This document shows positions 1-64,000 of a stretch of DNA of 64,000 nt, piece by piece. Every line of letters starts with the position of its first letter. Positions within the stretch are counted from its first letter, which is position 1. The DNA is from Alphaproteobacteria bacterium (lineage in GTDB: Bacteria; Pseudomonadota; Alphaproteobacteria; Ferrovibrionales; Ferrovibrionaceae): NCBI GenBank assembly GCA_017307375.1, contig JAFKFH010000009.1, positions 310,001 through 374,000 of the forward strand, in the 5' to 3' direction. Made by a program: the position numbers and the translations under genes. The notes under the pieces were generated by a model. That model was not told the DNA's origin. It worked only from the letters and a program-made list of their open reading frames with translations, and did not search any database.

Positions 1-173
1 TCGAGTTCAAGTCGGCCATCGCCGCCGCGCTCAACGAACGGTTGTGGCCCCAGTTCGCCGCCCGGTCGATCGCCCCGGTGATCGATTCGCGCTATCCCCT
101 GGCCCAGGCCGAGGCGGCGCACCGGCGACTCGACGAAGGGCGGCATATCGGCAAAATCCTCTTGACCATCTAG
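1..173 (+). CDS. Quinone oxidoreductase (zinc-type MDR family), C-terminal fragment
   Basis: An open frame runs from base 3 to a TAG at 171-173, giving the last 56 residues of a protein that starts before the window. The tail, with YPLAQAEAAHRRLDEG followed by HIGKILLTI, matches the C-terminus of NAD(P)H:quinone oxidoreductases of the PIG3 type, where this helix and strand close the nucleotide-binding fold. The substrate cannot be judged from the fragment. Confidence 0.8.
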   Translation, partial: EFKSAIAAALNERLWPQFAARSIAPVIDSRYPLAQAEAAHRRLDEGRHIGKILLTI

Positions 174-288
174 CCCTGTCGCCTTATTTGCGGGAAGCCT
201 TCGCGAGCGCCTGCCCGGCTGCCCGACGGTACATCATTCCCACAATACCGCGACGCATGTCCGGACGTGGTCCGAGGAGGGAAACTAT

Positions 289-918
289 ATGTCGCAACCG
301 TTGATGCCCAAGGCGACTGCCGTGTGGCTCATCGAGAACACCGCGCTGACCTTCCGTCAGATTGCCGATTTCTGCGGCCTGCACGAGCTCGAGGTCAAGG
401 GGATCGCCGATGGCGAGGTCGCGGTCGGTATCGTCGGCCTCGACCCCGTCGCCAACGGCCAGGTGACCCGCGACGAGATCGCGCGGTGCGAGAAGGACGA
501 GAACGGCAAGCTGCGGATGATCCAGTCCAAGGTGCCGCTGCCCAAGGTACGGTCGAAGGGTGCCCGCTACACCCCGGTCTCCAAGCGCCAGGACCGGCCG
601 GACGCGATCGCCTGGCTGCTCAAGTTCCATCCGGAAGTCGCCGACGCCCAGATCCAGAAGCTGCTCGGCACGACCAAGGCGACGATCCAGGCCATTCGCG
701 ACCGCTCGCACTGGAATGCGCTGAACATCAAGCCGCGCGATCCGGTCAGCCTGGGCATCTGCAGCCAGCTCGAGCTCGACCGCATCGTCCAGTCGGCCCG
801 CGCCCGCAAGCAGTTGCGCGAGGCGCGCGAAGCCCAGCTGCTCGAAGCGGCTGCGCCCGGCTCGGGCGTCGAGCCGCCGGCGGCCGACGAAGCCTACGAC
901 GACGAGATCGACGAATAG
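289..918 (+). CDS. trcR: TrcR-like cell-cycle transcriptional regulator (DUF1013)
   Basis: This 209-residue soluble protein matches the alphaproteobacterial DUF1013 family, annotated as cell cycle regulator TrcR. The N-terminal half has a helix-turn-helix-like stretch (ENTALTFRQIADFCGLHELE), and a second similar segment lies around residues 115-140 (LLGTTKATIQAIRDRSHW). The C-terminus is acidic. A good Shine-Dalgarno (GGAGGG) lies about 7 bases before the ATG. It is a stand-alone gene between an oxidoreductase and the convergent dinB-like gene. The family assignment is strong; its exact target genes are unknown here. Confidence 0.88.
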   Translation: MSQPLMPKATAVWLIENTALTFRQIADFCGLHELEVKGIADGEVAVGIVGLDPVANGQVTRDEIARCEKDENGKLRMIQSKVPLPKVRSKGARYTPVSKRQDRPDAIAWLLKFHPEVADAQIQKLLGTTKATIQAIRDRSHWNALNIKPRDPVSLGICSQLELDRIVQSARARKQLREAREAQLLEAAAPGSGVEPPAADEAYDDEIDE

Positions 919-970
919 CCGACTTGCCCCCCGGGCATGGGCCATGGCCCGCGCCCGGGGCGCACCCTGA

Positions 971-1504
971 CTAGAGGCCCAGCAGGTCCAGTTCCGCCCG
1001 CCTCAGCCCCTCGTCTTCTTCCAGGAAAAATTCATCGAGTTGCGGCGGCGGGACGCTGGTGCCCGACAGCATCGCGTGGGCCTGCCCGCGATGGTGAATC
1101 TGGTGCACGAAGAGATGCGGCAGCGTGGTGCCGACGGTGTTTGCCACCGGCCCGCGCGCGCGGTCCATGATCACCGCCCGGTCGAGCATCGCATCGGTCA
1201 GCCCGTCGCAGAAGGCGATCAGCCGCCGGTCGGTGGCGCGCTGCGCGGCCTCGTATGCGGCGATGTCGGGATGCGGGATGCGGGGATCGAGCACCCGCCG
1301 GCCCAGTCCGCCCTGTTCGAGGGCGTCGAGATAGAGCCAGTCGACGATCAGGATATGGTTGAGGGTCGCGGCGAGCGACGGGAAGAAGCCGGTACGCGGG
1401 GCGGCGAACTCGCCGGGGCCGAGGGCCCGGCAGGCGACGAGCAGCCGATGGTTCGACCAGGCATTGTTCCGGGCCATCGCCTGGAAATGCCTGGCCAGTG
1501 CCAT
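971..1504 (-). CDS. DinB-family protein (putative metal-dependent enzyme)
   Basis: This 177-residue four-helix-bundle protein has the DinB/YfiT pattern. An N-terminal helix starts with NAWSNHRLL, a histidine sits in the second helix (TLNHILIVDW), and the HxxxH pair FVHQIHHRGQAHAML lies near residue 135. Together these histidines form the metal site known from the family. DinB proteins include bacillithiol or mycothiol transferases and many uncharacterised members, so no substrate is claimed. The gene ends 12 bases before the efp stop and may be co-transcribed with efp. Confidence 0.85.
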   Translation of the reverse strand: MALARHFQAMARNNAWSNHRLLVACRALGPGEFAAPRTGFFPSLAATLNHILIVDWLYLDALEQGGLGRRVLDPRIPHPDIAAYEAAQRATDRRLIAFCDGLTDAMLDRAVIMDRARGPVANTVGTTLPHLFVHQIHHRGQAHAMLSGTSVPPPQLDEFFLEEDEGLRRAELDLLGL

Positions 1505-1516
1505 CGGCGGGCTTCC

Positions 1517-2083
1517 TCAGTCCTTCGAGCGCTCGAGGTACTCGGCGTCGGGGATCGTCACGACGACGCGGGTACCCTGGGCGACATGCGGCGGCACCAT
1601 CGTGCGCACGCCGTTCGACAGAATCGCCGGCTTGTAGGACGAGGCAGCGGTCTGCCCCTTCACGACCGGCTCGGTCTCGACGATTTCGAGCGTCGCGGTC
1701 TGCGGCAGTTCGATCGCCACCGGGCGGCCTTCGTAGAGGCTCAGCCGGACCGGCATGCTTTCCTGCAGGAAGGCCGCGCCCGGGCCGATGACGTCGGCCG
1801 GCACCTCGACCTGGTCGTAGGTCTCGACATCCATGAAGGTGTAGGCGCCGTCGGCGCCGAACAGATAGGTGAAGTCGCGCTCGTCGATATAGACGCGCTC
1901 GACCGATTCCGAGGTGCGATAGCGCTCGTTGGTCTTGACGCCGTCGGCAACGCCGCGCATCTCGACATGGGTGATCGCATTGCCCTTGCCGGGAATGATG
2001 TTCTCGGCACGAAGCACGGCATAAAGCTTGCCGTTGACTTCGATCACGTTGCCGGCGCGCAACTGGTTGGCGTTGACTTTCAT
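1517..2083 (-). CDS. efp: Translation elongation factor P
   Basis: EF-P enters the ribosomal E site and rescues ribosomes stalled at polyproline. The 188-residue product has the full three-domain length. The modification loop reads IIPGKGNA with the lysine at position 33, equivalent to the lysine that EpmA beta-lysylates in gammaproteobacteria. The frame stays open upstream, but that part is antisense to epmA, and MKVNANQLRAGNVIEV is the family's usual N-terminus. The divergent neighbour is epmA, the enzyme that modifies this lysine. Confidence 0.97.
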   Translation of the reverse strand: MKVNANQLRAGNVIEVNGKLYAVLRAENIIPGKGNAITHVEMRGVADGVKTNERYRTSESVERVYIDERDFTYLFGADGAYTFMDVETYDQVEVPADVIGPGAAFLQESMPVRLSLYEGRPVAIELPQTATLEIVETEPVVKGQTAASSYKPAILSNGVRTMVPPHVAQGTRVVVTIPDAEYLERSKD

Positions 2084-2123
2084 GGGGGCTATCGATCCGC
2101 TGTGGAGCTGGCTTTGGCTGCGG

Positions 2124-2152
2124 CTTCTAGCAGAGCGCTTGCCAAGGTTCAA
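2124..2152 (-). promoter_or_regulatory. Possible sigma-70 promoter of efp
   Basis: On the minus strand there is a TTGAAC box (2147-2152), a 17-base spacer and TAGAAG (2124-2129), about 40 bases before the efp ATG. The match is moderate and the site is inferred only from sequence. Confidence 0.35.
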
Positions 2153-2173
2153 CGCTCTCCGTAGCCTCCGGCC

Positions 2174-3223
2174 ATGGTCGAACAATTCGGACAATGGTGG
2201 CGCGAGGCGGCATTTGCGCGCCGTCGCCCCTTCCTGATCAAGCGCGCGGCGATCAACAAGGCGTTGCGCGCCTGGTTCGAGGCGCAGGATTTCGTCGAGG
2301 TCGAGACCCCGGCCCTGCAGGTCTCGCCGGGGCTGGAGCCGCATCTCCACGCCTTCGCGACCGACATCGTCGCACCCGACGGCCGCGTCGACCGGCTCTA
2401 TCTTCATACCTCGCCCGAATATGCGATGAAGAAGCTGCTGGTCGCCGGCGAGCCGCGGATCTTCCAGCTGGCCCGTGTCTGGCGCAACGGCGAGCGGTCG
2501 TCGACCCATCATCCCGAGTTCACCATGCTCGAATGGTATCGCGCGGCCGAGCCCTATCAGCGGCTGATGGCCGATTGCATGGGCCTGGTGCAGGCGGCGC
2601 TGGCGGCGACCGGCGAGACTGCGTTGCGCTGGCGCGGCCTCGAATCCGACCCGTCGCGCCCCTGGCAGGTAATGACGGTGGCCGAAGCCTTCGACCGCCA
2701 TTGCGGCATCGACCTGCTGGCCACGATCGACGACCCGCAACTGCCGAACGCCGCGCCGCTGGCGCGCGAGGCCGCGCGGCTCGGCATCCGGACCGCCGAT
2801 GACGACGACTGGGACGCGATCTTCTTCCGCCTGTTCCTGGAACGGATCGAACCGCAGCTGGGCCATCCGGTGCCGACCATCCTGTGCGAATACCCGATCC
2901 ACATGGCGGCGCTGTCGCGGCCCAAGGCCGACGACCCGCGGGTTGCCGAACGCTTCGAGCTCTACGTCGCCGGACTCGAACTCGCCAATGCCTTCGGCGA
3001 ACTGACCGACGCCGGCGAGCAGCGGCGCCGCTTCGAGATCGACCGCGCCCTGCGCCAGCGCCTGTTCGGGGCGGCCTATCCGGTCGACGAGGATTTCCTG
3101 AACGCACTGGCCCACGGCATGCCGGCCGCGTCGGGCATTGCCCTGGGCATCGACCGGCTGGTCATGCTGGCGACCGGCGCCACCCGCATCGACGATGTCC
3201 TGTGGGCGCCGGTCGCTTCGTAA
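2174..3223 (+). CDS. epmA: EF-P lysine--lysine ligase (EpmA/PoxA/GenX)
   Basis: This is a 349-residue paralogue of the class II lysyl-tRNA synthetase catalytic core that attaches (R)-beta-lysine to EF-P. It lacks the N-terminal anticodon-binding domain, as expected. Visible motifs are motif 1 around residue 40 (FVEVETPALQVSPG), motif 2 (RVWRNGERSSTHHPEFTMLE) and motif 3 near the C-terminus (GIALGIDRLVML). It is divergent from efp across 90 bases, consistent with joint function. The companion lysine 2,3-aminomutase EpmB is not in the window. Confidence 0.94.
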   Translation: MVEQFGQWWREAAFARRRPFLIKRAAINKALRAWFEAQDFVEVETPALQVSPGLEPHLHAFATDIVAPDGRVDRLYLHTSPEYAMKKLLVAGEPRIFQLARVWRNGERSSTHHPEFTMLEWYRAAEPYQRLMADCMGLVQAALAATGETALRWRGLESDPSRPWQVMTVAEAFDRHCGIDLLATIDDPQLPNAAPLAREAARLGIRTADDDDWDAIFFRLFLERIEPQLGHPVPTILCEYPIHMAALSRPKADDPRVAERFELYVAGLELANAFGELTDAGEQRRRFEIDRALRQRLFGAAYPVDEDFLNALAHGMPAASGIALGIDRLVMLATGATRIDDVLWAPVAS

Positions 3224-3265
3224 ATTTTCTGGACCTATCGATATTTTTCCATACTAATTCCTGTC

Positions 3266-3718
3266 ATGGACGATATAGACAGGAATTTGATCGAAGCCTT
3301 GCAGGAAGACGGCCGCCTGGCGCAGGCCCGTCTGGCCGAGCGCGTGGGCCTTTCCGTCTCGGCGGTCAACGAACGCATCCGGCGGCTGGAGGCGCAGGGC
3401 GTGATCGCCGGGATCGAGGCCCGGATCGCGCCGCGCGCGGTCGGGGTCGGCCTGCTGGCCTTCGTCTACGTGCTGCTGGAACGGCCCGAGCATGACGCGG
3501 GCTTCGTCGCCGGCATCCGGGCACTGCCGGAAGTGCAGGAATGCCACCATGTCACCGGCGCCTGGTCCTACCTGCTGAAGATCCGCGCCTGCGATACCGC
3601 CGACCTGGAACGGGTGCTGGTCGGCGGCATCAAGGCCCTGGCCGGGGTTGTGCGCTCGGAGACCGTCATCGCGCTGTCGACGGCGAAGGAAACCGCGCGG
3701 ATCAAGGTGCCCCGATGA
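3266..3718 (+). CDS. Lrp/AsnC family transcriptional regulator
   Basis: This 150-residue protein has an N-terminal helix-turn-helix (QARLAERVGLSVSAVNERIR) and a C-terminal RAM/ACT-like ligand domain containing the typical ECHHVTGAWSYLLKI stretch. Lrp-family proteins sense amino acids. The stop overlaps the start of the LysE-type exporter by 4 bases (ATGA), so the pair is probably translated together. By analogy with ArgP/LysE and Lrp/LysE pairs, the regulator probably controls the exporter. Confidence 0.93.
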   Translation: MDDIDRNLIEALQEDGRLAQARLAERVGLSVSAVNERIRRLEAQGVIAGIEARIAPRAVGVGLLAFVYVLLERPEHDAGFVAGIRALPEVQECHHVTGAWSYLLKIRACDTADLERVLVGGIKALAGVVRSETVIALSTAKETARIKVPR

Positions 3719-4317
3719 ACGGCGCGCTGCTGCTGCAGGGCCTGGCCATCGGCTTCGGCATCGCCGTGCCGGTCGGGCCGATCGGCCTCTTGGTCATCCA
3801 GCGCACCCTGGCCGGGGGCTTCCGGCCCGGGTTCCTGTCGGGCCTCGGCGCTGCGGCCGCCGATGCGGTCTATGGCGCGATCGGCGGTTTCGGCGTCGGC
3901 TGGGCCACCGCCCTGCTGCTCGACTGGCAGGCCGGATTCCGCCTGGCGGGCGGGCTGTTCCTCGCCTGGCTCGCCTGGGGGGCGTTCCGCAGCCGTCCCG
4001 CGGCTGAAGCGGCGCGGCCGGCGCGCGGCGGCACCTTTCTCTCGACCTTTTTGCTGACCATCGCCAACCCGGCGACGATCCTGTCCTTCGCCGCCATCTT
4101 CGGCGGCGTGCTGCCGCCCGGCGGCAGCGGGGCCGGTGCCGGCTGGCTGGTCGCGGGCGTCGCCGCCGGTTCGATCTTGTGGTGGCTGATCCTCGCCGGC
4201 GGCACCAGCCTTGCCCGCAGGCGCCTGCCGCCGGGTGCGATGCTCTGGCTCAACCGTGCCTCCGGCCTGATTCTCGCGGCCTTCGCCGCCTACGCCCTGG
4301 TCGGCCTGGCCCTCTGA
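3715..4317 (+). CDS. LysE/RhtB family amino-acid exporter
   Basis: This 200-residue membrane protein has about six transmembrane segments. The first segment carries the LysE-family signature IAVPVGPIGLLVIQRTLAGG, and a loop has ANPATILSFAAIF. The family exports basic or neutral amino acids or their analogues. It is translationally coupled to the preceding Lrp regulator, which suggests induction by an accumulating amino acid. The substrate is unknown. Confidence 0.9.
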   Translation: MNGALLLQGLAIGFGIAVPVGPIGLLVIQRTLAGGFRPGFLSGLGAAAADAVYGAIGGFGVGWATALLLDWQAGFRLAGGLFLAWLAWGAFRSRPAAEAARPARGGTFLSTFLLTIANPATILSFAAIFGGVLPPGGSGAGAGWLVAGVAAGSILWWLILAGGTSLARRRLPPGAMLWLNRASGLILAAFAAYALVGLAL

Positions 4318-4336
4318 TACTTTCGGGTTTTTGACT

Positions 4337-4358
4337 CCATACCGACTGGTTGGTATGG
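4337..4358. promoter_or_regulatory. Palindromic operator upstream of the TetR/MFS operon
   Basis: The 22-base imperfect palindrome has perfect outer arms CCATACC (4337-4343) and GGTATGG (4352-4358) and an inner ACCGACTGGT core. It ends 25 bases before the tetR-type start codon, so autoregulation by that repressor is the simplest reading. The ACC-N4-GGT core resembles operators of several TetR proteins. Confidence 0.65.
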
Positions 4359-4383
4359 TCGAGAAAACAGGAAAGGTACAGGC

Positions 4384-4992
4384 ATGGTCGAGCACCCGTC
4401 ACGGACGAAACTGGTCGACGCCGCGATCGATCTGGTGCGCGGCAAGGGCTACAACGCCATGCGCGTCGAGGATGTCTGCGCCGCCGCCGGCGTCACCAAG
4501 GGCAGTTTCTTTCATCATTTCAAGGCGAAGGACGATCTGGCGCTGGCCGCAGCCGACGCCTGGCGCGAGCGGGCGCGCGGTCTCTGCGATACGGTATCGG
4601 CAGCCCGATACCCCGACCCGCGCGACCGGCTGTTCGCCTATCTCGACCTGCGCCGGGAGCTGATCGCAGGCGAGCTGGTCGACTGGACCTGCTTTGCCGG
4701 CACGATGATCCAGGAAATTCATCTGACCCACCCGGATCTGCGCGATGCCTGCCAGCAGAGCATTGCCGAGCACACGGGCGAACTGGCCGCGCTGATCGAG
4801 GCGGCACGCCGGCGCCACCCGGTTGCCGGCGACTGGACGGCCGACAGCCTGGCCCTGCATGTCCAAGCGGTGATCCAGGGCGCCCTGGTCCTGGCCAAGG
4901 GCCGGCAGGATCCGGCGGTCGCCCACCAGGCGCTCGATCACCTCGGCCGCTATGTCCGGCAACTGTTCGCCGCCGAAGGGAACGCGGCATGA
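4384..4992 (+). CDS. TetR/AcrR family transcriptional repressor
   Basis: This 202-residue protein has a classic TetR DNA-binding domain at residues 8-55 (VEDVCAAAGVTKGSFFHHF) and a helical ligand domain with FAGTMIQEIHLTHPDLR. A palindromic site lies just upstream, and the stop overlaps the start of an MFS transporter (ATGA). The simplest model is a self-regulated repressor controlling the transporter. The inducer is unknown; the C-terminal domain resembles TetR proteins that respond to small electrophiles or acids. Confidence 0.93.
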   Translation: MVEHPSRTKLVDAAIDLVRGKGYNAMRVEDVCAAAGVTKGSFFHHFKAKDDLALAAADAWRERARGLCDTVSAARYPDPRDRLFAYLDLRRELIAGELVDWTCFAGTMIQEIHLTHPDLRDACQQSIAEHTGELAALIEAARRRHPVAGDWTADSLALHVQAVIQGALVLAKGRQDPAVAHQALDHLGRYVRQLFAAEGNAA

Positions 4993-6179
4993 CCGCCCCC
5001 TATCGCTGGGTCCTGGTCGCCCTCGGGGCGCTGATGACCTGCGTCGCGCTCGGCGCCATGTTCTCGCTGGCGATCTTCCTCGAACCGGTCGCGGCCGAGA
5101 CGGGCTGGTCGCGCGCGGGCATCTCTGGCGCGATGACCGTCAACTTCATCGTCATGGGGCTGGGCGCCTTCGCCTGGGGGTGGCTGAGCGACCGGTTCGG
5201 CGTGCGCCTCGTCGTGACGGCCGGCGCAGTGCTGCTCGGCCTTGCCCTGGTGCTGGCAAGCCGGATGACCACGCTGATCTCGTTCCAGCTCGTCTACGGC
5301 ATGCTGGTCGGGCTGGCGGCGGCGGCCTTCTTCGCGCCGATGATGGCGACCGTGACCGGCTGGTTCGAAACCCATCGCAGCCTGGCGGTCTCGCTGGTTT
5401 CGGCCGGGATGGGGGTTGCGCCGATGACCGTCTCGCCGTTGGCGCGCTGGCTGATCACCGCCTACGACTGGCGCACGGCGATGCTGGCGATCGGCGTCGG
5501 CAGCTGGATCCTGCTGCTTCCGGCGGCGCTGGCGGTGCGGCGGCCGCCCGTGGCGGCCGGCGACGCGGCGCTTGCCGCCAGCGGCGGACCCGGCATCGGC
5601 CGCGCCTTGCGCTCGACGCCCTTCATCGTCCTCGGCCTGACCTTCTTCGCCTGTTGCGCCGCCCATTCCGGCCCGATCTTCCACATGGTGTCCTACGCGA
5701 TGTTCTGCGGCGTCGCGCCGATGGCGGCGGTGACGATCTACGGCGTCGAGGGACTGGCCGGGCTGGGCGGCCGCCTGCTGTTCGGCATCGCCGCCGATCG
5801 CCTGGGCGTCAAACCCGTATTGATCACCGGGCTGATGATCCAGTCGGTCGTCATCGCCGCCTATCTCGCCGTCGGCGGGCTGAGCCAGTTCTATCTGCTG
5901 GCCATCGTCTTCGGCGCGGCCTATGGCGGGGTGATGCCGCTCTATGCCGTGCTGGCGCGCGACTATTTCGGCCAGGCGACGCTCGGCGCCGTGCTCGGCG
6001 CGGCGATGATGCTCTCCAGCCTCGGCATGGCGCTCGGCCCGGTCGCCGGCGGCTGGATCTTCGACCGGTTCGGCGACTATGGCTGGCTGTTCATCGGGTC
6101 CGCCATCCTGGGCCTCGGCGCGGTCGCGATGGCGATCGCCTTCCCGCCCTTGCCCCGCCGCGCGGAGGTCGCGCCATGA
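4989..6179 (+). CDS. MFS transporter
   Basis: This 396-residue major facilitator protein has about 12 transmembrane helices. The A-motif-like loop GWLSDRFGVRLVV lies between helices 2 and 3, and a second half-repeat has GIAADRLGVKPVL. The overall pattern resembles monocarboxylate/oxalate-formate type permeases (YALDWRT-like ITAYDWRTAM). It overlaps the tetR stop by 4 bases. The substrate is unassigned; the co-encoded TetR suggests an inducible, possibly efflux, role. Confidence 0.9.
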   Translation: MTAPYRWVLVALGALMTCVALGAMFSLAIFLEPVAAETGWSRAGISGAMTVNFIVMGLGAFAWGWLSDRFGVRLVVTAGAVLLGLALVLASRMTTLISFQLVYGMLVGLAAAAFFAPMMATVTGWFETHRSLAVSLVSAGMGVAPMTVSPLARWLITAYDWRTAMLAIGVGSWILLLPAALAVRRPPVAAGDAALAASGGPGIGRALRSTPFIVLGLTFFACCAAHSGPIFHMVSYAMFCGVAPMAAVTIYGVEGLAGLGGRLLFGIAADRLGVKPVLITGLMIQSVVIAAYLAVGGLSQFYLLAIVFGAAYGGVMPLYAVLARDYFGQATLGAVLGAAMMLSSLGMALGPVAGGWIFDRFGDYGWLFIGSAILGLGAVAMAIAFPPLPRRAEVAP

Positions 6180-6276
6180 TCGCGCAAATCGTGGCCCTGC
6201 GCGATGCCTGCCGGGTCGTGCACGCGCATGCGTCGGTGCCGATCGGCCACGACGATCTCAAGGGCATGCCCCGGCG

Positions 6277-6615
6277 CTAGAACAGCGGCTCGGTGAGGAA
6301 GCTGCGCCCCTTGCGATCCTCGATCTCGACGATCCAGATGTCGGGATCGCGGGCGATCGCCTTGGCCAGATAGGCTTCGCAATCCGCATCGGCAACCGGT
6401 GCCGGCCCCGTGACGTTTAGCCACCCGAGCCGCCCCTCGCCATCGCGGGCCTGGGTGAGTATGCTGCCGGTGCCGTCGAGGCGGTTGATTCGGACCGCCA
6501 GCGCGCCGGCTCCACCCTCGCCCCGTCTCACCACCATGGCCGGCACGGCCTCGACGGCGCAACGGCGGATCAGGGCGGCGACGGCGATCTCGGTCTTCAC
6601 GCGGGCTTCACTCAT
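6277..6615 (-). CDS. DUF1491 family protein
   Basis: This 112-residue protein starts MSEARVKTEIAVAALIRRC, followed by VPAMVVRRGEGGAGALAVRI, which matches the alphaproteobacterial DUF1491 family of unknown function. The start at 6615 is preferred over an in-frame ATG at 6633 because GGGGGA lies 10-15 bases before it and no Shine-Dalgarno precedes the other. It is divergent from the antiporter gene. No catalytic motif is recognised. Confidence 0.8.
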   Translation of the reverse strand: MSEARVKTEIAVAALIRRCAVEAVPAMVVRRGEGGAGALAVRINRLDGTGSILTQARDGEGRLGWLNVTGPAPVADADCEAYLAKAIARDPDIWIVEIEDRKGRSFLTEPLF

Positions 6616-6660
6616 CGTCGTGTCGTCCCCCATCAGGCGGCAGAATGCAAGAGGGTTACG

Positions 6661-8409
6661 ATGACTGAGGGTGGCGTGCCCTATCTGCGCGAAGCGGTGG
6701 TGTTCTTCGCGACCGCCGGCATCGTCATCCCCGTGTTCCATCGCCTGCGCATCAACCCGATGCTCGGCTACCTGCTGGCCGGCATCGCGATCGGGCCGTT
6801 CGGTCTGGGCCGGCTGATCCCCGAATTTCCGATTCTGCACGAGATCGTCATTGGCGACATCGAGGGGGTGCGTGACATCGCCGAGCTCGGCGTCGTCTTC
6901 CTGATGTTCATGGTCGGGCTGGAACTGTCGCTGTCGCGGCTGTGGACGCTGCGCCGCTACGTGCTCGGCCTCGGCGGGGCGCAGATCGCGGCGACCGGCG
7001 CCGTCATCGCCGCGATCGCCTGGGCCTTCGGCAACAGCCCGGCCGCGGCGATCGTGCTGGGCGCGTGCCTGGCGCTGTCCTCGACGGCGATGATCGTCCA
7101 GGCCCTGACCGAGCAGCGCCGGCTGACCAGCCCGACCGGCCAGGTCGCGCTGGCGATCCTGCTGATGCAGGATCTGGCGGTGATCCCGATCCTGTTCCTG
7201 CTCGGCGCGCTGGCCGGGCAGGAGGCGGGGCAGGCGTCGCTGGCGCTGGGCATGGCGACCGCCCTGGCCAAGGCCGCCGTCGCCGTGGTCGTCATCGTCA
7301 TCGTCGGACGCCTGGTGCTGAAACCGCTGTTCCGGCTGGTCAGCGCGGCCGGCGCCCCGGAACTGTTCCTCGCCGTGGCCCTGGTCGTGGCGCTGGGCAC
7401 CGCCTCGGCCACCAAGGCGGCCGGGCTGTCGATGACGCTGGGCGCCTTCCTCGCCGGCATGGTGCTGTCGGAAGGCGAGCACCGCCATGCCGTCGAAGTG
7501 GCGATCGAACCGTTCAAGGGCCTGCTGCTCGGGCTGTTCTTCGTCTCGGTCGGCATGGGTATCGATCCCGCCGCGCTGGCCGGGCAGATCGGCATGCTGA
7601 CCGTCGGGGTCGTGGGGCTGCTCGCCATCAAGGCCGGCATCCTCGCCGCACTGTGCCTGGCCTTCCGCCTGCCGCGCTCGGTATCGGTCGAGACCGGCTT
7701 GCTGCTCGGCCAGGGCGGCGAATTCGCCCTGGTGGTGGTCGGGGCGGCGATGGCCCAGGGGCTGATCGCCGAGGGCATCGGCCAGTTCATGATGGTCCTG
7801 GTCGCGGTGACCATGGTGCTGACGCCGCTGGGCGGCATCGCCGCCCGCCGGCTCGGCGCGGCGCTGGCCCGCCGGGAGCACGGACCGGTCGGCACCGCCG
7901 CGGCCCTCGATGGCGGCCAGCTCGATGGCCACGTGGTCATCGCGGGTTTCGGCCGGGTCGGCCAGCTCGTCGCCGGTTTTGCCGCCGACCGCGACCTGCC
8001 CTATCTCGCCCTCGACCTGCGCGGCGAGACCGTCGCCTCGGCCCGCGACCGCGACCTGCCGGTGTTCTTCGGCAATGCCGCGCGCAGCGAACTGCTCGAA
8101 CGGCTCGGCACCGGCCAGGCGCGTGCGCTGATCGTGGCGGTCGACGACGACAAGGCGGCGATGCGGCTGGTCGAAGGGGCGCGGCGCGCCTGGCCCGACC
8201 TGCCGATCTTCGCCCGCGCCCGCGATGCGCGGCATGCCACCGGGCTGACGCGGGCCGGTGCCACGGCCGTGGTGCCGGAAACCGTCGAGGCCAGCCTGCA
8301 GCTCGGCCGGCTGATGCTCGAAGCCTCGGGGATCGGCGACGACGAAATCGACCGGGTGGTCGACGACCAGCGGGCCCGCGCCCTGTCGGCGCTTCACCAC
8401 GGCGAATAA
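6661..8409 (+). CDS. Monovalent cation:proton antiporter-2 (KefB/KefC type) with RCK domain
   Basis: This 582-residue CPA2 transporter has about 13 transmembrane segments over residues 5-390, including GYLLAGIAIGPFGLG and the GQGGEFALVVVG stretch. A cytosolic RCK/TrkA-N domain from about residue 420 has the Rossmann motif VVIAGFGRVGQLVAGF. The family moves K+ or Na+ against H+ and is often gated by nucleotides or glutathione adducts through the RCK domain. No KefF/KefG ancillary oxidoreductase gene is adjacent. The start has AGAGGG upstream. Confidence 0.93.
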   Translation: MTEGGVPYLREAVVFFATAGIVIPVFHRLRINPMLGYLLAGIAIGPFGLGRLIPEFPILHEIVIGDIEGVRDIAELGVVFLMFMVGLELSLSRLWTLRRYVLGLGGAQIAATGAVIAAIAWAFGNSPAAAIVLGACLALSSTAMIVQALTEQRRLTSPTGQVALAILLMQDLAVIPILFLLGALAGQEAGQASLALGMATALAKAAVAVVVIVIVGRLVLKPLFRLVSAAGAPELFLAVALVVALGTASATKAAGLSMTLGAFLAGMVLSEGEHRHAVEVAIEPFKGLLLGLFFVSVGMGIDPAALAGQIGMLTVGVVGLLAIKAGILAALCLAFRLPRSVSVETGLLLGQGGEFALVVVGAAMAQGLIAEGIGQFMMVLVAVTMVLTPLGGIAARRLGAALARREHGPVGTAAALDGGQLDGHVVIAGFGRVGQLVAGFAADRDLPYLALDLRGETVASARDRDLPVFFGNAARSELLERLGTGQARALIVAVDDDKAAMRLVEGARRAWPDLPIFARARDARHATGLTRAGATAVVPETVEASLQLGRLMLEASGIGDDEIDRVVDDQRARALSALHHGE

Positions 8410-8470
8410 CCTGATATCTTCGCCGTCCGCGTGAACCCGCCCGGTTTCGTTTCAGCACGGCAGCGCACTC

Positions 8471-9379
8471 ATGACCTATCAGATCGGCTTTTCCGGCGGC
8501 AGGCTCGACCGCGCCGGAACCAGGCGCAACGACCCGGCATGGCTGGCCGCGACGCTTGCCGCGCCCGAGACCCGCTTCGTCGCCGTCAATGCCGAGCTGA
8601 AGGTGGCGATCGACCTGGCGCCGGCGCCCCGCATCGCCTGGCGCGGCGCCGAGGCGATGCTGCGCGACGGCGCCAATGCCGTCCTGCTCGGCCTGGCCGA
8701 CGGCGTCGCCCATGTCGCGGTCGACCGCCCCGACCTGACCGAACCGCCGCCCGGCGCCAAGTTCATCGACCTGCGCTCGATCGCCCCGCAGCTGCGCGAC
8801 GGCGAGGCCGGCATCCTGGCCCAGGCCAAGAGCATGATCGACTGGCACCGCCGCCACCGCTTCTGCGCGGTCTGCGGCCATGGCTCGCAGCCGGCCGAAG
8901 GCGGCTATGTCCGGCATTGCACCAACCCCGAGTGCAAGGCCCATCACTTCCCGCGCACCGACCCCGTCGCCATCATGCTGGTGGTGCACGGGTCAGACGT
9001 GCTGCTCGGCCGCCAGCGCCAGTTCGTCGCCGGCGCCTATTCGGCGCTGGCCGGTTTCATCGAACCGGGCGAGACGATCGAGGAAGCGGTCGCCCGCGAG
9101 ATCGCCGAGGAAGCCGGGATCACCGTCGGCCGGGTGCGCTACCTCGCCTCCCAGCCCTGGCCGTTCCCGTCGTCGCTGATGATCGGCTGCGTCGCCGAGG
9201 CCATGACCCGCGACATCGTCATCGACACCCAGGAACTCGAGGATTGCCGGTGGTTTGCGCGCGACGAGGTGGTGCGCATGGTCGACCGCGCCCTCGACCT
9301 CGAAGCCAATCCGCGCATGCCGCCGCCGCTGAGCCTCGCGCATCAGCTGGCGCGGATGTGGCTCGACGAGACGGCCTAG
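8471..9379 (+). CDS. nudC: NAD(+) diphosphatase / RNA NAD-decapping hydrolase NudC
   Basis: This 302-residue protein has all three hallmarks of NudC. A four-cysteine zinc ribbon runs FCAVCG to CTNPECKAHHFPR near residues 135-160. The Nudix box GFIEPGETIEEAVAREIAEE is near 195. The NudC-specific SQPWPFPSSLM follows just after it. NudC hydrolyses NAD(H) to NMN and AMP and removes NAD caps from RNA. Its stop overlaps the stop of the convergent prephenate dehydratase gene by 3 bases. Confidence 0.95.
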   Translation: MTYQIGFSGGRLDRAGTRRNDPAWLAATLAAPETRFVAVNAELKVAIDLAPAPRIAWRGAEAMLRDGANAVLLGLADGVAHVAVDRPDLTEPPPGAKFIDLRSIAPQLRDGEAGILAQAKSMIDWHRRHRFCAVCGHGSQPAEGGYVRHCTNPECKAHHFPRTDPVAIMLVVHGSDVLLGRQRQFVAGAYSALAGFIEPGETIEEAVAREIAEEAGITVGRVRYLASQPWPFPSSLMIGCVAEAMTRDIVIDTQELEDCRWFARDEVVRMVDRALDLEANPRMPPPLSLAHQLARMWLDETA

Positions 9380-10239
9380 CGCTTCTCCCGCCGATAGGGA
9401 TGCGCCGGATAGGCGCCCAGCACCTTCATCTTGATGGTGAAGTGGCGCAGTTCGTCGAGCGCCCGGTCGACCGCCTTGTCGGCCGGGTGGCCCTCGATCT
9501 CGGCATAGAACTGCGCCACCGTGAAGGTCTCGATCAGGTAGCTTTCGAGCTTGACCACGTTGACGCCGTTGGTGGCGAACCCACCCAGCGCCTTGTAGAG
9601 CGCCGAGGGCTGGCTGCCGACCTGGAACAGGATCGAGGTCATGAACGGCCCCGCCGACAGCGGGTCGGGGTCCTGGCGGTGGCGGGTCAGCGCGACGAAA
9701 CGGGTGGTGTTGCCGAGCTGGTCCTCGATGCCGGCCTGCAGCGAGTCGAGGCCGTAGATCTCGCCGGCCAGGCCCGAGGCGATCGCCGCTTCCTCCGGGT
9801 TGCCGCGGGCGGCGACGTCCTTGGCGGCGCCGGCGGTATCGGCGACCTCGATCGCATCGAGGCCGTGGGCGCGCAGATACTGCCGGCACTGCGACAGCGC
9901 CTGGATATGGCTGTAGACCCGCCTGAGCGAGCCGAGGGTCGCCCCCTTCGGCGCCAGCAGGTGGTGGCGCACCCGCAGGAAGTGCTCGGCCACGATCGCC
10001 AGTCCCGAATCCGGCAGCAGCGCGTGGATGTCGGCCACGCGGCCGGCCATCGAATTCTCGATCGGGATCAGTGCCCGGTCGACCGCGCCGTCCTGCAGCG
10101 CGGCGAAGGCGTCGGCGAAGGTGGCGCAAGGATAGGGCGTCAGCTCCGGGTAGACTTCGCGGCAGGCCAGATGCGAATAGGCGCCCGGCACCCCCTGGAA
10201 CGCCAGCAGGTCGCCCGGATCGGACAGATCGCCGGTCAT
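9376..10239 (-). CDS. pheA: Prephenate dehydratase, second tandem copy
   Basis: It converts prephenate to phenylpyruvate in phenylalanine synthesis. The 287 residues comprise a PDT domain (1-180), with IPIENSMAGRV and the catalytic NTTRF motif, and a C-terminal ACT domain with GGFATNGVNVVKLESY. The usual ESRP phenylalanine-binding motif of ACT domains is replaced by ESYL. It starts 4 bases after the stop of a very similar gene, so the pair arose by tandem duplication and forms an operon downstream of kdsB. Confidence 0.93.
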   Translation of the reverse strand: MTGDLSDPGDLLAFQGVPGAYSHLACREVYPELTPYPCATFADAFAALQDGAVDRALIPIENSMAGRVADIHALLPDSGLAIVAEHFLRVRHHLLAPKGATLGSLRRVYSHIQALSQCRQYLRAHGLDAIEVADTAGAAKDVAARGNPEEAAIASGLAGEIYGLDSLQAGIEDQLGNTTRFVALTRHRQDPDPLSAGPFMTSILFQVGSQPSALYKALGGFATNGVNVVKLESYLIETFTVAQFYAEIEGHPADKAVDRALDELRHFTIKMKVLGAYPAHPYRREKR

Positions 10240-10243
10240 CGCC

Positions 10244-11107
10244 TCAGGCCGGCTCGCCGCGATAGGGGTGGGCGGGGAACACGCCGAGCATCTTGAAGCG
10301 GCCCGAGAAGTACTTGAGCTCGTCGAGCGCGCGGTCGACCGCCTTGTCGGCCGGATGGCCCTCGATTTCCAGGTAGAACTGCGCCACCTGGAAGCTCGCA
10401 TCGGTGATGTAGCTTTCCAGCTTGACCACGTTGATGCCGTTGGTGGCAAACCCGCCCAGCGCCTTGTAGAGCGCGGCCGGCTGGCTGCGCACCTGGAACA
10501 GCACCGCGGTCAGGGTCCGCCCGGACTTGGGGTCCGGGTCCGAACGGTGGCGGGCCATGACGACGAAGCGGGTGGTATTGCCGAGCTGGTCCTCGACATT
10601 GGCGCGCAAGGATTGCAGGCCGTAGATCTCGCCGGCGATCTCGGAGGCGATGACGGCTTCCTCGGGGTCGTTGCGCTCGGCGATTTCCTTGGCGGCGCCG
10701 GCGGTATTGGCGCGCACGATCGCCTCGAGCCCCAGGTCGCGGATCAGCTTGCGGCACTGCGACAGGCCCTGGATATGGCTGTAGACCCGCTTGACCCGGT
10801 CGATCCGGGCCCCTTTCGGCGCCAGCAGGTGGTGGCGGATCCGCAGGAAATGCTCGCCGACGATGTAGAGGCCGGAATCGGGCAGCAGATGGTGGATGTC
10901 GGCGACGCGGCCGGCCAGCGAATTCTCGATCGGGAACAGCGCGCGGTCGGCGCGGCCCGACGTGACCGCGGCAAAAGAGTCCTCGAAGCTCGGGCAGGCC
11001 AAGGGAATCAGATCCGGAAACGCTTCCCGGCAGGCCAGGTGCTGATAGGCACCGGGCTCGCCCTGGAAGGCGATGAGGCGGGAGGGATCTTCCATCGGCG
11101 AGTTCAT
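10244..11107 (-). CDS. pheA: Prephenate dehydratase, first tandem copy
   Basis: This is another 287-residue PDT-ACT protein, with FPIENSLAGRV, NTTRF and ACT-domain GGFATNGINVVKLESY, again lacking the canonical ESRP. It is strongly similar to the next gene along the whole length (shared HLLAPKG, VYSHIQ, YKALGGFATNG, EGHPADKAVDRALDEL). Most alphaproteobacteria have one such gene, so one copy may differ in feedback control or in prephenate versus arogenate preference. That part is inference. Confidence 0.93.
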   Translation of the reverse strand: MNSPMEDPSRLIAFQGEPGAYQHLACREAFPDLIPLACPSFEDSFAAVTSGRADRALFPIENSLAGRVADIHHLLPDSGLYIVGEHFLRIRHHLLAPKGARIDRVKRVYSHIQGLSQCRKLIRDLGLEAIVRANTAGAAKEIAERNDPEEAVIASEIAGEIYGLQSLRANVEDQLGNTTRFVVMARHRSDPDPKSGRTLTAVLFQVRSQPAALYKALGGFATNGINVVKLESYITDASFQVAQFYLEIEGHPADKAVDRALDELKYFSGRFKMLGVFPAHPYRGEPA

Positions 11108-11155
11108 GGCAACGCTACTTTCAGGCGAGCGGATGACGCGGGATGCTCAGGGATA

Positions 11156-11896
11156 TCAGGCCATCGCCGCGCGGACGCGATCGAGGTCGGCGGGAGTATC
11201 GACACCCAGCGGAACCCTGTCAACGAGCGCCACCCCGATGGTCATGCCGGCCTCCAGCGCCCGCAACTGCTCGAGCCGCTCGCGGATTTCCAGCGGCGAG
11301 GGCGGCAGCGCCACGAAGCGCTGCAGGGCGGCCCGGGTATAGGCGTAGATCCCGATATGGTGCCACAGCGGCCCCTCGCCGGTCGGCGCGGTGGCCCGGG
11401 TGAAATAGAGGGCGCGGCCGTTGCGGCCGTCCGGCCCCATCGCCACGATCGCCTTGGTCACGCTGTCGGCGGTGCGCTCGCGCGGGTCGGTGATGACGGC
11501 GGCCAGCGTGCCGATGTCGGTGCCGGCGACGTCGAGCGGCGCCAGCGAGCGCCGCACGTCCTCCGGCGCGATCGCCGGCAGGTCGCCCTGCAGGTTGACG
11601 ATCGCGTCGTGCCGGCCGTCCGGGTCGCAGGCCTGGACCGCCGCCCAGACGCGGTCGGAGCCCGAGGGCAGGGCCGGGTCGGTCATCACCGCGCGGCCGC
11701 CCGCGGCGGTCACCGCCTCGGCGATCTCGGGGTCGCCGCAGGCGACGACCACCGGGCCGATATCGGCCTCGATCGCCCGGCGCCACACCTGGACGATCAT
11801 CGGCAGGCCGTGGATATCGGCCAGCGGCTTGTTCGGCAGACGGGTCGAGGCGAGCCGCGACGGCACGACGACGAGGGGGCTGGAAGGGCTCGCCAT
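11156..11896 (-). CDS. kdsB: 3-deoxy-manno-octulosonate (CMP-KDO) cytidylyltransferase
   Basis: KdsB activates KDO with CTP for lipopolysaccharide inner-core synthesis. The 246-residue product shows the nucleotide-binding start VVVPSRLASTRLPNKPLADI, the VNLQGDLP metal/substrate motif, and DTPADLDRVR at the C-terminus. The ATG at 11896 has GGGAGG about 10 bases upstream, so it is preferred to the longer frame opening at 11923. It leads a three-gene operon with the two prephenate dehydratases. Confidence 0.95.
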   Translation of the reverse strand: MASPSSPLVVVPSRLASTRLPNKPLADIHGLPMIVQVWRRAIEADIGPVVVACGDPEIAEAVTAAGGRAVMTDPALPSGSDRVWAAVQACDPDGRHDAIVNLQGDLPAIAPEDVRRSLAPLDVAGTDIGTLAAVITDPRERTADSVTKAIVAMGPDGRNGRALYFTRATAPTGEGPLWHHIGIYAYTRAALQRFVALPPSPLEIRERLEQLRALEAGMTIGVALVDRVPLGVDTPADLDRVRAAMA

Positions 11897-12085
11897 GGCC
11901 AAATATCCTCCCGGAAACGGCAATTTTGCCCGGGCGCCGTTATACGGGTTGCCAGTCTCGCCCGGAAGTCGCTAAATTCCGCCCGCTCGGCGGGGTGTTA
12001 GACGCGGACCGATTCCGCGCGCGCCCAGCCGGCAGGCCCGCCTTCGCGCGGGGCCCGGGGGCCAAAGACTACATAGGGTAGCGAA

Positions 12086-12634
12086 ATGGACAGTTTTGAA
12101 TTCAACAAGGTCGCCGGTGCGGTGCTTGCCGCCGCCCTGATCGCCGTCGTCATCGGCAATGTCGGCGGCATGGTGGTGAGCCCGAAGAAGCTGTCGACCA
12201 ACGCCTACCCGATCGCGGTGCCCGACGAAGCCGCCGCCGCGGCCGAGCCGGCGAAGGCCGAGCCCCAGGTGCCGCTGGGCCAGCTGCTGGCCGCCGCGAA
12301 TGTCGACGCCGGCGCCAATGCGGCCAAGAAGTGCCTGACCTGCCACAGCTTCGACAAGGGCGGTCCCGCCAAGGTCGGCCCGAATCTCTACGGCGTGCTG
12401 GGCAACCACCATGCCCATGCCGACGGCTTCGCCTATTCGCCGGCCATGGCCGCGCTGAAGGGCAAGGAGTGGACCTGGGACGACATGAACGCCTGGGTCG
12501 AGGCGCCGTCCAAGGCGATCCCCGGCAACAAGATGGCCTTCGCCGGGATCAAGAGCGCCAAGGAACGCGCCGACCTGCTGCTCTACATCAACAAGATGTC
12601 GGACAAGCCGCTGCCGCTGCCGCCGGCCAACTGA
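12086..12634 (+). CDS. Membrane-anchored cytochrome c (CycM/c552 type)
   Basis: This 182-residue protein has an uncleaved N-terminal membrane anchor (VAGAVLAAALIAVVIGNVGG, residues 9-28), an Ala/Pro/Glu-rich linker and one class I cytochrome c domain. The haem motif is CLTCH near residue 90 and the likely axial methionine is in NKMAFAGIK. Such cytochromes carry electrons from the bc1 complex to terminal oxidase in alphaproteobacteria. The next gene begins 14 bases downstream. Confidence 0.93.
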   Translation: MDSFEFNKVAGAVLAAALIAVVIGNVGGMVVSPKKLSTNAYPIAVPDEAAAAAEPAKAEPQVPLGQLLAAANVDAGANAAKKCLTCHSFDKGGPAKVGPNLYGVLGNHHAHADGFAYSPAMAALKGKEWTWDDMNAWVEAPSKAIPGNKMAFAGIKSAKERADLLLYINKMSDKPLPLPPAN

Positions 12635-12648
12635 GCCGCCGCGCCCGC

Positions 12649-13446
12649 GTGACGACGGAGCTTGCCCCCGGGCTGGTGACGGCCGAGCATCTCGTGCTCG
12701 CCGCCACCCTGGCCGATGCCGCCGGCGCGGTGATCCGCCCCTATTTCCGCGCCGGGGTCGACGTCGACGACAAGGCCGACGCCTCGCCGGTCACCATCGC
12801 CGACCGCGAGGCCGAGCTGGCGATGCGCCGCCTGATCGAGGCGCGCTTTCCCGACCACGGCATCTTCGGCGAGGAACACGGAATCGTCCGCGGCGATGCC
12901 AATTTCGTCTGGATCCTCGATCCCGTCGACGGCACCAAATCCTTCGTTGCCGGCCTGCCGCTGTTCGTCACGCTGATCGCGCTGACCTGGCGCGGCAAGC
13001 CGATCCTGGGCGTCATCGACCAGCCGGTCACCGGCGAGCGCTGGATCGGGGCCATCGGCCACGGCACGACGCTGAACGGCAAGCCCGTCACGGTGCGCCG
13101 CGGCCGCGCCCTGGCGGACGCCACCGCCTTCTTCCTGCCCCATGCCGGGCCCGACGATCCCGACGAGAAGGCGCTGGATGCCCTGCGCCGGCGCATCAAG
13201 CTGTTCCGGCTGGGCGGCGACGGCTATGCCTATGCCCTGCTCGCCTCCGGTTTCGTAGACGTGATCGCCGAACCCGAACTGCAGCCCTATGATTTCGCGG
13301 CACTGGTCGCCGTCATCGAGGGCGCCGGCGGCCTGATCACCGACTGGGAGGGCCGGCCGCTCGATGCCCGCCGCACCGCCCGCGTGCTGGCGGCGGGCGA
13401 CCCGACGCTGTTGCGCGCCGCCAGCGAGGTGCTGACGGCAGGTTAA
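12649..13446 (+). CDS. hisN: Histidinol-phosphatase / inositol monophosphatase family protein
   Basis: This 265-residue Mg2+-dependent phosphatase has the family's metal-binding motifs: GEEHG near residue 75, WILDPVDGTKSF around 90, and C-terminal PYDFAALVAVIEGAGG. The pattern fits the alphaproteobacterial HisN subgroup, which dephosphorylates histidinol phosphate, but inositol-phosphatase activity cannot be excluded. A GTG at 12649 is taken as start because it is the first start codon after the cytochrome c stop. Confidence 0.85.
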   Translation: MTTELAPGLVTAEHLVLAATLADAAGAVIRPYFRAGVDVDDKADASPVTIADREAELAMRRLIEARFPDHGIFGEEHGIVRGDANFVWILDPVDGTKSFVAGLPLFVTLIALTWRGKPILGVIDQPVTGERWIGAIGHGTTLNGKPVTVRRGRALADATAFFLPHAGPDDPDEKALDALRRRIKLFRLGGDGYAYALLASGFVDVIAEPELQPYDFAALVAVIEGAGGLITDWEGRPLDARRTARVLAAGDPTLLRAASEVLTAG

Positions 13447-13465
13447 TATTGACGGAGGTGGCCCG

Positions 13466-15289
13466 TTGGCTTTCCGCGCTCTCGCCATCCTGACGGCGCT
13501 TTTCCTGACGGCGCCGCTCGCCGCCCAGACCGTTCCGACCACCACCAGCCATGCGCTGTCCCTGATCGACAAGCCGCGCTATCCCGCCGATTTCAGGCAG
13601 CTCGACTATGTCGACCCGGCGGCGCCGAAGGGCGGCGAGATCAAACTGTCGTCGCTCGGCGGGTTCGACACGATCAACCCGTTCATCGCCAAGGGCGACC
13701 CCGCCCCCGGGATCGGACTGGTCTACGACACGCTGATGACCTCGACGCTCGACGATGCCTCGACCGAATACGGGCTCGTCGCCGAAAGCGTCGAGGTGCC
13801 CGAGGATCTCTCCTGGGTGATCTTCAACATCCGGCCCGAAGCCAAGTGGCATGACGGCACGAAGATCACCGCCGACGACGTCGTCTTCTCGTTCGACACG
13901 CTGAAGGCCAAGGGCGCGCCGCTCTATCGCTTCTATTACGCCAATGTCGAGAAGGGCGAGGCACTGTCGCCGGCGAAGGTGAAGTTCTCGTTCTCCGGCC
14001 CGCGCAACCGCGAACTGCCCCAGATCATGGGCCAGCTGCCGGTGCTGCAGAAGGCGTACTGGAGCGCCAACGACATCGAGCGCACGACACTCACCCCGTT
14101 CATGTCCTCCGGCCCCTACAAGGTCGGCGCGCTCGAGGCCAACCGCTCGATCACGCTGGAACGGGTCAAGGACTACTGGGGCCGCGACCTGGCGCTGAAC
14201 CGCGGGCGGCATAATTTCGACCGCATCCGCTACGACCTCTACCGCGACGAGACCGTGCGGTTCGAGGCGTTCAAGGCCGGACAGTACGATTACCGGTCGG
14301 AGATCGTCTCGCGGCTGTGGGTGCGCGACTACGATTTCCCCGCGGTCCGCAACGGCCAGGTGGTCAAGCTGACCCTGAAGAACGAGCGGCCGGGCGGCAT
14401 GGTCGGGTTCGGCTTCAACCTGCGCCGGCCGATGTTCAAGGACGTGCGCGTGCGCGAGGCCCTGGCCCGATCGTTCGACTGGGAATGGAGCAATACGAAC
14501 CTGCTGTTCGACCAGCACCAGCGGATCGAGAGCTATTTCCCCAACAACGAGGCCGGGTCGAAGGGCCTGCCCGGCGAGGGCGAGCTGAAGCTGCTGGAAC
14601 CGCTGAAGGCGCAGGTGCCGCCGCGCGTCTTCACCGAGCAGTTCAAGGCCCCCGTCTCGGACGGGACCGGGGCCGACCGCACCAACCTGCGCCAGGCGGC
14701 CGCCCTGCTGCGCGAGGCGGGCTGGACGGTCAGGGACCAGAAGCTGATCGGGCCCGACGGCCAGCAGATGAAGATCGAGGTGCTGCTGCAGCAGGAAGCC
14801 TTCGTCGGCATCTTCAATGCCTGGAAGCAGACGCTGACCCGCCTGGGCGTCGACATGACCGTGCGGCTGGTCGACAGCGCGCAATACGTCAACCGCATGC
14901 GCTCGTTCGACTTCGACATGGCGCTGGTATCCTGGGCCCAGTCGGAATCGCCGGGCAACGAGCAGCGCGACTTCTTTTCCTGCGCGGCCGCCCAGCGCGA
15001 GAACAGCCGCAACCAGCCTGGCATCTGCGACCCCGCGGTCGACGCGCTGATCGACCGCATCATCCAGGCCCACGACCGGCCCGAGCTGCTCTACGCCACC
15101 CGGGCGCTTGACCGCGTGCTGCTGTGGAACTGGTTCGTCGTGCCGTTCTCGACCGTCTATGTCGACCGCATCGCGGTCTGGAACAAGTTCGGCATGCCCA
15201 AGGTCACGCCGCGCTACGGCCCCGACATCCTCGCCTGGTGGATCGACCCGGACAAGCAAGCCGCCCTGGAGGCCGCACGCAAGCAATGA
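13466..15289 (+). CDS. Peptide ABC transporter substrate-binding protein 1 (SBP family 5)
   Basis: This 607-residue periplasmic protein has a signal peptide (LAILTALFLTAPLAAQ). Family-5 SBP features include KGGEIKLSSLGGFDTINPF and WHDGTKITADDVVFSF. Overall it resembles YejA-type binding proteins. The start is a TTG with GGAGG 7 bases upstream (13454-13458). Its stop overlaps the start of a second, homologous binding protein (ATGA), and permease and ATPase genes follow, so it is part of a five-gene Yej-type operon importing oligopeptides or peptide-like molecules. Confidence 0.92.
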   Translation: MAFRALAILTALFLTAPLAAQTVPTTTSHALSLIDKPRYPADFRQLDYVDPAAPKGGEIKLSSLGGFDTINPFIAKGDPAPGIGLVYDTLMTSTLDDASTEYGLVAESVEVPEDLSWVIFNIRPEAKWHDGTKITADDVVFSFDTLKAKGAPLYRFYYANVEKGEALSPAKVKFSFSGPRNRELPQIMGQLPVLQKAYWSANDIERTTLTPFMSSGPYKVGALEANRSITLERVKDYWGRDLALNRGRHNFDRIRYDLYRDETVRFEAFKAGQYDYRSEIVSRLWVRDYDFPAVRNGQVVKLTLKNERPGGMVGFGFNLRRPMFKDVRVREALARSFDWEWSNTNLLFDQHQRIESYFPNNEAGSKGLPGEGELKLLEPLKAQVPPRVFTEQFKAPVSDGTGADRTNLRQAAALLREAGWTVRDQKLIGPDGQQMKIEVLLQQEAFVGIFNAWKQTLTRLGVDMTVRLVDSAQYVNRMRSFDFDMALVSWAQSESPGNEQRDFFSCAAAQRENSRNQPGICDPAVDALIDRIIQAHDRPELLYATRALDRVLLWNWFVVPFSTVYVDRIAVWNKFGMPKVTPRYGPDILAWWIDPDKQAALEAARKQ

Positions 15290-17109
15290 GACGATCGCTC
15301 GCAGCCCTGGGCCTCGGCCTGGCCCTGGTGGCCAGCCCGCTGGCCGCCGAACCCCGTCACGGCCTCTCGGCCTTCGGCGATCTGAAATATCCGGCGACCT
15401 TCACCCATTTCGACTACGTCAATCCGCAGGCGCCGAAGGGCGGCGACCAGCGGGCGATGTCGTTCTCGACCTTCGACAGCTTCCATCCGGCGATCCTGCG
15501 GGGCAACCCGGCCCCGTCGATCAGCCTGCTGTTTGCCAGCCTGATGACCCGCGCGCTCGACGAGCCGGATGCGATGTACGGCTATATCGCCGAAAGCGCC
15601 GATGTCGCCCCCGATCATTCGTCGGTCACCTTCGCCCTGCGCCCGACCGCCCGCTGGCACGACGGCACGCCGATCACCGCCGACGACGTGGTCTTCACCC
15701 TGGAAGCGATCCGGCGCGACGGCCATCCGCAATACCGCCTGGCCCTGACCGACGTCACCGGCATCGAGGCCGACGGCCCGCTGAAGGTGACGGTGCGCTT
15801 CAAGCCCGGCCCCGCCTCACGCGATCTGCCGCTGACCGTCGCGTCCCTGCCGATCCTGCAGAAGAAGTGGTTCGATGGGCGCGAGTTCACCAAGCCGACG
15901 CTGGAACCGCCGACCGGCTCGGGCCCCTACAAGGTCGAATCGGCCGATCCCGGCCGCAACCTCACCTATGCCCGCGTCAGGGACTGGTGGGGCGAGAAGC
16001 TGCCCGTGGCGGTGGGACGCTTCAATCCCGACCGCATGCGCTGGGTCTATTTCCGCGACCGCGAGATCGCGGTCGAGGGCTTCTTCGCCGGCGAATACGA
16101 TGTCCGGCTGGAATTGACCGCGCGGGTCTGGGCCACCGGCTACGACAAGCCGCCAGTCGAGAAGGGCTACATCAAGCGCGAAGTCCTGCCCGACGGCAAC
16201 CCGGCCGGCTTCCAGGCCTTCTACTTCAACACCCGCCGGGCGAAGTTCGCCGATCCGAAGGTGCGCGAGGCCCTGGCGCTGGCCTTCGATTTCGAGTGGA
16301 CCAACAAGACGCTGTTCTATGGCCTCTACAAGCGCCTGCGCTCGCGCTTCGACAATTCGCCGCTGGCCGCCACCGGCCTGCCCTCGCCGGCCGAGCTGGC
16401 GCTGCTCGAACCGTTCCGGGCCGAGCTGGACCCCCGCGTCTTCACCGAGGAATTCAATCCGCCCAGGACCGACGGGTCGGGCGAGATGCGCGACAACCTG
16501 CGCCGGGCCGGCCAGCTGCTGACCGCCGCGGGCTGGGTCGTCAAGGACGGGCGCCGCGTCAACGCCCGGACCGGCGAGGCGCTGTCGCTCGAATTCCTCG
16601 AATTCGAACCGTCGTTCGACCGGATCCTCGGGCCCTATTTCCGCAATCTCGAGCGGCTGGGCATCAAGGCGGAGATGCGCGTGGTCGATCCCGCGGCCTT
16701 CGAGAACCGCATCCGCGACTTCGATTTCGATGCGACCAGCCGCGGCTACAGCCAGGGTCCGACCCCCGGCATCGAACTGAAGAACTTCTTCGGCGCGGCC
16801 GCCGCCGACGTCACCGGCAGCCTGAACATCCCCGGCATCAGGTCGAAGGCGGTCGACGCGCTGGTCGAGAAGGCGCTGGCCGCGACGACGCGCGAGGAGC
16901 TGACGGTCGCGATCCGCGCGCTGGACCGGGTGCTGATGTGGGGCAACTACTGGATCCCCAGCTGGTATTCCGGCACGCATCGCCTGGCCTATTGGGACCG
17001 CCTGTCGCGCCCCGATCCGATCGCGCCCTATTCCGACTACAACCCGGAATGGGAGGATTACTGGTGGTACGACGAAGCCAAGGCGGCCAGGCTGCCGAAG
17101 GTGCGGTGA
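15286..17109 (+). CDS. Peptide ABC transporter substrate-binding protein 2 (SBP family 5)
   Basis: This is a 607-residue paralogue of the preceding protein, of identical length, with its own signal peptide (LAALGLGLALVASPLAAEP) and the same WHDGTPITADDVVFTLE block. The two share the framework but differ in the binding-site region, so they probably deliver different peptides to the same permease. Start and preceding stop overlap by 4 bases. Confidence 0.92.
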   Translation: MRRSLAALGLGLALVASPLAAEPRHGLSAFGDLKYPATFTHFDYVNPQAPKGGDQRAMSFSTFDSFHPAILRGNPAPSISLLFASLMTRALDEPDAMYGYIAESADVAPDHSSVTFALRPTARWHDGTPITADDVVFTLEAIRRDGHPQYRLALTDVTGIEADGPLKVTVRFKPGPASRDLPLTVASLPILQKKWFDGREFTKPTLEPPTGSGPYKVESADPGRNLTYARVRDWWGEKLPVAVGRFNPDRMRWVYFRDREIAVEGFFAGEYDVRLELTARVWATGYDKPPVEKGYIKREVLPDGNPAGFQAFYFNTRRAKFADPKVREALALAFDFEWTNKTLFYGLYKRLRSRFDNSPLAATGLPSPAELALLEPFRAELDPRVFTEEFNPPRTDGSGEMRDNLRRAGQLLTAAGWVVKDGRRVNARTGEALSLEFLEFEPSFDRILGPYFRNLERLGIKAEMRVVDPAAFENRIRDFDFDATSRGYSQGPTPGIELKNFFGAAAADVTGSLNIPGIRSKAVDALVEKALAATTREELTVAIRALDRVLMWGNYWIPSWYSGTHRLAYWDRLSRPDPIAPYSDYNPEWEDYWWYDEAKAARLPKVR

Positions 17110-17114
17110 TGGCA

Positions 17115-17150
17115 GCGCCCTCTGCGCTTCACTTCGTCCGGAATGACGGC
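17115..17150. repeat. Fragment of a dispersed intergenic repeat
   Basis: The short gap between the second binding protein and yejB holds a CTGCGCTTCACTTCGTCCGG stretch followed by AATGACGG. It resembles one end of the palindromic element seen complete near 39.4 kb. Only one arm is present. The repeat assignment rests on similarity by eye. Confidence 0.4.
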
Positions 17151-17155
17151 ATCTG

Positions 17156-18268
17156 ATGCTGGCCTATATCCTGCGGCGCCTGCTGCTGATCATCCCGACC
17201 CTGTTCGGGATCATGGTCATCAACTTCTTCGTCATCCAGTTCGCGCCGGGCGGGCCGGTCGAGCAGGTGATCGCCCAGGTCACCGGCACCGCGGCAAACG
17301 CCACGTCGCGCATCGGCGGCTCGTCGGGCGGCGATGCCGCGGCGGGCTCGGCGCGCGCGCCCGCGCTGGGCGAAGGCACATCGAAATATCGCGGCGCGCA
17401 GGGGCTGGATCCCGAATTCATCAAGCAGATCGAGAAGCAGTTCGGCTTCGACAAGCCGCCGGTCGAACGCTTCTTCCTGATGATCGGCAACTACCTGCGC
17501 TTCGATTTCGGTGAAAGCTATTTCCGCGACCGCCGCGTCGTCGACCTCGTGCTCGACAAGCTGCCGGTCTCGATCTCGCTGGGGCTGTGGACGACGCTGA
17601 TCGTCTATCTCGTGTCGATCCCGCTCGGCATCGCCAAGGCGGTGCGCGACGGCAGCCGCTTCGACATCTGGAGTTCGGCGGTCGTCATCCTCGGCTATGC
17701 GATACCGAGCTTCCTGTTCGCCGTGCTGCTGATCGTCCTGTTCGCCGGTGGCAGCTTCCTGGCCTGGTTCCCGCTGCGCGGCCTGGTTTCGGACAATTGG
17801 GCGCAACTGTCCTGGCCCGACCGGATCCTCGACTATTTCTGGCATATCGCCCTGCCGGTGATCGCCATGGTGATCGGCGGCTTCGCGTCGCTGACCATGC
17901 TGACCAAGAATTCGTTCATCGAGGAGATCAACAAGCAGTACGTGATCACCGCCCGCGCCAAGGGCCTCAGCGAGCGCGCGGTACTGTACGGCCACGTCTT
18001 CCGCAACGCGATGCTGCTGGTCATCGCCGGGTTTCCGGCAGCCTTCATCGGCGTGCTGTTCACCGGCTCGCTGCTGATCGAGGTGATCTTCTCGCTGGAC
18101 GGCCTCGGCCTGCTGTCGTTCGAGGCGGCGATCAAGCGCGACTATCCGGTGATGTTCGGCACGCTCTACGTCTTCACGCTGATCGGGCTGATCGTCAATC
18201 TGATCTCCGACCTCACCTATGTCGCGATCGACCCGCGGATCGACTTCGAGGGGCGCGATGTCGGCTGA
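17156..18268 (+). CDS. yejB: Peptide ABC transporter permease (YejB type)
   Basis: This 370-residue inner-membrane permease has about six transmembrane helices. It includes the YejB-type periplasmic insertion after helix 1 and the EAA loop that contacts the ATPase ([20 protein letters not shown]). It ends inside the next permease gene with an 11-base overlap. It forms the transporter core with YejE and YejF homologues. Confidence 0.93.
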
Positions 18269-19294
18269 ACGCCCGTTCTTTTCGGCGATCTCCAAGCGGC
18301 GCTTCGCCAATTTCCGCGCCAATCGCCGCGGCTGGTGGTCGCTGTGGATCTTCCTGGTGCTGTTCGGCCTCAGCCTCGCCGCCGAGTTGATCGCCAACGA
18401 CCAGCCGCTGCTGGTCCAGTACGACGGCAAGCTCTACTACCCGCTGGTCAAATCCTATCCGGAAACCACCTTCGGCGGCGATTTCGAGACGGCGACCGAC
18501 TATCGCGACCGTTTCGTGCGCGACGAGATCGCGGCCAAGGGCTGGATCCTGTGGGCGCCGATCCCCTATTCCTACCAGACCATCAACCGTGAACTGACGG
18601 TGCCGGCCCCAGCCCCGCCGTCTAAGGAAAACTGGCTCGGCACCGACGACCAGGGCCGCGACGTGGTCGCCCGGCTGATCTACGGCTTCCGCCTGTCGGT
18701 GCTGTTCGGCCTGACCCTGACCATCCTGTCCTCGATCATCGGGGTGATCGCCGGTGCGGTGCAGGGCTATTTCGGCGGGCTGACCGACCTGTTGTTCCAG
18801 CGCTTCATGGAAATCTGGTCGGGCCTGCCCACGCTCTACCTGCTGATCATCCTGGCAAGCTTCGTGCAGCCGAATTTCTGGTGGCTGCTCGGCATCATGC
18901 TCGCCTTCTCGTGGATGGCGCTGGTGGGCGTGGTGCGCGCCGAATTCCTGCGCGCCCGCAACCTCGACTATGTCCGCGCCGCCCGCGCGCTCGGCGTCGG
19001 CAACATCGCCATCATGTGGCGGCACCTGCTGCCGAACGCGATGGTCGCGACCCTGACCTTCATGCCGTTCATCCTGAACGGGGCGATCACGACCCTGACC
19101 GCGCTCGATTTCCTCGGCTTCGGCCTGCCCCCGGGTTCGCCGTCGCTGGGCGAACTGCTGTCGCAGGGCAAGTCGAACCTGCAGGCACCGTGGCTGGGCT
19201 TGACCGCCTTCGCGGTGCTGGCGGTCACCCTGAGCCTGCTGATCTTCATCGGCGAAGCGGTACGCGACGCCTTCGACCCGCGGAAGATTGTCGG

Positions 19295-19298
<4 letters not shown>
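18258..19298 (+). CDS. yejE: Peptide ABC transporter permease (YejE type)
   Basis: This 346-residue permease opens with [22 protein letters not shown], the basic N-terminus typical of YejE, then has a large periplasmic loop and five further membrane helices. The EAA motif region is [20 protein letters not shown]. The ATG at 18258 is chosen because a GAGGGG lies just upstream and the family N-terminus begins there. The stop overlaps the ATPase start (ATGA). Confidence 0.93.
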
Positions 19299-20929
<1,631 letters not shown>

Positions 20930-20947
20930 GAACCAGCGAGCATACCC

Positions 20948-21877
20948 ATGGCGTTCCTTTTCCTGTCCACCTGGCACGACACCCAAGCCTGGATCGATGC
21001 GTTCCGCGAGGCGGCGCCCGGCATCGACCTGCGGATCTATCCCGACCTGGGCGATACCGCCGACATCGATTTCGCCGTCGGCTGGCGCCCGCCCGCGGGC
21101 ATCTTCGCCGAGTTGCCGAACCTGAAGGTGCTGCATTCGCTGGGCGCCGGCGTCGAATCGATGATTCATGACCCGACGCTGCGGCCCGAGGTCACCGTCT
21201 GCCGCGTGGTCGAGGATCGGCTGACCCTGGGCATGAGCGAATACGTGCTGCTGCACGTGCTGCGCTATCACCGCCGCCTCGACGAGCTGATCGCCAATCA
21301 GAAGGCGCGGCGCTGGGACTTCTTCCCCCCGGCCTACACGCCCTCGACCACCGTCGGTATCCTCGGCCTCGGCCGGCTCGGCATCGATGCGGGCGAGAAG
21401 CTTGCCGCGCTGGGCTTCCGCGTCGTCGGCTGGAGCCAGACGGAAAAGCAGGTCCGCGGCATCGAATCCTATGCCGGGCCTGGGCAGTTCGACGACTTCC
21501 TGCGTGTCTGCGACATGCTGGTCTGCCTGCTGCCGCTGACCCCGGAAACTACCGGCATCCTGAACCGGCGCAATCTCGGCCTGCTCAAGCGCGGCGCCTA
21601 TCTGATCAATGCCGGGCGCGGCGGGCATCTGGTCGATGCCGACCTGCTGGCGCTGCTCGACGAAGGCCACATCGCCGCCGCGACGCTCGACGTCTTCCAC
21701 CAGGAACCGCTGCCGGCGGACAATCCGTTCTGGGATCATCCGCGGATCACGGTCACGCCGCACAATGCCTCGGATTCGCTGCCCCAGCCGGTGGCGCGGA
21801 TGATCATCGACCAGTACGAACGCTTCCGGTCCGGCCGGCCGCTCGCCAACATCGTCGACCGGACCAAGGGCTACTGA
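20948..21877 (+). CDS. ghrA: Glyoxylate/hydroxypyruvate reductase A-like D-2-hydroxyacid dehydrogenase
   Basis: This 309-residue protein of the GhrA branch has the NAD(P)-binding motif GILGLGRLGIDAGEKLAALG near residue 140. The catalytic region has INAGRGGHLVDADLLALLD, and the histidine is in TPHNASDSLP. It reduces glyoxylate or hydroxypyruvate using NADPH in characterised homologues. It follows the transporter operon by 18 bases but need not be related to it. Confidence 0.87.
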   Translation: MAFLFLSTWHDTQAWIDAFREAAPGIDLRIYPDLGDTADIDFAVGWRPPAGIFAELPNLKVLHSLGAGVESMIHDPTLRPEVTVCRVVEDRLTLGMSEYVLLHVLRYHRRLDELIANQKARRWDFFPPAYTPSTTVGILGLGRLGIDAGEKLAALGFRVVGWSQTEKQVRGIESYAGPGQFDDFLRVCDMLVCLLPLTPETTGILNRRNLGLLKRGAYLINAGRGGHLVDADLLALLDEGHIAAATLDVFHQEPLPADNPFWDHPRITVTPHNASDSLPQPVARMIIDQYERFRSGRPLANIVDRTKGY

Positions 21878-21890
21878 TCGGCCCGGCGCC

Positions 21891-22475
21891 GTGGCGGGGC
21901 ATCGCGAGGACGACGGCGAATACCGGCAGGAAGACGGCTTCACGCTGATCGAAGTCGATCTCGAACGGATCGAGCAATTGTACAACACGCTCGATCCCTC
22001 GCCTTTCCGCCTGCGCGATCTCGACGCCGAGGCGCATGACTACATCGTCGGCTCGGCCCGCGAGATCGGGCCGGGCAAGCCGGTCAAGCTGGTCCTGCAC
22101 CTGCCCGCGCAGGGTCCGGTCGCGGTTCACCGCGAGGCGGTGACCGACATGATCCACCATTATTTCGCCGCCCGCGCCGGGATCGCGCGGCTGGAACTGC
22201 ACAATCACATGCGGATCGGCCGGATCGCCCTTGCCGTCGGGCTGCTGTTCCTCGGCGGCTGCATCACGCTGCGGCGGGTCTTCTTCGTCGACACCGCCAG
22301 CACCTTCGACCAGGTCATGGCCGAGGGGCTGCTGATCTGCGGCTGGGTCGCGATGTGGCGGCCGCTCGAGATCATGCTCTACGACTGGTGGCCGATCCGG
22401 CGCGATTGCCGCATCTACGACCGGCTGGCCGCGATGCCGGTCGAACTGCGACCCCGACAGCCGGACGACGCCTGA
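21891..22475 (+). CDS. Conserved hypothetical membrane protein
   Basis: This 194-residue protein starts at a GTG 13 bases after the ghrA-like stop. The N-terminal half is soluble, with FTLIEVDLERIEQLYNTLDP followed by PFRLRDLDAEAHDYIVG and a VHREAVTDMIHHYF helix. Two hydrophobic segments follow (IALAVGLLFLGGCITL; VMAEGLLICGWVAMW), then a short cytoplasmic tail. I recognise it as a family seen in other proteobacteria but know no function. Confidence 0.75.
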   Translation: MAGHREDDGEYRQEDGFTLIEVDLERIEQLYNTLDPSPFRLRDLDAEAHDYIVGSAREIGPGKPVKLVLHLPAQGPVAVHREAVTDMIHHYFAARAGIARLELHNHMRIGRIALAVGLLFLGGCITLRRVFFVDTASTFDQVMAEGLLICGWVAMWRPLEIMLYDWWPIRRDCRIYDRLAAMPVELRPRQPDDA

Positions 22476-22483
22476 GCGGCAAT

Positions 22484-22539
22484 CGTCGTACGAGCAAGGG
22501 GCCGCGCTTTCCCTGGGTTCCGCCTTCCGGGACGACGGT
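22484..22539. repeat. Partial copy of the dispersed intergenic repeat
   Basis: Between the hypothetical membrane gene and the DUF1697 gene lies CCCTGGGTTCCGCCTTCCGG followed by GACGACGG. It parallels the right end of the element near 39.4 kb (CCCTGGGCACCCGCTTGCGC, then GGGTACGACG). It appears to be a degenerate partial copy. Confidence 0.45.
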
Positions 22540-22587
22540 TGACGCCTGCGCTTGTACCGAGGTTCAAGCCGGCCTGGGCTTGCGAAC

Positions 22588-23127
22588 CTACGCCTGCACC
22601 ATCTCGGCCAGCTTCAGCACGGTACGCCAGTTGCGGGCGGTGGCGCCGCCGGCCGCATCGGGGATCATCTTCGAGCGGGCAGCGCCATCACCGAAATAGA
22701 GCCAGATCGCGTCGCCGACCAGCGCGGCCCGCTCGTTGGCCGAGGCGCGCCGACGCAACCTGGCCAGATGGTCCGGACCAGGCGCTGTCTTGGCCAGCAC
22801 CAGCATCACATTGTTGGGTTCGACTGCGGCCTGCTCCGGGAACGGGTTGCCGGCGACATAGCCGGCCCATTGCCCGGCCGTACGCACGACGATCTCGACC
22901 GCGAAGCCGAACTGCTTCTCGACCGCTGCTTCCAGCGCCGCTGTCGGGTCAGCGGTAGCGGAGAAGACGAGATTGCCGCTCTGGATATGGCTCTGCACCG
23001 AACCAAAGCCCTGCTCCTGGCACAGCGCGCGCAATTCGGCCATCGGCACCTTGCGGTGGCCGCCGACATTGATGCCGCGCAGCAGGGCGACGAAGGTCGT
23101 CGCCCGGCCGCCCCGGCGGTCAGCCAT
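22588..23127 (-). CDS. DUF1697 domain-containing protein
   Basis: This 179-residue protein matches DUF1697, with FVALLRGINVGGHRKVPMAE at residues 11-30, SHIQSGNLVFSA, and the C-terminal KMIPDAAGGATARNWRTVLK. The function of the family is unknown. Its start overlaps the end of the M17 peptidase gene by 8 bases, so the two are probably co-transcribed. Confidence 0.9.
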   Translation of the reverse strand: MADRRGGRATTFVALLRGINVGGHRKVPMAELRALCQEQGFGSVQSHIQSGNLVFSATADPTAALEAAVEKQFGFAVEIVVRTAGQWAGYVAGNPFPEQAAVEPNNVMLVLAKTAPGPDHLARLRRRASANERAALVGDAIWLYFGDGAARSKMIPDAAGGATARNWRTVLKLAEMVQA

Positions 23128-24493
23128 AGCGCCGCTGCAGCAGGGCGAACAGCGCGCGCATGGTCAGGGCCTCGCCGCCGACCGGGCGGCCGGCGCGCGG
23201 CTTGTTGTTCCAGGCGAACAGGTCGATATGCGCCCAGGACTTGGCCTTGCCGACAAAATCCTTGAGGAACAACGCGGCGGTGATCGCACCGGCCATGCCA
23301 TCCTCGCCGGCATTGTTGATGTCGGCGATCTTGGAATCGATCAGCGCGCGATAGGGTGCGTGCAGCGGCATCCGCCAGACCGGGTCGCTGGCGGCGGCGC
23401 CGGCGGCGGCGATATCGGCGGCCAGCGTTTCGTCGTCGGTGAACAGGGCCGGCAGTTCCGGCCCGAGGGCGACGCGGGCCGCCCCGGTGAGGGTGGCGAA
23501 GTCGATCATCAGCTCGGGCGCCTCGTCGTCGCCGTCGGCCAGGGCGTCGGCGAGGATCAGCCGGCCCTCGGCATCGGTGTTGCCGATCTCGACGGTCAGC
23601 CCGGCGCGGCTGCGGAAGACGTCGCCGGGGCGGAACGCATTGCCCGAAACCGCATTCTCGACCGTCGGGATCAGGAGGCGCAGCCGGACCTTGAGGCCGG
23701 CATCCATGATCATGTCGGCCAGGCCCAGCGCCGTCGCCGCCCCGCCCATGTCCTTCTTCATCATCGCCATGCCGGAGGCCGGCTTGAGGTCGAGGCCGCC
23801 GGTGTCGAAGCAGACACCCTTGCCGACCAGCGTCACCTTCGGTGCGTCGGGCGCCCCCCAGACCAGCTCGATCAGCCGCGGCGCGCGCGTCGAGGCACGG
23901 CCGACCGCATGGATCAGCGGATAGTTCTGGGCCAGCAGGTCGTCGCCCACCACCTCGCGGCGCCGGGCGCCATGCCGGTTGCCGACCTCGGCCACGGCAG
24001 CGGCCAGCTCCTCGGGGCCGAGGTCCTGGGCCGGGGTGGTGACGAGATCGCGCACCAGGCCCATCGCCCGCACGGTGCGCACGACGGCCGCGCGGTCCGC
24101 CTTGGCCGGCCAGGCCAGCACGGCGAACGGCCCTTCGGCCGGCTTGCGGTAGCGGCGGTATTCATAGGTGCCGAGCGCCCAGCCGGTCGCGGCGGCGGTG
24201 GCGAGTTCGGGATCGTCGAGGCCTTCGATCCGCCAGGCCAGGGCCGGCAGGACGGTCAGCGCGGCGAAGGTCCAGAGGTCGGGAGTCTTGCCCAGCCCCA
24301 GCACGGCGGCGGCCGGCGCCCCGTCCGCCCCCGGCAGCAGCAGCACCTTGCCGGCCTCGCCCTTGTAGCGATGCGCCGCGACCCAGGCGCGGATGCCGGC
24401 GTCGCGGCCTTCCAGCCAGCCGGCGAAATCGCCTTCGGCGACGAGATGGACGGGCAACTGGCCGGCGGCTTCGTCGACGAGACGGTCGAGCAT
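23120..24493 (-). CDS. Leucyl aminopeptidase family protein (M17)
   Basis: This 457-residue peptidase has the two M17 metal/active-site motifs: VGKGVCFDTGGLDLKP near residue 225 and the signature NTDAEGRLILADAL near 300. A variable N-terminal domain precedes them. M17 enzymes are dizinc or Mn aminopeptidases releasing N-terminal residues from peptides. It resembles the shorter alphaproteobacterial PepA-like group. Start taken at the ATG at 24493; a TTG immediately precedes it. Confidence 0.92.
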   Translation of the reverse strand: MLDRLVDEAAGQLPVHLVAEGDFAGWLEGRDAGIRAWVAAHRYKGEAGKVLLLPGADGAPAAAVLGLGKTPDLWTFAALTVLPALAWRIEGLDDPELATAAATGWALGTYEYRRYRKPAEGPFAVLAWPAKADRAAVVRTVRAMGLVRDLVTTPAQDLGPEELAAAVAEVGNRHGARRREVVGDDLLAQNYPLIHAVGRASTRAPRLIELVWGAPDAPKVTLVGKGVCFDTGGLDLKPASGMAMMKKDMGGAATALGLADMIMDAGLKVRLRLLIPTVENAVSGNAFRPGDVFRSRAGLTVEIGNTDAEGRLILADALADGDDEAPELMIDFATLTGAARVALGPELPALFTDDETLAADIAAAGAAASDPVWRMPLHAPYRALIDSKIADINNAGEDGMAGAITAALFLKDFVGKAKSWAHIDLFAWNNKPRAGRPVGGEALTMRALFALLQRRYG

Positions 24494-24576
24494 CAAGGAA
24501 CTCCTGGCAAGGAACAGCGGATTCGTGGCTTATAACCGACCCATCCGCCTGCATGAACAAGAAGGATTCGGTGACA

Positions 24577-25218
24577 ATGTCGGGCCTGAAGCTGGTGATC
24601 GGCAACAAGAACTATTCGTCCTGGTCGCTGCGCCCCTGGCTGGCCCTGCGCCAGGCCGGCGCCACCTTCGCCGAGGAGATGATCGCGCTGCGCCAGCCCG
24701 ATACCCGCACCCGCATCCTCGCCTTTTCCGCCGCCGGCCGGGTCCCGGTCCTGATCGACGGCGACGTCACGGTGTGGGAAAGCCTGGCCATCTGCGAATA
24801 CGTGGCCGAACTGTTCCCGCAGGCGGGGCTGTGGCCCGACGAGCGACAGGCCCGGGCGATCTGCCGCTCGGTCGCGACCGAAATGCACGCGGGTTTCGCG
24901 CCGCTGCGCCAGGCGCTGCCGATGGATTACCGTGCCAGCCTGCCGCTGCCCGCGCTGGACGCCGCGGTCGCCGACGATATCGCCCGCATCCAGGCGGTCT
25001 GGCGGATGGCGCGCGAGCGCTTCGGGGCGGGCGGGCCGTTCCTGTTCGGCCGGTTTTCGGTCGCCGATGCGATGTATGCGCCGGTCGTGACCCGCTTCAA
25101 CACCTACGGCGTGGCACTGGACGAGGTCGCCCGGGCCTATTGCACCGCGATCCTCGCCTTGCCGGCGATGCGGGAATGGCTCGACGCCGCGCGGACCGAG
25201 CCGGCCTTGCCCCAATGA
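24577..25218 (+). CDS. Glutathione S-transferase family protein
   Basis: This 213-residue GST has a thioredoxin-like N-terminal domain starting LKLVIGNKNYSSWSLRPWLA, where the serine/tyrosine region contacts glutathione. It also has the VWESLAICEYVAE motif and an all-helical C-terminal domain with FSVADAMYAPVV. The ATG at 24577 has GAAGGA 10 bases upstream and gives the family's usual N-terminus. An in-frame ATG at 24553 has no Shine-Dalgarno. Substrate unknown. Confidence 0.9.
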   Translation: MSGLKLVIGNKNYSSWSLRPWLALRQAGATFAEEMIALRQPDTRTRILAFSAAGRVPVLIDGDVTVWESLAICEYVAELFPQAGLWPDERQARAICRSVATEMHAGFAPLRQALPMDYRASLPLPALDAAVADDIARIQAVWRMARERFGAGGPFLFGRFSVADAMYAPVVTRFNTYGVALDEVARAYCTAILALPAMREWLDAARTEPALPQ

Positions 25219-25219
25219 C

Positions 25220-26230
25220 CTATTCGGTCAGCGCGTCGGAGATGACGCCGACCTCGCGGTAGTAGCGCTCCGCCCCGGGGTGGAGCGGGATCGAGATGCC
25301 GGTCAGCGCCGTGCCCAGCTGGATCTGCTGGCCCTTGGCGTGGCCGGCATCGAGCAGGGCGCGGTTCTGCGGCCGCCACAGCGCCTTGGTGATCTGGTAG
25401 ATCAGCTCGGGGTCGGCGGTATCGTTGACGACCCATTGCGCGCCGATCGACAGCGTCGGGATTTCCGGAATGTCCTTGTAGGTGCCGGCCGGAATCAGCT
25501 CGGTCCCGAAGAAGCGATGGCGCTTCAGCGCGGCCTCGGCCCGCCGGCCCGACAGCGGCACCAGGTCGATCAGGCCCTGTTCGGCGAGATCGGCGACCGA
25601 GGCGGCGGGAAACCCCGCGACCAGAAAGAAGGCATCGAGTTCGCCGCGCGTCAGCAGCACGATGGCCTCGCCGGGGTCGACCTCCATCGGCTTCAGCTGG
25701 TTCAGCCGAACCCCGTAGGCGGGCAACAGGATCTCGGCATTGAGCCGCGTGCCCGAGCCGGGCTTGTCGATCGACACGCGCTTGCCGATCAGGTCGCGGA
25801 TATCCTTGATCTGCGCGCCGCGGCGAGCGACCAGATGGATCGTCTCGGGGTAGAGATTGGCGATCACCCGCAGCGAGGGCATCGCCGCACGGCGGAAATA
25901 GCTCTGCTCGCCATGGAAGGCCCAGTAGGAGATATCGGCCAGCGCCAGGCCCGAATCGACCTTGTCGGCGGCAATCGCCAGCACGTTCGCCACCGACCCC
26001 TCGCTGGTCTGGGCGACCGCGACGAGGTTGGGCACGCCGCACGGCCCGCCCTTGTCGCAGGGCGGCGAGCCCGGCGGCGACGAAATCACGGTCGCCAGGG
26101 CCGCCCCGACCGGGAAATAGGTCGAGGCCGCCGAGCCGGTGAGGATGCGGAAGAACCGCAGTTCATCGGCGGCCCGGGCGGGAAGGGCGGCGAGGATCAG
26201 GCCGAGCAGGGCTAGGAAAACGGCGCGCAT
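25220..26230 (-). CDS. TAXI-family TRAP transporter solute-binding protein
   Basis: This 336-residue periplasmic protein has a signal peptide (FLALLGLILAALPARAAD). It shows the TAXI pattern RILTGSAASTYFPVGAALA near residue 30 and IKDIRDLIGKRVSIDKPGSG around 145. TAXI proteins bind small organic acids such as glutamate or succinate for TRAP transporters. No TRAP membrane subunits are adjacent, so it is an orphan whose partner must be encoded elsewhere. It converges on the GST gene with one base between stops. Confidence 0.9.
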   Translation of the reverse strand: MRAVFLALLGLILAALPARAADELRFFRILTGSAASTYFPVGAALATVISSPPGSPPCDKGGPCGVPNLVAVAQTSEGSVANVLAIAADKVDSGLALADISYWAFHGEQSYFRRAAMPSLRVIANLYPETIHLVARRGAQIKDIRDLIGKRVSIDKPGSGTRLNAEILLPAYGVRLNQLKPMEVDPGEAIVLLTRGELDAFFLVAGFPAASVADLAEQGLIDLVPLSGRRAEAALKRHRFFGTELIPAGTYKDIPEIPTLSIGAQWVVNDTADPELIYQITKALWRPQNRALLDAGHAKGQQIQLGTALTGISIPLHPGAERYYREVGVISDALTE

Positions 26231-26289
26231 GGCGCGACTATAACAAAGATCGGCGCGGCAGGCGCCCGCCGAGAAACGGGGAGAAGCCC

Positions 26290-26658
26290 ATGCCCAGCCG
26301 CGAACGCGTAGAAGCCTTCATCGCCCGCGTCGTCTCCGGCGCCCATGACCTCGCGATCGAGGAATTCTACACGCCCGACGCCACGATGCAGGAGAACCAG
26401 AATCCGCCGCGCATCGGCCGCGATACCCTGGTGGCGCAGGAACGGGCGGTGATGGACCGCGCCAGCCGGATCGTCACCCATCCGGTCGAGACCTGGCTGA
26501 TCGACGGCGACAAGGTGGTGATCAACTGGGTCTTCGAGTTCGAATTCCCCGACGGCCGCGGCTTTCGCATGGAGGAACTGGCGCTGCAGCGGTGGGAGGG
26601 CGACCGGATCGCCGAGGAACGCTTCTTCTACGACCCGGGCCAGCGTGTCCTGAAATAA
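26290..26658 (+). CDS. NTF2-like / SnoaL-like protein
   Basis: This 122-residue single-domain protein has the cone-shaped NTF2 fold pattern: FIARVVSGAHDLAIEEFYTP, then the loop NPPRIGRDTLVAQERAVM, and later FEFPDGRGFRMEELALQRWE. The fold serves enzymes and binding proteins alike, and no catalytic residues can be assigned. GGGGAG precedes the ATG. Confidence 0.85.
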   Translation: MPSRERVEAFIARVVSGAHDLAIEEFYTPDATMQENQNPPRIGRDTLVAQERAVMDRASRIVTHPVETWLIDGDKVVINWVFEFEFPDGRGFRMEELALQRWEGDRIAEERFFYDPGQRVLK

Positions 26659-26662
26659 GGCG

Positions 26663-26923
26663 TCAGCGGCGCCGGAAGCGGATCTTGCCGACCACGATCG
26701 CCATCGCCAGGCAGAAGGTCACGGCGTTCGACGCGATCACCGAGGGCGAGCCGAGCAGGATGCCGTAGACCAGCCACAGCGCCACGCCGCTGACGAAGGC
26801 CGAGAAGGTCGTCAGGTTGATGTCGTCGACGCGGCGGGTGCGCCAGACCTGGATCACCTGGGGCAGGAAGGCGAAGGTCGTCAGCACACCGGCGGCAAAG
26901 CCGAGGATCTCGATATCGTTCAA
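26663..26923 (-). CDS. SemiSWEET sugar transporter
   Basis: This 86-residue protein has three transmembrane helices and the diagnostic PQ motif FLPQVIQVWRTR in helix 1, then NLTTFSAFVSG and SNAVTFCLAMAIVV. SemiSWEETs work as dimers and move sugars across the inner membrane. The start is a TTG whose last bases overlap the TGA of the upstream HIT gene (TTGA), implying translational coupling. Family-typical length supports this start. Confidence 0.85.
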   Translation of the reverse strand: MNDIEILGFAAGVLTTFAFLPQVIQVWRTRRVDDINLTTFSAFVSGVALWLVYGILLGSPSVIASNAVTFCLAMAIVVGKIRFRRR

Positions 26924-27324
26924 GCGCCGAACCCGCCGCGAAGGCGGGCGACCAGGTCGTCGCGTGCCGGCGGGGCGTAGCCCTCGGGCGCATCGACCGC
27001 CCAGACCGGCCTGGGCCATGCCGCGTCCCCGACTACCCGGGCAATGACGTGGACGTGCAGCTGCGCGACGACATTGCCGAAACTGGCCACGTTCAGCTTG
27101 TCGCAGGGAACCGTTTGCTGCACCACCCGGCTCGCCAGCGCGACCTCGTCGCTCAGCCGGTGCCGGTCGGCGTCGGTCATGTCGATCAACTCGCGCAGGC
27201 CGGCGATGCGGGGCACCAGGACCAGCCAGGTCCAGGCACGACGGTCCATCAGCAGGACCTCGGACAGGCCGAGGGTGGCGACCGGCACGGTATCGGCGGC
27301 AAAACGGGGGTCGAGGACGAACAT
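26920..27324 (-). CDS. HIT domain-containing hydrolase
   Basis: This 134-residue histidine-triad protein has QLHVHVIAR near residue 95 providing the HxHxH catalytic triad, and KLNVASFGNVVAQ before it forms the nucleotide-binding strand. It probably hydrolyses nucleotide phosphoramidates or dinucleotide polyphosphates. Its stop overlaps the SemiSWEET TTG start. Confidence 0.92.
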   Translation of the reverse strand: MFVLDPRFAADTVPVATLGLSEVLLMDRRAWTWLVLVPRIAGLRELIDMTDADRHRLSDEVALASRVVQQTVPCDKLNVASFGNVVAQLHVHVIARVVGDAAWPRPVWAVDAPEGYAPPARDDLVARLRGGFGA

Positions 27325-27352
27325 GGGCTGAAGCTACAACGCCGGCCGCGCG

Positions 27353-28819
27353 CTATTCCACCACCAGTTTGACCCGCTGGTCGGGCTTGATGACATCGTT
27401 GGGTCCGATCGCGTTCAGCACGCGGAACCAGTCGAGCCGGTAGTCGGCCATCGCCATGCGGGCGGCAAACTTCTCGGCCGTGTCGCCGGCCACCGCCTTG
27501 ACGATCCTGATGCGCAACGGCTTCAGCGCGGCGGCCTCCTGCGGCGACAGGCGGCGGAACGACATCGCGGTCTGGCGGTACGGTTCGGCCATCGCCCGGG
27601 TCTGGGCCGGGGCCGAGATCATGGTGAAGCGGAAGATCTGGTCGGGTGCGACACGGATCGCGACCAGCCGCGCATCGGCCTGGCCGCCATCGGTATTGAG
27701 CCGGGTGGTGGCCGTCGCCGCGTCGAGGCCGTTGATGGTGATGCCCTGGACGTTCTGCAGCGACGCCTTGGCCGCCCAGATCCGCGTCAGGTAATCCGCA
27801 GCCGAGGTCGCGGCAGCCAGCGCCTTGCGGTCGCCCTCGTTGTCGAACTGGATGCCGGCGCCGTTCGGGCCCTGCGCCGTCACCGCGTCGGTGCCGTTGT
27901 TCAGGCGGAATCCTTCCGGCACGGTGAAGGTGATCCGCATGCCGGGATGCGAGAAGGTGCGGCCGCGCACGAAGCCCTGCGAGGGATCGTCGCCGTAGAC
28001 CATGCCGTCGATGCGGTCGAGGAAGATATCGCGCCGATAGATCGGCTCGGCCCCCTCCGCGCCGGCCTCCTTGATCGCCCGTTCGACGCGATCCGCGGTG
28101 CGCGGGTGCGTCGCCATGAAGTCGGTCCGCCGCTCGGCCCCCTCCTTGCCGGCGATGCGATTTTCCAGCGCGGCATAAGAGTTCAGCGAGGCCAGGAAGT
28201 GGGCCTGGGCCTGCGGCGCATAGCCGGCGCGGGTCAGGAGCTGGATGCCGATAAGGTCGGCCTGATACTCCTGGTCGCGCGAGTATTTCTGCAGATAGAG
28301 CGCGCCCCCGGCCTGGGCGAGCTGGCTGGCCAGCGAGTTCTGCAGCAACAGGTCGAGGGCGGCGACGCCGAGCTGCGCCATCACCCCGCGGCTGTAGCGC
28401 TGGGCGGTGTGGCGGGCGGTGACGTGGCCGATCTCGTGGCCGATGACGCCGGCCAGCTCGGCCTCGTTGTTGGCCAGGGCGAGCAGGCCGCGGGTGAAGT
28501 AGATGTAGCCCCCAGGCAGGGCGAAGGCGTTGACGACCGGCGAATTGAGCAGCGTCACCCGGAACTGGGCGTTCGGGGTGTCCGAGACCCGGACCATCCG
28601 GCCGGCAACTTCGGCCACATAGCCGCCGAGCGCCGGATCGTCATAGGCGCCGCCGTATTCGGCCAGGATCTTGGGGTGTTCCTCGGCCCCGATCTGCTTT
28701 TCCTGTTCCGGCGACATCAGGCTGAAGCCCTGCGCGGTCGCAGGCGACGGACAGCCGGCGAAGAGGGCGAGCACGGCGCAGCCCGCCACCACGACTTTCC
28801 AGATAGGGGACATCGTCAT
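27353..28819 (-). CDS. M48 family metallopeptidase (BepA/YfgC-like lipoprotein)
   Basis: This 488-residue protein has a signal sequence ending LFAGC, a near-lipobox, so it may be a periplasmic lipoprotein. The zinc motif HEIGHVTARH lies near residue 130, with a downstream YQADLIG glutamate helix. The C-terminal 55 residues (DTAEKFAARM to KPDQRVKLVVE) resemble a LysM domain. Homologues degrade or mature outer-membrane proteins. The start at 28819 has GGGAGC upstream; the longer open frame to 28993 is antisense noise. Confidence 0.9.
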   Translation of the reverse strand: MTMSPIWKVVVAGCAVLALFAGCPSPATAQGFSLMSPEQEKQIGAEEHPKILAEYGGAYDDPALGGYVAEVAGRMVRVSDTPNAQFRVTLLNSPVVNAFALPGGYIYFTRGLLALANNEAELAGVIGHEIGHVTARHTAQRYSRGVMAQLGVAALDLLLQNSLASQLAQAGGALYLQKYSRDQEYQADLIGIQLLTRAGYAPQAQAHFLASLNSYAALENRIAGKEGAERRTDFMATHPRTADRVERAIKEAGAEGAEPIYRRDIFLDRIDGMVYGDDPSQGFVRGRTFSHPGMRITFTVPEGFRLNNGTDAVTAQGPNGAGIQFDNEGDRKALAAATSAADYLTRIWAAKASLQNVQGITINGLDAATATTRLNTDGGQADARLVAIRVAPDQIFRFTMISAPAQTRAMAEPYRQTAMSFRRLSPQEAAALKPLRIRIVKAVAGDTAEKFAARMAMADYRLDWFRVLNAIGPNDVIKPDQRVKLVVE

Positions 28820-28886
28820 CTGCCGCTCCCGAGGGTGTTCCGCCCACTCAATTAGGCGATGACAGCAGAATTGACGAGAGGGCGAA

Positions 28887-29201
28887 TCAGTTGCGCGGCC
28901 GGCGGCGACCGGGCGCGCGGCGCGCCTCCATCGGCGCCAGCGCCTGGGCGATGCCGGAGCGGACATCCTCGGCCACCGACGAGACGGCGGCACCCAGCAG
29001 GAACGAGGTATCGCGGCGGGTACGGCGCAACAGGCGGGCGGATTCGTCGAGCAGGGCGGCGCCGCGGCTGTCGGCCGGCCGCGCGGTCAGGTCGACCAGC
29101 CGGGCCTGCAGGTCGCGCAACCGCTCCAGCGCGGTCGCGGCAACCTCGACTGCATCACCTTTCGCCGACTTCTTCGTCCCGACCCGGCGCTTAGCCATCA
29201 T
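28887..29201 (-). CDS. Conserved hypothetical helical protein
   Basis: This 104-residue protein has a basic N-terminus (AKRRVGTKKSAKGD), a long helical heptad-like centre (ALERLRDLQARLVDL) and a basic tail (RRAPGRRRPRN). Two adjacent ATGs (29201 and 29198) follow a GGGAG. No family is recognised. A strong GC hairpin (29237-29252) lies upstream of the start. Confidence 0.6.
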   Translation of the reverse strand: MMAKRRVGTKKSAKGDAVEVAATALERLRDLQARLVDLTARPADSRGAALLDESARLLRRTRRDTSFLLGAAVSSVAEDVRSGIAQALAPMEARRAPGRRRPRN

Positions 29202-29493
29202 CGAACTCCCACCTGCCGGGGACCTGGTATGCCAACCCCCGGCCTTCCGGGGCCATGATCACCGCCCCGATCCTGTCCAGGCAAGCAGAAAAATGCCTGC
29301 TGTGATAACTATCACATTGATAATAAACGAGTTTTTGCGAGTTTTAGGAATTTTCCCGACAAAACCCCATCAATCATGCCGCAGATGCGCAGGAAATACC
29401 ACGTACCGCGGATTTCCCGCATTACGTAACAAGCACCCCTAATCCTAGACCGAGGATAAAAAGATGAGCATCGCGGCTGTCGTCGCAGGGTGG

Positions 29494-30408
29494 CTAGGTG
29501 GATTCATGACCATCTTGATAGGCGGTCATTACTCCGGCACGCAGGGCCTCGTAACCGGTGGTGTAATAAGCGTACGAAGTGCTCCGGGGCTCTCCTGTGA
29601 AATCCTCGTACTCAATGCGGCCGTGCACATAGATCGCGCTAAACCCGGCCTCCACTACAAAGATGGTATCGGCACTCATGGTTGGGCCGATCAATCTCTT
29701 GCTCATCTCGACGCCGGGGCCGATTGGGTTAGCGAACCGTAGCCCCGTTGGGATTGGCGGGAGTCCGTCTGGAAGGGGGAACGGTCCGACAAACATGTGG
29801 GCGACATGGGTGCAGTTAAAGGCGGGAGTTTGCCCACTGTTTTTAGTCACAATAACGATATTTGGCGGAAGGTGGCGCTTAGAGAACAGAAGGCTAAAGG
29901 TCTGCGGGAATACGTAAGCCCGCAACTGACGCGCGCCGATTTCTCGGGTGACTTCAATAGCGTCTTCAGCAGCCTTGGCAGCGCGAACCGCAGCGAAGGC
30001 AGCCCACGCACTAACAAACAAGCTCAAGACGATAAGGCCGATGCTAACTATCGTCGCCCAAAACTGTGGTTCGGCCCACTTCTCCAACCTCTCTGTGGCC
30101 TCAGCCGTCCGCCATTGCTGACAGAGGTCGGCATTGTCGTGGTAGCCGGGTTCCTCGCACAGAGCCCGATATGTGCTTACATCGCCTTTCTTATGGGGTT
30201 TCCCGTCTGGACGCCAAAACGCCTCCTTCAGCGCGTCGTCGTTTACTTTTCCGTCAGCCTTTCCGGCGTCCTGACTATTGGAATGTGGCTGCTCATCTTG
30301 AATTGGCCAAGGATCGTCACGCCCTATTGCCGCCCCTGGCTGAGCCAACAGCAGCGCGACTAACCATCCTCCAAGCGCTAGTTGGTGCAGCCGATTGCGA
30401 TCAGGCAT
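29494..30408 (-). CDS. Hypothetical signal-peptide membrane protein of the accessory island
   Basis: This 304-residue protein has an N-terminal signal-like segment (LALGGWLVALLLAQPGAAIG), a soluble stretch, and a strong transmembrane helix near residue 120 (FWATIVSIGLIVLSLFVSAW). An AAVRAAKAAEDAIEVTREIG coiled coil and a C-terminal beta-rich domain with IVIVTKNSGQTPAFN follow. The same architecture is common in hypothetical proteins of integrated elements. Its first 31 bases overlap the end of the DUF6471 gene. Function unknown. Confidence 0.65.
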   Translation of the reverse strand: MPDRNRLHQLALGGWLVALLLAQPGAAIGRDDPWPIQDEQPHSNSQDAGKADGKVNDDALKEAFWRPDGKPHKKGDVSTYRALCEEPGYHDNADLCQQWRTAEATERLEKWAEPQFWATIVSIGLIVLSLFVSAWAAFAAVRAAKAAEDAIEVTREIGARQLRAYVFPQTFSLLFSKRHLPPNIVIVTKNSGQTPAFNCTHVAHMFVGPFPLPDGLPPIPTGLRFANPIGPGVEMSKRLIGPTMSADTIFVVEAGFSAIYVHGRIEYEDFTGEPRSTSYAYYTTGYEALRAGVMTAYQDGHEST

Positions 30409-30587
30409 TGGACCAGGAACGTTGCGGTGAATCCCCCGCGACTGATCTTGTTCGCAATGTTGCGCTCTGTCTCGTGGATTCCGAGTGGCTCAAGCTTCTC
30501 GGCCAACTCGCGACAACCGATACCGCGCCGCTTCAATTCTGCCTTGAGCGGCCGCTTAACCCGATCCTGCCAATCCTTGTCGACCAT
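30378..30587 (-). CDS. DUF6471 helix-turn-helix-like protein
   Basis: This 69-residue protein matches DUF6471: WQDRVKRPLKAELKRRGIG, then CRELAEKLEPLGIHETERNI and ANKISRGGFTATFLVQCL. The pattern looks like an XRE-type helix-turn-helix. AAGGA lies just before the ATG. Two direct repeats (ATTCGATGTA) sit within 45 bases upstream, suggesting self-binding. It is divergent from the IS1595-type transposase and overlaps the downstream membrane-protein gene. Confidence 0.85.
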   Translation of the reverse strand: MVDKDWQDRVKRPLKAELKRRGIGCRELAEKLEPLGIHETERNIANKISRGGFTATFLVQCLIAIGCTN

Positions 30588-30598
30588 GCATCCTTCGA

Positions 30599-30629
30599 TT
30601 CGATGTATAGATCACCATATTCGATGTAA
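30599..30629 (-). promoter_or_regulatory. Two ATTCGATGTA direct repeats upstream of the DUF6471 gene
   Basis: ATTCGATGTA occurs at 30599-30608 and again at 30620-30629, exactly 21 bases apart, about two helical turns. The repeats fall where the promoter of the minus-strand DUF6471 gene should be (a TTTACA-like and a TATACA-like box overlap them). They are likely operator half-sites for an autoregulator. Confidence 0.5.
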
Positions 30630-30661
30630 ACACCCCTGGCAACGATGGGCCACATCATCAT

Positions 30662-30683
30662 ATTCGGTGTCAATACATCGAAT
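30662..30683. promoter_or_regulatory. Palindrome built from the same ATTCGATGT element
   Basis: Left arm ATTCGGTGT (30662-30670) and right arm ACATCGAAT (30675-30683) form a 9-base inverted repeat with one mismatch around CAAT. It ends 12 bases before the transposase ATG and shares its arms with the two direct repeats at 30599-30629. It therefore looks like a third binding site in the divergent DUF6471/transposase region. An IS terminal-repeat origin was not supported by any matching right end. Confidence 0.5.
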
Positions 30684-30695
30684 GTGGTGCTGATC

Positions 30696-31652
30696 ATGGC
30701 TCAGCACTTCCTCCTGCCCTCAAATGCCCGCACGCTCAGCGTGGCTCAGGTCGCGCGGATGACGGACGAGGAAGCCCGCGCCGCATTCCGCGCCATTCGT
30801 TGGGCCGCGACTGACGGCGAGCCGGTCTGCCCGCGGTGCGGCTGCTGCGCTGGCTAAGAGTACACCTCGCGCCCGATCTTCAAGTGCAAGGCTTGCGGCC
30901 ATCAGTTCTCCGTTACGTCGGGCACGATCTTCGCCAACCTCAAGCTGGCGCTGCGCGACTACCTGTTGGCTATCGCATTGTTCGTGAACGGTGCCAAGGG
31001 CATGTCGGCCCTGCAACTCGGCCGGGACCTTGAAGTGCAGTACAACACAGCGTTTGTGCTGGCCCACAAGCTCCGCAAGGCGATGGCGGCCGATCATGCC
31101 GGCCTGACGCTCAAGGGTGACGTAGAAGTCGATGGCGCCTATTTCGGCGGCTACGCGAAGCCCGAAAACCGGAAGGAAGACCGGAAGGACCGTCGTCTTG
31201 CCGAGAACCAGACCGGCAAGCGCCGCGTCGCGGTCGTCATGCGTGAGCGGGGCGGCCGGACGCTGCCGTTCGTCTTCAATGCTGAGGCTGACGCCGTGGC
31301 GGCGATCCGCATCCGTGTCGCGACCGGGACGACCGTCTACGCCGACGAAGCGGCCGGCTGGGATGCCCTGCACGCCGAGTACGACGTGAAGCGCATCAAT
31401 CACTCGATCGCCTTACTGGACAACGGCGCCTGCACCAACCAAGCCGAAAGCTTCTTCTCCCGCCTGCGCCGCGCCGAGATCGGCCAGCACCGCGCGATCA
31501 GCCGCCAGTACCTCGCGGCCTATGCCGGCGAGATGGCTTGGCGTGAAGACAATCGCCGCGAGGCGACGGGCGAGCAGTTCCGCGGTGCCGTCTCGGCCGC
31601 CTTGGGCTGCGGCGTTTCCGGGCAGTGGAAATGCTACTGGCAGCGCGGATAA
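30696..31652 (+). pseudogene. IS1595 (ISXO2-like) transposase with an in-frame stop
   Basis: The frame begins MAQHFLLPSNARTLSVAQVA, a typical start for this family. It contains the zinc ribbon CPRCGCC to CKACGHQFSVTSG and the DDE-type residues GDVEVDGAYFGG, VYADEAAGW and CTNQAESFFSRLRR. A TAA at 30855-30857 cuts the frame between the two cysteine pairs of the zinc ribbon, at a position usually held by a sense codon; everything before and after is in the same frame. The remaining 3' frame could only restart internally without the zinc ribbon. No convincing terminal inverted repeats were found. Confidence 0.88.
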
Positions 31653-31660
31653 TTACTTCG

Positions 31661-31978
31661 CTAAGCGTCTTCAACAGGATCCGGCGCTCTTTTGGCCTTT
31701 ATTTCCACAATAGTTAATTGATACTGATCGAAGAAATACAGCGCAGTTATTGATGGTGTTTTCGCGATTGCGTCAGCAGAAACTGTGTATAAATGGTAGA
31801 CAACCGAATTATATATTTTTGTAGAAGACTTTATAGAGTCGCATTTTCTGGCTAATAGCCACTTAAGCGCTTCATATGCTTCGCTGAATCTAGGATACTT
31901 GCTCTCATAGGTGGTGGCGGCGGATACAGCAGCCGCCTCCTCGACAATCTGTCGAGCGAAGAAATTAACCCACGCCAT
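31661..31978 (-). CDS. Small AT-rich gene after the Panacea antitoxin; candidate toxin
   Basis: This 105-residue protein has no family I recognise. It contains a helical N-terminus (FFARQIVEEAAAVSAATTYE), an aromatic centre (SEAYEALKWLLARKCDSIKS; SVVYHLYTVSADAIA) and a C-terminal hydrophobic strand. Codon use is much AT-richer than the core genes. A purine-rich GGGGGAGGGGGA precedes the ATG. It lies 35 bases downstream of a Panacea-domain gene on the same strand, where toxin partners of such antitoxins are found. The toxin role is inference from position. Confidence 0.6.
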   Translation of the reverse strand: MAWVNFFARQIVEEAAAVSAATTYESKYPRFSEAYEALKWLLARKCDSIKSSTKIYNSVVYHLYTVSADAIAKTPSITALYFFDQYQLTIVEIKAKRAPDPVEDA

Positions 31979-32013
31979 TCCCCCTCCCCCCTGGTCCTTA
32001 TTATCTGCGGTCT

Positions 32014-32544
32014 CTACGCGTGGCGGCGCTGCAAAATTTCGTCAGCCCACGCCTCGTCTTCCGCTTCGATTGGGATAGTCCCTGCGGCCAAGACTGAAGT
32101 TATAGGTATTTCTTCTCCGATTTGGGCGGCTTCCCAAACAATATCATGCGATAGATCGCTTATTGATGCGGCTGTATGATTATTGCAAATTATTTCCACC
32201 ACTTGATCTACAATATCAAGCTCGTCTCTGGAAAATAACGCGCTATCGGGTTCACGAAGCGAAATATATTCGCGTTTCGGCATTCCAAAATATGTGCTTT
32301 CTCTGACAACAATGGCCCCTTCCTGCTCCAATTGCTTTAGGGCTGGAATAATGCTTTTCGGCACAGGGCCGAATTGGCGCTTTATATAGTTTTTTTCGCC
32401 ACTTACTGACTTGCCGTGTTGCCGATAGGCAAACGTGTCTGAATACCAAAGAACCTTGTTGAGTTTTACCGCCCCTAGTTTTGTCGGGTCGGTGCACCGA
32501 TTGCACACGTAGTGTACAAGAGATTTAAACCTTTCAGCAACCAT
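32014..32544 (-). CDS. Panacea-domain (SocA-like, DUF4065) antitoxin
   Basis: This 176-residue protein has the Panacea/SocA pattern KLNKVLWYSDTFAYRQHGKS, then KRQFGPVPKSIIPALKQLEQ and YFGMPKREYISL. In characterised cases this domain neutralises unrelated toxins; Caulobacter SocA is a proteolytic adaptor for its toxin SocB. The start at 32544 is fixed by a very strong AGGAGG 6 bases upstream and a promoter at 32573-32601, which rules out the longer frame opening at 32601. A small unknown gene follows on the same strand. Confidence 0.88.
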   Translation of the reverse strand: MVAERFKSLVHYVCNRCTDPTKLGAVKLNKVLWYSDTFAYRQHGKSVSGEKNYIKRQFGPVPKSIIPALKQLEQEGAIVVRESTYFGMPKREYISLREPDSALFSRDELDIVDQVVEIICNNHTAASISDLSHDIVWEAAQIGEEIPITSVLAAGTIPIEAEDEAWADEILQRRHA

Positions 32545-32572
32545 GGAGAACCTCCTATCTCCGCCAGCGTCA

Positions 32573-32601
32573 GATATAGTGTTCCCGGATTGTTCTTTCA
32601 A
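32573..32601 (-). promoter_or_regulatory. Sigma-70-like promoter of the Panacea gene pair
   Basis: On the minus strand, TTGAAA (32596-32601) is followed by a 17-base spacer and TATATC (32573-32578). Transcription would begin about 22 bases before the Panacea ATG. The good spacing and the following AGGAGG make this one of the clearest promoters in the window. Confidence 0.6.
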
Positions 32602-32725
32602 CCCCGGCCGTCATCAGGCAGAACGCAGATGACGACACTTTGTGCCAGCCCCCCCTGTCGGAGGTAAAAAAATACAACATTTAAGGAGTCTTGGCAACTG
32701 GTATTTCTAGTTTTGCGGCAATCAA

Positions 32726-33163
32726 CTACCGCACAACCTCTCACAACTGAAATTGCCCCGGCCCTTGCTCGGCCTTCACGGCGCCATTCTAGCGCTGGAT
32801 TGTCAGGGCAACCCTGGCGCGCTTGACCATGAGCCCCAATAGCCGTTGGTCCGACTTGTCCATGGCCCGCTCTATGAGCATCTGAAGGGCGATATCGCGG
32901 GACGTGAGCGGTTCGGACGCTTGCCGCAGGATCGATAGGACAAGCCGGGACATCTCGCCCTTGTGCGCCTTATCCAGGGGCGGCCGGAAGGCTTTCGGCT
33001 TGATCGGCTCCGGGGCTATACAACGGATCGAACAGCATGATGGTGGCATCCAGGTTTTCTAGATCGCGAACCATGTGACGGAGCTTTATCATGGGTAAGC
33101 TCAATGTCGCCGGCCAGTTCGGCCCGGCGCTTCCTCAACCCTGAGAGGGCGTGTCTTTTTCAT
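32726..33163 (-). pseudogene. Decayed mobile-element-associated hypothetical gene
   Basis: Reading the minus strand in shifting frames gives ALSGLRKRRAELAGDIELTH, then LRHMVRDLENLDATIMLFDP, then EPIKPKAFRPPLDKAHKGEM and SRLVLSILRQASEPLTSRDI, then KAEQGPGQFQL and EVVR. This is the order of a familiar small alphaproteobacterial protein often found on mobile elements. At least two frameshifts (after the THDK and FDP regions), a stop at CGC-TAG and a TGA where tryptophan is expected interrupt it. A third frameshift near the ATG at 33161-33163 is likely. Only its C-terminal part survives as an 86-codon frame. Confidence 0.75.
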
Positions 33164-33263
33164 ATAGGGATGGTACTAGGGCAGGCAGCATAGGCCGATA
33201 ATGTGGTCAGGTGTGCTTGCTACCTAATGCCGCGGATTTCCAGGCCCGGCCGGCAAGATGTCG

Positions 33264-33291
33264 TTGACTCCGGGGCGGCGCTGGCTATAGT
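33264..33291 (+). promoter_or_regulatory. Promoter of the rplU-rpmA operon
   Basis: TTGACT (33264-33269), a 16-base spacer and TATAGT (33286-33291) form a near-consensus sigma-70 promoter. The leader to rplU is about 75 bases. Such strength fits a ribosomal-protein operon. Confidence 0.7.
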
Positions 33292-33371
33292 GCCGCCCTT
33301 CATACGGAGACGGTGGGCGCCGGGCTCTGCCAACAAGAATGCGCCCCTGACACACAAACGAAGAGAGTGCC

Positions 33372-33683
33372 ATGTTCGCAGTGATCAAGACCGGCGGCAA
33401 GCAGTACAAGGTCGCCAAGGATGACGTGCTCGAAGTCGAGCGCCTGGACGGCGAAGCCGGTGCCAAGGTGACCTTCGAGGTTCTCGCGGTCGGCGAAGGC
33501 GCCGCCGTGACGTTCGGCTCCCCCGTCGTGGCGGGCGCCTCGGTCGAGGCCGAGATCGTCGCCCAGACCCGCGGCCCGAAGCTGATCGTCTTCAAGAAGC
33601 GTCGTCGCCAGAATTCGCGCCGCAAGAACGGCCATCGCCAGGACCTGACCCAGATCCGCGTCACCGCGATCGCGGCCGCCTGA
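33372..33683 (+). CDS. rplU: 50S ribosomal protein L21
   Basis: This 103-residue L21 has the family start [20 protein letters not shown] and the basic C-terminal loop [19 protein letters not shown] that contacts 23S rRNA. It is the first gene of the conserved rplU-rpmA-obgE cluster and follows a strong promoter. Confidence 0.98.
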
Positions 33684-33713
33684 TCACCAGTTAGAGATTG
33701 AGGAGCATCCCCC

Positions 33714-33974
33714 ATGGCTCATAAGAAAGCAGGCGGCTCGTCCCGCAACGGTCGCGACTCCGCCGGCAAGCGCCTCGGCGTCAAGAAGTTCGGCGGCCAG
33801 GCCGTCGTCGCCGGCAACATCATCGTTCGCCAGCGCGGCACCAAGATGCATCCGGGCAACAATGTCGGCCTCGGCCGCGACCACACGCTGTTCGCGCTGG
33901 CCCCGGGCTCGGTCAAGTTCCATGTCGGCAAGCTCGGCCGCACCTATGTCTCGGTGCTCCCGGCGGAGGCGTAA
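33714..33974 (+). CDS. rpmA: 50S ribosomal protein L27
   Basis: This 86-residue L27 begins [20 protein letters not shown], with the flexible N-terminal tail that reaches the peptidyl-transferase centre. GAGGAG lies 10 bases upstream of the ATG. There is no N-terminal propeptide of the Firmicutes kind. An intrinsic terminator follows. Confidence 0.98.
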
Positions 33975-36232
<2,258 letters not shown>

Positions 36233-36278
36233 GGCTTGCGTTAGCGTCCTTTTCCATCGAACGCCCCGGGGTACCGCC

Positions 36279-37568
<1,290 letters not shown>

Positions 37569-37578
37569 TGGCCCCTCC

Positions 37579-38274
37579 TTGAGATCCCTGCCTCATCACG
37601 GCCGGCTGCGGCTGAAGGTCGGCCTCCTGGGCGGGTCGTTCAACCCCGCCCATGCCGGCCATCGCCACATCAGCCTGGAAGCCCGGCGCCGGCTGGGCCT
37701 CGATCAGGTCTGGTGGCTGGTCAGCCCGCAGAACCCGCTGAAGCCGCGCGCCGGCATGGCGCCGCTGGCCGAACGGCTTTCGACCGCCCGCCTCGTCGCC
37801 CGCCACCCCGCCATCGTGCCGACCGACATCGAACGCGACCTCGGCACGCGCTTCACCGTCGATACTCTGGCCGCGCTGCGCCGCCGCTTCCCGCTGGTCC
37901 GCTTCGTCTGGCTGATGGGCGCCGACAACCTGGTGCAGATCGGCCGCTGGAAACGCTGGCAGCGGCTGTTCGAGGGTACGGCAATTGCGGTGTTCGACCG
38001 CCCGCGCTATGCTGGCGCCGCGCTGGCGAGCATGGCGGCGCAGCGGTTTCGCGCGCGTCGTCGCCCCGAGACGAGCAGTCGGCGTCTGTGCGAGACGAGG
38101 CCGCCCGCCTGGATATTCATCCGCGCCCCGCTTCATCCCGCATCGGCGACGGCGATCCGCGAGAAGACCGCGCGGGCCAGACGGCTGCTCGAGCGTGGCG
38201 CCCACGACCGGTCGACGGTCATGGAACGCCTGGTTGAGAGTGGACGTCCGGAACAGAAGGAAACAGGACCATAG
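37579..38274 (+). CDS. nadD: Nicotinate-nucleotide adenylyltransferase
   Basis: This enzyme adenylates nicotinate mononucleotide for NAD synthesis. The nucleotidyltransferase motif GLLGGSFNPAHAGHRHIS lies near residue 15, with WLMGADNLVQIGRW in the middle and the terminal SATAIREK motif. The TTG at 37579 is the first in-frame start after proA and gives a 231-residue product. Downstream, its TAG overlaps the proposed rsfS ATA start. Confidence 0.94.
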   Translation: MRSLPHHGRLRLKVGLLGGSFNPAHAGHRHISLEARRRLGLDQVWWLVSPQNPLKPRAGMAPLAERLSTARLVARHPAIVPTDIERDLGTRFTVDTLAALRRRFPLVRFVWLMGADNLVQIGRWKRWQRLFEGTAIAVFDRPRYAGAALASMAAQRFRARRRPETSSRRLCETRPPAWIFIRAPLHPASATAIREKTARARRLLERGAHDRSTVMERLVESGRPEQKETGP

Positions 38275-38894
38275 CCACGAAAACCACCGCCGCGCCTGCG
38301 GCGAAGAAGAAAGCGGCGGCCCCCAAGGCGGCCGCCCCGAAGAAGACGGCAGCGAAGAAGGCCGCCGCCCCCAAGGTGCCAGCCAAGAAAGCGGCCGCCA
38401 AGAAGGCCCCGGCCGCGAAAGCCGCGGTCAAGAAGGCCGCCGTCAAGAAGGCCGAGACGAAGACGGCCGTCGCCAAGGCGCCGCGCGTCCGCAAGACGCC
38501 CGCCCCGCCGCCGAAGGGATCGAAGGCCGAGGTCGATGCGCTGCTGAAGCTGATCGTCGGCTCGCTGGAGGACGACAAGGCCGAGGCCGTCGTCACCATC
38601 GACATGGAGGGCAAGTCGTCGGTCGCCGACTACATGGTGATCTGCAACGGCCGGTCCAGCCGCCAGGTCGCGGCGATCTCCGAACATCTGGTCGAACGGC
38701 TAGGCGCCGCCAAGCGGCCGCCGCTGGGCGTCTCCGGCCAGCGCGCCGGCGACTGGGTGGTGATCGACGCGGGCGACATCATCGTCCATGTCTTCCGCCC
38801 CGAGGTGCGCACGTTCTACAACCTCGAGAAGATGTGGGGCCTGGCCCTGCCCGAAGGCATGGGCGAATCGATCGAGGAGACGGCGGCGGACTGA
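38271..38894 (+). CDS. rsfS: Ribosomal silencing factor RsfS with Lys/Ala/Pro-rich N-terminal extension
   Basis: RsfS binds L14 and blocks subunit joining in starvation. The conserved domain occupies the last ~110 residues (DDKAEAVVTIDMEGKSSVAD; FRPEVRTFYNLEKMW). Before it lies a histone-H1-like run of KKAAAPKA-type repeats. The repeats continue in frame without ATG, GTG or TTG up to ATA at 38271, which overlaps the nadD stop (ATAG) and has AGAAGGA 9 bases upstream. The alternative GTG at 38376 would cut into the repeats and has a poor Shine-Dalgarno. The protein is 207 residues from ATA. Confidence 0.85.
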   Translation: MATKTTAAPAAKKKAAAPKAAAPKKTAAKKAAAPKVPAKKAAAKKAPAAKAAVKKAAVKKAETKTAVAKAPRVRKTPAPPPKGSKAEVDALLKLIVGSLEDDKAEAVVTIDMEGKSSVADYMVICNGRSSRQVAAISEHLVERLGAAKRPPLGVSGQRAGDWVVIDAGDIIVHVFRPEVRTFYNLEKMWGLALPEGMGESIEETAAD

Positions 38895-38913
38895 CCGCCG
38901 CCGTCTCAAGGCC

Positions 38914-39372
38914 TTGCGCATCACCATCGCCGGCATCGGCCGCGACCGGTCCGGGCCGGCCCGGGCGCTGTTCGACGACTACGCCCGCCGGCTGCCCTGG
39001 GACCTCGCCTTGCGCGAGGCCGAGGAAAAGCGGCCGCTGACCGGCGCGGCGCGCAAGGCCGCCGAGGCCGCGCTGCTGCGCGCCGCCCTGCCGCGCGGCG
39101 CGGTCATCATCGGCCTGGACGAACGCGGCAAGGTGCTCGATTCGCCGGGCTTTGCCGCACTGATCGGCCGGCTGCAGGACGAGGGCATCGGCGACCTCGC
39201 CTTCGTCATCGGCGGCGCCGACGGCCTCGATCCCGCCCTGAAGGCCGAATGCCGCCACCTGCTGTCACTCGGCGCGATGACCTGGCCGCACCTTCTGGTG
39301 CGGCCCCTGCTGGCCGAACAGCTCTACCGCGCCCACACGATACTCACCGGCCACCCCTATCACCGTGTGTGA
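38914..39372 (+). CDS. rlmH: 23S rRNA (pseudouridine1915-N3)-methyltransferase
   Basis: This 152-residue SPOUT methyltransferase has the trefoil-knot SAM site VIGGADGLDPALKAE and the C-terminal RAHTILTGHPYHRV characteristic of RlmH. It methylates helix 69 of 23S rRNA. The start is a TTG 19 bases after rsfS; the usual RlmH N-terminus (MRITIAGIGR) begins there. It is the last gene of the block. Confidence 0.95.
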   Translation: MRITIAGIGRDRSGPARALFDDYARRLPWDLALREAEEKRPLTGAARKAAEAALLRAALPRGAVIIGLDERGKVLDSPGFAALIGRLQDEGIGDLAFVIGGADGLDPALKAECRHLLSLGAMTWPHLLVRPLLAEQLYRAHTILTGHPYHRV

Positions 39373-39383
39373 TCAGGTTCGGC

Positions 39384-39485
39384 CGTCATCCCGGGCGGAG
39401 CGCGGCGCAGACCCGGGATCCAGGGAAAGCGCCGCGCCGCTTGCGATATTCCACGCCCTGGGCACCCGCTTGCGCGGGTACGACG
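39384..39485. repeat. Complete copy of a dispersed palindromic intergenic repeat
   Basis: This element of about 100 bases has nested inverted repeats: CGTCATCCCGGGC opposed by CCCGGGAT, CCAGGG opposed by CCCTGG, and a hairpin ACCCGC-TTGC-GCGGGT, ending TACGACG. It has the form of alphaproteobacterial extragenic palindromic repeats with a GTC-TCCCGG end. Three shorter relatives lie near 17.1, 22.5 and 53.4 kb. It sits between rlmH and the convergent transglutaminase gene. Confidence 0.6.
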
Positions 39486-39498
39486 ATTGGCTATCCGA

Positions 39499-40521
39499 TC
39501 ACACCGCCTCGCTGGTGATGCGATAGCGGAACCCGTCGGGATCCATGCCGTCGAGCGCGCCGCGCGGGGTCATGCCCTCCGGGTACATGAAATAATTGAT
39601 CGGTGCGTCGGCCGGCCCCGGCGGCAGCACGAAATCGCGCGCCGAGTTGAAGGCGACCCAGTTCATCTCCCAACTGCCGAACAGCGCCTCGCGCAATGCC
39701 GCGATCTTCGGATCGGCCAGCGGCAGATTCTCCTCCAGCACGGCCTTGCGCACATCGGCCGGGTCGACCGGGATCCAGCCCTGGCCGGCGGCGTAGAATT
39801 CGGCCCGGCAATGCTGGGCCCGCGAGATGTCGCCGGCCTTGCCCAGGCTCTTGAACTGGCGCGAATCGGCCGCCCGGATGCCGAACACTTCGCGCGCCGG
39901 GATGCCCGAGGCCCGGGCGAGGCCGACGAACAGCGCGTTGATATCGGCGCATTTGCCGCCGAGATTGCCGCTTTCCAGCATGAACCTGATATCGCCGTTG
40001 CCGCAGCCCTTGACCTTGGGGTCGCGAAAGCAGTTCTCGACGATCCAGTCGTAGATCGCCCGGGCCCTGGCCACGTCGCCGCTGCGACCGGCCGTGATCT
40101 CGTCGGCCCGGGCCTTGACCAGCCCGTCGGTCGGCATGGTCGGGGTCGGCGCCAGGTAGCGGGCGAGGTCGCCGGCCTCGCCGGCCGGCCCCTGGCGGTC
40201 GCGGGTCGCGACGACGAACACCAGTTCGGCCCGGCGGCCCGAGGACGTGTCCGGCCAAGCCGCGTAAAGCGCCTGCGCCCCGTAGGTCCCGTCGCGCTGC
40301 ACCGCGACTGTCGGTGCCTCGACCTGCCATGTCGTGCTCTCGACCTTCTGCCACGGCGTTTCGGCGGGCAGCGGCAACCACAGCTTCAGCGGCCCCTGGG
40401 CCGGCGGCTCGGCCACCACGGTCAGCCGGTAGCGACGCCAGCCATCGGTGGCGAGGGCGGGAAAGCCGGCACCGGCCAGCGGCAGGGCCAGCGACAGTCT
40501 GAGCAGATCGCGACGCAACAT
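39499..40521 (-). CDS. Transglutaminase-like cysteine peptidase family protein
   Basis: This 340-residue exported protein has an N-terminal RRDLLRLSLALPLAGAG signal, possibly Tat type. An N-terminal beta domain precedes a transglutaminase-like core near residues 160-260. The catalytic cysteine is in GGKCADINALFVGLARASGI, the histidine in QHCRAEFYA and the aspartate in IPVDPADV. Such periplasmic proteins usually act as peptidases or amidases. Substrate unknown. The start at 40521 is chosen for the signal peptide. Confidence 0.85.
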   Translation of the reverse strand: MLRRDLLRLSLALPLAGAGFPALATDGWRRYRLTVVAEPPAQGPLKLWLPLPAETPWQKVESTTWQVEAPTVAVQRDGTYGAQALYAAWPDTSSGRRAELVFVVATRDRQGPAGEAGDLARYLAPTPTMPTDGLVKARADEITAGRSGDVARARAIYDWIVENCFRDPKVKGCGNGDIRFMLESGNLGGKCADINALFVGLARASGIPAREVFGIRAADSRQFKSLGKAGDISRAQHCRAEFYAAGQGWIPVDPADVRKAVLEENLPLADPKIAALREALFGSWEMNWVAFNSARDFVLPPGPADAPINYFMYPEGMTPRGALDGMDPDGFRYRITSEAV

Positions 40522-40759
40522 CGACGTGTCCTCCGTGCTCGCGGCCGCGCGGGGCGGCCGCCCGTTGTTTCGGGTGTTTTCTGGAGGATGCCTCGGCGCC
40601 TTGGTCGGTACCGGCCGGCAATCGGCGGACGGCCGGCCGCCCACCCGGACCGGGTAGCGGCGCCACGGAGGATCGCTGGATCGAAACGATAGCGTTGCCG
40701 GGCCGACACGGTCAACGACGGGCCTTGCGTCGCGCCTGTCCCGCCCCTATCACCGGCCC

Positions 40760-41953
40760 ATGACCGACAGCTATCCCACCCTGCGGCTGCAACCCGGCGA
40801 GGATCGCCGGATCCGCGCCGGCCACCCCTGGGTCTTCGCCAACGAACTGAAGCTCGACGACCAGGGCCGCGCGCTGCGGCCCGGTTCGATCGTCCGGCTG
40901 GCCGGGGCCGACGGACGGGTGCTGGGCGTCGGCACGTTCAACCGCCATTCGCTGATCGCCGTGCGGCTGTTCAGCGCGCAGGGCGACGCGCGCCTCGACC
41001 GCGACTTCCTGATCGGCCGGCTGACCGCGGCGCGCGACCTGCGCGCGCGACTGGGCCTCGGCGCCCATCATCGCCTGGTCCACGCCGAGGGCGACGGCCT
41101 GCCCGGCTTCGTCATCGACCGCTATGGCGACGTCGCGGTGGTCCAGGCCAATACCGCCGGGGCCGAGGCGCTGACGGCCGATCTGCTCGACGCCCTCGAG
41201 GCGGTCATCGCCCCCAGGGCGATCGTCCTGCGCAACGATGCCACGGTGCGCGGGCTGGAGGGCCTGGCCGCCGAGGTCAGGCTGGCCCGCGGCACCCTTC
41301 CCGACCAGATCGCCGCCGAGGAAGGCGGCCTCAAGTTCCCGGTCGATCCGCTGGGCGGTCAGAAGACCGGCTTCTTCTTCGACCTGGGCCCGGCCCGGAC
41401 CGAGATCGCCCGGCTGGCGGCGCCGGGCGCCCGCATGCTGGATGTCTACTGCCACACCGGCGCCTTCGGCCTGCGCGCGGCGGCGGCCGGGGCAGGCGCC
41501 GTCACCTTCGTCGACCGCTCGGAGCATGCCGTGGCGCTGGCCGAGGCCGGGGCGCGCGCGAACGGCCTGGCCGATCGCTGCCGCTTCGTCCGCGAGGACG
41601 GTTTTGCCGCGCTGGAACGATTGGGGCACGAAGGGCAGCGATTCGATGTCGTCGTCACCGATCCGCCCAGTTTCGTGAAGTCGAAGAAGGAGCTGAAATC
41701 GGGCGCACGCGGCTACCGCAAGCTGGTCAGGCTGGCCGCGCCGCTGGTCGCCCCGGGGGGCTTCTACTTCGTCGCCTCCTGTTCCCACAACGTCTCGGCC
41801 GACCTGTTTGCCGACGAGGTGCGGGCCGGGCTTTCGGCCGCCGGGCGCAATGGCCGGGTCATCCTGGCCGGCGGGGCGGGACCCGACCACCCTGTCCACC
41901 CCCATCTGCCGGAATCGGCTTACATTAAGTATCAGGTCCTGCAACTGGACTGA
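40760..41953 (+). CDS. rlmI: RlmI-like 23S rRNA (cytosine-C5) methyltransferase
   Basis: This 397-residue protein has an N-terminal PUA domain (PGEDRRIRAGHPWVFANEL), a central EEHD-like domain, and a Rossmann methyltransferase with SAM motif MLDVYCHTGAFGLRAA. The DPPSF motif (VVTDPPSFVKSKKELKSG) and the CSHNV cysteine complete the site. RlmI makes m5C1962 in E. coli, and this is the closest family, though orthologue specificity is not proved. Confidence 0.88.
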   Translation: MTDSYPTLRLQPGEDRRIRAGHPWVFANELKLDDQGRALRPGSIVRLAGADGRVLGVGTFNRHSLIAVRLFSAQGDARLDRDFLIGRLTAARDLRARLGLGAHHRLVHAEGDGLPGFVIDRYGDVAVVQANTAGAEALTADLLDALEAVIAPRAIVLRNDATVRGLEGLAAEVRLARGTLPDQIAAEEGGLKFPVDPLGGQKTGFFFDLGPARTEIARLAAPGARMLDVYCHTGAFGLRAAAAGAGAVTFVDRSEHAVALAEAGARANGLADRCRFVREDGFAALERLGHEGQRFDVVVTDPPSFVKSKKELKSGARGYRKLVRLAAPLVAPGGFYFVASCSHNVSADLFADEVRAGLSAAGRNGRVILAGGAGPDHPVHPHLPESAYIKYQVLQLD

Positions 41954-42305
41954 TGCCGCGACGTTATGCGCGGTAAGGGATCGTCATTAACCATCGCGGC
42001 CTATCGACTCGTTTTGTGCGCCGCGGTATAGTCGCGCCGTCGTCATAAACCTGCCCTGTTGCACAGGCAGATTCGATGGCGATGGTGGCAAGTTGCCGCG
42101 GAGGGAGTACCTCGGGAGTTCTGCCGGGCGGGTGGGTCCGGCGTCATTCCAAAATCCCCCTGACACGGTCCGAACAAGGACACGGTCGCGATAGATAAAT
42201 CGCCATCCCCTTCGGTGCGCCGGTCGCAGGCACCGAAGAGAACACCCTTGCGACCGACGTGCCGGGCGCATCCCGGTACATAGTGCAGCGACAAGGTATT
42301 TGAGC
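41954..42305. other. Long leader region before the NdvB-like gene
   Basis: This is 352 bases without a convincing gene. It contains an 8-base inverted repeat (TTCGGTGC at 42211-42218 and GCACCGAA at 42230-42237) and a small CCGGG-CGCAT-CCCGG hairpin near 42262-42276, both within 100 bases of the start codon. These may be leader structures of the glucan synthase mRNA. No riboswitch class is recognised. Confidence 0.4.
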
Positions 42306-44921
42306 ATGCGCGCGACGGGTGTTCTGGTGATTGCGTTGGTCGTCCTGGCCAATGTCGTCGGCTGGGCCTATGTCAATCGTACCGCCGATCCCCTGGCCTA
42401 TTCGGGGACCATCGCCGGCGTCGGCTTCAGCCCCTACAAGGCCGACCAGAATCCGCAGGAAAGCCGCCACCCCTCGCCCACCGACATCGAGGGCGACCTG
42501 AAGGCGCTTGCGGGCAAGGTCACCTCGATCCGCAGCTATTCGGCAACCGACGGGCTCGAGGTCATCCCGGCCCTGGCCAGCAAATACGGCTATTCGGTGA
42601 TGGCGGGCGCCTGGATCGACGGCCGCAAGGAGCGTAACGAGCGCGAGATCGAAAACCTCATCGCCATGACCAACGCCAACCCGAACGTCAACCGGGTGCT
42701 GGTCGGCAACGAGGTGCTGATGCGCGCCGACATCCCGGTCCAGGAGCTGATCCAGTACATCCGCCGCGTCCGCGCCGAGGTCAAGGTCCCGGTCTCGACC
42801 GCCGAGCCCTGGGCCTACTGGCTGCTGTATCCCGAACTGGCCGGCGAGGTCGACTTCATCGCCATCCATCTGCTGCCCTACTGGGAGGGCATCGCCACCA
42901 AGGATGCGCTGGACGAGGCGCTGTCGCGCTACCAGCAGGTCAAGAACGCCTTCCCGAACAAGCCCGTGGTGATCGCCGAGATCGGCTGGCCGTCGGACGG
43001 CCGCGTCCGCCGCGACGCCGAGCCGAGCCCGACCGCCCAGGCCACCTTCATCCGCGACTTCCTGGCGATCGCCAAGCAGCGCCGCTTCGACTACTACATC
43101 ATGGAAGCCTTCGACCAGCCGTGGAAGCGCGAGATCGAAGGCTCGGTCGGCCCGTACTGGGGCATCTGGAACGCCGACCGCAGCCCGAAATTCCCGTTGT
43201 CGGGCACGGTCGACACCTACACCAGCTGGACGCTGGTCGCCGGCATCTCGTCGCTGCTGGCGCTGTTCCCGCTGGTCTGGTTCCTGCGCCGCTTCCGCGA
43301 GATGGCGCTGGGCGGCCAGCTGCTCTACGGCCTGATGATCCAGGGCGCCGCCTCGGTCTTCGCCTACGTGATCCTGCGCAGCATGGTCCAGTACATGCCG
43401 ACCGGCGTCGCCGTGATGTGGGCGGTGCTGGTGCCGCTGCTGATGGTGCTGCTGGGGCTGATGCTGGCCGAGGGGCTTGAGGCGGTCGAAGTCGCCTTCT
43501 CCAAGACCCGCCGCCTGATCCGCCCGACCCGGGTCGACGTGTCCTCGCGCCCGCATTGGCGCAAGGTCTCGATCCACGTGCCGTCCTATAACGAGCCGCC
43601 CGAGCTGATGAAGCGCACGCTCGACGCGCTGGCGCGCCTCGACTACCCGAACTTCGAAGTCATCGTCATCGACAACAACACCAAGGACGAGGCCGTCTGG
43701 CGCCCGGTGCAGGAGCATTGCCGCAAGCTGGGGTCGCGCTTCAAGTTCTACCACGTCGCCCCGCTGACCGGCTTCAAGTCGGGCGCCCTGAACTTCGCCC
43801 TGCGCCATACCGCGCCGGACGCCGAGGTCATCGGCATCATCGACAGCGACTACATCGTCGAATCCGACTGGCTGAAGTCGCTGGTGCCGACCTTCGACGA
43901 CCCCAAGGTCGGCTTCGTCCAGTCGCCCCAGGACCATTACGACTGGGCCGACGACCGCTTCAAGGAAGCGATCAACTGGGAATATGCCGGCTTCTTCGAT
44001 ATCGGCATGGTCCAGCGCAACGAGCGTGACGCGATCATCCAGCACGGCACCATGACCCTGATCCGCCGGGCGGCGATGGACGAGGTCGGGCACTGGGCGG
44101 AATGGTGCATCTGCGAGGATTCCGAGCTCGGCCTGCGGCTGATCGCCGGAGGCTACACCTCGCACTACACCAACCACCGCTTCGGCCATGGCGTGACCCC
44201 GGATTCGATGGCCGGCTACAAGAGCCAGCGGTTCCGCTGGGCCTATGGCGCCATGCAGATCCTGAAGGGGCACTGGCGCGAGATGCTGCCCTGGAAGCAC
44301 TCGCACCTGACGCCGCAGCAGCGCTATCACTACGTCGCCGGCTGGGCCCCGTGGGTCGCCGACGCCGTCGGCCTGATCTTCGCGGTGGCTAGCCTGCTGT
44401 GGACCGTCGGCGTCATGGTCCTGCCGCGCTACTTCGACTTCCCGACCACCATGTTCATGGTGCCGGCGCTGGGCGTGTTCGGCCTGAAGGTCGTGCAGTT
44501 CCTGGCGCTCTATGCCGTGCGCGTCGACTGCACCTGGCGGCAGCGCATGGGGGCGGGCCTGGCCGGGCTGGCGCTGACCTACACGATCGCCAAGGCGACG
44601 CTGTACGGCATCTTCACCTCGAAGCTGCCGTTCATCCGCACGCCGAAGGCCGAGAACCAGCCGGCCTTCGTCCAGGCCTTCATGGCGGCGCGCGAGGAAA
44701 GCGTGCTCTGCGTGCTGCTGTGGCTCGCGGCCTTCGCGATCTGGCAGACCTACGGCATCGACGATCCCGAATCGAAGCTGTGGTCGATCCTGATGCTGGC
44801 CCAGTCGGTGCCCTACCTGGCCTCGTTCGCGCTGGCGGTGGTCAACACCCTGCCGGCCCGCAAGCCCCAGCCGGTCACGGCGCCGGCCGGCGACGCGATC
44901 GACCAGACCGCGGCGTCCTGA
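42306..44921 (+). CDS. NdvB-like beta-glucan synthase (GH17 domain fused to GT2 domain)
   Basis: This 871-residue membrane protein is laid out as an N-terminal membrane anchor, a GH17-like glucanosyltransferase domain (residues 35-290) with both likely catalytic glutamates (VLVGNEVLMR and IAEIGWPSDG), several membrane helices, and a family 2 glycosyltransferase (about 415-650) with VIDNNTKDEA, IDSDYIVES, CICEDSELG and QRFRW. Further membrane helices follow. The architecture is that of Bradyrhizobium NdvB, which makes cyclic beta-1,3/1,6-glucan. An NdvC-like gene lies 0.8 kb downstream. Confidence 0.88.
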   Translation: MRATGVLVIALVVLANVVGWAYVNRTADPLAYSGTIAGVGFSPYKADQNPQESRHPSPTDIEGDLKALAGKVTSIRSYSATDGLEVIPALASKYGYSVMAGAWIDGRKERNEREIENLIAMTNANPNVNRVLVGNEVLMRADIPVQELIQYIRRVRAEVKVPVSTAEPWAYWLLYPELAGEVDFIAIHLLPYWEGIATKDALDEALSRYQQVKNAFPNKPVVIAEIGWPSDGRVRRDAEPSPTAQATFIRDFLAIAKQRRFDYYIMEAFDQPWKREIEGSVGPYWGIWNADRSPKFPLSGTVDTYTSWTLVAGISSLLALFPLVWFLRRFREMALGGQLLYGLMIQGAASVFAYVILRSMVQYMPTGVAVMWAVLVPLLMVLLGLMLAEGLEAVEVAFSKTRRLIRPTRVDVSSRPHWRKVSIHVPSYNEPPELMKRTLDALARLDYPNFEVIVIDNNTKDEAVWRPVQEHCRKLGSRFKFYHVAPLTGFKSGALNFALRHTAPDAEVIGIIDSDYIVESDWLKSLVPTFDDPKVGFVQSPQDHYDWADDRFKEAINWEYAGFFDIGMVQRNERDAIIQHGTMTLIRRAAMDEVGHWAEWCICEDSELGLRLIAGGYTSHYTNHRFGHGVTPDSMAGYKSQRFRWAYGAMQILKGHWREMLPWKHSHLTPQQRYHYVAGWAPWVADAVGLIFAVASLLWTVGVMVLPRYFDFPTTMFMVPALGVFGLKVVQFLALYAVRVDCTWRQRMGAGLAGLALTYTIAKATLYGIFTSKLPFIRTPKAENQPAFVQAFMAAREESVLCVLLWLAAFAIWQTYGIDDPESKLWSILMLAQSVPYLASFALAVVNTLPARKPQPVTAPAGDAIDQTAAS

Positions 44922-44927
44922 CCTCGT

Positions 44928-45599
44928 CTATGACCCGGCCGGCGGTTCCCAGCGGAATCGCCGGCCGGCGATGACGGTGTAGAGCGGCGACGGCACCAGA
45001 TCGCCGAACGCACGGATCCGCCGCTCCAGTTCCTCGCCCGCAATGTCGGCCGCGATCTCCTGCAGCCCCTCGATGTCACGCCCCGACCAGCGCCGATGTC
45101 CCCATTGATGACCACTGGCCGGCAGGGGCGCATCGTCGCAAGCCAGCCGGTCGGCCAGCCGGCTGAACATCCGCAGCAGGGCCTGATAGGCCTCGGCATC
45201 GAGTTGCGGGCCATCGGCCCGCGGCGCTATCGCCCAATCCTCGACTGCGACGATCGTGCCGGCATCGACGCGCGCGGCCATCTCGTGCACGGTCGCCCCG
45301 AAGCGCGCCGCGCCGGCATAGAGCGCATGGCGCGCCGGCTGGCGACCGGGGAATTCCGGCGGCCCGGGATGAAAGTTGTAGGCGGGACCGTCGAGCCGGG
45401 CGAGATGCCCGGCGGGGACGACGACGCCGGTGCAGAAGGCGATCAGGCGCAGGCCGCGGCAATCGCGGTCGAGGGCAAGATCCAGCCCGGCCCGGTCGGT
45501 CGCGGCGGCGACCTCCAGACCGGGATTGGCACGCCGGAGACGCTGGGCGAGGTAGGGCGCCTCGATCTCGCCGGTCAGCAGCAGAATGGCGCGCGGCAC
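44928..45599 (-). CDS. Formyltransferase-like protein (Fmt-related)
   Basis: This 223-residue protein has the formyl-transferase fold motif YNFHPGPPEFPGRQ, the counterpart of the HPS/LLP...Y-G loop in folate-dependent formyltransferases, and VHEMAARVDAGTIVAVED. It is short for methionyl-tRNA formyltransferase and lacks the C-terminal OB domain. A role in modifying sugars or other amines is possible. It is on the opposite strand between the two glucan genes. Confidence 0.75.
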   Translation of the reverse strand: MPRAILLLTGEIEAPYLAQRLRRANPGLEVAAATDRAGLDLALDRDCRGLRLIAFCTGVVVPAGHLARLDGPAYNFHPGPPEFPGRQPARHALYAGAARFGATVHEMAARVDAGTIVAVEDWAIAPRADGPQLDAEAYQALLRMFSRLADRLACDDAPLPASGHQWGHRRWSGRDIEGLQEIAADIAGEELERRIRAFGDLVPSPLYTVIAGRRFRWEPPAGS

Positions 45600-45691
45600 A
45601 AGGCCTCCGTCTCAACCCATATGTCTTTCCCTACCCCATCCGGCATGTTACTGCCAACCCACCGAATTTGGCCGAAGGTTGCCTGATCCCG

Positions 45692-47392
45692 ATGCGCCTG
45701 ATCCTGATCGTCGTATCCCTGCTCGTGGCCTTGGCCGCGAATCTCGCGTTCTGGTACTTCCCCAACCTGCCGCGCGCGCTGAAGACCGTCTATCCCGGCG
45801 ACCAGCTGCGCTCGGTTTCGTTCGCGCCGTACCGCCACGGCCAGGACCCGCTGCTGGAGATCTATCCGTCGGCGTCCGAGGTCGAGGAGGACGTCCAGTC
45901 GCTGGTCGGCCGCGCCAAGGGTCTGCGCACCTATTCCTCGGGCGAAGGCAACGAGGTGGTGCCGGCGCTGGCGACCAAATACGGGCTCGAAGTGCTGCTG
46001 GGCGCCTGGCTGGGGCCCAAGCCCGACCGCAACGAGCGCGAGGTTGCCGGCCTGATCGAGCTGGCCAACAAGCATCCCGACAGCGTCAAGCGGCTGATCG
46101 TCGGCAACGAGGTCCTGCTGCGCCGCGACATCCCGCGCGACCAGATCATCGCCTATCTCGATCGGGTGCGCGCCGCGGTCAAGCAGCCGGTGACCTATGC
46201 CGACGTCTGGGAATTCTGGCTGAAGAACCCGCAGGTCGCCGACCATGTCGATTTCGTCACCGTGCATTTCCTGCCCTATTGGGAGGACGAGCCGGTCGGC
46301 GTCGACGAGGCGATGGAGCATATCCGCAACGTCTATCGCACGGTCAAGGCGGCCTTCCCCAACAAGCAGATCCTGATCGGCGAGGTCGGCTGGCCGGCCA
46401 AGGGCCGGTCGCGCGAGCATGCGATCCCGAGCCGCTGGGACCAGGCCGAATTCATCAACGCCTTCCTCAAGCTCGCCGACGAGGAAGGCTTCGACTACAA
46501 CCTGATCGAGGGCTTCGACCAGCCCTGGAAGAAGAAGCTCGAGGGCATCGTCGGCGGTCATTGGGGCGTTCTGGACGCTTATCGGAAACCGAAATTCGAC
46601 CTGAAGGGTCCGATCGTCGCCGAACCGCATTGGCGCGAGGCCGCGATCATCGCCTCGGTCATCGCCGTGCTGGCGGTCGTCGGCTATGGCCGGCGGCTGC
46701 TGCGCCTGCCGGCACCGGCCGCCATCGGCGCCGTGCTGCTGGCCCAGCTGTTCGCCACGATGATCGCGGCGCAAGCGCTGCGCTTCATTTCCGGCGACGT
46801 CTACAACGTCGGCTTCTTCTGGGAATTGCGCTACTACCTGCCGCCTTACGCCACTCTGGCCTATCTGATCGCCGTGCCGCGGCTGGTGCTGCAGGTGGCG
46901 CTGGCCTGGGCGCTGCTGCACATGGTGATCGGCCGCCTCGACGGCGGGCCGGCGCCGCGCTTTGCCACGGCCGGCCGGCCGGGCAACCTCGTCAACGGGC
47001 TCATGGTCGCGTCGGCGTGGCTGGGCGCCTGGGCGACCGCCTGGCTCGCCTTCGACGGCCGTTACCGCGATTTCCCGGTCGACGATTTCCTGGTCGCAAG
47101 CTTCGGGCTGATCGCCGCGCGGCTGGTGCTGATCGCGGCCGGGGCGCAAGGGGCCGGCGGCCTTGCCGCCTTCAGCCTGTCGGGGGCACCGGCTTCCGGC
47201 CCGGCCCCGCGGCTCATCGCCGAGAAGCTGATGCTGGCGGTCTATGCCGTCTCGATCGTGGTCATGCTGATCCTGGAAAAGCTGTCGAACCGCGAAGCGC
47301 TGTACTGGGCCGGCATGGCGATCCTGATGGCGTTGCCGCATCTGGCCACGGTGCTGGTGGCCCGGCGGACCAGCCGCACGGCGGCGGCTTGA
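45692..47392 (+). CDS. NdvC-like GH17 membrane protein
   Basis: This 566-residue protein has an N-terminal anchor (LILIVVSLLVALAANLAFWY), a GH17-like domain to about residue 300 with glutamates in IVGNEVLLRRD and IGEVGWPAKG, then about eight transmembrane helices. It matches Bradyrhizobium NdvC, needed for the beta-1,6 linkages of cyclic glucan. It shares its first half with the NdvB-like protein but has no glycosyltransferase. ATG at 45692 preferred over the TTG at 45668. Confidence 0.85.
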   Translation: MRLILIVVSLLVALAANLAFWYFPNLPRALKTVYPGDQLRSVSFAPYRHGQDPLLEIYPSASEVEEDVQSLVGRAKGLRTYSSGEGNEVVPALATKYGLEVLLGAWLGPKPDRNEREVAGLIELANKHPDSVKRLIVGNEVLLRRDIPRDQIIAYLDRVRAAVKQPVTYADVWEFWLKNPQVADHVDFVTVHFLPYWEDEPVGVDEAMEHIRNVYRTVKAAFPNKQILIGEVGWPAKGRSREHAIPSRWDQAEFINAFLKLADEEGFDYNLIEGFDQPWKKKLEGIVGGHWGVLDAYRKPKFDLKGPIVAEPHWREAAIIASVIAVLAVVGYGRRLLRLPAPAAIGAVLLAQLFATMIAAQALRFISGDVYNVGFFWELRYYLPPYATLAYLIAVPRLVLQVALAWALLHMVIGRLDGGPAPRFATAGRPGNLVNGLMVASAWLGAWATAWLAFDGRYRDFPVDDFLVASFGLIAARLVLIAAGAQGAGGLAAFSLSGAPASGPAPRLIAEKLMLAVYAVSIVVMLILEKLSNREALYWAGMAILMALPHLATVLVARRTSRTAAA

Positions 47393-48717
47393 GCCCAGGC
47401 CGCAAGCGCGTCGGCGCCGACCGGCGCCGGTTGCTGGGCGGTCTCGCCGGCTTTGCCGCCACGGCGTATGTCCGGCCGGCTGCCGCCGCCGACTACGACG
47501 TCGCGGTGATCGGCGCCGGGCTGGCCGGGCTGACGGCGGCAAGGCGCCTGCGCGAGCTCGGCCGCAGCGTCGTGGTGCTGGAAGCACGCGACCGGATCGG
47601 CGGCCGCGCGGTGACCGACCGGGCCGCGCTGAACACCCCGATCGACCTCGGCGCCGGCTGGCTGCATTCGGCCGACGAGAACCCGTTCGTGCCGGTGCTG
47701 CAGGCGATGGGCACCACGCTGGTCGAGGACCCGCTCGAAACCTACATATCGATCGAGGGCCGCGAGGTCGACACGGCGGACTACCGCCGCTTCGACCAGA
47801 TCGTCGAGGATGCCTATGCCGCGATCGGCGATGCGACCGAGGGCGGCGCCGACCAGCCGGTCGGCCGTGTCCTGAAATCGAGCGACCGGCTGACCGCGCT
47901 GGCCCAACGGCTGCTCGGCCCGGTCTCGGCCGGTGTCGAACTCGGCGCGCTGTCGGCCGCCGATCTTTCGGCACAGATCGCCACCGGCGTGGAATTCCTG
48001 GTGCCCGACGGCCTCGGCCGGGCAGTGGCAAGCTTCGGTTCCGGCGTCACCGTCCGCCTGTCCAGCCCGGTCAGCCGGATCGACCGGCGCGGTCGCACGC
48101 TGGCCCTGACCACCCCGAACGGCGTGATCTCGGCCGGCCGGGCGATCGTCACGGTGCCGCCCGCCGTGCTGAACGCGGGCCGTATCGTCTTCGATCCGCC
48201 GCTGCCGCCGGCGCATCAGGCGGCGCTGGGCGGGTTCGGCGCCGGCCTCGTCGACAAGATATTCCTGCGGTTCGAGCGCGACATGTTCGGGCTGGCGCCG
48301 CTGACGGCGCTGCGCGCGGTCACGCGGACCGGCCAGATGCTCGATGGCGTCGTCAACCTGTTTGCCGAGCCGGTCGCAGTCATGTTCGCCGGCGGCGACC
48401 TTGCCTGGGATCTCGAACGCCAGGGGCGCGAGGCGGCGATCGCCTGGGCGCTCGACGGCCTGGTCGACCTGTTCGGGGGCGAACTGCGGCGCGCCTACCA
48501 GCGTGGCGTCGCCACCGCCTGGGGGGCTGATCCCTGGGCCTCGGGCGCCTATCCGATCGTCAGGCCCGGCCGCGCCCCGGCGCGCGAGGCGCTGGCCCAG
48601 CCGGTCGACGACCGGCTGTTTTTCGCCGGCGACGCGGTCGTGCCGGGCTGGGCCGGCCAGTTGCCCGCCGCCTATCTTTCAGGTATGGCACAGGCCGAGG
48701 CCGCTGCCCGCGCCTGA
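47389..48717 (+). CDS. Tat-exported flavin amine oxidase / FAD oxidoreductase
   Basis: This 442-residue protein begins with a Tat-like signal (DRRRLLGGLAGFAAT). FAD is bound by VIGAGLAGLTAARRLRELG and EARDRIGGRAV near residues 43-80, and C-terminal LFFAGDAVVPGWAGQLPAAY places the flavin as in monoamine/polyamine oxidases. The TTG start overlaps the NdvC-like stop (TTGA), so it is translated with the glucan gene. Substrate unknown. Confidence 0.87.
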   Translation: MSPGRKRVGADRRRLLGGLAGFAATAYVRPAAAADYDVAVIGAGLAGLTAARRLRELGRSVVVLEARDRIGGRAVTDRAALNTPIDLGAGWLHSADENPFVPVLQAMGTTLVEDPLETYISIEGREVDTADYRRFDQIVEDAYAAIGDATEGGADQPVGRVLKSSDRLTALAQRLLGPVSAGVELGALSAADLSAQIATGVEFLVPDGLGRAVASFGSGVTVRLSSPVSRIDRRGRTLALTTPNGVISAGRAIVTVPPAVLNAGRIVFDPPLPPAHQAALGGFGAGLVDKIFLRFERDMFGLAPLTALRAVTRTGQMLDGVVNLFAEPVAVMFAGGDLAWDLERQGREAAIAWALDGLVDLFGGELRRAYQRGVATAWGADPWASGAYPIVRPGRAPAREALAQPVDDRLFFAGDAVVPGWAGQLPAAYLSGMAQAEAAARA

Positions 48718-48787
48718 CCCCTTGATCGGCGGGCGGCCGCCGACTATCAAGACGGTATCGCAAGAGATCACGAGCGAGGCACCCCAG

Positions 48788-49024
48788 GTGGCTACCGTCA
48801 AGAAGAAGGCTGCGAAGCGCAAGAGCGAACCGCAGGCGGAACTCTATGTCGTGTTCGGCGGGCGGGTTAAGGATACCGAGGGCCGCGACTTCGGTACGCC
48901 CCCCCAGATCGAGACGGTCGGCTATTACGCGCATTACGACGACGCGCTGCGCGCCTGGCAGGGTGTCAGCCAGCAGCGGGTCGACGACGCGCTGGCCAAG
49001 TTCGTCATCGTCCGGCTGTGGTGA
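48788..49024 (+). CDS. DUF4170 domain-containing protein
   Basis: This 78-residue protein has a lysine-rich start (ATVKKKAAKRKSEPQ) then the DUF4170 core AELYVVFGGRVKDTEG, followed by GYYAHYDDALRAWQGVSQQ. The family is small, alphaproteobacterial and uncharacterised. The GTG at 48788 has GAGG about 9 bases upstream. The long open frame before it is a shadow of the amine oxidase. Confidence 0.85.
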   Translation: MATVKKKAAKRKSEPQAELYVVFGGRVKDTEGRDFGTPPQIETVGYYAHYDDALRAWQGVSQQRVDDALAKFVIVRLW

Positions 49025-49086
49025 CGGCGGCCGGCGTCGCCTGACGCCGGGATCGCTGTTATGATCGGTCCCGGAGGCGATCTGCG

Positions 49087-49821
49087 ATGCCGGGGACGCT
49101 CATTGCCATCATCCTGCTTGTTGCCGCGCTGGCCGGGATAATCCCGGCGCGCGCGGAAAGCTGGATCGTCGCCTCCGAAGACTCCTTCCCGCCCTATTCC
49201 TTCACCCGCGACGGTCGCCGGGCCGGCATCGACGTCGAGATCGTCGAGGCCGCGCTGAAGGCGATCGGGGTGACGGCCCAGCACCAGGCGCTGCCGTGGA
49301 GCCGGGTGATCTATTCGATCGACCATGACCTCGTCGATTTCGGCTTCCAGTTCATCGGCACGGCCGAGCGGTTCGCCCGCTGGACCATGGTGCCGCTGAA
49401 CCGGACGTCGCAAACCGTGCTGGCGCTGCCGCGCCAATCGTCGTTCGACTATACAGACCTTGCCGATCTCCGGGGCATGACGATCGGTGTCGTCCAGGGC
49501 TATCGCTACGACCCGGCCTTCGACCAGGCCAGCCATTTCCGGCGGGAAAGTGCCGAAGACAACCTGCTGAACCTGCGGAAACTGGTCGCCGGCCGGCTCG
49601 ACGCCGTGGTCGGCGACCTGCTGACCCTGCACTATCTGGCCCGCGAGAACGGACTGGTCGACAAGGTCCGCTATGCCGAGAAGCCGATCGCCGCCGTGCC
49701 GCGCTACGTCGCCTTCCCCCAGGCGCGCGCCGACCGCGCGCGCCGTTTCGCCGAAGGGATGAGGCAGATCACCGACGACGGCACCCTGGCGACGATCCTG
49801 CAGGTCTGGCGCGGCAACTGA
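49087..49821 (+). CDS. Periplasmic substrate-binding protein (family 3)
   Basis: This 244-residue protein has a signal peptide (LIAIILLVAALAGIIPARA) and the family-3 start VASEDSFPPYSFTRDGRRAG followed by DVEIVEAALKAIG. It also has ALPWSRVIYSI and FIGTAERFARW. Such proteins bind polar amino acids or act as sensor domains. No ABC permease or ATPase is next to it. GGAGG lies 9 bases before the ATG. Confidence 0.85.
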   Translation: MPGTLIAIILLVAALAGIIPARAESWIVASEDSFPPYSFTRDGRRAGIDVEIVEAALKAIGVTAQHQALPWSRVIYSIDHDLVDFGFQFIGTAERFARWTMVPLNRTSQTVLALPRQSSFDYTDLADLRGMTIGVVQGYRYDPAFDQASHFRRESAEDNLLNLRKLVAGRLDAVVGDLLTLHYLARENGLVDKVRYAEKPIAAVPRYVAFPQARADRARRFAEGMRQITDDGTLATILQVWRGN

Positions 49822-49886
49822 CACCCTTCCCTCCCGACTCCGCCCCCGGCTAAGGTGGCGGCCTTGTTTCGAGGGAAGGATCAGTG

Positions 49887-51428
49887 ATGAACGGCGCCGA
49901 AAGCCTAGTGCGGACCTTGCTTGCCCATGGCATCGACACCTGCTTTGCCAATCCCGGCACCTCCGAGATGCATTTCGTCGCGGCGCTCGACCAGGTGCCC
50001 GGCATGCATTGCGTGCTGGGCCTGTTCGAAGGCGTGGTGACCGGCGCGGCCGACGGCTATGCGCGGATGGCCGGCAAGCCCGCCGCGACCCTGCTGCATT
50101 GCGGCCCGGGCCTGGCCAACGGCCTCGCCAACCTGCACAACGCCCGCCGCGCCGAGGTGCCGATGGTCAACATCGTCGGCGACCAGGCGACCTACCACCG
50201 GCCGCTCGACGCGCCGCTGACCGCCGATACCGAGGGTTGGGCACGTCCGGTCTCTTGCTGGACCCGAACCGGCAGCCGGGCGGAAACCGTCGGCGCCGAT
50301 GCCGCCGCGGCGATCCAGGCGGCGATGACGGCACCGGGCGGCATCAGCACGCTGATCCTGCCATCCGACGTATCGTGGGACGACGGCGGCGTGGTCGCGC
50401 CAGTCCTTGCCGTGCCGGCGGCGCCGCAGGTCGCCCCGAGCGCGCTGGACGAGGCAGCGGCGGCGCTGCGTTCGGGCGAGCCGACGGTGCTTCTCGTCGC
50501 CGGCCGTGCCTTGCGGGCCGATGCGCTGGCGATTGCCCATCGGATCGTCGCGGCAACCGGCGCGCGGCTGATGTGCCCGACCTCGAACGGCCGGATCGAG
50601 CGCGGCCGCGGCCGCCATCCGGTCGAGCGCGTGCCCTATGCCATCGACCAGGCGGTCGCCGCCTTGCAGGACGTCCGCCATCTGATCCTGGTCGGTGCCC
50701 AGGCACCGGTCGGATTTTTCGCCTATCCCGGCAAGCCAGGCCGGATGCAGCCGGAAGACGCCGCCGTCCATGTGCTGGCCCGGCCCGAACAGGACCTGGT
50801 CGATGCGCTGGAACGGCTGGCCGACCGGCTGGGTGCGCCGCCCGCCCCGCCGGCCCCGGTGCTGCCGGCTCCGGAGCTGCCGCGCGGCGGCAGGATCAAC
50901 CCTGACAGCGTCGCCCAGGTCGTCGCGGCCCTGATGCCGGAGAACGCCGTCGTCGTCGACGAGAGCATCACGTTCGGGCGCGCGTTCTACAACACCGCGA
51001 TGGCGTCGCCGCCGCATGACTGGCTGCAATTGACCGGCGGGGCGATCGGCGCCGGATTGCCGCTGGCCACCGGGGCCGCGATCGGGGCCCCGGGCCGCCG
51101 CGTCGTGACGCTGCAGGCCGACGGCTCGGCACTCTATACCGTCCAGGCGCTGTGGACCCAGGCGCGCGAGAAGCTCGACGTCACCACCGTGATCCTGTCG
51201 AACCGCAAATACGCGATCCTGCTGCACGAACTCGCCAATGTCGGCGCCAATCCCGGCCGCACTGCCCTCGACATGCTCGACCTGGGCAATCCGTCGATCG
51301 ACTGGACGCATATCGCGACGGGCTTCGGGGTCGAGGCGGCGCAGGCCGACACGCTGGAGCGTTTCGCCGACCTGCTCGCCTCGGCCAACCGACGGCCGGG
51401 ACCGTTCCTGATCGAGCTGATGATCTAG
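49887..51428 (+). CDS. Thiamine diphosphate enzyme (acetolactate synthase large-subunit-like)
   Basis: This 513-residue protein has the three ThDP-enzyme domains. The catalytic glutamate is in GLFEGVVTGAADGYARM near residue 48. The cofactor motif is TLQADGSALYTVQALW with downstream LSNRKYAIL. The sequence fits the group annotated as acetolactate synthase large subunit but near benzoylformate decarboxylase, and no small regulatory subunit is adjacent. The true reaction is uncertain. GGGAAGGA precedes the ATG; a GTG directly before it is less likely. Confidence 0.82.
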   Translation: MNGAESLVRTLLAHGIDTCFANPGTSEMHFVAALDQVPGMHCVLGLFEGVVTGAADGYARMAGKPAATLLHCGPGLANGLANLHNARRAEVPMVNIVGDQATYHRPLDAPLTADTEGWARPVSCWTRTGSRAETVGADAAAAIQAAMTAPGGISTLILPSDVSWDDGGVVAPVLAVPAAPQVAPSALDEAAAALRSGEPTVLLVAGRALRADALAIAHRIVAATGARLMCPTSNGRIERGRGRHPVERVPYAIDQAVAALQDVRHLILVGAQAPVGFFAYPGKPGRMQPEDAAVHVLARPEQDLVDALERLADRLGAPPAPPAPVLPAPELPRGGRINPDSVAQVVAALMPENAVVVDESITFGRAFYNTAMASPPHDWLQLTGGAIGAGLPLATGAAIGAPGRRVVTLQADGSALYTVQALWTQAREKLDVTTVILSNRKYAILLHELANVGANPGRTALDMLDLGNPSIDWTHIATGFGVEAAQADTLERFADLLASANRRPGPFLIELMI

Positions 51429-51823
51429 GCGGTGCCCGGCAGGCGGGCGATGACCTTGATCTCGAAGTCGAAGCCCGCCAGCCAGTTCACCCCGACCGCG
51501 GTCCAGTTCGGATAGGGCGCCGCGCCGATCTCCTTCTCCCGGATCGGTATGATCGTCGCGAACTGCTTTTCCGGATCGGTATGGAAAGTGGTGACGTCGA
51601 CCACGTCGTCGAAGGTGCAGCCGGCAGCCTTCAGCACCGCCTTGAGGTTGTCGAAGGCCAGCTGCACCTGGGCGGCGAAGTCGGGCTCGGGCGAGCCATC
51701 CTCGCGGCTGCCGACCTGGCCCGAGACGAAGAGCAGGTCGCCCGACCGGATTGCGGCCGAATAGCGATGGTTCTCGTAGAGGGCCTGGCGCCCGGCGGGG
51801 AAAATTGCGTCGCGTCTGGTCAT
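51425..51823 (-). CDS. RidA family protein
   Basis: This 132-residue RidA/YjgF-type protein has SAAIRSGDLLFVSGQVGSRE near residue 25 and VDVTTFHTDPEKQFATI. Canonical RidA deaminates reactive enamines/imines. The usual C-terminal RxxvE-like arginine motif is not evident (the end reads FEIKVIARLPG), so it may belong to a divergent RidA subgroup. GGAGGAG lies 7 bases before the ATG at 51823. It is divergent from a TetR regulator with three operators between them. Confidence 0.87.
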   Translation of the reverse strand: MTRRDAIFPAGRQALYENHRYSAAIRSGDLLFVSGQVGSREDGSPEPDFAAQVQLAFDNLKAVLKAAGCTFDDVVDVTTFHTDPEKQFATIIPIREKEIGAAPYPNWTAVGVNWLAGFDFEIKVIARLPGTA

Positions 51824-51850
51824 GATTTCGCTCCTCCATCGGCGCGTTGA

Positions 51851-51917
51851 CATACGCGCCGTATGACGCCATATCGGTACATACGCGACGTATGTCAATT
51901 GGCATACGTTGCGTATG
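51851..51917. promoter_or_regulatory. Three copies of a 15-base TetR operator (CATACG-N3-CGTATG)
   Basis: CATACGCGCCGTATG (51851-51865), CATACGCGACGTATG (51880-51894) and CATACGTTGCGTATG (51903-51917) are palindromes with identical 6-base arms. They fill the divergent promoter region between ridA and the tetR-type gene, with start-to-start spacings of 29 and 23 bases. They are almost certainly operators of the adjacent repressor, controlling both genes. Confidence 0.82.
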
Positions 51918-51942
51918 TAGAAATTTTGTGGAGGATCGAGCG

Positions 51943-52533
51943 GTGAAGCGTCGCACCGAGATGGTCGAGGAGACCCGGGCAAAGCTGATCCAGGCGGCCC
52001 GCAGGGCATTCGCCGACAACGGCTACGCCGCGGCGTCGATGGACGACCTGACGGCCGCAGCCGGTCTGACGCGCGGCGCGCTCTATCACAATTTCGGCGA
52101 CAAGCGAGGCCTGTTGCAGGCCGTGATCGACCAGATCGACGCCGAAATGGTGGCGCGGATGCGGCAGGTGCGCGACCGGGCGCCGACGCGCTGGCAAGGG
52201 CTGCTCGATGAAAGCGTCGCCTTCATCGAGATGGCGCTGGAGCCGGAAATCCAGCGCATCGTGCTGCTCGACGGTCCGGCCGTGCTCGGCGATCCCTCGC
52301 AGTGGCCCAACCAGACCGCCTGCCTGCGCACGACGACCGAGACGGTGCAGGCGCTGATCGACGAGGGCACGGTCGGCGCGGTCGATGCCGAGGCGGCTGC
52401 CCGGCTGCTCAACGGCGCGGCCCTGAATGCCGCGCTGTGGATCGCCGCCTCCGACGATCCGCAGGCCGTTCTCGCCAAGGCCGTCGCGGCGTTCCGGGTG
52501 CTTGCCCTGGGTCTCCTGAAAACGACGGCTTAG
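51943..52533 (+). CDS. TetR family transcriptional repressor
   Basis: This 196-residue protein has a TetR helix-turn-helix around residues 30-50 (MDDLTAAAGLTRGALYHNF) and a TetR_C domain with RIVLLDGPAVLGDPSQW. The GTG at 51943 is preferred because GGAGG lies 8 bases upstream; the longer frame from 51847 would run through the operator cluster. It is divergent from ridA. The inducer is unknown. Confidence 0.93.
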   Translation: MKRRTEMVEETRAKLIQAARRAFADNGYAAASMDDLTAAAGLTRGALYHNFGDKRGLLQAVIDQIDAEMVARMRQVRDRAPTRWQGLLDESVAFIEMALEPEIQRIVLLDGPAVLGDPSQWPNQTACLRTTTETVQALIDEGTVGAVDAEAAARLLNGAALNAALWIAASDDPQAVLAKAVAAFRVLALGLLKTTA

Positions 52534-53366
52534 CGCTGCACCAGCTGGCGGCGGATCCAGGCGAACATCGGGTGGTCGGGCTCGCCCATCGCCTTCAGGA
52601 TCGAAAAGTGATGCTCGCCGGCCAGTCGCCAGAAATCCGACGGCACGCCGGCCTTGCGGCAAACGTCGTGATAGTCGGCGGAATGGCCGATCCACCCCTC
52701 CGGCTCGGCGTCGCCGACGGCAATCAGCAGATTCGACGTCTGCGCCGGCGGGTGCAACAGCGGCGAGGTGGCCCGCGCCATCGCAAGATCGAGGCGGACG
52801 GTATCGTTGACCGGGATATGCAGCACGGTCTCGGTATCGTAGACACCCGACAGCAGCGCGGCCGAGCGGATCGGCACGGCCGTCGGATAATGCAGGATCA
52901 TCGCCGCCAGATGGGCACCGGCGGAATGGCCGGCGAGGTGGATCCGGTTGCGGTCGCCGGGAACCTCGGACGTCGCCGCAGCGATCCAGTCGAGGCCGGC
53001 GCGCACCTGGTCGACCATCGCCGCCAGCGTGATGTCGGGGCAGAGGTCATAGTTCAGGTTGACGACGGTCGCCCCGGCAGCGACATGCGCTTCCAGCGGG
53101 AAGACGTGATCCCGCTTGTCCAGCGCGCGCCAGTAGCCGCCATGGATGAAGATCAAGATCGGTGCGTCCGGGCCGGCGCCGGGATGGACGTCGAGGGTTT
53201 GCAACCGTCCGGGACCGTAGCGCAGGTCGTGGCGGCCGGGCATGCGCGCGAAGGCAGCAGCACTCCAGGCCGCATAGTCGGCAAACCACTGCGGATGATC
53301 GGGCACCGCCAGGCGCGGGTTGTAGTGCGCTTCGAGCGTCTCGGGCGGCAGTTTGCGCCAGTCCAT
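52530..53366 (-). CDS. Alpha/beta hydrolase (kynurenine-formamidase-like esterase)
   Basis: This 278-residue hydrolase has the oxyanion-hole motif FIHGGYWRA near residue 72 and nucleophile serine in LAGHSAGAHLAAM near 150. The likely histidine is in GEHHFS near 255. HGGYW is typical of kynurenine formamidase and related esterases, but no other kynurenine gene is nearby. The start at 53366 has GAGG 8 bases upstream. Its stop overlaps the tetR stop by 4 bases. Confidence 0.86.
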   Translation of the reverse strand: MDWRKLPPETLEAHYNPRLAVPDHPQWFADYAAWSAAAFARMPGRHDLRYGPGRLQTLDVHPGAGPDAPILIFIHGGYWRALDKRDHVFPLEAHVAAGATVVNLNYDLCPDITLAAMVDQVRAGLDWIAAATSEVPGDRNRIHLAGHSAGAHLAAMILHYPTAVPIRSAALLSGVYDTETVLHIPVNDTVRLDLAMARATSPLLHPPAQTSNLLIAVGDAEPEGWIGHSADYHDVCRKAGVPSDFWRLAGEHHFSILKAMGEPDHPMFAWIRRQLVQR

Positions 53367-53400
53367 GAAGTGGTCCTCGATCAGATGAATAAATCCCCAA

Positions 53401-53445
53401 TCGTCGTCCCGGGCGAAGCGCAGCGGCGATTGGCCGGGACGACGA
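53401..53445. repeat. Short copy of the dispersed palindromic repeat
   Basis: Perfect 12-base arms TCGTCGTCCCGG (53401-53412) and CCGGGACGACGA (53434-53445) flank a loop containing GCGAAGCGCAG. It lies in the gap between the hydrolase and the panE-like gene. The arms match the ends of the larger element near 39.4 kb. Confidence 0.6.
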
Positions 53446-53452
53446 ACGGCAT

Positions 53453-54430
53453 TCAAGCCAGACAGCCGGCCTCCTTCGCCCGCAACGACACCAGGGCCAG
53501 CACCGTGTCGATGGTCGGCGTCGGCAAACCGGTCAGCCGGCCCAGTTCGGCCACCGCCGCGACCAGGGCCGAAATCTCCATCGGGCGGCCGGCCTCGAGA
53601 TCCTGCAGCATCGAAGTACGATGGGCGCCGACCTTCTCGGTCATGCCGATGCGATCCTCGACCGACACGGTGAAGCGTGCGCCGGTCGCCTCGCCCACCG
53701 CCTTGGCCTCCTCCATCATCCGGGCGATGACGGTGCGGGTCGCCGGATCGCGGGCCAGCGTCTCGAGCGTCGAGCCGGTCAGGGCCGAAATCGGGTTGAA
53801 GCTGAGATTGCCCCACAGCTTCATCCAGATCTCGTCGCGGATGCGCGGCCGTACCGGGCTCTTGATGCCCGCGGCGATCAGCGCCTTGGACAGCGCCTCG
53901 GCCCGCGCCGACTTCGAGCCGTCGGGCTCGCCCAGCGGCATGCGCTCGCCATAGCCGTGCCGCACCACCCCGGGCGCCTCGACCTCGGCCGCCTGCCAGA
54001 CCACCGTGCCGATCGCGCGCTCGGGCCCGATCGTGTCCCAGATCCTGCCGCCGGGATCGACGCTGTCGAGCCGCCGGCCGCCGGCCGGGCCGTCGATCTT
54101 GTAGCCGTACCACCAGGGAATGCCGTTGATCGCGGTGACGACGGCGGTGTCCGGCCCCAGCAGCGGCATCAGCCGGTCGACGATCGGCGGCAGCGAATGG
54201 GCCTTCAGCGTCAGCAGGACATAGTCCTGCGGCCCGAGGGTCGACGGATCGTCCGTCACGGTCGGGCGGACGGTGAAGCTTTCCTCGCCGATATGCAGCG
54301 TCAGGCCGTTTTCGCGCATCGCCGCGCCGTGCGGACCGCGGGCGACCAGGCTGACATCGACCCCGGCACGCGCCAGCAGCGCGCCGACATAGCCGCCGAT
54401 CGCGCCAGCCCCGAAAACGCAGACTTTCAT
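53453..54430 (-). CDS. 2-dehydropantoate 2-reductase family protein
   Basis: This 325-residue protein has the ApbA/PanE pattern: nucleotide motif VCVFGAGAIGGYVGALLARA at residues 3-22, VTAINGIPWWYGYKIDG near 100, and the catalytic lysine region KLWGNLSFNPISALTG near 205. In pantothenate synthesis PanE reduces ketopantoate, but many homologues act on other 2-oxo acids. Its start overlaps the stop of an acyl-CoA ligase gene (ATGA), hinting at a catabolic role. Confidence 0.88.
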   Translation of the reverse strand: MKVCVFGAGAIGGYVGALLARAGVDVSLVARGPHGAAMRENGLTLHIGEESFTVRPTVTDDPSTLGPQDYVLLTLKAHSLPPIVDRLMPLLGPDTAVVTAINGIPWWYGYKIDGPAGGRRLDSVDPGGRIWDTIGPERAIGTVVWQAAEVEAPGVVRHGYGERMPLGEPDGSKSARAEALSKALIAAGIKSPVRPRIRDEIWMKLWGNLSFNPISALTGSTLETLARDPATRTVIARMMEEAKAVGEATGARFTVSVEDRIGMTEKVGAHRTSMLQDLEAGRPMEISALVAAVAELGRLTGLPTPTIDTVLALVSLRAKEAGCLA

Positions 54431-55953
54431 CCGTTCAATCCCAGTTTTTCGGCCAGGCCGATCCGCTGCAGCTTGCCGGTCGCCCCCTTCGGGATCTCGG
54501 CCAGCAGCACCAGCTTGCGCGGCACCTTGAAATCGGCCAGCCGCTCGGCGCAGAAGGCGCGCAGTTCGGCCTCGGTCACCGTCATGCCCTCGCGGGCGAC
54601 CACGGCGGCCGCGACCTCCTCGCCCAGCTTGGCATGGGCCATCCCGAAGGTGACGACCTGTGCCACCGCCGGATGGTCCATCAGCACTTCGTCGACCTCG
54701 CGCGGGCTGATCTTCTCGCCGCCACGGTTGATGATTTCCTTCAACCGGCCGGTCAGGCGCAGATAGCCCTCGCCGTCGAGCATCCCCTGGTCGCCGGTGC
54801 GGAACCAGCCGCCGGCGAACGCCTCGGCATTGGCCTTCGGGTTGTTCTCGTAGCCGGCGGTCACGTTCGGTCCGCGGATCACGATCTCGCCGACCTCGTC
54901 AGGGCCGAGCAGCGTACCGTCCTCGCCCATGATCGCGACCTCGGGACCCGCGGCCAGGCCGACCGAGCCCGGCTTGCGCGCCCTGGGCGGCAGCGGGTTG
55001 GAGGCCATCTGGTGGGCCGCCTCGGTCATGCCGTAGGCCTCGATCACCGGGCAGCCGAACGCGGCCTCCAGCTCGGCCATCACCTGCGGCGGCAGCGACG
55101 CCGACGACGAGCGGATGAAGCGCAGCCCGGCGCGGCCGAGAATTTCCTGGTTGCGCGGCGCGCGGGCCAGGATCGCCTGGTGCATCGTCGGCACCGCCGT
55201 GTACCAGCTGGGCTTCACCTCGTCGAGCTGGGCGAAGAACGACAGGGCATTGAAGCCCGGCGTGCAATGGACCGAGGCACCGGCACCAAGGCTGGATAGC
55301 ACGGCGGCGATCAGGCCGTGGATGTGGAACAGCGGCATGATGTTCAGGCAGCGGTCGGCGGGGCCGAGCGACAGCGTCGCCCCGATATTGACCGCCGAAC
55401 GGCAGACATTGGCGCCCGAGAGCGGCACGATCTTGGGCCGCGACGTCGTGCCCGAGGTGTGCAGCACCAGCGCCTCGTCCTCCGGCACCGCCGGGCCCGG
55501 CCGGGCCGCCGCCGCGGCCGGCATGGCGGTCGTCAGGTCGAAAGTGCCCGCCGGCCCGTCCGCGCGCGGCGTCAGGCGGATCAGCGGCACGCCGAGCTTG
55601 CCCGCCACCTCGACCGCCGGCCCCTGGTCGTCGGCCCCGACGATCAGGGCCTTGGCGCGCAGGTCGGACAGGTAGAATTCGAATTCGTCGGCCCGATAGG
55701 CCGGATTCAGCGGCGCGGTCGAACACCGTGCGGCCACGGTAACGAAAGCCGCCGCCATCTCCGGGCCGTTCGGCAGCACGATGGCGACGCGATCGCCGCG
55801 GCCGAGGCCATGACGATTGAGAAACGCGCCGATTTCCGCGGCGAAGTCGCGCAAGCCGCGGAAGTCGAGCGCCGGGCGCCCGGGGGCGCCGATCGCCGGC
55901 GCCGGGTCGGCACCGTTCTTCAGCAGGTCGTCGAGGCAACGCGGCTCGGTCAT
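54427..55953 (-). CDS. Acyl-CoA ligase, oxalyl-CoA-synthetase-like
   Basis: This 508-residue ANL-superfamily enzyme has the AMP-binding loop LHTSGTTSRPKIVPLSG near residue 165, PLFHIHGLIAAVLSSLGAGA, EAYGMTEAAHQMASNPLPP and GRLKEIINRGGEKISPREVD; the C-terminal lysine is in PKGATGKLQR. These blocks closely follow plant AAE3/yeast Pcs60 oxalyl-CoA synthetases. Oxalate is the best guess, other short acids remain possible. It leads an operon with the PanE-like gene. Confidence 0.87.
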   Translation of the reverse strand: MTEPRCLDDLLKNGADPAPAIGAPGRPALDFRGLRDFAAEIGAFLNRHGLGRGDRVAIVLPNGPEMAAAFVTVAARCSTAPLNPAYRADEFEFYLSDLRAKALIVGADDQGPAVEVAGKLGVPLIRLTPRADGPAGTFDLTTAMPAAAAARPGPAVPEDEALVLHTSGTTSRPKIVPLSGANVCRSAVNIGATLSLGPADRCLNIMPLFHIHGLIAAVLSSLGAGASVHCTPGFNALSFFAQLDEVKPSWYTAVPTMHQAILARAPRNQEILGRAGLRFIRSSSASLPPQVMAELEAAFGCPVIEAYGMTEAAHQMASNPLPPRARKPGSVGLAAGPEVAIMGEDGTLLGPDEVGEIVIRGPNVTAGYENNPKANAEAFAGGWFRTGDQGMLDGEGYLRLTGRLKEIINRGGEKISPREVDEVLMDHPAVAQVVTFGMAHAKLGEEVAAAVVAREGMTVTEAELRAFCAERLADFKVPRKLVLLAEIPKGATGKLQRIGLAEKLGLNG

Positions 55954-56093
55954 CGGTGTCCCTTTTTGTCCGCTGTCGTCACGCCAATGCAGGGTTTGCT
56001 GGCTACACCTTGGCCGAGCCTGCCGTCAACCGGGATTCCCCGACGGCATCCTGCTGGTCTAGACTGGCTAACCAAGCGCGTCAGGGAGGACCC

Positions 56094-57479
56094 GTGTCCG
56101 CCATATCGATCGATCGCAACCCCGGCGCGTCGGCAGGGCCGCTCGCGCGCTTCTCCTGGGCCCTGTTCGACTGGGCCAACCAACCCTATTTCACCGTCAT
56201 CACCACCTTCATCTTCGCGCCCTACTTCACCAGCCAGTTCATCGGCGATCCGGTCCGCGGGCAGTCGCTGTGGGGCTATACCCAGTCGATCGCCGGCATC
56301 ACCATCGCGCTCTTGTCGCCGATGCTGGGCGCGGTCGCCGATGCCGGCGGGCCGCGCAAGCCGTTCATCCTGGTGTTCCAGGCCTTCATGGTGATCGGCT
56401 GCGGGCTGCTGTGGTTCGCCCTGCCCGGCCATCTCGCCCTGCTGCCGCTGATCATGGCCGCGCTGGTGCTGGCCGCGATCGGGGCCGAATTCTCGATCGT
56501 CTTCAACAACGCGATGCTGCCGACGCTGGTCCCGCGCGAACGGCTGGGACGGCTTTCCGGCTTCGCCTGGGGCCTCGGCTATCTCGGCGGGCTGTTGCCG
56601 CTCTTCGCCATCCTGATCGTCAGCCGGCCCGAACTGGTCGGCGTCACCCCGCCCGCGGGGCAGGCGCTGTTCGGGCTGGACCGGGCGACCGGCGCGGCCG
56701 AACGGCTGACCGGACCGTTCTCGGCCCTGTGGCTGATCGTCTTCGTGCTGCCGATGTTCCTGTTCACGCCGGATGTGCCGCGGACCGGGCTCGGCCCGGC
56801 GGCGGCGGTGCGCGCCGGGCTGGCGCGGCTGCTCACCACGATCGCGAGCTTCCGGCGCAACGCCAACTGGTTCCGCTTCCTGATCGCCTTCATGATCTAC
56901 AACGACGGCATCCTGGCGCTGATCGCCTTCGGCGGCATCTACGCCGCCGGCCAGTTCGGCTGGGGCACGACCGAGCTTGGCATCTTCGGCATCATCCTGT
57001 CGGCGCTGGGCATCTTCGGCGCCTGGATCGGCGGTGCTCTCGACGACCATTTCGGGTCGCGCTCCACGATCCTGCTGACCACGGCCGGGATGGCTGTCGC
57101 CGCGGCAGGCGTCTTTTCGGTCACCCGGACCTCGGCGCTGTTCGTCATCGACCTGCCCCCGCCGACCGCAGGCGCCGGCCTGTTCGCCTCGACGCAGGAG
57201 CGGATCTTCCTCGGTTTCGCGATCCTGATGGGTCTGTGCCTGGGCCCGATCCAGGCGGCGAGCCGCACGATGGTCGGGCGGCTGGCCCCACCGGGCAAGA
57301 TTGCCGAATTCTACGGGCTGTTTTCGCTGTCGGGCCGGGCGACCGCGTTCCTGGCGCCGTTCGCCATCGCGGTGGTGACGCAGGCCTTCGACAGCCAGCG
57401 GGCAGGCATGAGCGTCGTGCTGGTCTTTCTCGTCGTCGGGCTCTTGCTGATGCTACGCGTCGAGGAGCCGGCCCGCTGA
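56094..57479 (+). CDS. UMF1-type MFS transporter (Atg22-like)
   Basis: This 461-residue membrane protein has about 12 helices and the UMF1 family features FSWALFDWANQPYFTVI near the N-terminus, GRLSGFAWGLGYLGGLLPL, and GAWIGGALDDHFGSR. Eukaryotic Atg22 relatives export amino acids from vacuoles; bacterial substrates are unknown. The GTG at 56094 follows GGGAGGA. The 3' end overlaps the convergent reductase gene by 27 bases. Confidence 0.9.
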   Translation: MSAISIDRNPGASAGPLARFSWALFDWANQPYFTVITTFIFAPYFTSQFIGDPVRGQSLWGYTQSIAGITIALLSPMLGAVADAGGPRKPFILVFQAFMVIGCGLLWFALPGHLALLPLIMAALVLAAIGAEFSIVFNNAMLPTLVPRERLGRLSGFAWGLGYLGGLLPLFAILIVSRPELVGVTPPAGQALFGLDRATGAAERLTGPFSALWLIVFVLPMFLFTPDVPRTGLGPAAAVRAGLARLLTTIASFRRNANWFRFLIAFMIYNDGILALIAFGGIYAAGQFGWGTTELGIFGIILSALGIFGAWIGGALDDHFGSRSTILLTTAGMAVAAAGVFSVTRTSALFVIDLPPPTAGAGLFASTQERIFLGFAILMGLCLGPIQAASRTMVGRLAPPGKIAEFYGLFSLSGRATAFLAPFAIAVVTQAFDSQRAGMSVVLVFLVVGLLLMLRVEEPAR

Positions 57480-58679
57480 GTCGAGCATCGCCCCGATATC
57501 GGTGAACTTGGCCCGCACCCGGCGTTCCGGGGCGGCCGCCAGCTCGGCCGCGTCGATCCGCTTCCACCCGGCATGGTCGACGATCGGGCAGCGCAGCGCG
57601 GCCCGCAGGGCATCGCGGCCCGGCCGTCCCGCCGCGACGACCTCGCCGGCCATGCGCTTGGCCAGCCCCTGCGCCTCGGTGCGGTTGGTCGGAATCGTGC
57701 CGGACGGTCCCCGGCCGGCCCAGCCGACGACGTAGAGACCCGGGCGGACCAGCCCGCCGTCATGCGCCATCACCCCGTCGACAGGCGTGCAGTCGTCGCA
57801 GGCCCGGGCTTCGTAGCCGATGCAGGTGACGGCGAAATCCGCGGGCAAGGTGACGTCGCCGGCGGCACCGGCAAAGCGGACCGCCTCGAGCCGGCCGAGG
57901 CCGAGAAATTCCCGGGGTGCCAGGCCGAAATGGAAGATTATCTCGATCGGCTTGACCGCGGCCGGGGCCGCGAACCCGCGGAAGGTGGTCATGACCGCCG
58001 TGTCGCCGGCAAGATCGGGGGCGCCCGCGATCACCGGCCGGGCCCGGGCCAGCTGCCCCAGCTCGCCCAGTTCGTGCGGGGTGAACTTCGCGTCCTGCGG
58101 ACCGCGGCGACCCACGACATGAATCCGCGTCAGCGGCAGGGCCGCAATCCGGGCGGCAGCCGCGTCGTCGATATCGGAACCGGCAAGCTCGCCGGGCGTC
58201 TTGGCGAGGATCCTGGCGATGTCGATGGCGACATTGCCGTGGCCGATCACCACCGCCGCCCGGCCCGCGCCGAAATCGGGCTCGCCACGGTCGGGATGGC
58301 CGTTGTACCAGGAAACCAGCTTGCCCGACCCCATCACCTGGGCCAGCTCCTCGCCGGGCAGGCCGGTGCGCCGGTCGATCGCGGCGCCGGTGGCGAGCAC
58401 CACGGCGTCATAGTACTGGCCGAGCTGGGCCAGGGTGACGTCGCGGCCGACCTCGACATTGCCGAAGAAGGCCGCCCGGTCATGGGCGAGGATGCGGTCG
58501 AGCAGCCGCGCCACCGCCTTGGTGCCCTGATGGTCCGGCGCCACGCCGTGCCGGACCAGGCCGAAGGGCACCGGCAGGCGGTCGACGACATCGACCCGGG
58601 CGTCGGGCATCAGCCGCAACAGCTGATCGGCGAGATAGCAGCCCGACGGTCCGGATCCGATGACGGCGACCTGGCGCAT
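57453..58679 (-). CDS. Adrenodoxin-reductase-type ferredoxin/flavodoxin--NADP reductase
   Basis: This 408-residue FprA-like enzyme transfers electrons from NADPH to small redox carriers. The FAD motif is VIGSGPSGCYLADQLLR, then PFGLVRHGVAPDH. NADPH is bound at VVIGHGNVAIDIARIL near residue 150, and GWAGRGPSGTIPTNR is the family's C-terminal flavin loop. It follows boxB by 11 bases in the same operon. No boxA gene is present here, so this reductase is a plausible electron supplier to BoxB, perhaps through the flavodoxin at 61900. Confidence 0.9.
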   Translation of the reverse strand: MRQVAVIGSGPSGCYLADQLLRLMPDARVDVVDRLPVPFGLVRHGVAPDHQGTKAVARLLDRILAHDRAAFFGNVEVGRDVTLAQLGQYYDAVVLATGAAIDRRTGLPGEELAQVMGSGKLVSWYNGHPDRGEPDFGAGRAAVVIGHGNVAIDIARILAKTPGELAGSDIDDAAAARIAALPLTRIHVVGRRGPQDAKFTPHELGELGQLARARPVIAGAPDLAGDTAVMTTFRGFAAPAAVKPIEIIFHFGLAPREFLGLGRLEAVRFAGAAGDVTLPADFAVTCIGYEARACDDCTPVDGVMAHDGGLVRPGLYVVGWAGRGPSGTIPTNRTEAQGLAKRMAGEVVAAGRPGRDALRAALRCPIVDHAGWKRIDAAELAAAPERRVRAKFTDIGAMLDSAGRLLDA

Positions 58680-58690
58680 CCGTCCGGTCC

Positions 58691-60115
58691 TCAGTTGCCG
58701 CGGACGTATTCGTAGTCGACCGGCTGGGCGTTGATCCCACGGTCGGGCGGCGCGATCCAGCCGGCCATCTTGCCGGGCTCGTACACACCCTTCATCAGGC
58801 TGGCGATGAAGCCGCGATCCTGGTCGGTCGGCAGCCATTCGCCCTGGCGCGCCACGAACTCGGCGGCCGAGATCGGCTTGCCCGTCGTGTCGGTCGGGAC
58901 GTTGGCCCAGGAACCGATGGTGCGGCGGAACCGGGGGCTCGGCAGCACCAGGCGATGGTCGTAGCCCGCCTTCTGCAGCAGGCGGTTCCAGCGCACCACG
59001 CCGATTTCGCAATCCTTGACGTAGGAGGCGCGGCTGACCTCGTTCATCGCGTTGCGCAGCGGGATCTGGTCGAGGCGCACGCCGCCCTGGCCATCGGGCA
59101 CTTCCAGGTCGTAGGTCTGGTCGCGGGCGATGTGATCCTCGTAGCTCGTCTCGTCCGGCCGACCCTTCAGGCCGTTGGCGAAGTAGGAAGCCGCGTTCGA
59201 CGACTGGTCGGCGCCGAACAGGTCGAGCGCCGAGGAGAACCAGAAGTTGATGTATTTCTGCAGGGTCGGCAGGTCGACCGCGCCGGCGCGGCGCACCGCC
59301 TCGGGGTCGTCCGAGCCGATTTCCTTCATCACCTCGATCGTGCGGCGGACGACGCGGGCGATGCCGGTATCGCCCACGAACATGTGGTGGGCTTCCTCGG
59401 TCAGCATGAACTGGCAGGTGCGGGCCAGCGGATCGAAGCTCGATTCGGCCAGCGACTTCAGCTGGTACTTGCCGTCGCGGTCGGTGAAATAGGTGAACAT
59501 GAAGAACGACAGCCAGTCCGAGATCGGCTCGTTGAACGTGCCGAGGATGCGGGGCTTGTCGCTGTCGCCCGAATGGCGCTGCAGCAGTTCCTCGGCCTCC
59601 TCGCGGCCGTCGCGGCCGAAATAGGCGTGCAGCAGATAGACCATCGCCCAGAGATGGCGGCCTTCCTCGACATTGACCTGGAACAGGTTGCGCAGGTCGT
59701 AGAGCGAGGGGGCGGTGTGGCCGAGCAGGCGCTGCTGCTCGACCGAGGCGGGCTCGGTATCGCCCTGGGTGACGATCAGGCGGCGCAGGGTCGAGCGATG
59801 CTCGCCCGGGACCTGCTGCCAGACATCCTTGCCGAACTCGTCGCCGAAGCCGACCTTGCGGTCGGGGTTGCGGTCGGCCAGGAAGATGCCCCAGCGGTAT
59901 TCCGGCATCCGGACATGGCCGTAGGTCGCCCAGCCCTTGGCGTCGACCGAGGTCGCGGTCCGCAGATAGACGTCGCGGGCCTGGAAGTCGGTCGGCCCCA
60001 TGTCCTGCCACCAGTTCAGGAACTCGGGCTGCCAATGCTCGAGCGCGCGCTGCAGCGTGCGGTTCGAGCCGAGATCGACGTTATTGGGAATACGCTCCTG
60101 ATAGTTGATCGCCAT
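58691..60115 (-). CDS. boxB: Benzoyl-CoA 2,3-epoxidase subunit B
   Basis: BoxB is the dinuclear-iron oxygenase that epoxidises benzoyl-CoA in the aerobic CoA pathway. The 474-residue product has full family length. The iron ligands show in NVEEGRHLWAM near residue 150 and LTEEAHHMFVGDTG near 240, with SDWLSFFMFTYFTDRDGKYQ between. The ATG at 60115 lies 2 bases after the boxC stop, with GAGGG upstream. Electrons normally come from BoxA; here the next gene is an FprA-type reductase. Confidence 0.96.
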   Translation of the reverse strand: MAINYQERIPNNVDLGSNRTLQRALEHWQPEFLNWWQDMGPTDFQARDVYLRTATSVDAKGWATYGHVRMPEYRWGIFLADRNPDRKVGFGDEFGKDVWQQVPGEHRSTLRRLIVTQGDTEPASVEQQRLLGHTAPSLYDLRNLFQVNVEEGRHLWAMVYLLHAYFGRDGREEAEELLQRHSGDSDKPRILGTFNEPISDWLSFFMFTYFTDRDGKYQLKSLAESSFDPLARTCQFMLTEEAHHMFVGDTGIARVVRRTIEVMKEIGSDDPEAVRRAGAVDLPTLQKYINFWFSSALDLFGADQSSNAASYFANGLKGRPDETSYEDHIARDQTYDLEVPDGQGGVRLDQIPLRNAMNEVSRASYVKDCEIGVVRWNRLLQKAGYDHRLVLPSPRFRRTIGSWANVPTDTTGKPISAAEFVARQGEWLPTDQDRGFIASLMKGVYEPGKMAGWIAPPDRGINAQPVDYEYVRGN

Positions 60116-60117
60116 GA

Positions 60118-61761
60118 TCACACCCTCTCCCAATTGAATTGCGGTTTCGACCCCGACCCGAACAGCTTGAGCGCGCCGCGCTCGCCGGTCGAGTTCGGAC
60201 GATAGAACACCCAGTTCTGCCAGGCCGACAGGCGGCCGAACACCTTGGTTTCGACGGTCTCGGCGCCGGGGAAGCGCAGCGAGGCTTCGAGGCCGGTCAG
60301 CGCGTCGGGCGACAGGCTCGCCCGTTCCTCGAGCGCCAGGCGGATTTCGTCTTCCCAGTCGATGTCGTCGGGCGCCACGGTGACGAGGCCTTCCCGGACC
60401 GCATCCTCGGCGGTGAAGAAGGCGCCGTTGCGGCTGCGCAGGATGTCGACCTTGTCGGGCGTGCCGATGAAGCGGGTGGCCAGGCGGCTGGTGCCGTTGA
60501 CCATCGGCAGCAGGCCGAAGTTGAAGGCATCCAGTGCGATCTCCGGCGCGTTCTCCTCGCCGTCGGGCAGGGCCAGCATGTAGCTGCGGTCGGCGGCCAG
60601 CGCCAGCTCGAACAGCAGACCGGCAAAGCACGAGCCCTGGTCGATCACCGCGTAGAGGCTGCGCGAGGAGACGTCGAGGCGCGCGAAGGTGCGGCGCAGG
60701 AAGCCGATGGTCTCGCGCACCAGCCAGTCTTCCTTGAGCGCTTCCATGACGGCGCCGGCCTTCAGCACGGCCTGGACACTGCCCTCGGTCTTGATGACCA
60801 GGAGACCGAGATCGTTCTCGTTGGTGCGCAGCATCAGGATGGCGTCGTCGAGTTCGCGGGCCATGGCCAGCGGCCACCAGCCGTCGCCGGCGGCATGGAT
60901 GGCTTCCGCCGTCTCCGGCCCGCCCTCGGCCGGACCGCGGACCGTCAGGGTCGCGGCGCGGCCGGCGCGATCGAAGGCGACATCGACATGGGTGTAGTGA
61001 TAGCCCGCCTCGTCGATCGTCCGGTTCAGCGGGTTCAGCGCGATGCCCTTGGCATCGGCCGGGCGGATCGAGGCTTCGGCCAGCGCCGAGGCACGGCCGG
61101 CGACCAGCGCCGGGAAATTGGCCGGTGCGGCCGAACCGTCGATCAGGCCCCATTCCTTGGCGCGGTCCGCGCGCACGCCGTCCTGGCTGGTGCAGAACAG
61201 GTCGGCGAGATCGCGGCGGACCTTGCGCTTGTCGACGACGCGGGTCAGGCCACCGGTGCCGGGCAGCACGCCGAGCAGCGGGACTTCCGGCAGGCTGACG
61301 ACGGTCGAGCGATCGTCGACCAGCAGGATCTCGTCGCAGGCCAGCGCGACCTCGTAGCCGCCGCCGGCGGTGGTGCCGTTCAGGGCCGCGACGAACTTCA
61401 ACCCGTCATGGCGGCTGGAATCCTCCATGCCGTTGCGGGTCTCGTTGGTGAACTTGCAGAAGTTCACCTTCCAGGCATGGGACGAGGTTCCCAGCATGTA
61501 GATGTTGGCGCCGGCGCAGAACATCCGGTCCTTGCCCGATGTCAGCACGACCGTCGCGACCTGCGGATGCTCGAAGCGGATGCGCTGGATCGCATCGTGC
61601 AGCTCGATATCGACGCCGAGGTCGTAGGAATTGAGCTTCAGCTTGTAGCCCGGCTTCAGCCCGGCATCCTCGTCGACATCGAGGGTGAGCGTCGCGATGC
61701 GGCCGTCGACCTGCAGCCGCCAATGGCGATAGCGGGCGGGCGCGGTGTCGAACGTGATCAT
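60118..61761 (-). CDS. boxC: 2,3-epoxybenzoyl-CoA dihydrolase
   Basis: BoxC is a large crotonase-fold enzyme that opens the epoxide ring using two water molecules, giving 3,4-dehydroadipyl-CoA semialdehyde and formate. The 547-residue product carries crotonase blocks such as MFCAGANIYMLGTSSHAWKV and ALNGTTAGGGYEVALACDEI near residue 150, and GVLPGTGGLTRVVDKRKVRR. The ATG at 61761 has GGAGG 10 bases upstream. It is the first gene of the boxC-boxB-reductase operon. Confidence 0.96.
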   Translation of the reverse strand: MITFDTAPARYRHWRLQVDGRIATLTLDVDEDAGLKPGYKLKLNSYDLGVDIELHDAIQRIRFEHPQVATVVLTSGKDRMFCAGANIYMLGTSSHAWKVNFCKFTNETRNGMEDSSRHDGLKFVAALNGTTAGGGYEVALACDEILLVDDRSTVVSLPEVPLLGVLPGTGGLTRVVDKRKVRRDLADLFCTSQDGVRADRAKEWGLIDGSAAPANFPALVAGRASALAEASIRPADAKGIALNPLNRTIDEAGYHYTHVDVAFDRAGRAATLTVRGPAEGGPETAEAIHAAGDGWWPLAMARELDDAILMLRTNENDLGLLVIKTEGSVQAVLKAGAVMEALKEDWLVRETIGFLRRTFARLDVSSRSLYAVIDQGSCFAGLLFELALAADRSYMLALPDGEENAPEIALDAFNFGLLPMVNGTSRLATRFIGTPDKVDILRSRNGAFFTAEDAVREGLVTVAPDDIDWEDEIRLALEERASLSPDALTGLEASLRFPGAETVETKVFGRLSAWQNWVFYRPNSTGERGALKLFGSGSKPQFNWERV

Positions 61762-61792
61762 TGGATCTTGTCCTCCCAAGCTGGCGATGACA

Positions 61793-61806
61793 TGCATGAT
61801 AATGCA
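61793..61806. promoter_or_regulatory. BoxR/BzdR-like operator, boxC side (TGCA-N6-TGCA)
   Basis: TGCATGATAATGCA is an exact TGCA-N6-TGCA. BoxR and its relative BzdR are reported to bind TGCA repeats of this form in box/bzd promoters of Azoarcus. It overlaps a possible minus-strand -10 box and ends 31 bases before the boxC ATG. No BoxR gene is in the window. Confidence 0.7.
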
Positions 61807-61823
61807 CTAAGTTGGGGGCGCAA
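61796..61823 (-). promoter_or_regulatory. Possible promoter of the boxCB operon
   Basis: On the minus strand TTGCGC (61818-61823), a 16-base spacer and TATCAT (61796-61801) make a moderate sigma-70 match. The -10 lies inside the TGCA-N6-TGCA operator, so bound regulator would block polymerase. Confidence 0.45.
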
Positions 61824-61835
61824 GCATTATTTTGC

Positions 61836-61863
61836 TTGATGCCAAACCGAATTTGCGTACCAT
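61836..61863 (+). promoter_or_regulatory. Possible promoter of the flavodoxin gene
   Basis: TTGATG (61836-61841), a 16-base spacer and TACCAT (61858-61863) form a moderate sigma-70 match immediately before the second TGCA-N6-TGCA operator. The arrangement mirrors the boxC side. Confidence 0.45.
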
Positions 61864-61876
61864 GCATTTTAGTGCA
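61863..61876. promoter_or_regulatory. BoxR/BzdR-like operator, flavodoxin side (TGCA-N6-TGCA)
   Basis: TGCATTTTAGTGCA is a second exact TGCA-N6-TGCA, centred 70 bases from the first and ending 23 bases before the flavodoxin ATG. Its position implies that the flavodoxin is regulated together with boxC and boxB. Confidence 0.7.
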
Positions 61877-61899
61877 GAGACGGCAATGAGGGCACGACG

Positions 61900-62376
61900 A
61901 TGAGCGCCAAGGTGACGATTCTGGTGGGTACGATGACCGGCACCGCCGAGATGGTGGCGCAGGAAGTCGAAACGAGCCTGGGCAACGAAGGCTATTCCGT
62001 GGCGATCGAGCCGATGGACAACCTCGTCCCCGACATCTTCGAGCGCGAAGGCGCTTTCCTGATCTGCACCTCGACCTACGGCAACGGCGACGTCCCGGAC
62101 AATGCGCGGGCCTTCTTCGAGGCGATCGAGGCGGCGCGGCCGGACCTCGCCGCCGTCGCCTACGGCATCATCGCCCTGGGCGACCGCACCTATGGCGCCA
62201 CCTATTGCGAAGGCGGCAAGCGCTTCGACGCGCTGCTGTCGGGCCTCGGCGCCCGCCGTCTGGGCGAACCCATGCTGCACGACGCCGGATCGGGCACCCT
62301 GCCGGAGGAGGTCGCGGCCGATTGGGCGCTGGCCTGGGCCGGCGAGCATCTGGCCGAACGGCGCGCCGCCGCCTGA
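61900..62376 (+). CDS. Flavodoxin (MioC-like), probable redox partner of the box system
   Basis: This 158-residue single-domain flavodoxin binds FMN phosphate at LVGTMTGTAEMVAQEV (residues 7-22). The isoalloxazine loops are TSTYGNGDVPDNA near residue 51 and ALGDRTYGATYCEGGKRFD near 90. It is divergent from boxC, and each gene has its own TGCA-N6-TGCA site in the 138-base gap. That, plus an FprA-type reductase in the boxCB operon, suggests an NADPH-reductase-flavodoxin-BoxB chain. This role is inference. Confidence 0.92.
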   Translation: MSAKVTILVGTMTGTAEMVAQEVETSLGNEGYSVAIEPMDNLVPDIFEREGAFLICTSTYGNGDVPDNARAFFEAIEAARPDLAAVAYGIIALGDRTYGATYCEGGKRFDALLSGLGARRLGEPMLHDAGSGTLPEEVAADWALAWAGEHLAERRAAA

Positions 62377-62451
62377 CCGCCCGGCCGCGCCTCGCGGCCG
62401 GTTGTTTCATACGCGATTGCGCTTAGTCGGAATCAGCCATACTGATTCCGC

Positions 62452-63363
62452 ATGAATATCACGCTGCGCCAGCTCCAGGCGTTCATCGCGGTGGCCATCG
62501 ACGGCAACTTCACCCGTGCCGCCCAGCGCCTGCATATCGCCCAATCGGCGGTTTCGGTGCTGGTGCGCGAGTTGGAGGCCGAGTTGCGCGTGCGGCTGTT
62601 CGACCGCACCACCCGGCGGGTCGAACTGACCGAGGCCGGACGCGAATTCCGCGGCAGCGCCGAGAAGCTGATCGCCGACCTCGAATATGCCGTGCGCAAC
62701 ACCCATGACCTGGTCGAACGCAAGCGCGGCCGCTTCACCGTCGCGGCCCCGCCGCTGCTGGCCGCCGCCTTGCTGCCGCCGGTGGTCGCGAGCTTTGCAC
62801 GCGACTATCCCGGCGTGCGGGTGACGCTGCTCGACGCCGGTACCGACCAGATCGTCGCCCGCGTCAAGTCGGGTGAGGCCGATATCGGCGTCGGCACCTT
62901 CGCCGCCGACGACGAGGGGCTGGCGCGCGTCCGGCTGGCGCGGGACACGCTGATGCTGTTCTGCCAGTCGTCGCACGCTCTGGCGGCGGTGACCCAGCCC
63001 GGCTGGTCGGCCCTGCGCGACGCGCCCTTGATCACCCTGACGCCCGACAGTGGTATCCGGGCCCTGGTCGACCAGGGCTATCAGGCCGCCGGGATCGAGA
63101 TGAACATCGCCTTCGAGGTCTCGCAGATCTCGACCGCCCTGGCGCTGGTCGAGGTCGGGCTGGGCGTCAGCGTGCTGCCGGCCTATGCGATGGCCTGGTC
63201 GCCGTCGGCCGGGATCGCCGCCCGCCCACTGGCCGAACCGCAGATCTCGCGCGAAGTGGCGGTGATCATGCGGTCGTTCCGCTCGCTGCCGCCATCGGCC
63301 AACGAATTCATCCAGCGCCTGCAGCAGAATGCGCGGATATTTGCGCCCGACACGGCGAACTGA
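62452..63363 (+). CDS. LysR family transcriptional regulator
   Basis: This 303-residue LysR protein has a winged helix-turn-helix at residues 1-60 (FTRAAQRLHIAQSAVSVLVR; LFDRTTRRVELTEAG) and a periplasmic-binding-like effector domain. The downstream lyase gene on the same strand is a likely target. A role in box regulation cannot be excluded but the box operators are not of LysR type. Confidence 0.95.
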   Translation: MNITLRQLQAFIAVAIDGNFTRAAQRLHIAQSAVSVLVRELEAELRVRLFDRTTRRVELTEAGREFRGSAEKLIADLEYAVRNTHDLVERKRGRFTVAAPPLLAAALLPPVVASFARDYPGVRVTLLDAGTDQIVARVKSGEADIGVGTFAADDEGLARVRLARDTLMLFCQSSHALAAVTQPGWSALRDAPLITLTPDSGIRALVDQGYQAAGIEMNIAFEVSQISTALALVEVGLGVSVLPAYAMAWSPSAGIAARPLAEPQISREVAVIMRSFRSLPPSANEFIQRLQQNARIFAPDTAN

Positions 63364-63382
63364 TCCGATTTTCATATCAATA

Positions 63383-63416
63383 AATCAGAAATCCGCGATT
63401 GCCTGATTAATCGCGG
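63383..63416. promoter_or_regulatory. Nested inverted repeats before the DapA-family gene
   Basis: AATCAG (63383-63388) pairs with CTGATT (63403-63408), and CCGCGAT (63393-63399) pairs with ATCGCGG (63410-63416). These lie in the 90-base gap between the LysR gene and the lyase and may be a regulator site or a weak hairpin. Confidence 0.3.
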
Positions 63417-63453
63417 TCGGGTGCAATGGCGCCGCCCGCCACGGAGAGGACCG

Positions 63454-64000
63454 ATGAAATACAGCAAGCTCGACGCCAAGGACTATGCCCGCCAGAACAT
63501 GAAGGGCATCTGGGCTGCGGCGCTGCAGCCGTTCACGCCGGATCTGGCGATCGACGAGGCAGGGTTCCGCCGCAACCTGCGCCACTGGATCGATGATCTC
63601 GGCATCGACGGCTTCTTCGTCGCCGGCAAGCAGGGCGAGTTCTTCTCGATGTCGCTGGCCGAACGCAAGCGCGTCTTCGAAATCGCCGTCGAGGAGACCG
63701 CCGCCGGCAAGTCGGCGACGATCCTCTCCTGCTCGGACCAGAACATGGACACGGTGCTGGACCTGGCCCGGCACGCCGAGGCGATCGGTGCCGACTATAT
63801 CGTCGTCCATGCGCCGATCCTGCATTTCGTCACCGACCGGGACGAGACGATCTACGAATACTACCGCTACATCGCCGAGCAGGTGAACATCGGCATCGCG
63901 ATGTGGAGCCACCCGGATTCGGGCTATCTGATGAGCCCGCAGCTCTGCGCGCGCATCGCCGAACTGCCCAACATCGTCGCGATCAAGTACAGCGTGCCGC
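63454..64000 (+). CDS. DapA/NAL-family lyase, N-terminal part
   Basis: The first 182 residues of a (beta/alpha)8 Schiff-base lyase continue past the window. FFVAGKQGEFFSMSLAERKR corresponds to the family's GTTGE region with GKQGE instead of the usual GTTGE. The Schiff-base lysine is visible in NIVAIKYSV at the window's end. Homologues split or dehydrate 2-keto acids such as dihydrodipicolinate or KDG. The atypical GKQGE argues against true DapA. GGAGAGGA lies just upstream of the ATG. Confidence 0.85.
   Translation, partial: MKYSKLDAKDYARQNMKGIWAAALQPFTPDLAIDEAGFRRNLRHWIDDLGIDGFFVAGKQGEFFSMSLAERKRVFEIAVEETAAGKSATILSCSDQNMDTVLDLARHAEAIGADYIVVHAPILHFVTDRDETIYEYYRYIAEQVNIGIAMWSHPDSGYLMSPQLCARIAELPNIVAIKYSVP

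Follow-up and report, generated by a model that had tools for sequence, protein, structure and literature searches.

Predicted BoxR operators between boxC and a divergent flavodoxin gene in an alphaproteobacterial genome

Gene content of the boxC–flavodoxin region

The window, meaning the whole 64-kb stretch of DNA that was analysed (C13:310001-374000), belongs to a genome of 7.54 Mb in 41 contigs; coordinates given without a contig are those of the window. Three genes of aerobic benzoyl-CoA degradation or its proposed electron supply lie together on the minus strand: boxC, coding for 2,3-epoxybenzoyl-CoA dihydrolase (60118..61761; TIGR03222, 891 bits, cut-off 712), boxB, coding for the diiron subunit of benzoyl-CoA 2,3-epoxidase (58691..60115; TIGR03225, 765 bits, cut-off 499), and, in boxA's position, a gene for an FprA/adrenodoxin-reductase-like NADPH reductase (57453..58679). 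BoxB matched PDB 3per with an E-value of 1.3e-203, and this is the only boxB match in the genome. The best solved structures for the reductase were adrenodoxin reductase (1cjc) and FprA (1lqt); it is similar to FprA over nearly its whole length and differs from both in that its proposed partner is a flavodoxin. A homolog follows boxB in L051, L061, L179, L197 and some other loci, though not in most. None of the 16 BoxA candidates scored in the genome exceeded the cut-off of TIGR03224 (best 56 bits versus 459). The locus resembles the BoxAB benzoyl-CoA 2,3-epoxidase system in possessing BoxB (TIGR03225; 3per family) and BoxC, and departs from it in lacking BoxA, with the FprA-like reductase in its place and a flavodoxin that is apparently co-regulated. 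The acyl-CoA ligase encoded at 54427-55953 was considered as a benzoate-CoA ligase and rejected (TIGR02262, 203 bits versus a cut-off of 375).

Divergent from boxC on the plus strand is a gene for a box-type flavodoxin (61900..62376; PF00258, 95 bits). The product falls below the MioC/PRK08105 equivalog cut-offs (121 versus 160 bits for NF005989, 108 versus 158 for NF006531), and the solved structures nearest to its profile are flavodoxin 2m6r, MioC and cindoxin. The TMTGTA, STYG and GDxTY motifs, which hold FMN in flavodoxins, are kept in a 27-member alignment (A1). Directly downstream, on the same strand, lies a gene for a LysR regulator (62452-63363).

Putative operators in the intergenic gap

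The gap between the boxC start (61761, minus strand) and the flavodoxin start (61900, plus strand) measures 138 bp. It contains the two exact TGCA-N6-TGCA sites described in the first-pass annotation, both of which are present, and no other copy exists in the 64-kb window. Predicted operator 1 (61793..61806; TGCATGATAATGCA) is proximal to boxC and predicted operator 2 (61863..61876; TGCATTTTAGTGCA) to the flavodoxin gene. Their placement had been called symmetrical, which holds roughly, the distances to the respective starts being 31 and 23 bp. A plausible promoter had also been claimed beside each site; this was not supported, as a strict sigma-70 scan returned none. By eye, TTGCGC-N16-TATCAT, which overlaps operator 1 and faces boxC, is only a suggestion for a promoter.

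Using a matrix built from 81 operators of other genomes, whose own scores have quartiles of 25.0, 27.1 and 29.7 bits, operators 1 and 2 scored 26.3 and 25.2 bits. Each has two mismatches to ATGCANTATANTGCAT. Both fit approximately the extended palindrome ATGCACTATAGTGCAT, with some outer and spacer letters deviating from the published consensus; this is the BoxR consensus given in the accessible text of a study on Betaproteobacteria (PMC6449761), where multiple sites are usual at box/bzd promoters. The equation of the repeat with that of BoxR/BzdR regulators is borne out by the available part of PMC6678401, which gives the BzdR operators as TGCA(N6)TGCA. The BoxR-type regulator and the TGCA-N6-TGCA motif are known kinds.

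Operators 1 and 2 lie 70 bp apart with a weaker site between them, a candidate imperfect middle operator (61822..61837; AAGCATTATTTTGCTT) whose centre is 30 bp from operator 1 and 40 bp from operator 2. It has three mismatches to ATGCANTATANTGCAT and scored 12.5 bits, slightly under the minimum of the exact training sites (12.8 bits). A hand count over 44 flavodoxin–boxR gaps showed AAGCA/TGCTT half-sites in the top-scoring site of 23. There are thus two sites between the boxC operon and the flavodoxin gene, probably with a third. Read on the boxC strand, operator 1 is TGCATTATCATGCA, one letter off the TGCATTATGATGCA that lies upstream of boxC in L197 and L179, the two loci nearest to the window set. 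Operator 2 resembles, by eye, the CATGTATTATAGTGC that precedes the flavodoxin gene of the same two loci, a region with no exact or one-mismatch core.

A BoxR gene on another contig

The first-pass annotation had reported no BoxR-like gene in the window, had placed the regulator elsewhere in the genome, and had held that the absence of a BoxR homolog would speak against its reading. A search for the shikimate-kinase domain indeed found no BoxR-like gene in the 64-kb window, the three matches in the genome lying on C16, C9 and C16. That at C9:194980 belongs to a 298 amino acid BoxR protein (NCBIfam NF006015, 409 bits, cut-off 204) which possesses an N-terminal XRE helix-turn-helix (PF01381, HTH_3) and a C-terminal shikimate-kinase-like SKI domain (PF01202). 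The genome thus has the BoxR homolog whose absence would have spoken against the first-pass reading. On the 478-kb contig C9, some 194 kb separate boxR from the closer contig end, so the gene is far from the window.

This boxR sits with box and ligase genes, and its own promoter region carries an operator-like site, ATGCAATATAGTGCAT, with the TGCA-N6-TGCA core about 25 bp before the predicted start; it is the sole site in the genome with zero mismatches to ATGCANTATANTGCAT. Divergent from boxR is a second flavodoxin gene, followed by genes for a benzoate-CoA ligase (TIGR02262, 748 bits), a thioesterase and a hydrolase. Directly after boxR there is a boxC remnant (L008:9499-9969 on C9, plus strand), a 156 amino acid frame which joins approximately the first 39 and the last 117 BoxC residues; a large internal part of boxC has been lost in frame. 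The resident C9 locus has no boxB. Compared with the BoxR/BzdR regulon of Azoarcus and other Betaproteobacteria, as presented in the accessible literature, the present system shares the regulator architecture (XRE-type helix-turn-helix plus shikimate-kinase-like domain) and the TGCA-N6-TGCA palindromes, and differs in having its regulator on another contig, a flavodoxin gene as the divergent partner and no boxA over cut-off.

Conservation of the motif and its association with BoxR

Two collections of box loci were used. The likeness set holds the best 80 of 593 boxB loci by resemblance to the window BoxB and is biased to the window type. The class-wide sample comprises 385 genomes, from which 80 stretches represent 79 of the 81 boxB genomes, the window's own genome and G313 being left out. 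The sets overlap, G342/L064 and G274/L063 being apparently the same records; 160 of 162 BoxB rows differ.

In the 145 loci in which the boxC start is in view together with 120 bp or more of upstream sequence, TGCA-N6-TGCA occurs within 300 bp before boxC in 52 (the window included), and the next commonest of the 16 palindromic words in 13. A spacing of six accounts for these 52 loci, whereas any other spacing from 0 to 20 was found in at most nine. Before boxR the motif is present in 20 of 88 cases, the next word in four. Before the flavodoxin genes it was found in 8 of 51 cases and is surpassed by CGCG (21) and GCGC (11), which means that the exact word is not outstanding there. Counting C9, there are 44 stretches in which flavodoxin and boxR genes are divergent neighbors; 36 of these gaps hold a site of at least 10 bits by a matrix trained on boxC operators, compared with 0.35 expected from shuffles. 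The proposed tie of the flavodoxin to BoxR sites appears sound on this comparison.

For the boxC site, 73 stretches of the class sample were usable (L210 was excluded). Where the genome has BoxR, 27 of 47 stretches carry an exact site; where it does not, 0 of 26 do (Fisher 1.4e-7). With a relaxed definition, allowing no more than one mismatch over the eight core letters and requiring at least four A/T in the spacer, the figures were 40 of 47 and 1 of 26. Giving one vote per family, where a family may count once with BoxR and once without, the exact site was found in 16 of 25 versus 0 of 11 (p=5.5e-4). Twenty of the 47 BoxR stretches have no exact boxC site, and seven of these have no relaxed one either. 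The likeness set gave no clear difference (20 of 56 with boxR in view versus 4 of 15 without); many of its contigs are cut, and boxR may therefore be elsewhere. These comparisons show that the motif upstream of boxC is conserved and dependent on the presence of BoxR across the class sample, in agreement with the initial view of the sites as BoxR operators, and the two exact sites of the window are very probably of this nature.

Flavodoxin and BoxA in box loci

A recurrent gene order, ligase - flavodoxin <- -> boxR - boxC - boxB, sometimes followed by the FprA-like reductase, was observed without boxA; in canonical loci boxB is followed by boxA, and a flavodoxin gene is absent. In the likeness set 30 loci have the flavodoxin only, 26 boxA only, one both and 23 neither; for the class stretches the corresponding numbers are 19, 14, 0 and 47.

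At the level of whole genomes, where the first few candidates per genome were scored and many genomes are incomplete, boxB was found in 81 of 385, and a strong box flavodoxin (at least 185 bits, a cut placed where no score fell between 187 and 165 bits) in 39, of which 33 also have boxB (hypergeometric 1.3e-19). Twelve further genomes have weaker flavodoxin matches only, eight of them with boxB. Among the 52 genomes with boxB and BoxR, 30 have the flavodoxin only, 11 BoxA only, two both and nine neither (Fisher 1.4e-4); over all 81 boxB genomes (three both, 30 flavodoxin, 11 BoxA, 37 neither) the avoidance is not significant (p=0.14). The 14 genomes counted as BoxA-bearing include G231, whose match is below cut-off and whose gene is truncated at the end of a contig. 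Among the genomes with boxB and BoxR, family f42 has three with BoxA and a single one, G342, with the flavodoxin, and family f81 has one with BoxA and two with the flavodoxin. In the BoxB tree, the window row falls in a set of 69 (45 with flavodoxin, 21 with neither, two with BoxA, one with both; support 99); the other half holds 39 of the 41 BoxA rows, along with five flavodoxin rows. From this distribution the window flavodoxin looks like a stand-in for the missing donor BoxA.

It might instead be that the sites are BoxR operators and the flavodoxin is a bystander, or serves another enzyme, with BoxB reduced by a housekeeping reductase. We regard this as unlikely, and it is the alternative that fares best. 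The 37 of 81 boxB genomes with neither partner are in its favor, as are the six of 39 flavodoxin genomes which show no boxB. Of the 29 boxB genomes without BoxR, 28 lack BoxA and a strong box flavodoxin alike, which means that another donor can serve BoxB; seven flanking proteins in L144 and L189 show no obvious donor, and among ten in L144, L189 and L104 there was no clear candidate. Against it, the flavodoxin co-occurs with boxB and boxR, adjoins boxR or the ligase gene in many families, and replaces BoxA within the two families named above.

Several loci are unusual in their partners. L144, L147, L151 and L189 are examples from boxB genomes without BoxR, BoxA or a strong flavodoxin. L055, L069 and L142 contain two boxB genes with boxA between them, one of those in L142 being partial at a contig end, and the two BoxB proteins of L055, as of L069, fall in different halves of the tree. 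In L211 and L212 (G197, G290) a box flavodoxin gene lies beside a hydrolase gene, away from the canonical boxCBA cluster; no operator was found at this flavodoxin gene, and both genomes hold both partners.

BoxR in trans and the origin of the split locus

Among class stretches with a boxC start and BoxR in the genome, eight have no boxR in view. Three of these (G107, G343, G379) carry an exact site and five do not; four of the five have a relaxed site, and in the same four boxR lies just past the stretch. In G379, which keeps the boxC site, boxC and boxR share a contig at a distance of 1.1 Mb; in G107 and G343 boxR is on a contig other than that of boxC. G093, from the same family as the window genome, has boxR and the flavodoxin gene on C47 with a site between them, and boxCB on C70 with a site before boxC.

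The origin of the window cassette was judged from sequence identities and a FastTree tree. The best-scoring relatives of the C9 boxC stub are the boxC genes of L133, L132 and L134, from the same family (79, 75 and 74% over 117 residues), compared with 58% for the window boxC; over shorter stretches the stub is equally near to boxC of other families, e.g. L149 (79%, 101 residues). The window BoxB is 85% identical to that of family f61 (L179, L197), in which flavodoxin, boxR, boxC with one exact site, boxB and reductase genes lie in a row. The HTH core of the resident BoxR, SGVSERYLAQLE-x-G-x-GNISILLLR, is common to BoxR of L197 and L179. The window boxCB is apparently of another lineage's type, a replaced cassette under the resident BoxR in trans. 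The simplest story, we infer, is that the resident locus lost boxC and boxB and that an f61-type cassette without boxR took over, its two promoters, brought face to face, staying readable by the resident BoxR through the matching HTH core; duplication followed by differential loss is an alternative explanation of the split locus. A long inverted-repeat-like stretch of the CATCCCCGC...GCGGGGATGA type was also seen between boxR and boxC in L197 (7330-7530) and L179 (7370-7550).

A cassette of another lineage's type, with boxR outside the window, would also fit a resident BoxR that no longer controls it, expression being constitutive or under another regulator and the sites being relics. This seems improbable to us, as both window sites score in the normal operator range, the HTH core matches that of the L197 and L179 proteins, and the boxC site is found without a nearby boxR in G379, G093, G107 and G343 as well.

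Proposed regulation and electron transfer

BoxR and BzdR are repressors lifted by benzoyl-CoA, according to the accessible text of PMC6449761 and PMC6678401. For control by the resident BoxR we propose that, without benzoate, BoxR made from C9 would bind the array between boxC and the flavodoxin gene and keep both divergent promoters closed. The ligase encoded beside boxR would produce benzoyl-CoA, which would release BoxR and so induce boxC-boxB-reductase and the flavodoxin gene together. Electrons would then pass from NADPH through the FprA-like reductase and the flavodoxin to the diiron epoxidase BoxB, the flavodoxin doing the job done elsewhere by BoxA, the usual BoxB reductase; the flavodoxin would belong to the regulon because it is the electron carrier to BoxB. 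Judged from sequence comparison, this explanation as a whole has a probability of roughly 0.8.

The cindoxin system is a useful model for the flavodoxin route. In the available text of PMC9687028, cindoxin feeds a P450 from NADPH via a FAD reductase, and the order suggested here (NADPH, FAD reductase, flavodoxin-like FMN carrier, oxygenase) would parallel cindoxin reductase/cindoxin/P450cin (PDB 4oxx), with a diiron epoxidase as the terminal enzyme in place of a P450.

The LysR regulator encoded at 62452-63363, directly downstream of the flavodoxin gene and on the same strand, could in principle bind the sites, BoxR being unrelated to them. We rejected this as very unlikely: a homolog of more than 60 bits occurs in just two of 160 other box loci, none with at least 45% identity, and the sites are conserved and tied to BoxR.

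No publication linking a flavodoxin with BoxR, the box pathway, BoxA/BoxB or a benzoyl-CoA oxygenase was found in the searchable literature, judged by titles and accessible text and with most subscription papers outside its scope, and the word flavodoxin is absent from the main text of the 2019 regulon paper (PMC6449761). As far as this literature extends, a BoxR-controlled flavodoxin substituting for BoxA is new. We lean, with some reserve, towards a second, widespread version of the aerobic benzoyl-CoA pathway in which such a flavodoxin replaces BoxA, with or without a dedicated FprA-like reductase, and which moves between lineages as a module under the resident BoxR. A genome survey, in its accessible text, counts the absence of BoxA as an obstacle to the pathway (PMC10803450); in our class sample 67 of the 81 boxB genomes have no BoxA match at an E-value of 1e-60 or better, so that such a rule could misjudge many genomes. 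If the flavodoxin is the donor, annotation would underestimate how many bacteria can degrade benzoate via the epoxide route, and BoxB would have an exchangeable redox partner. The window and C9 would together exemplify control of a split locus by a regulator acting in trans.

The motif elsewhere in the genome

That the pair arose from chance TGCA words in an A+T-richer gap is hardly credible and was rejected: shuffling the 64-kb window gave at least two exact sites in 14 of 100 cases, so the bare count is unremarkable, but dinucleotide shuffles of the 138-bp gap itself did so in 23 of 50,000, and the sites are conserved in related loci. The whole genome contains 37 exact sites, compared with 25 for the pattern read backwards, so most of those elsewhere are background, and it is the comparative evidence that gives the window's two sites their meaning.

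Eleven of the 37 sites were inspected, including the window's two and that of boxR; the remaining 26, mostly with G+C-rich spacers, lie outside this set, and on that basis a BoxR regulon of two loci is put forward as a proposal. The neighbors of eight other places were scanned with Pfam for additional BoxR targets, and all were rejected. No relation to box genes is apparent in the surroundings of the C35 site (a BREX brxC-like gene), C9:128012 (FlaF and NeuB genes, the site lying within the NeuB frame), the C3 site (M20 peptidase with an adjoining AraC-type regulator), the C8 site (a GGDEF/EAL protein and a PAS/histidine kinase), the C38 site (an NMT1-type binding protein) and the C18 site (a LysR regulator and a LamB/YcsF gene); the same holds for the C30 site (an unassigned 399 amino acid frame and an aminotransferase) and C16:149029/149039 (an unassigned 143 amino acid frame). 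C16:111165, C37:17413 and C9:184211 were placed on gene calls only. The near-site before the brxC-like gene on C35 scored 25.5 bits, comparable to the window sites, and score alone is thus no proof of BoxR control. It forms part of a pair, a strong operator-like site with a weak one at a distance of 36 bp (L224:8297-8312 and 8333-8348), which is possibly the site of another regulator.
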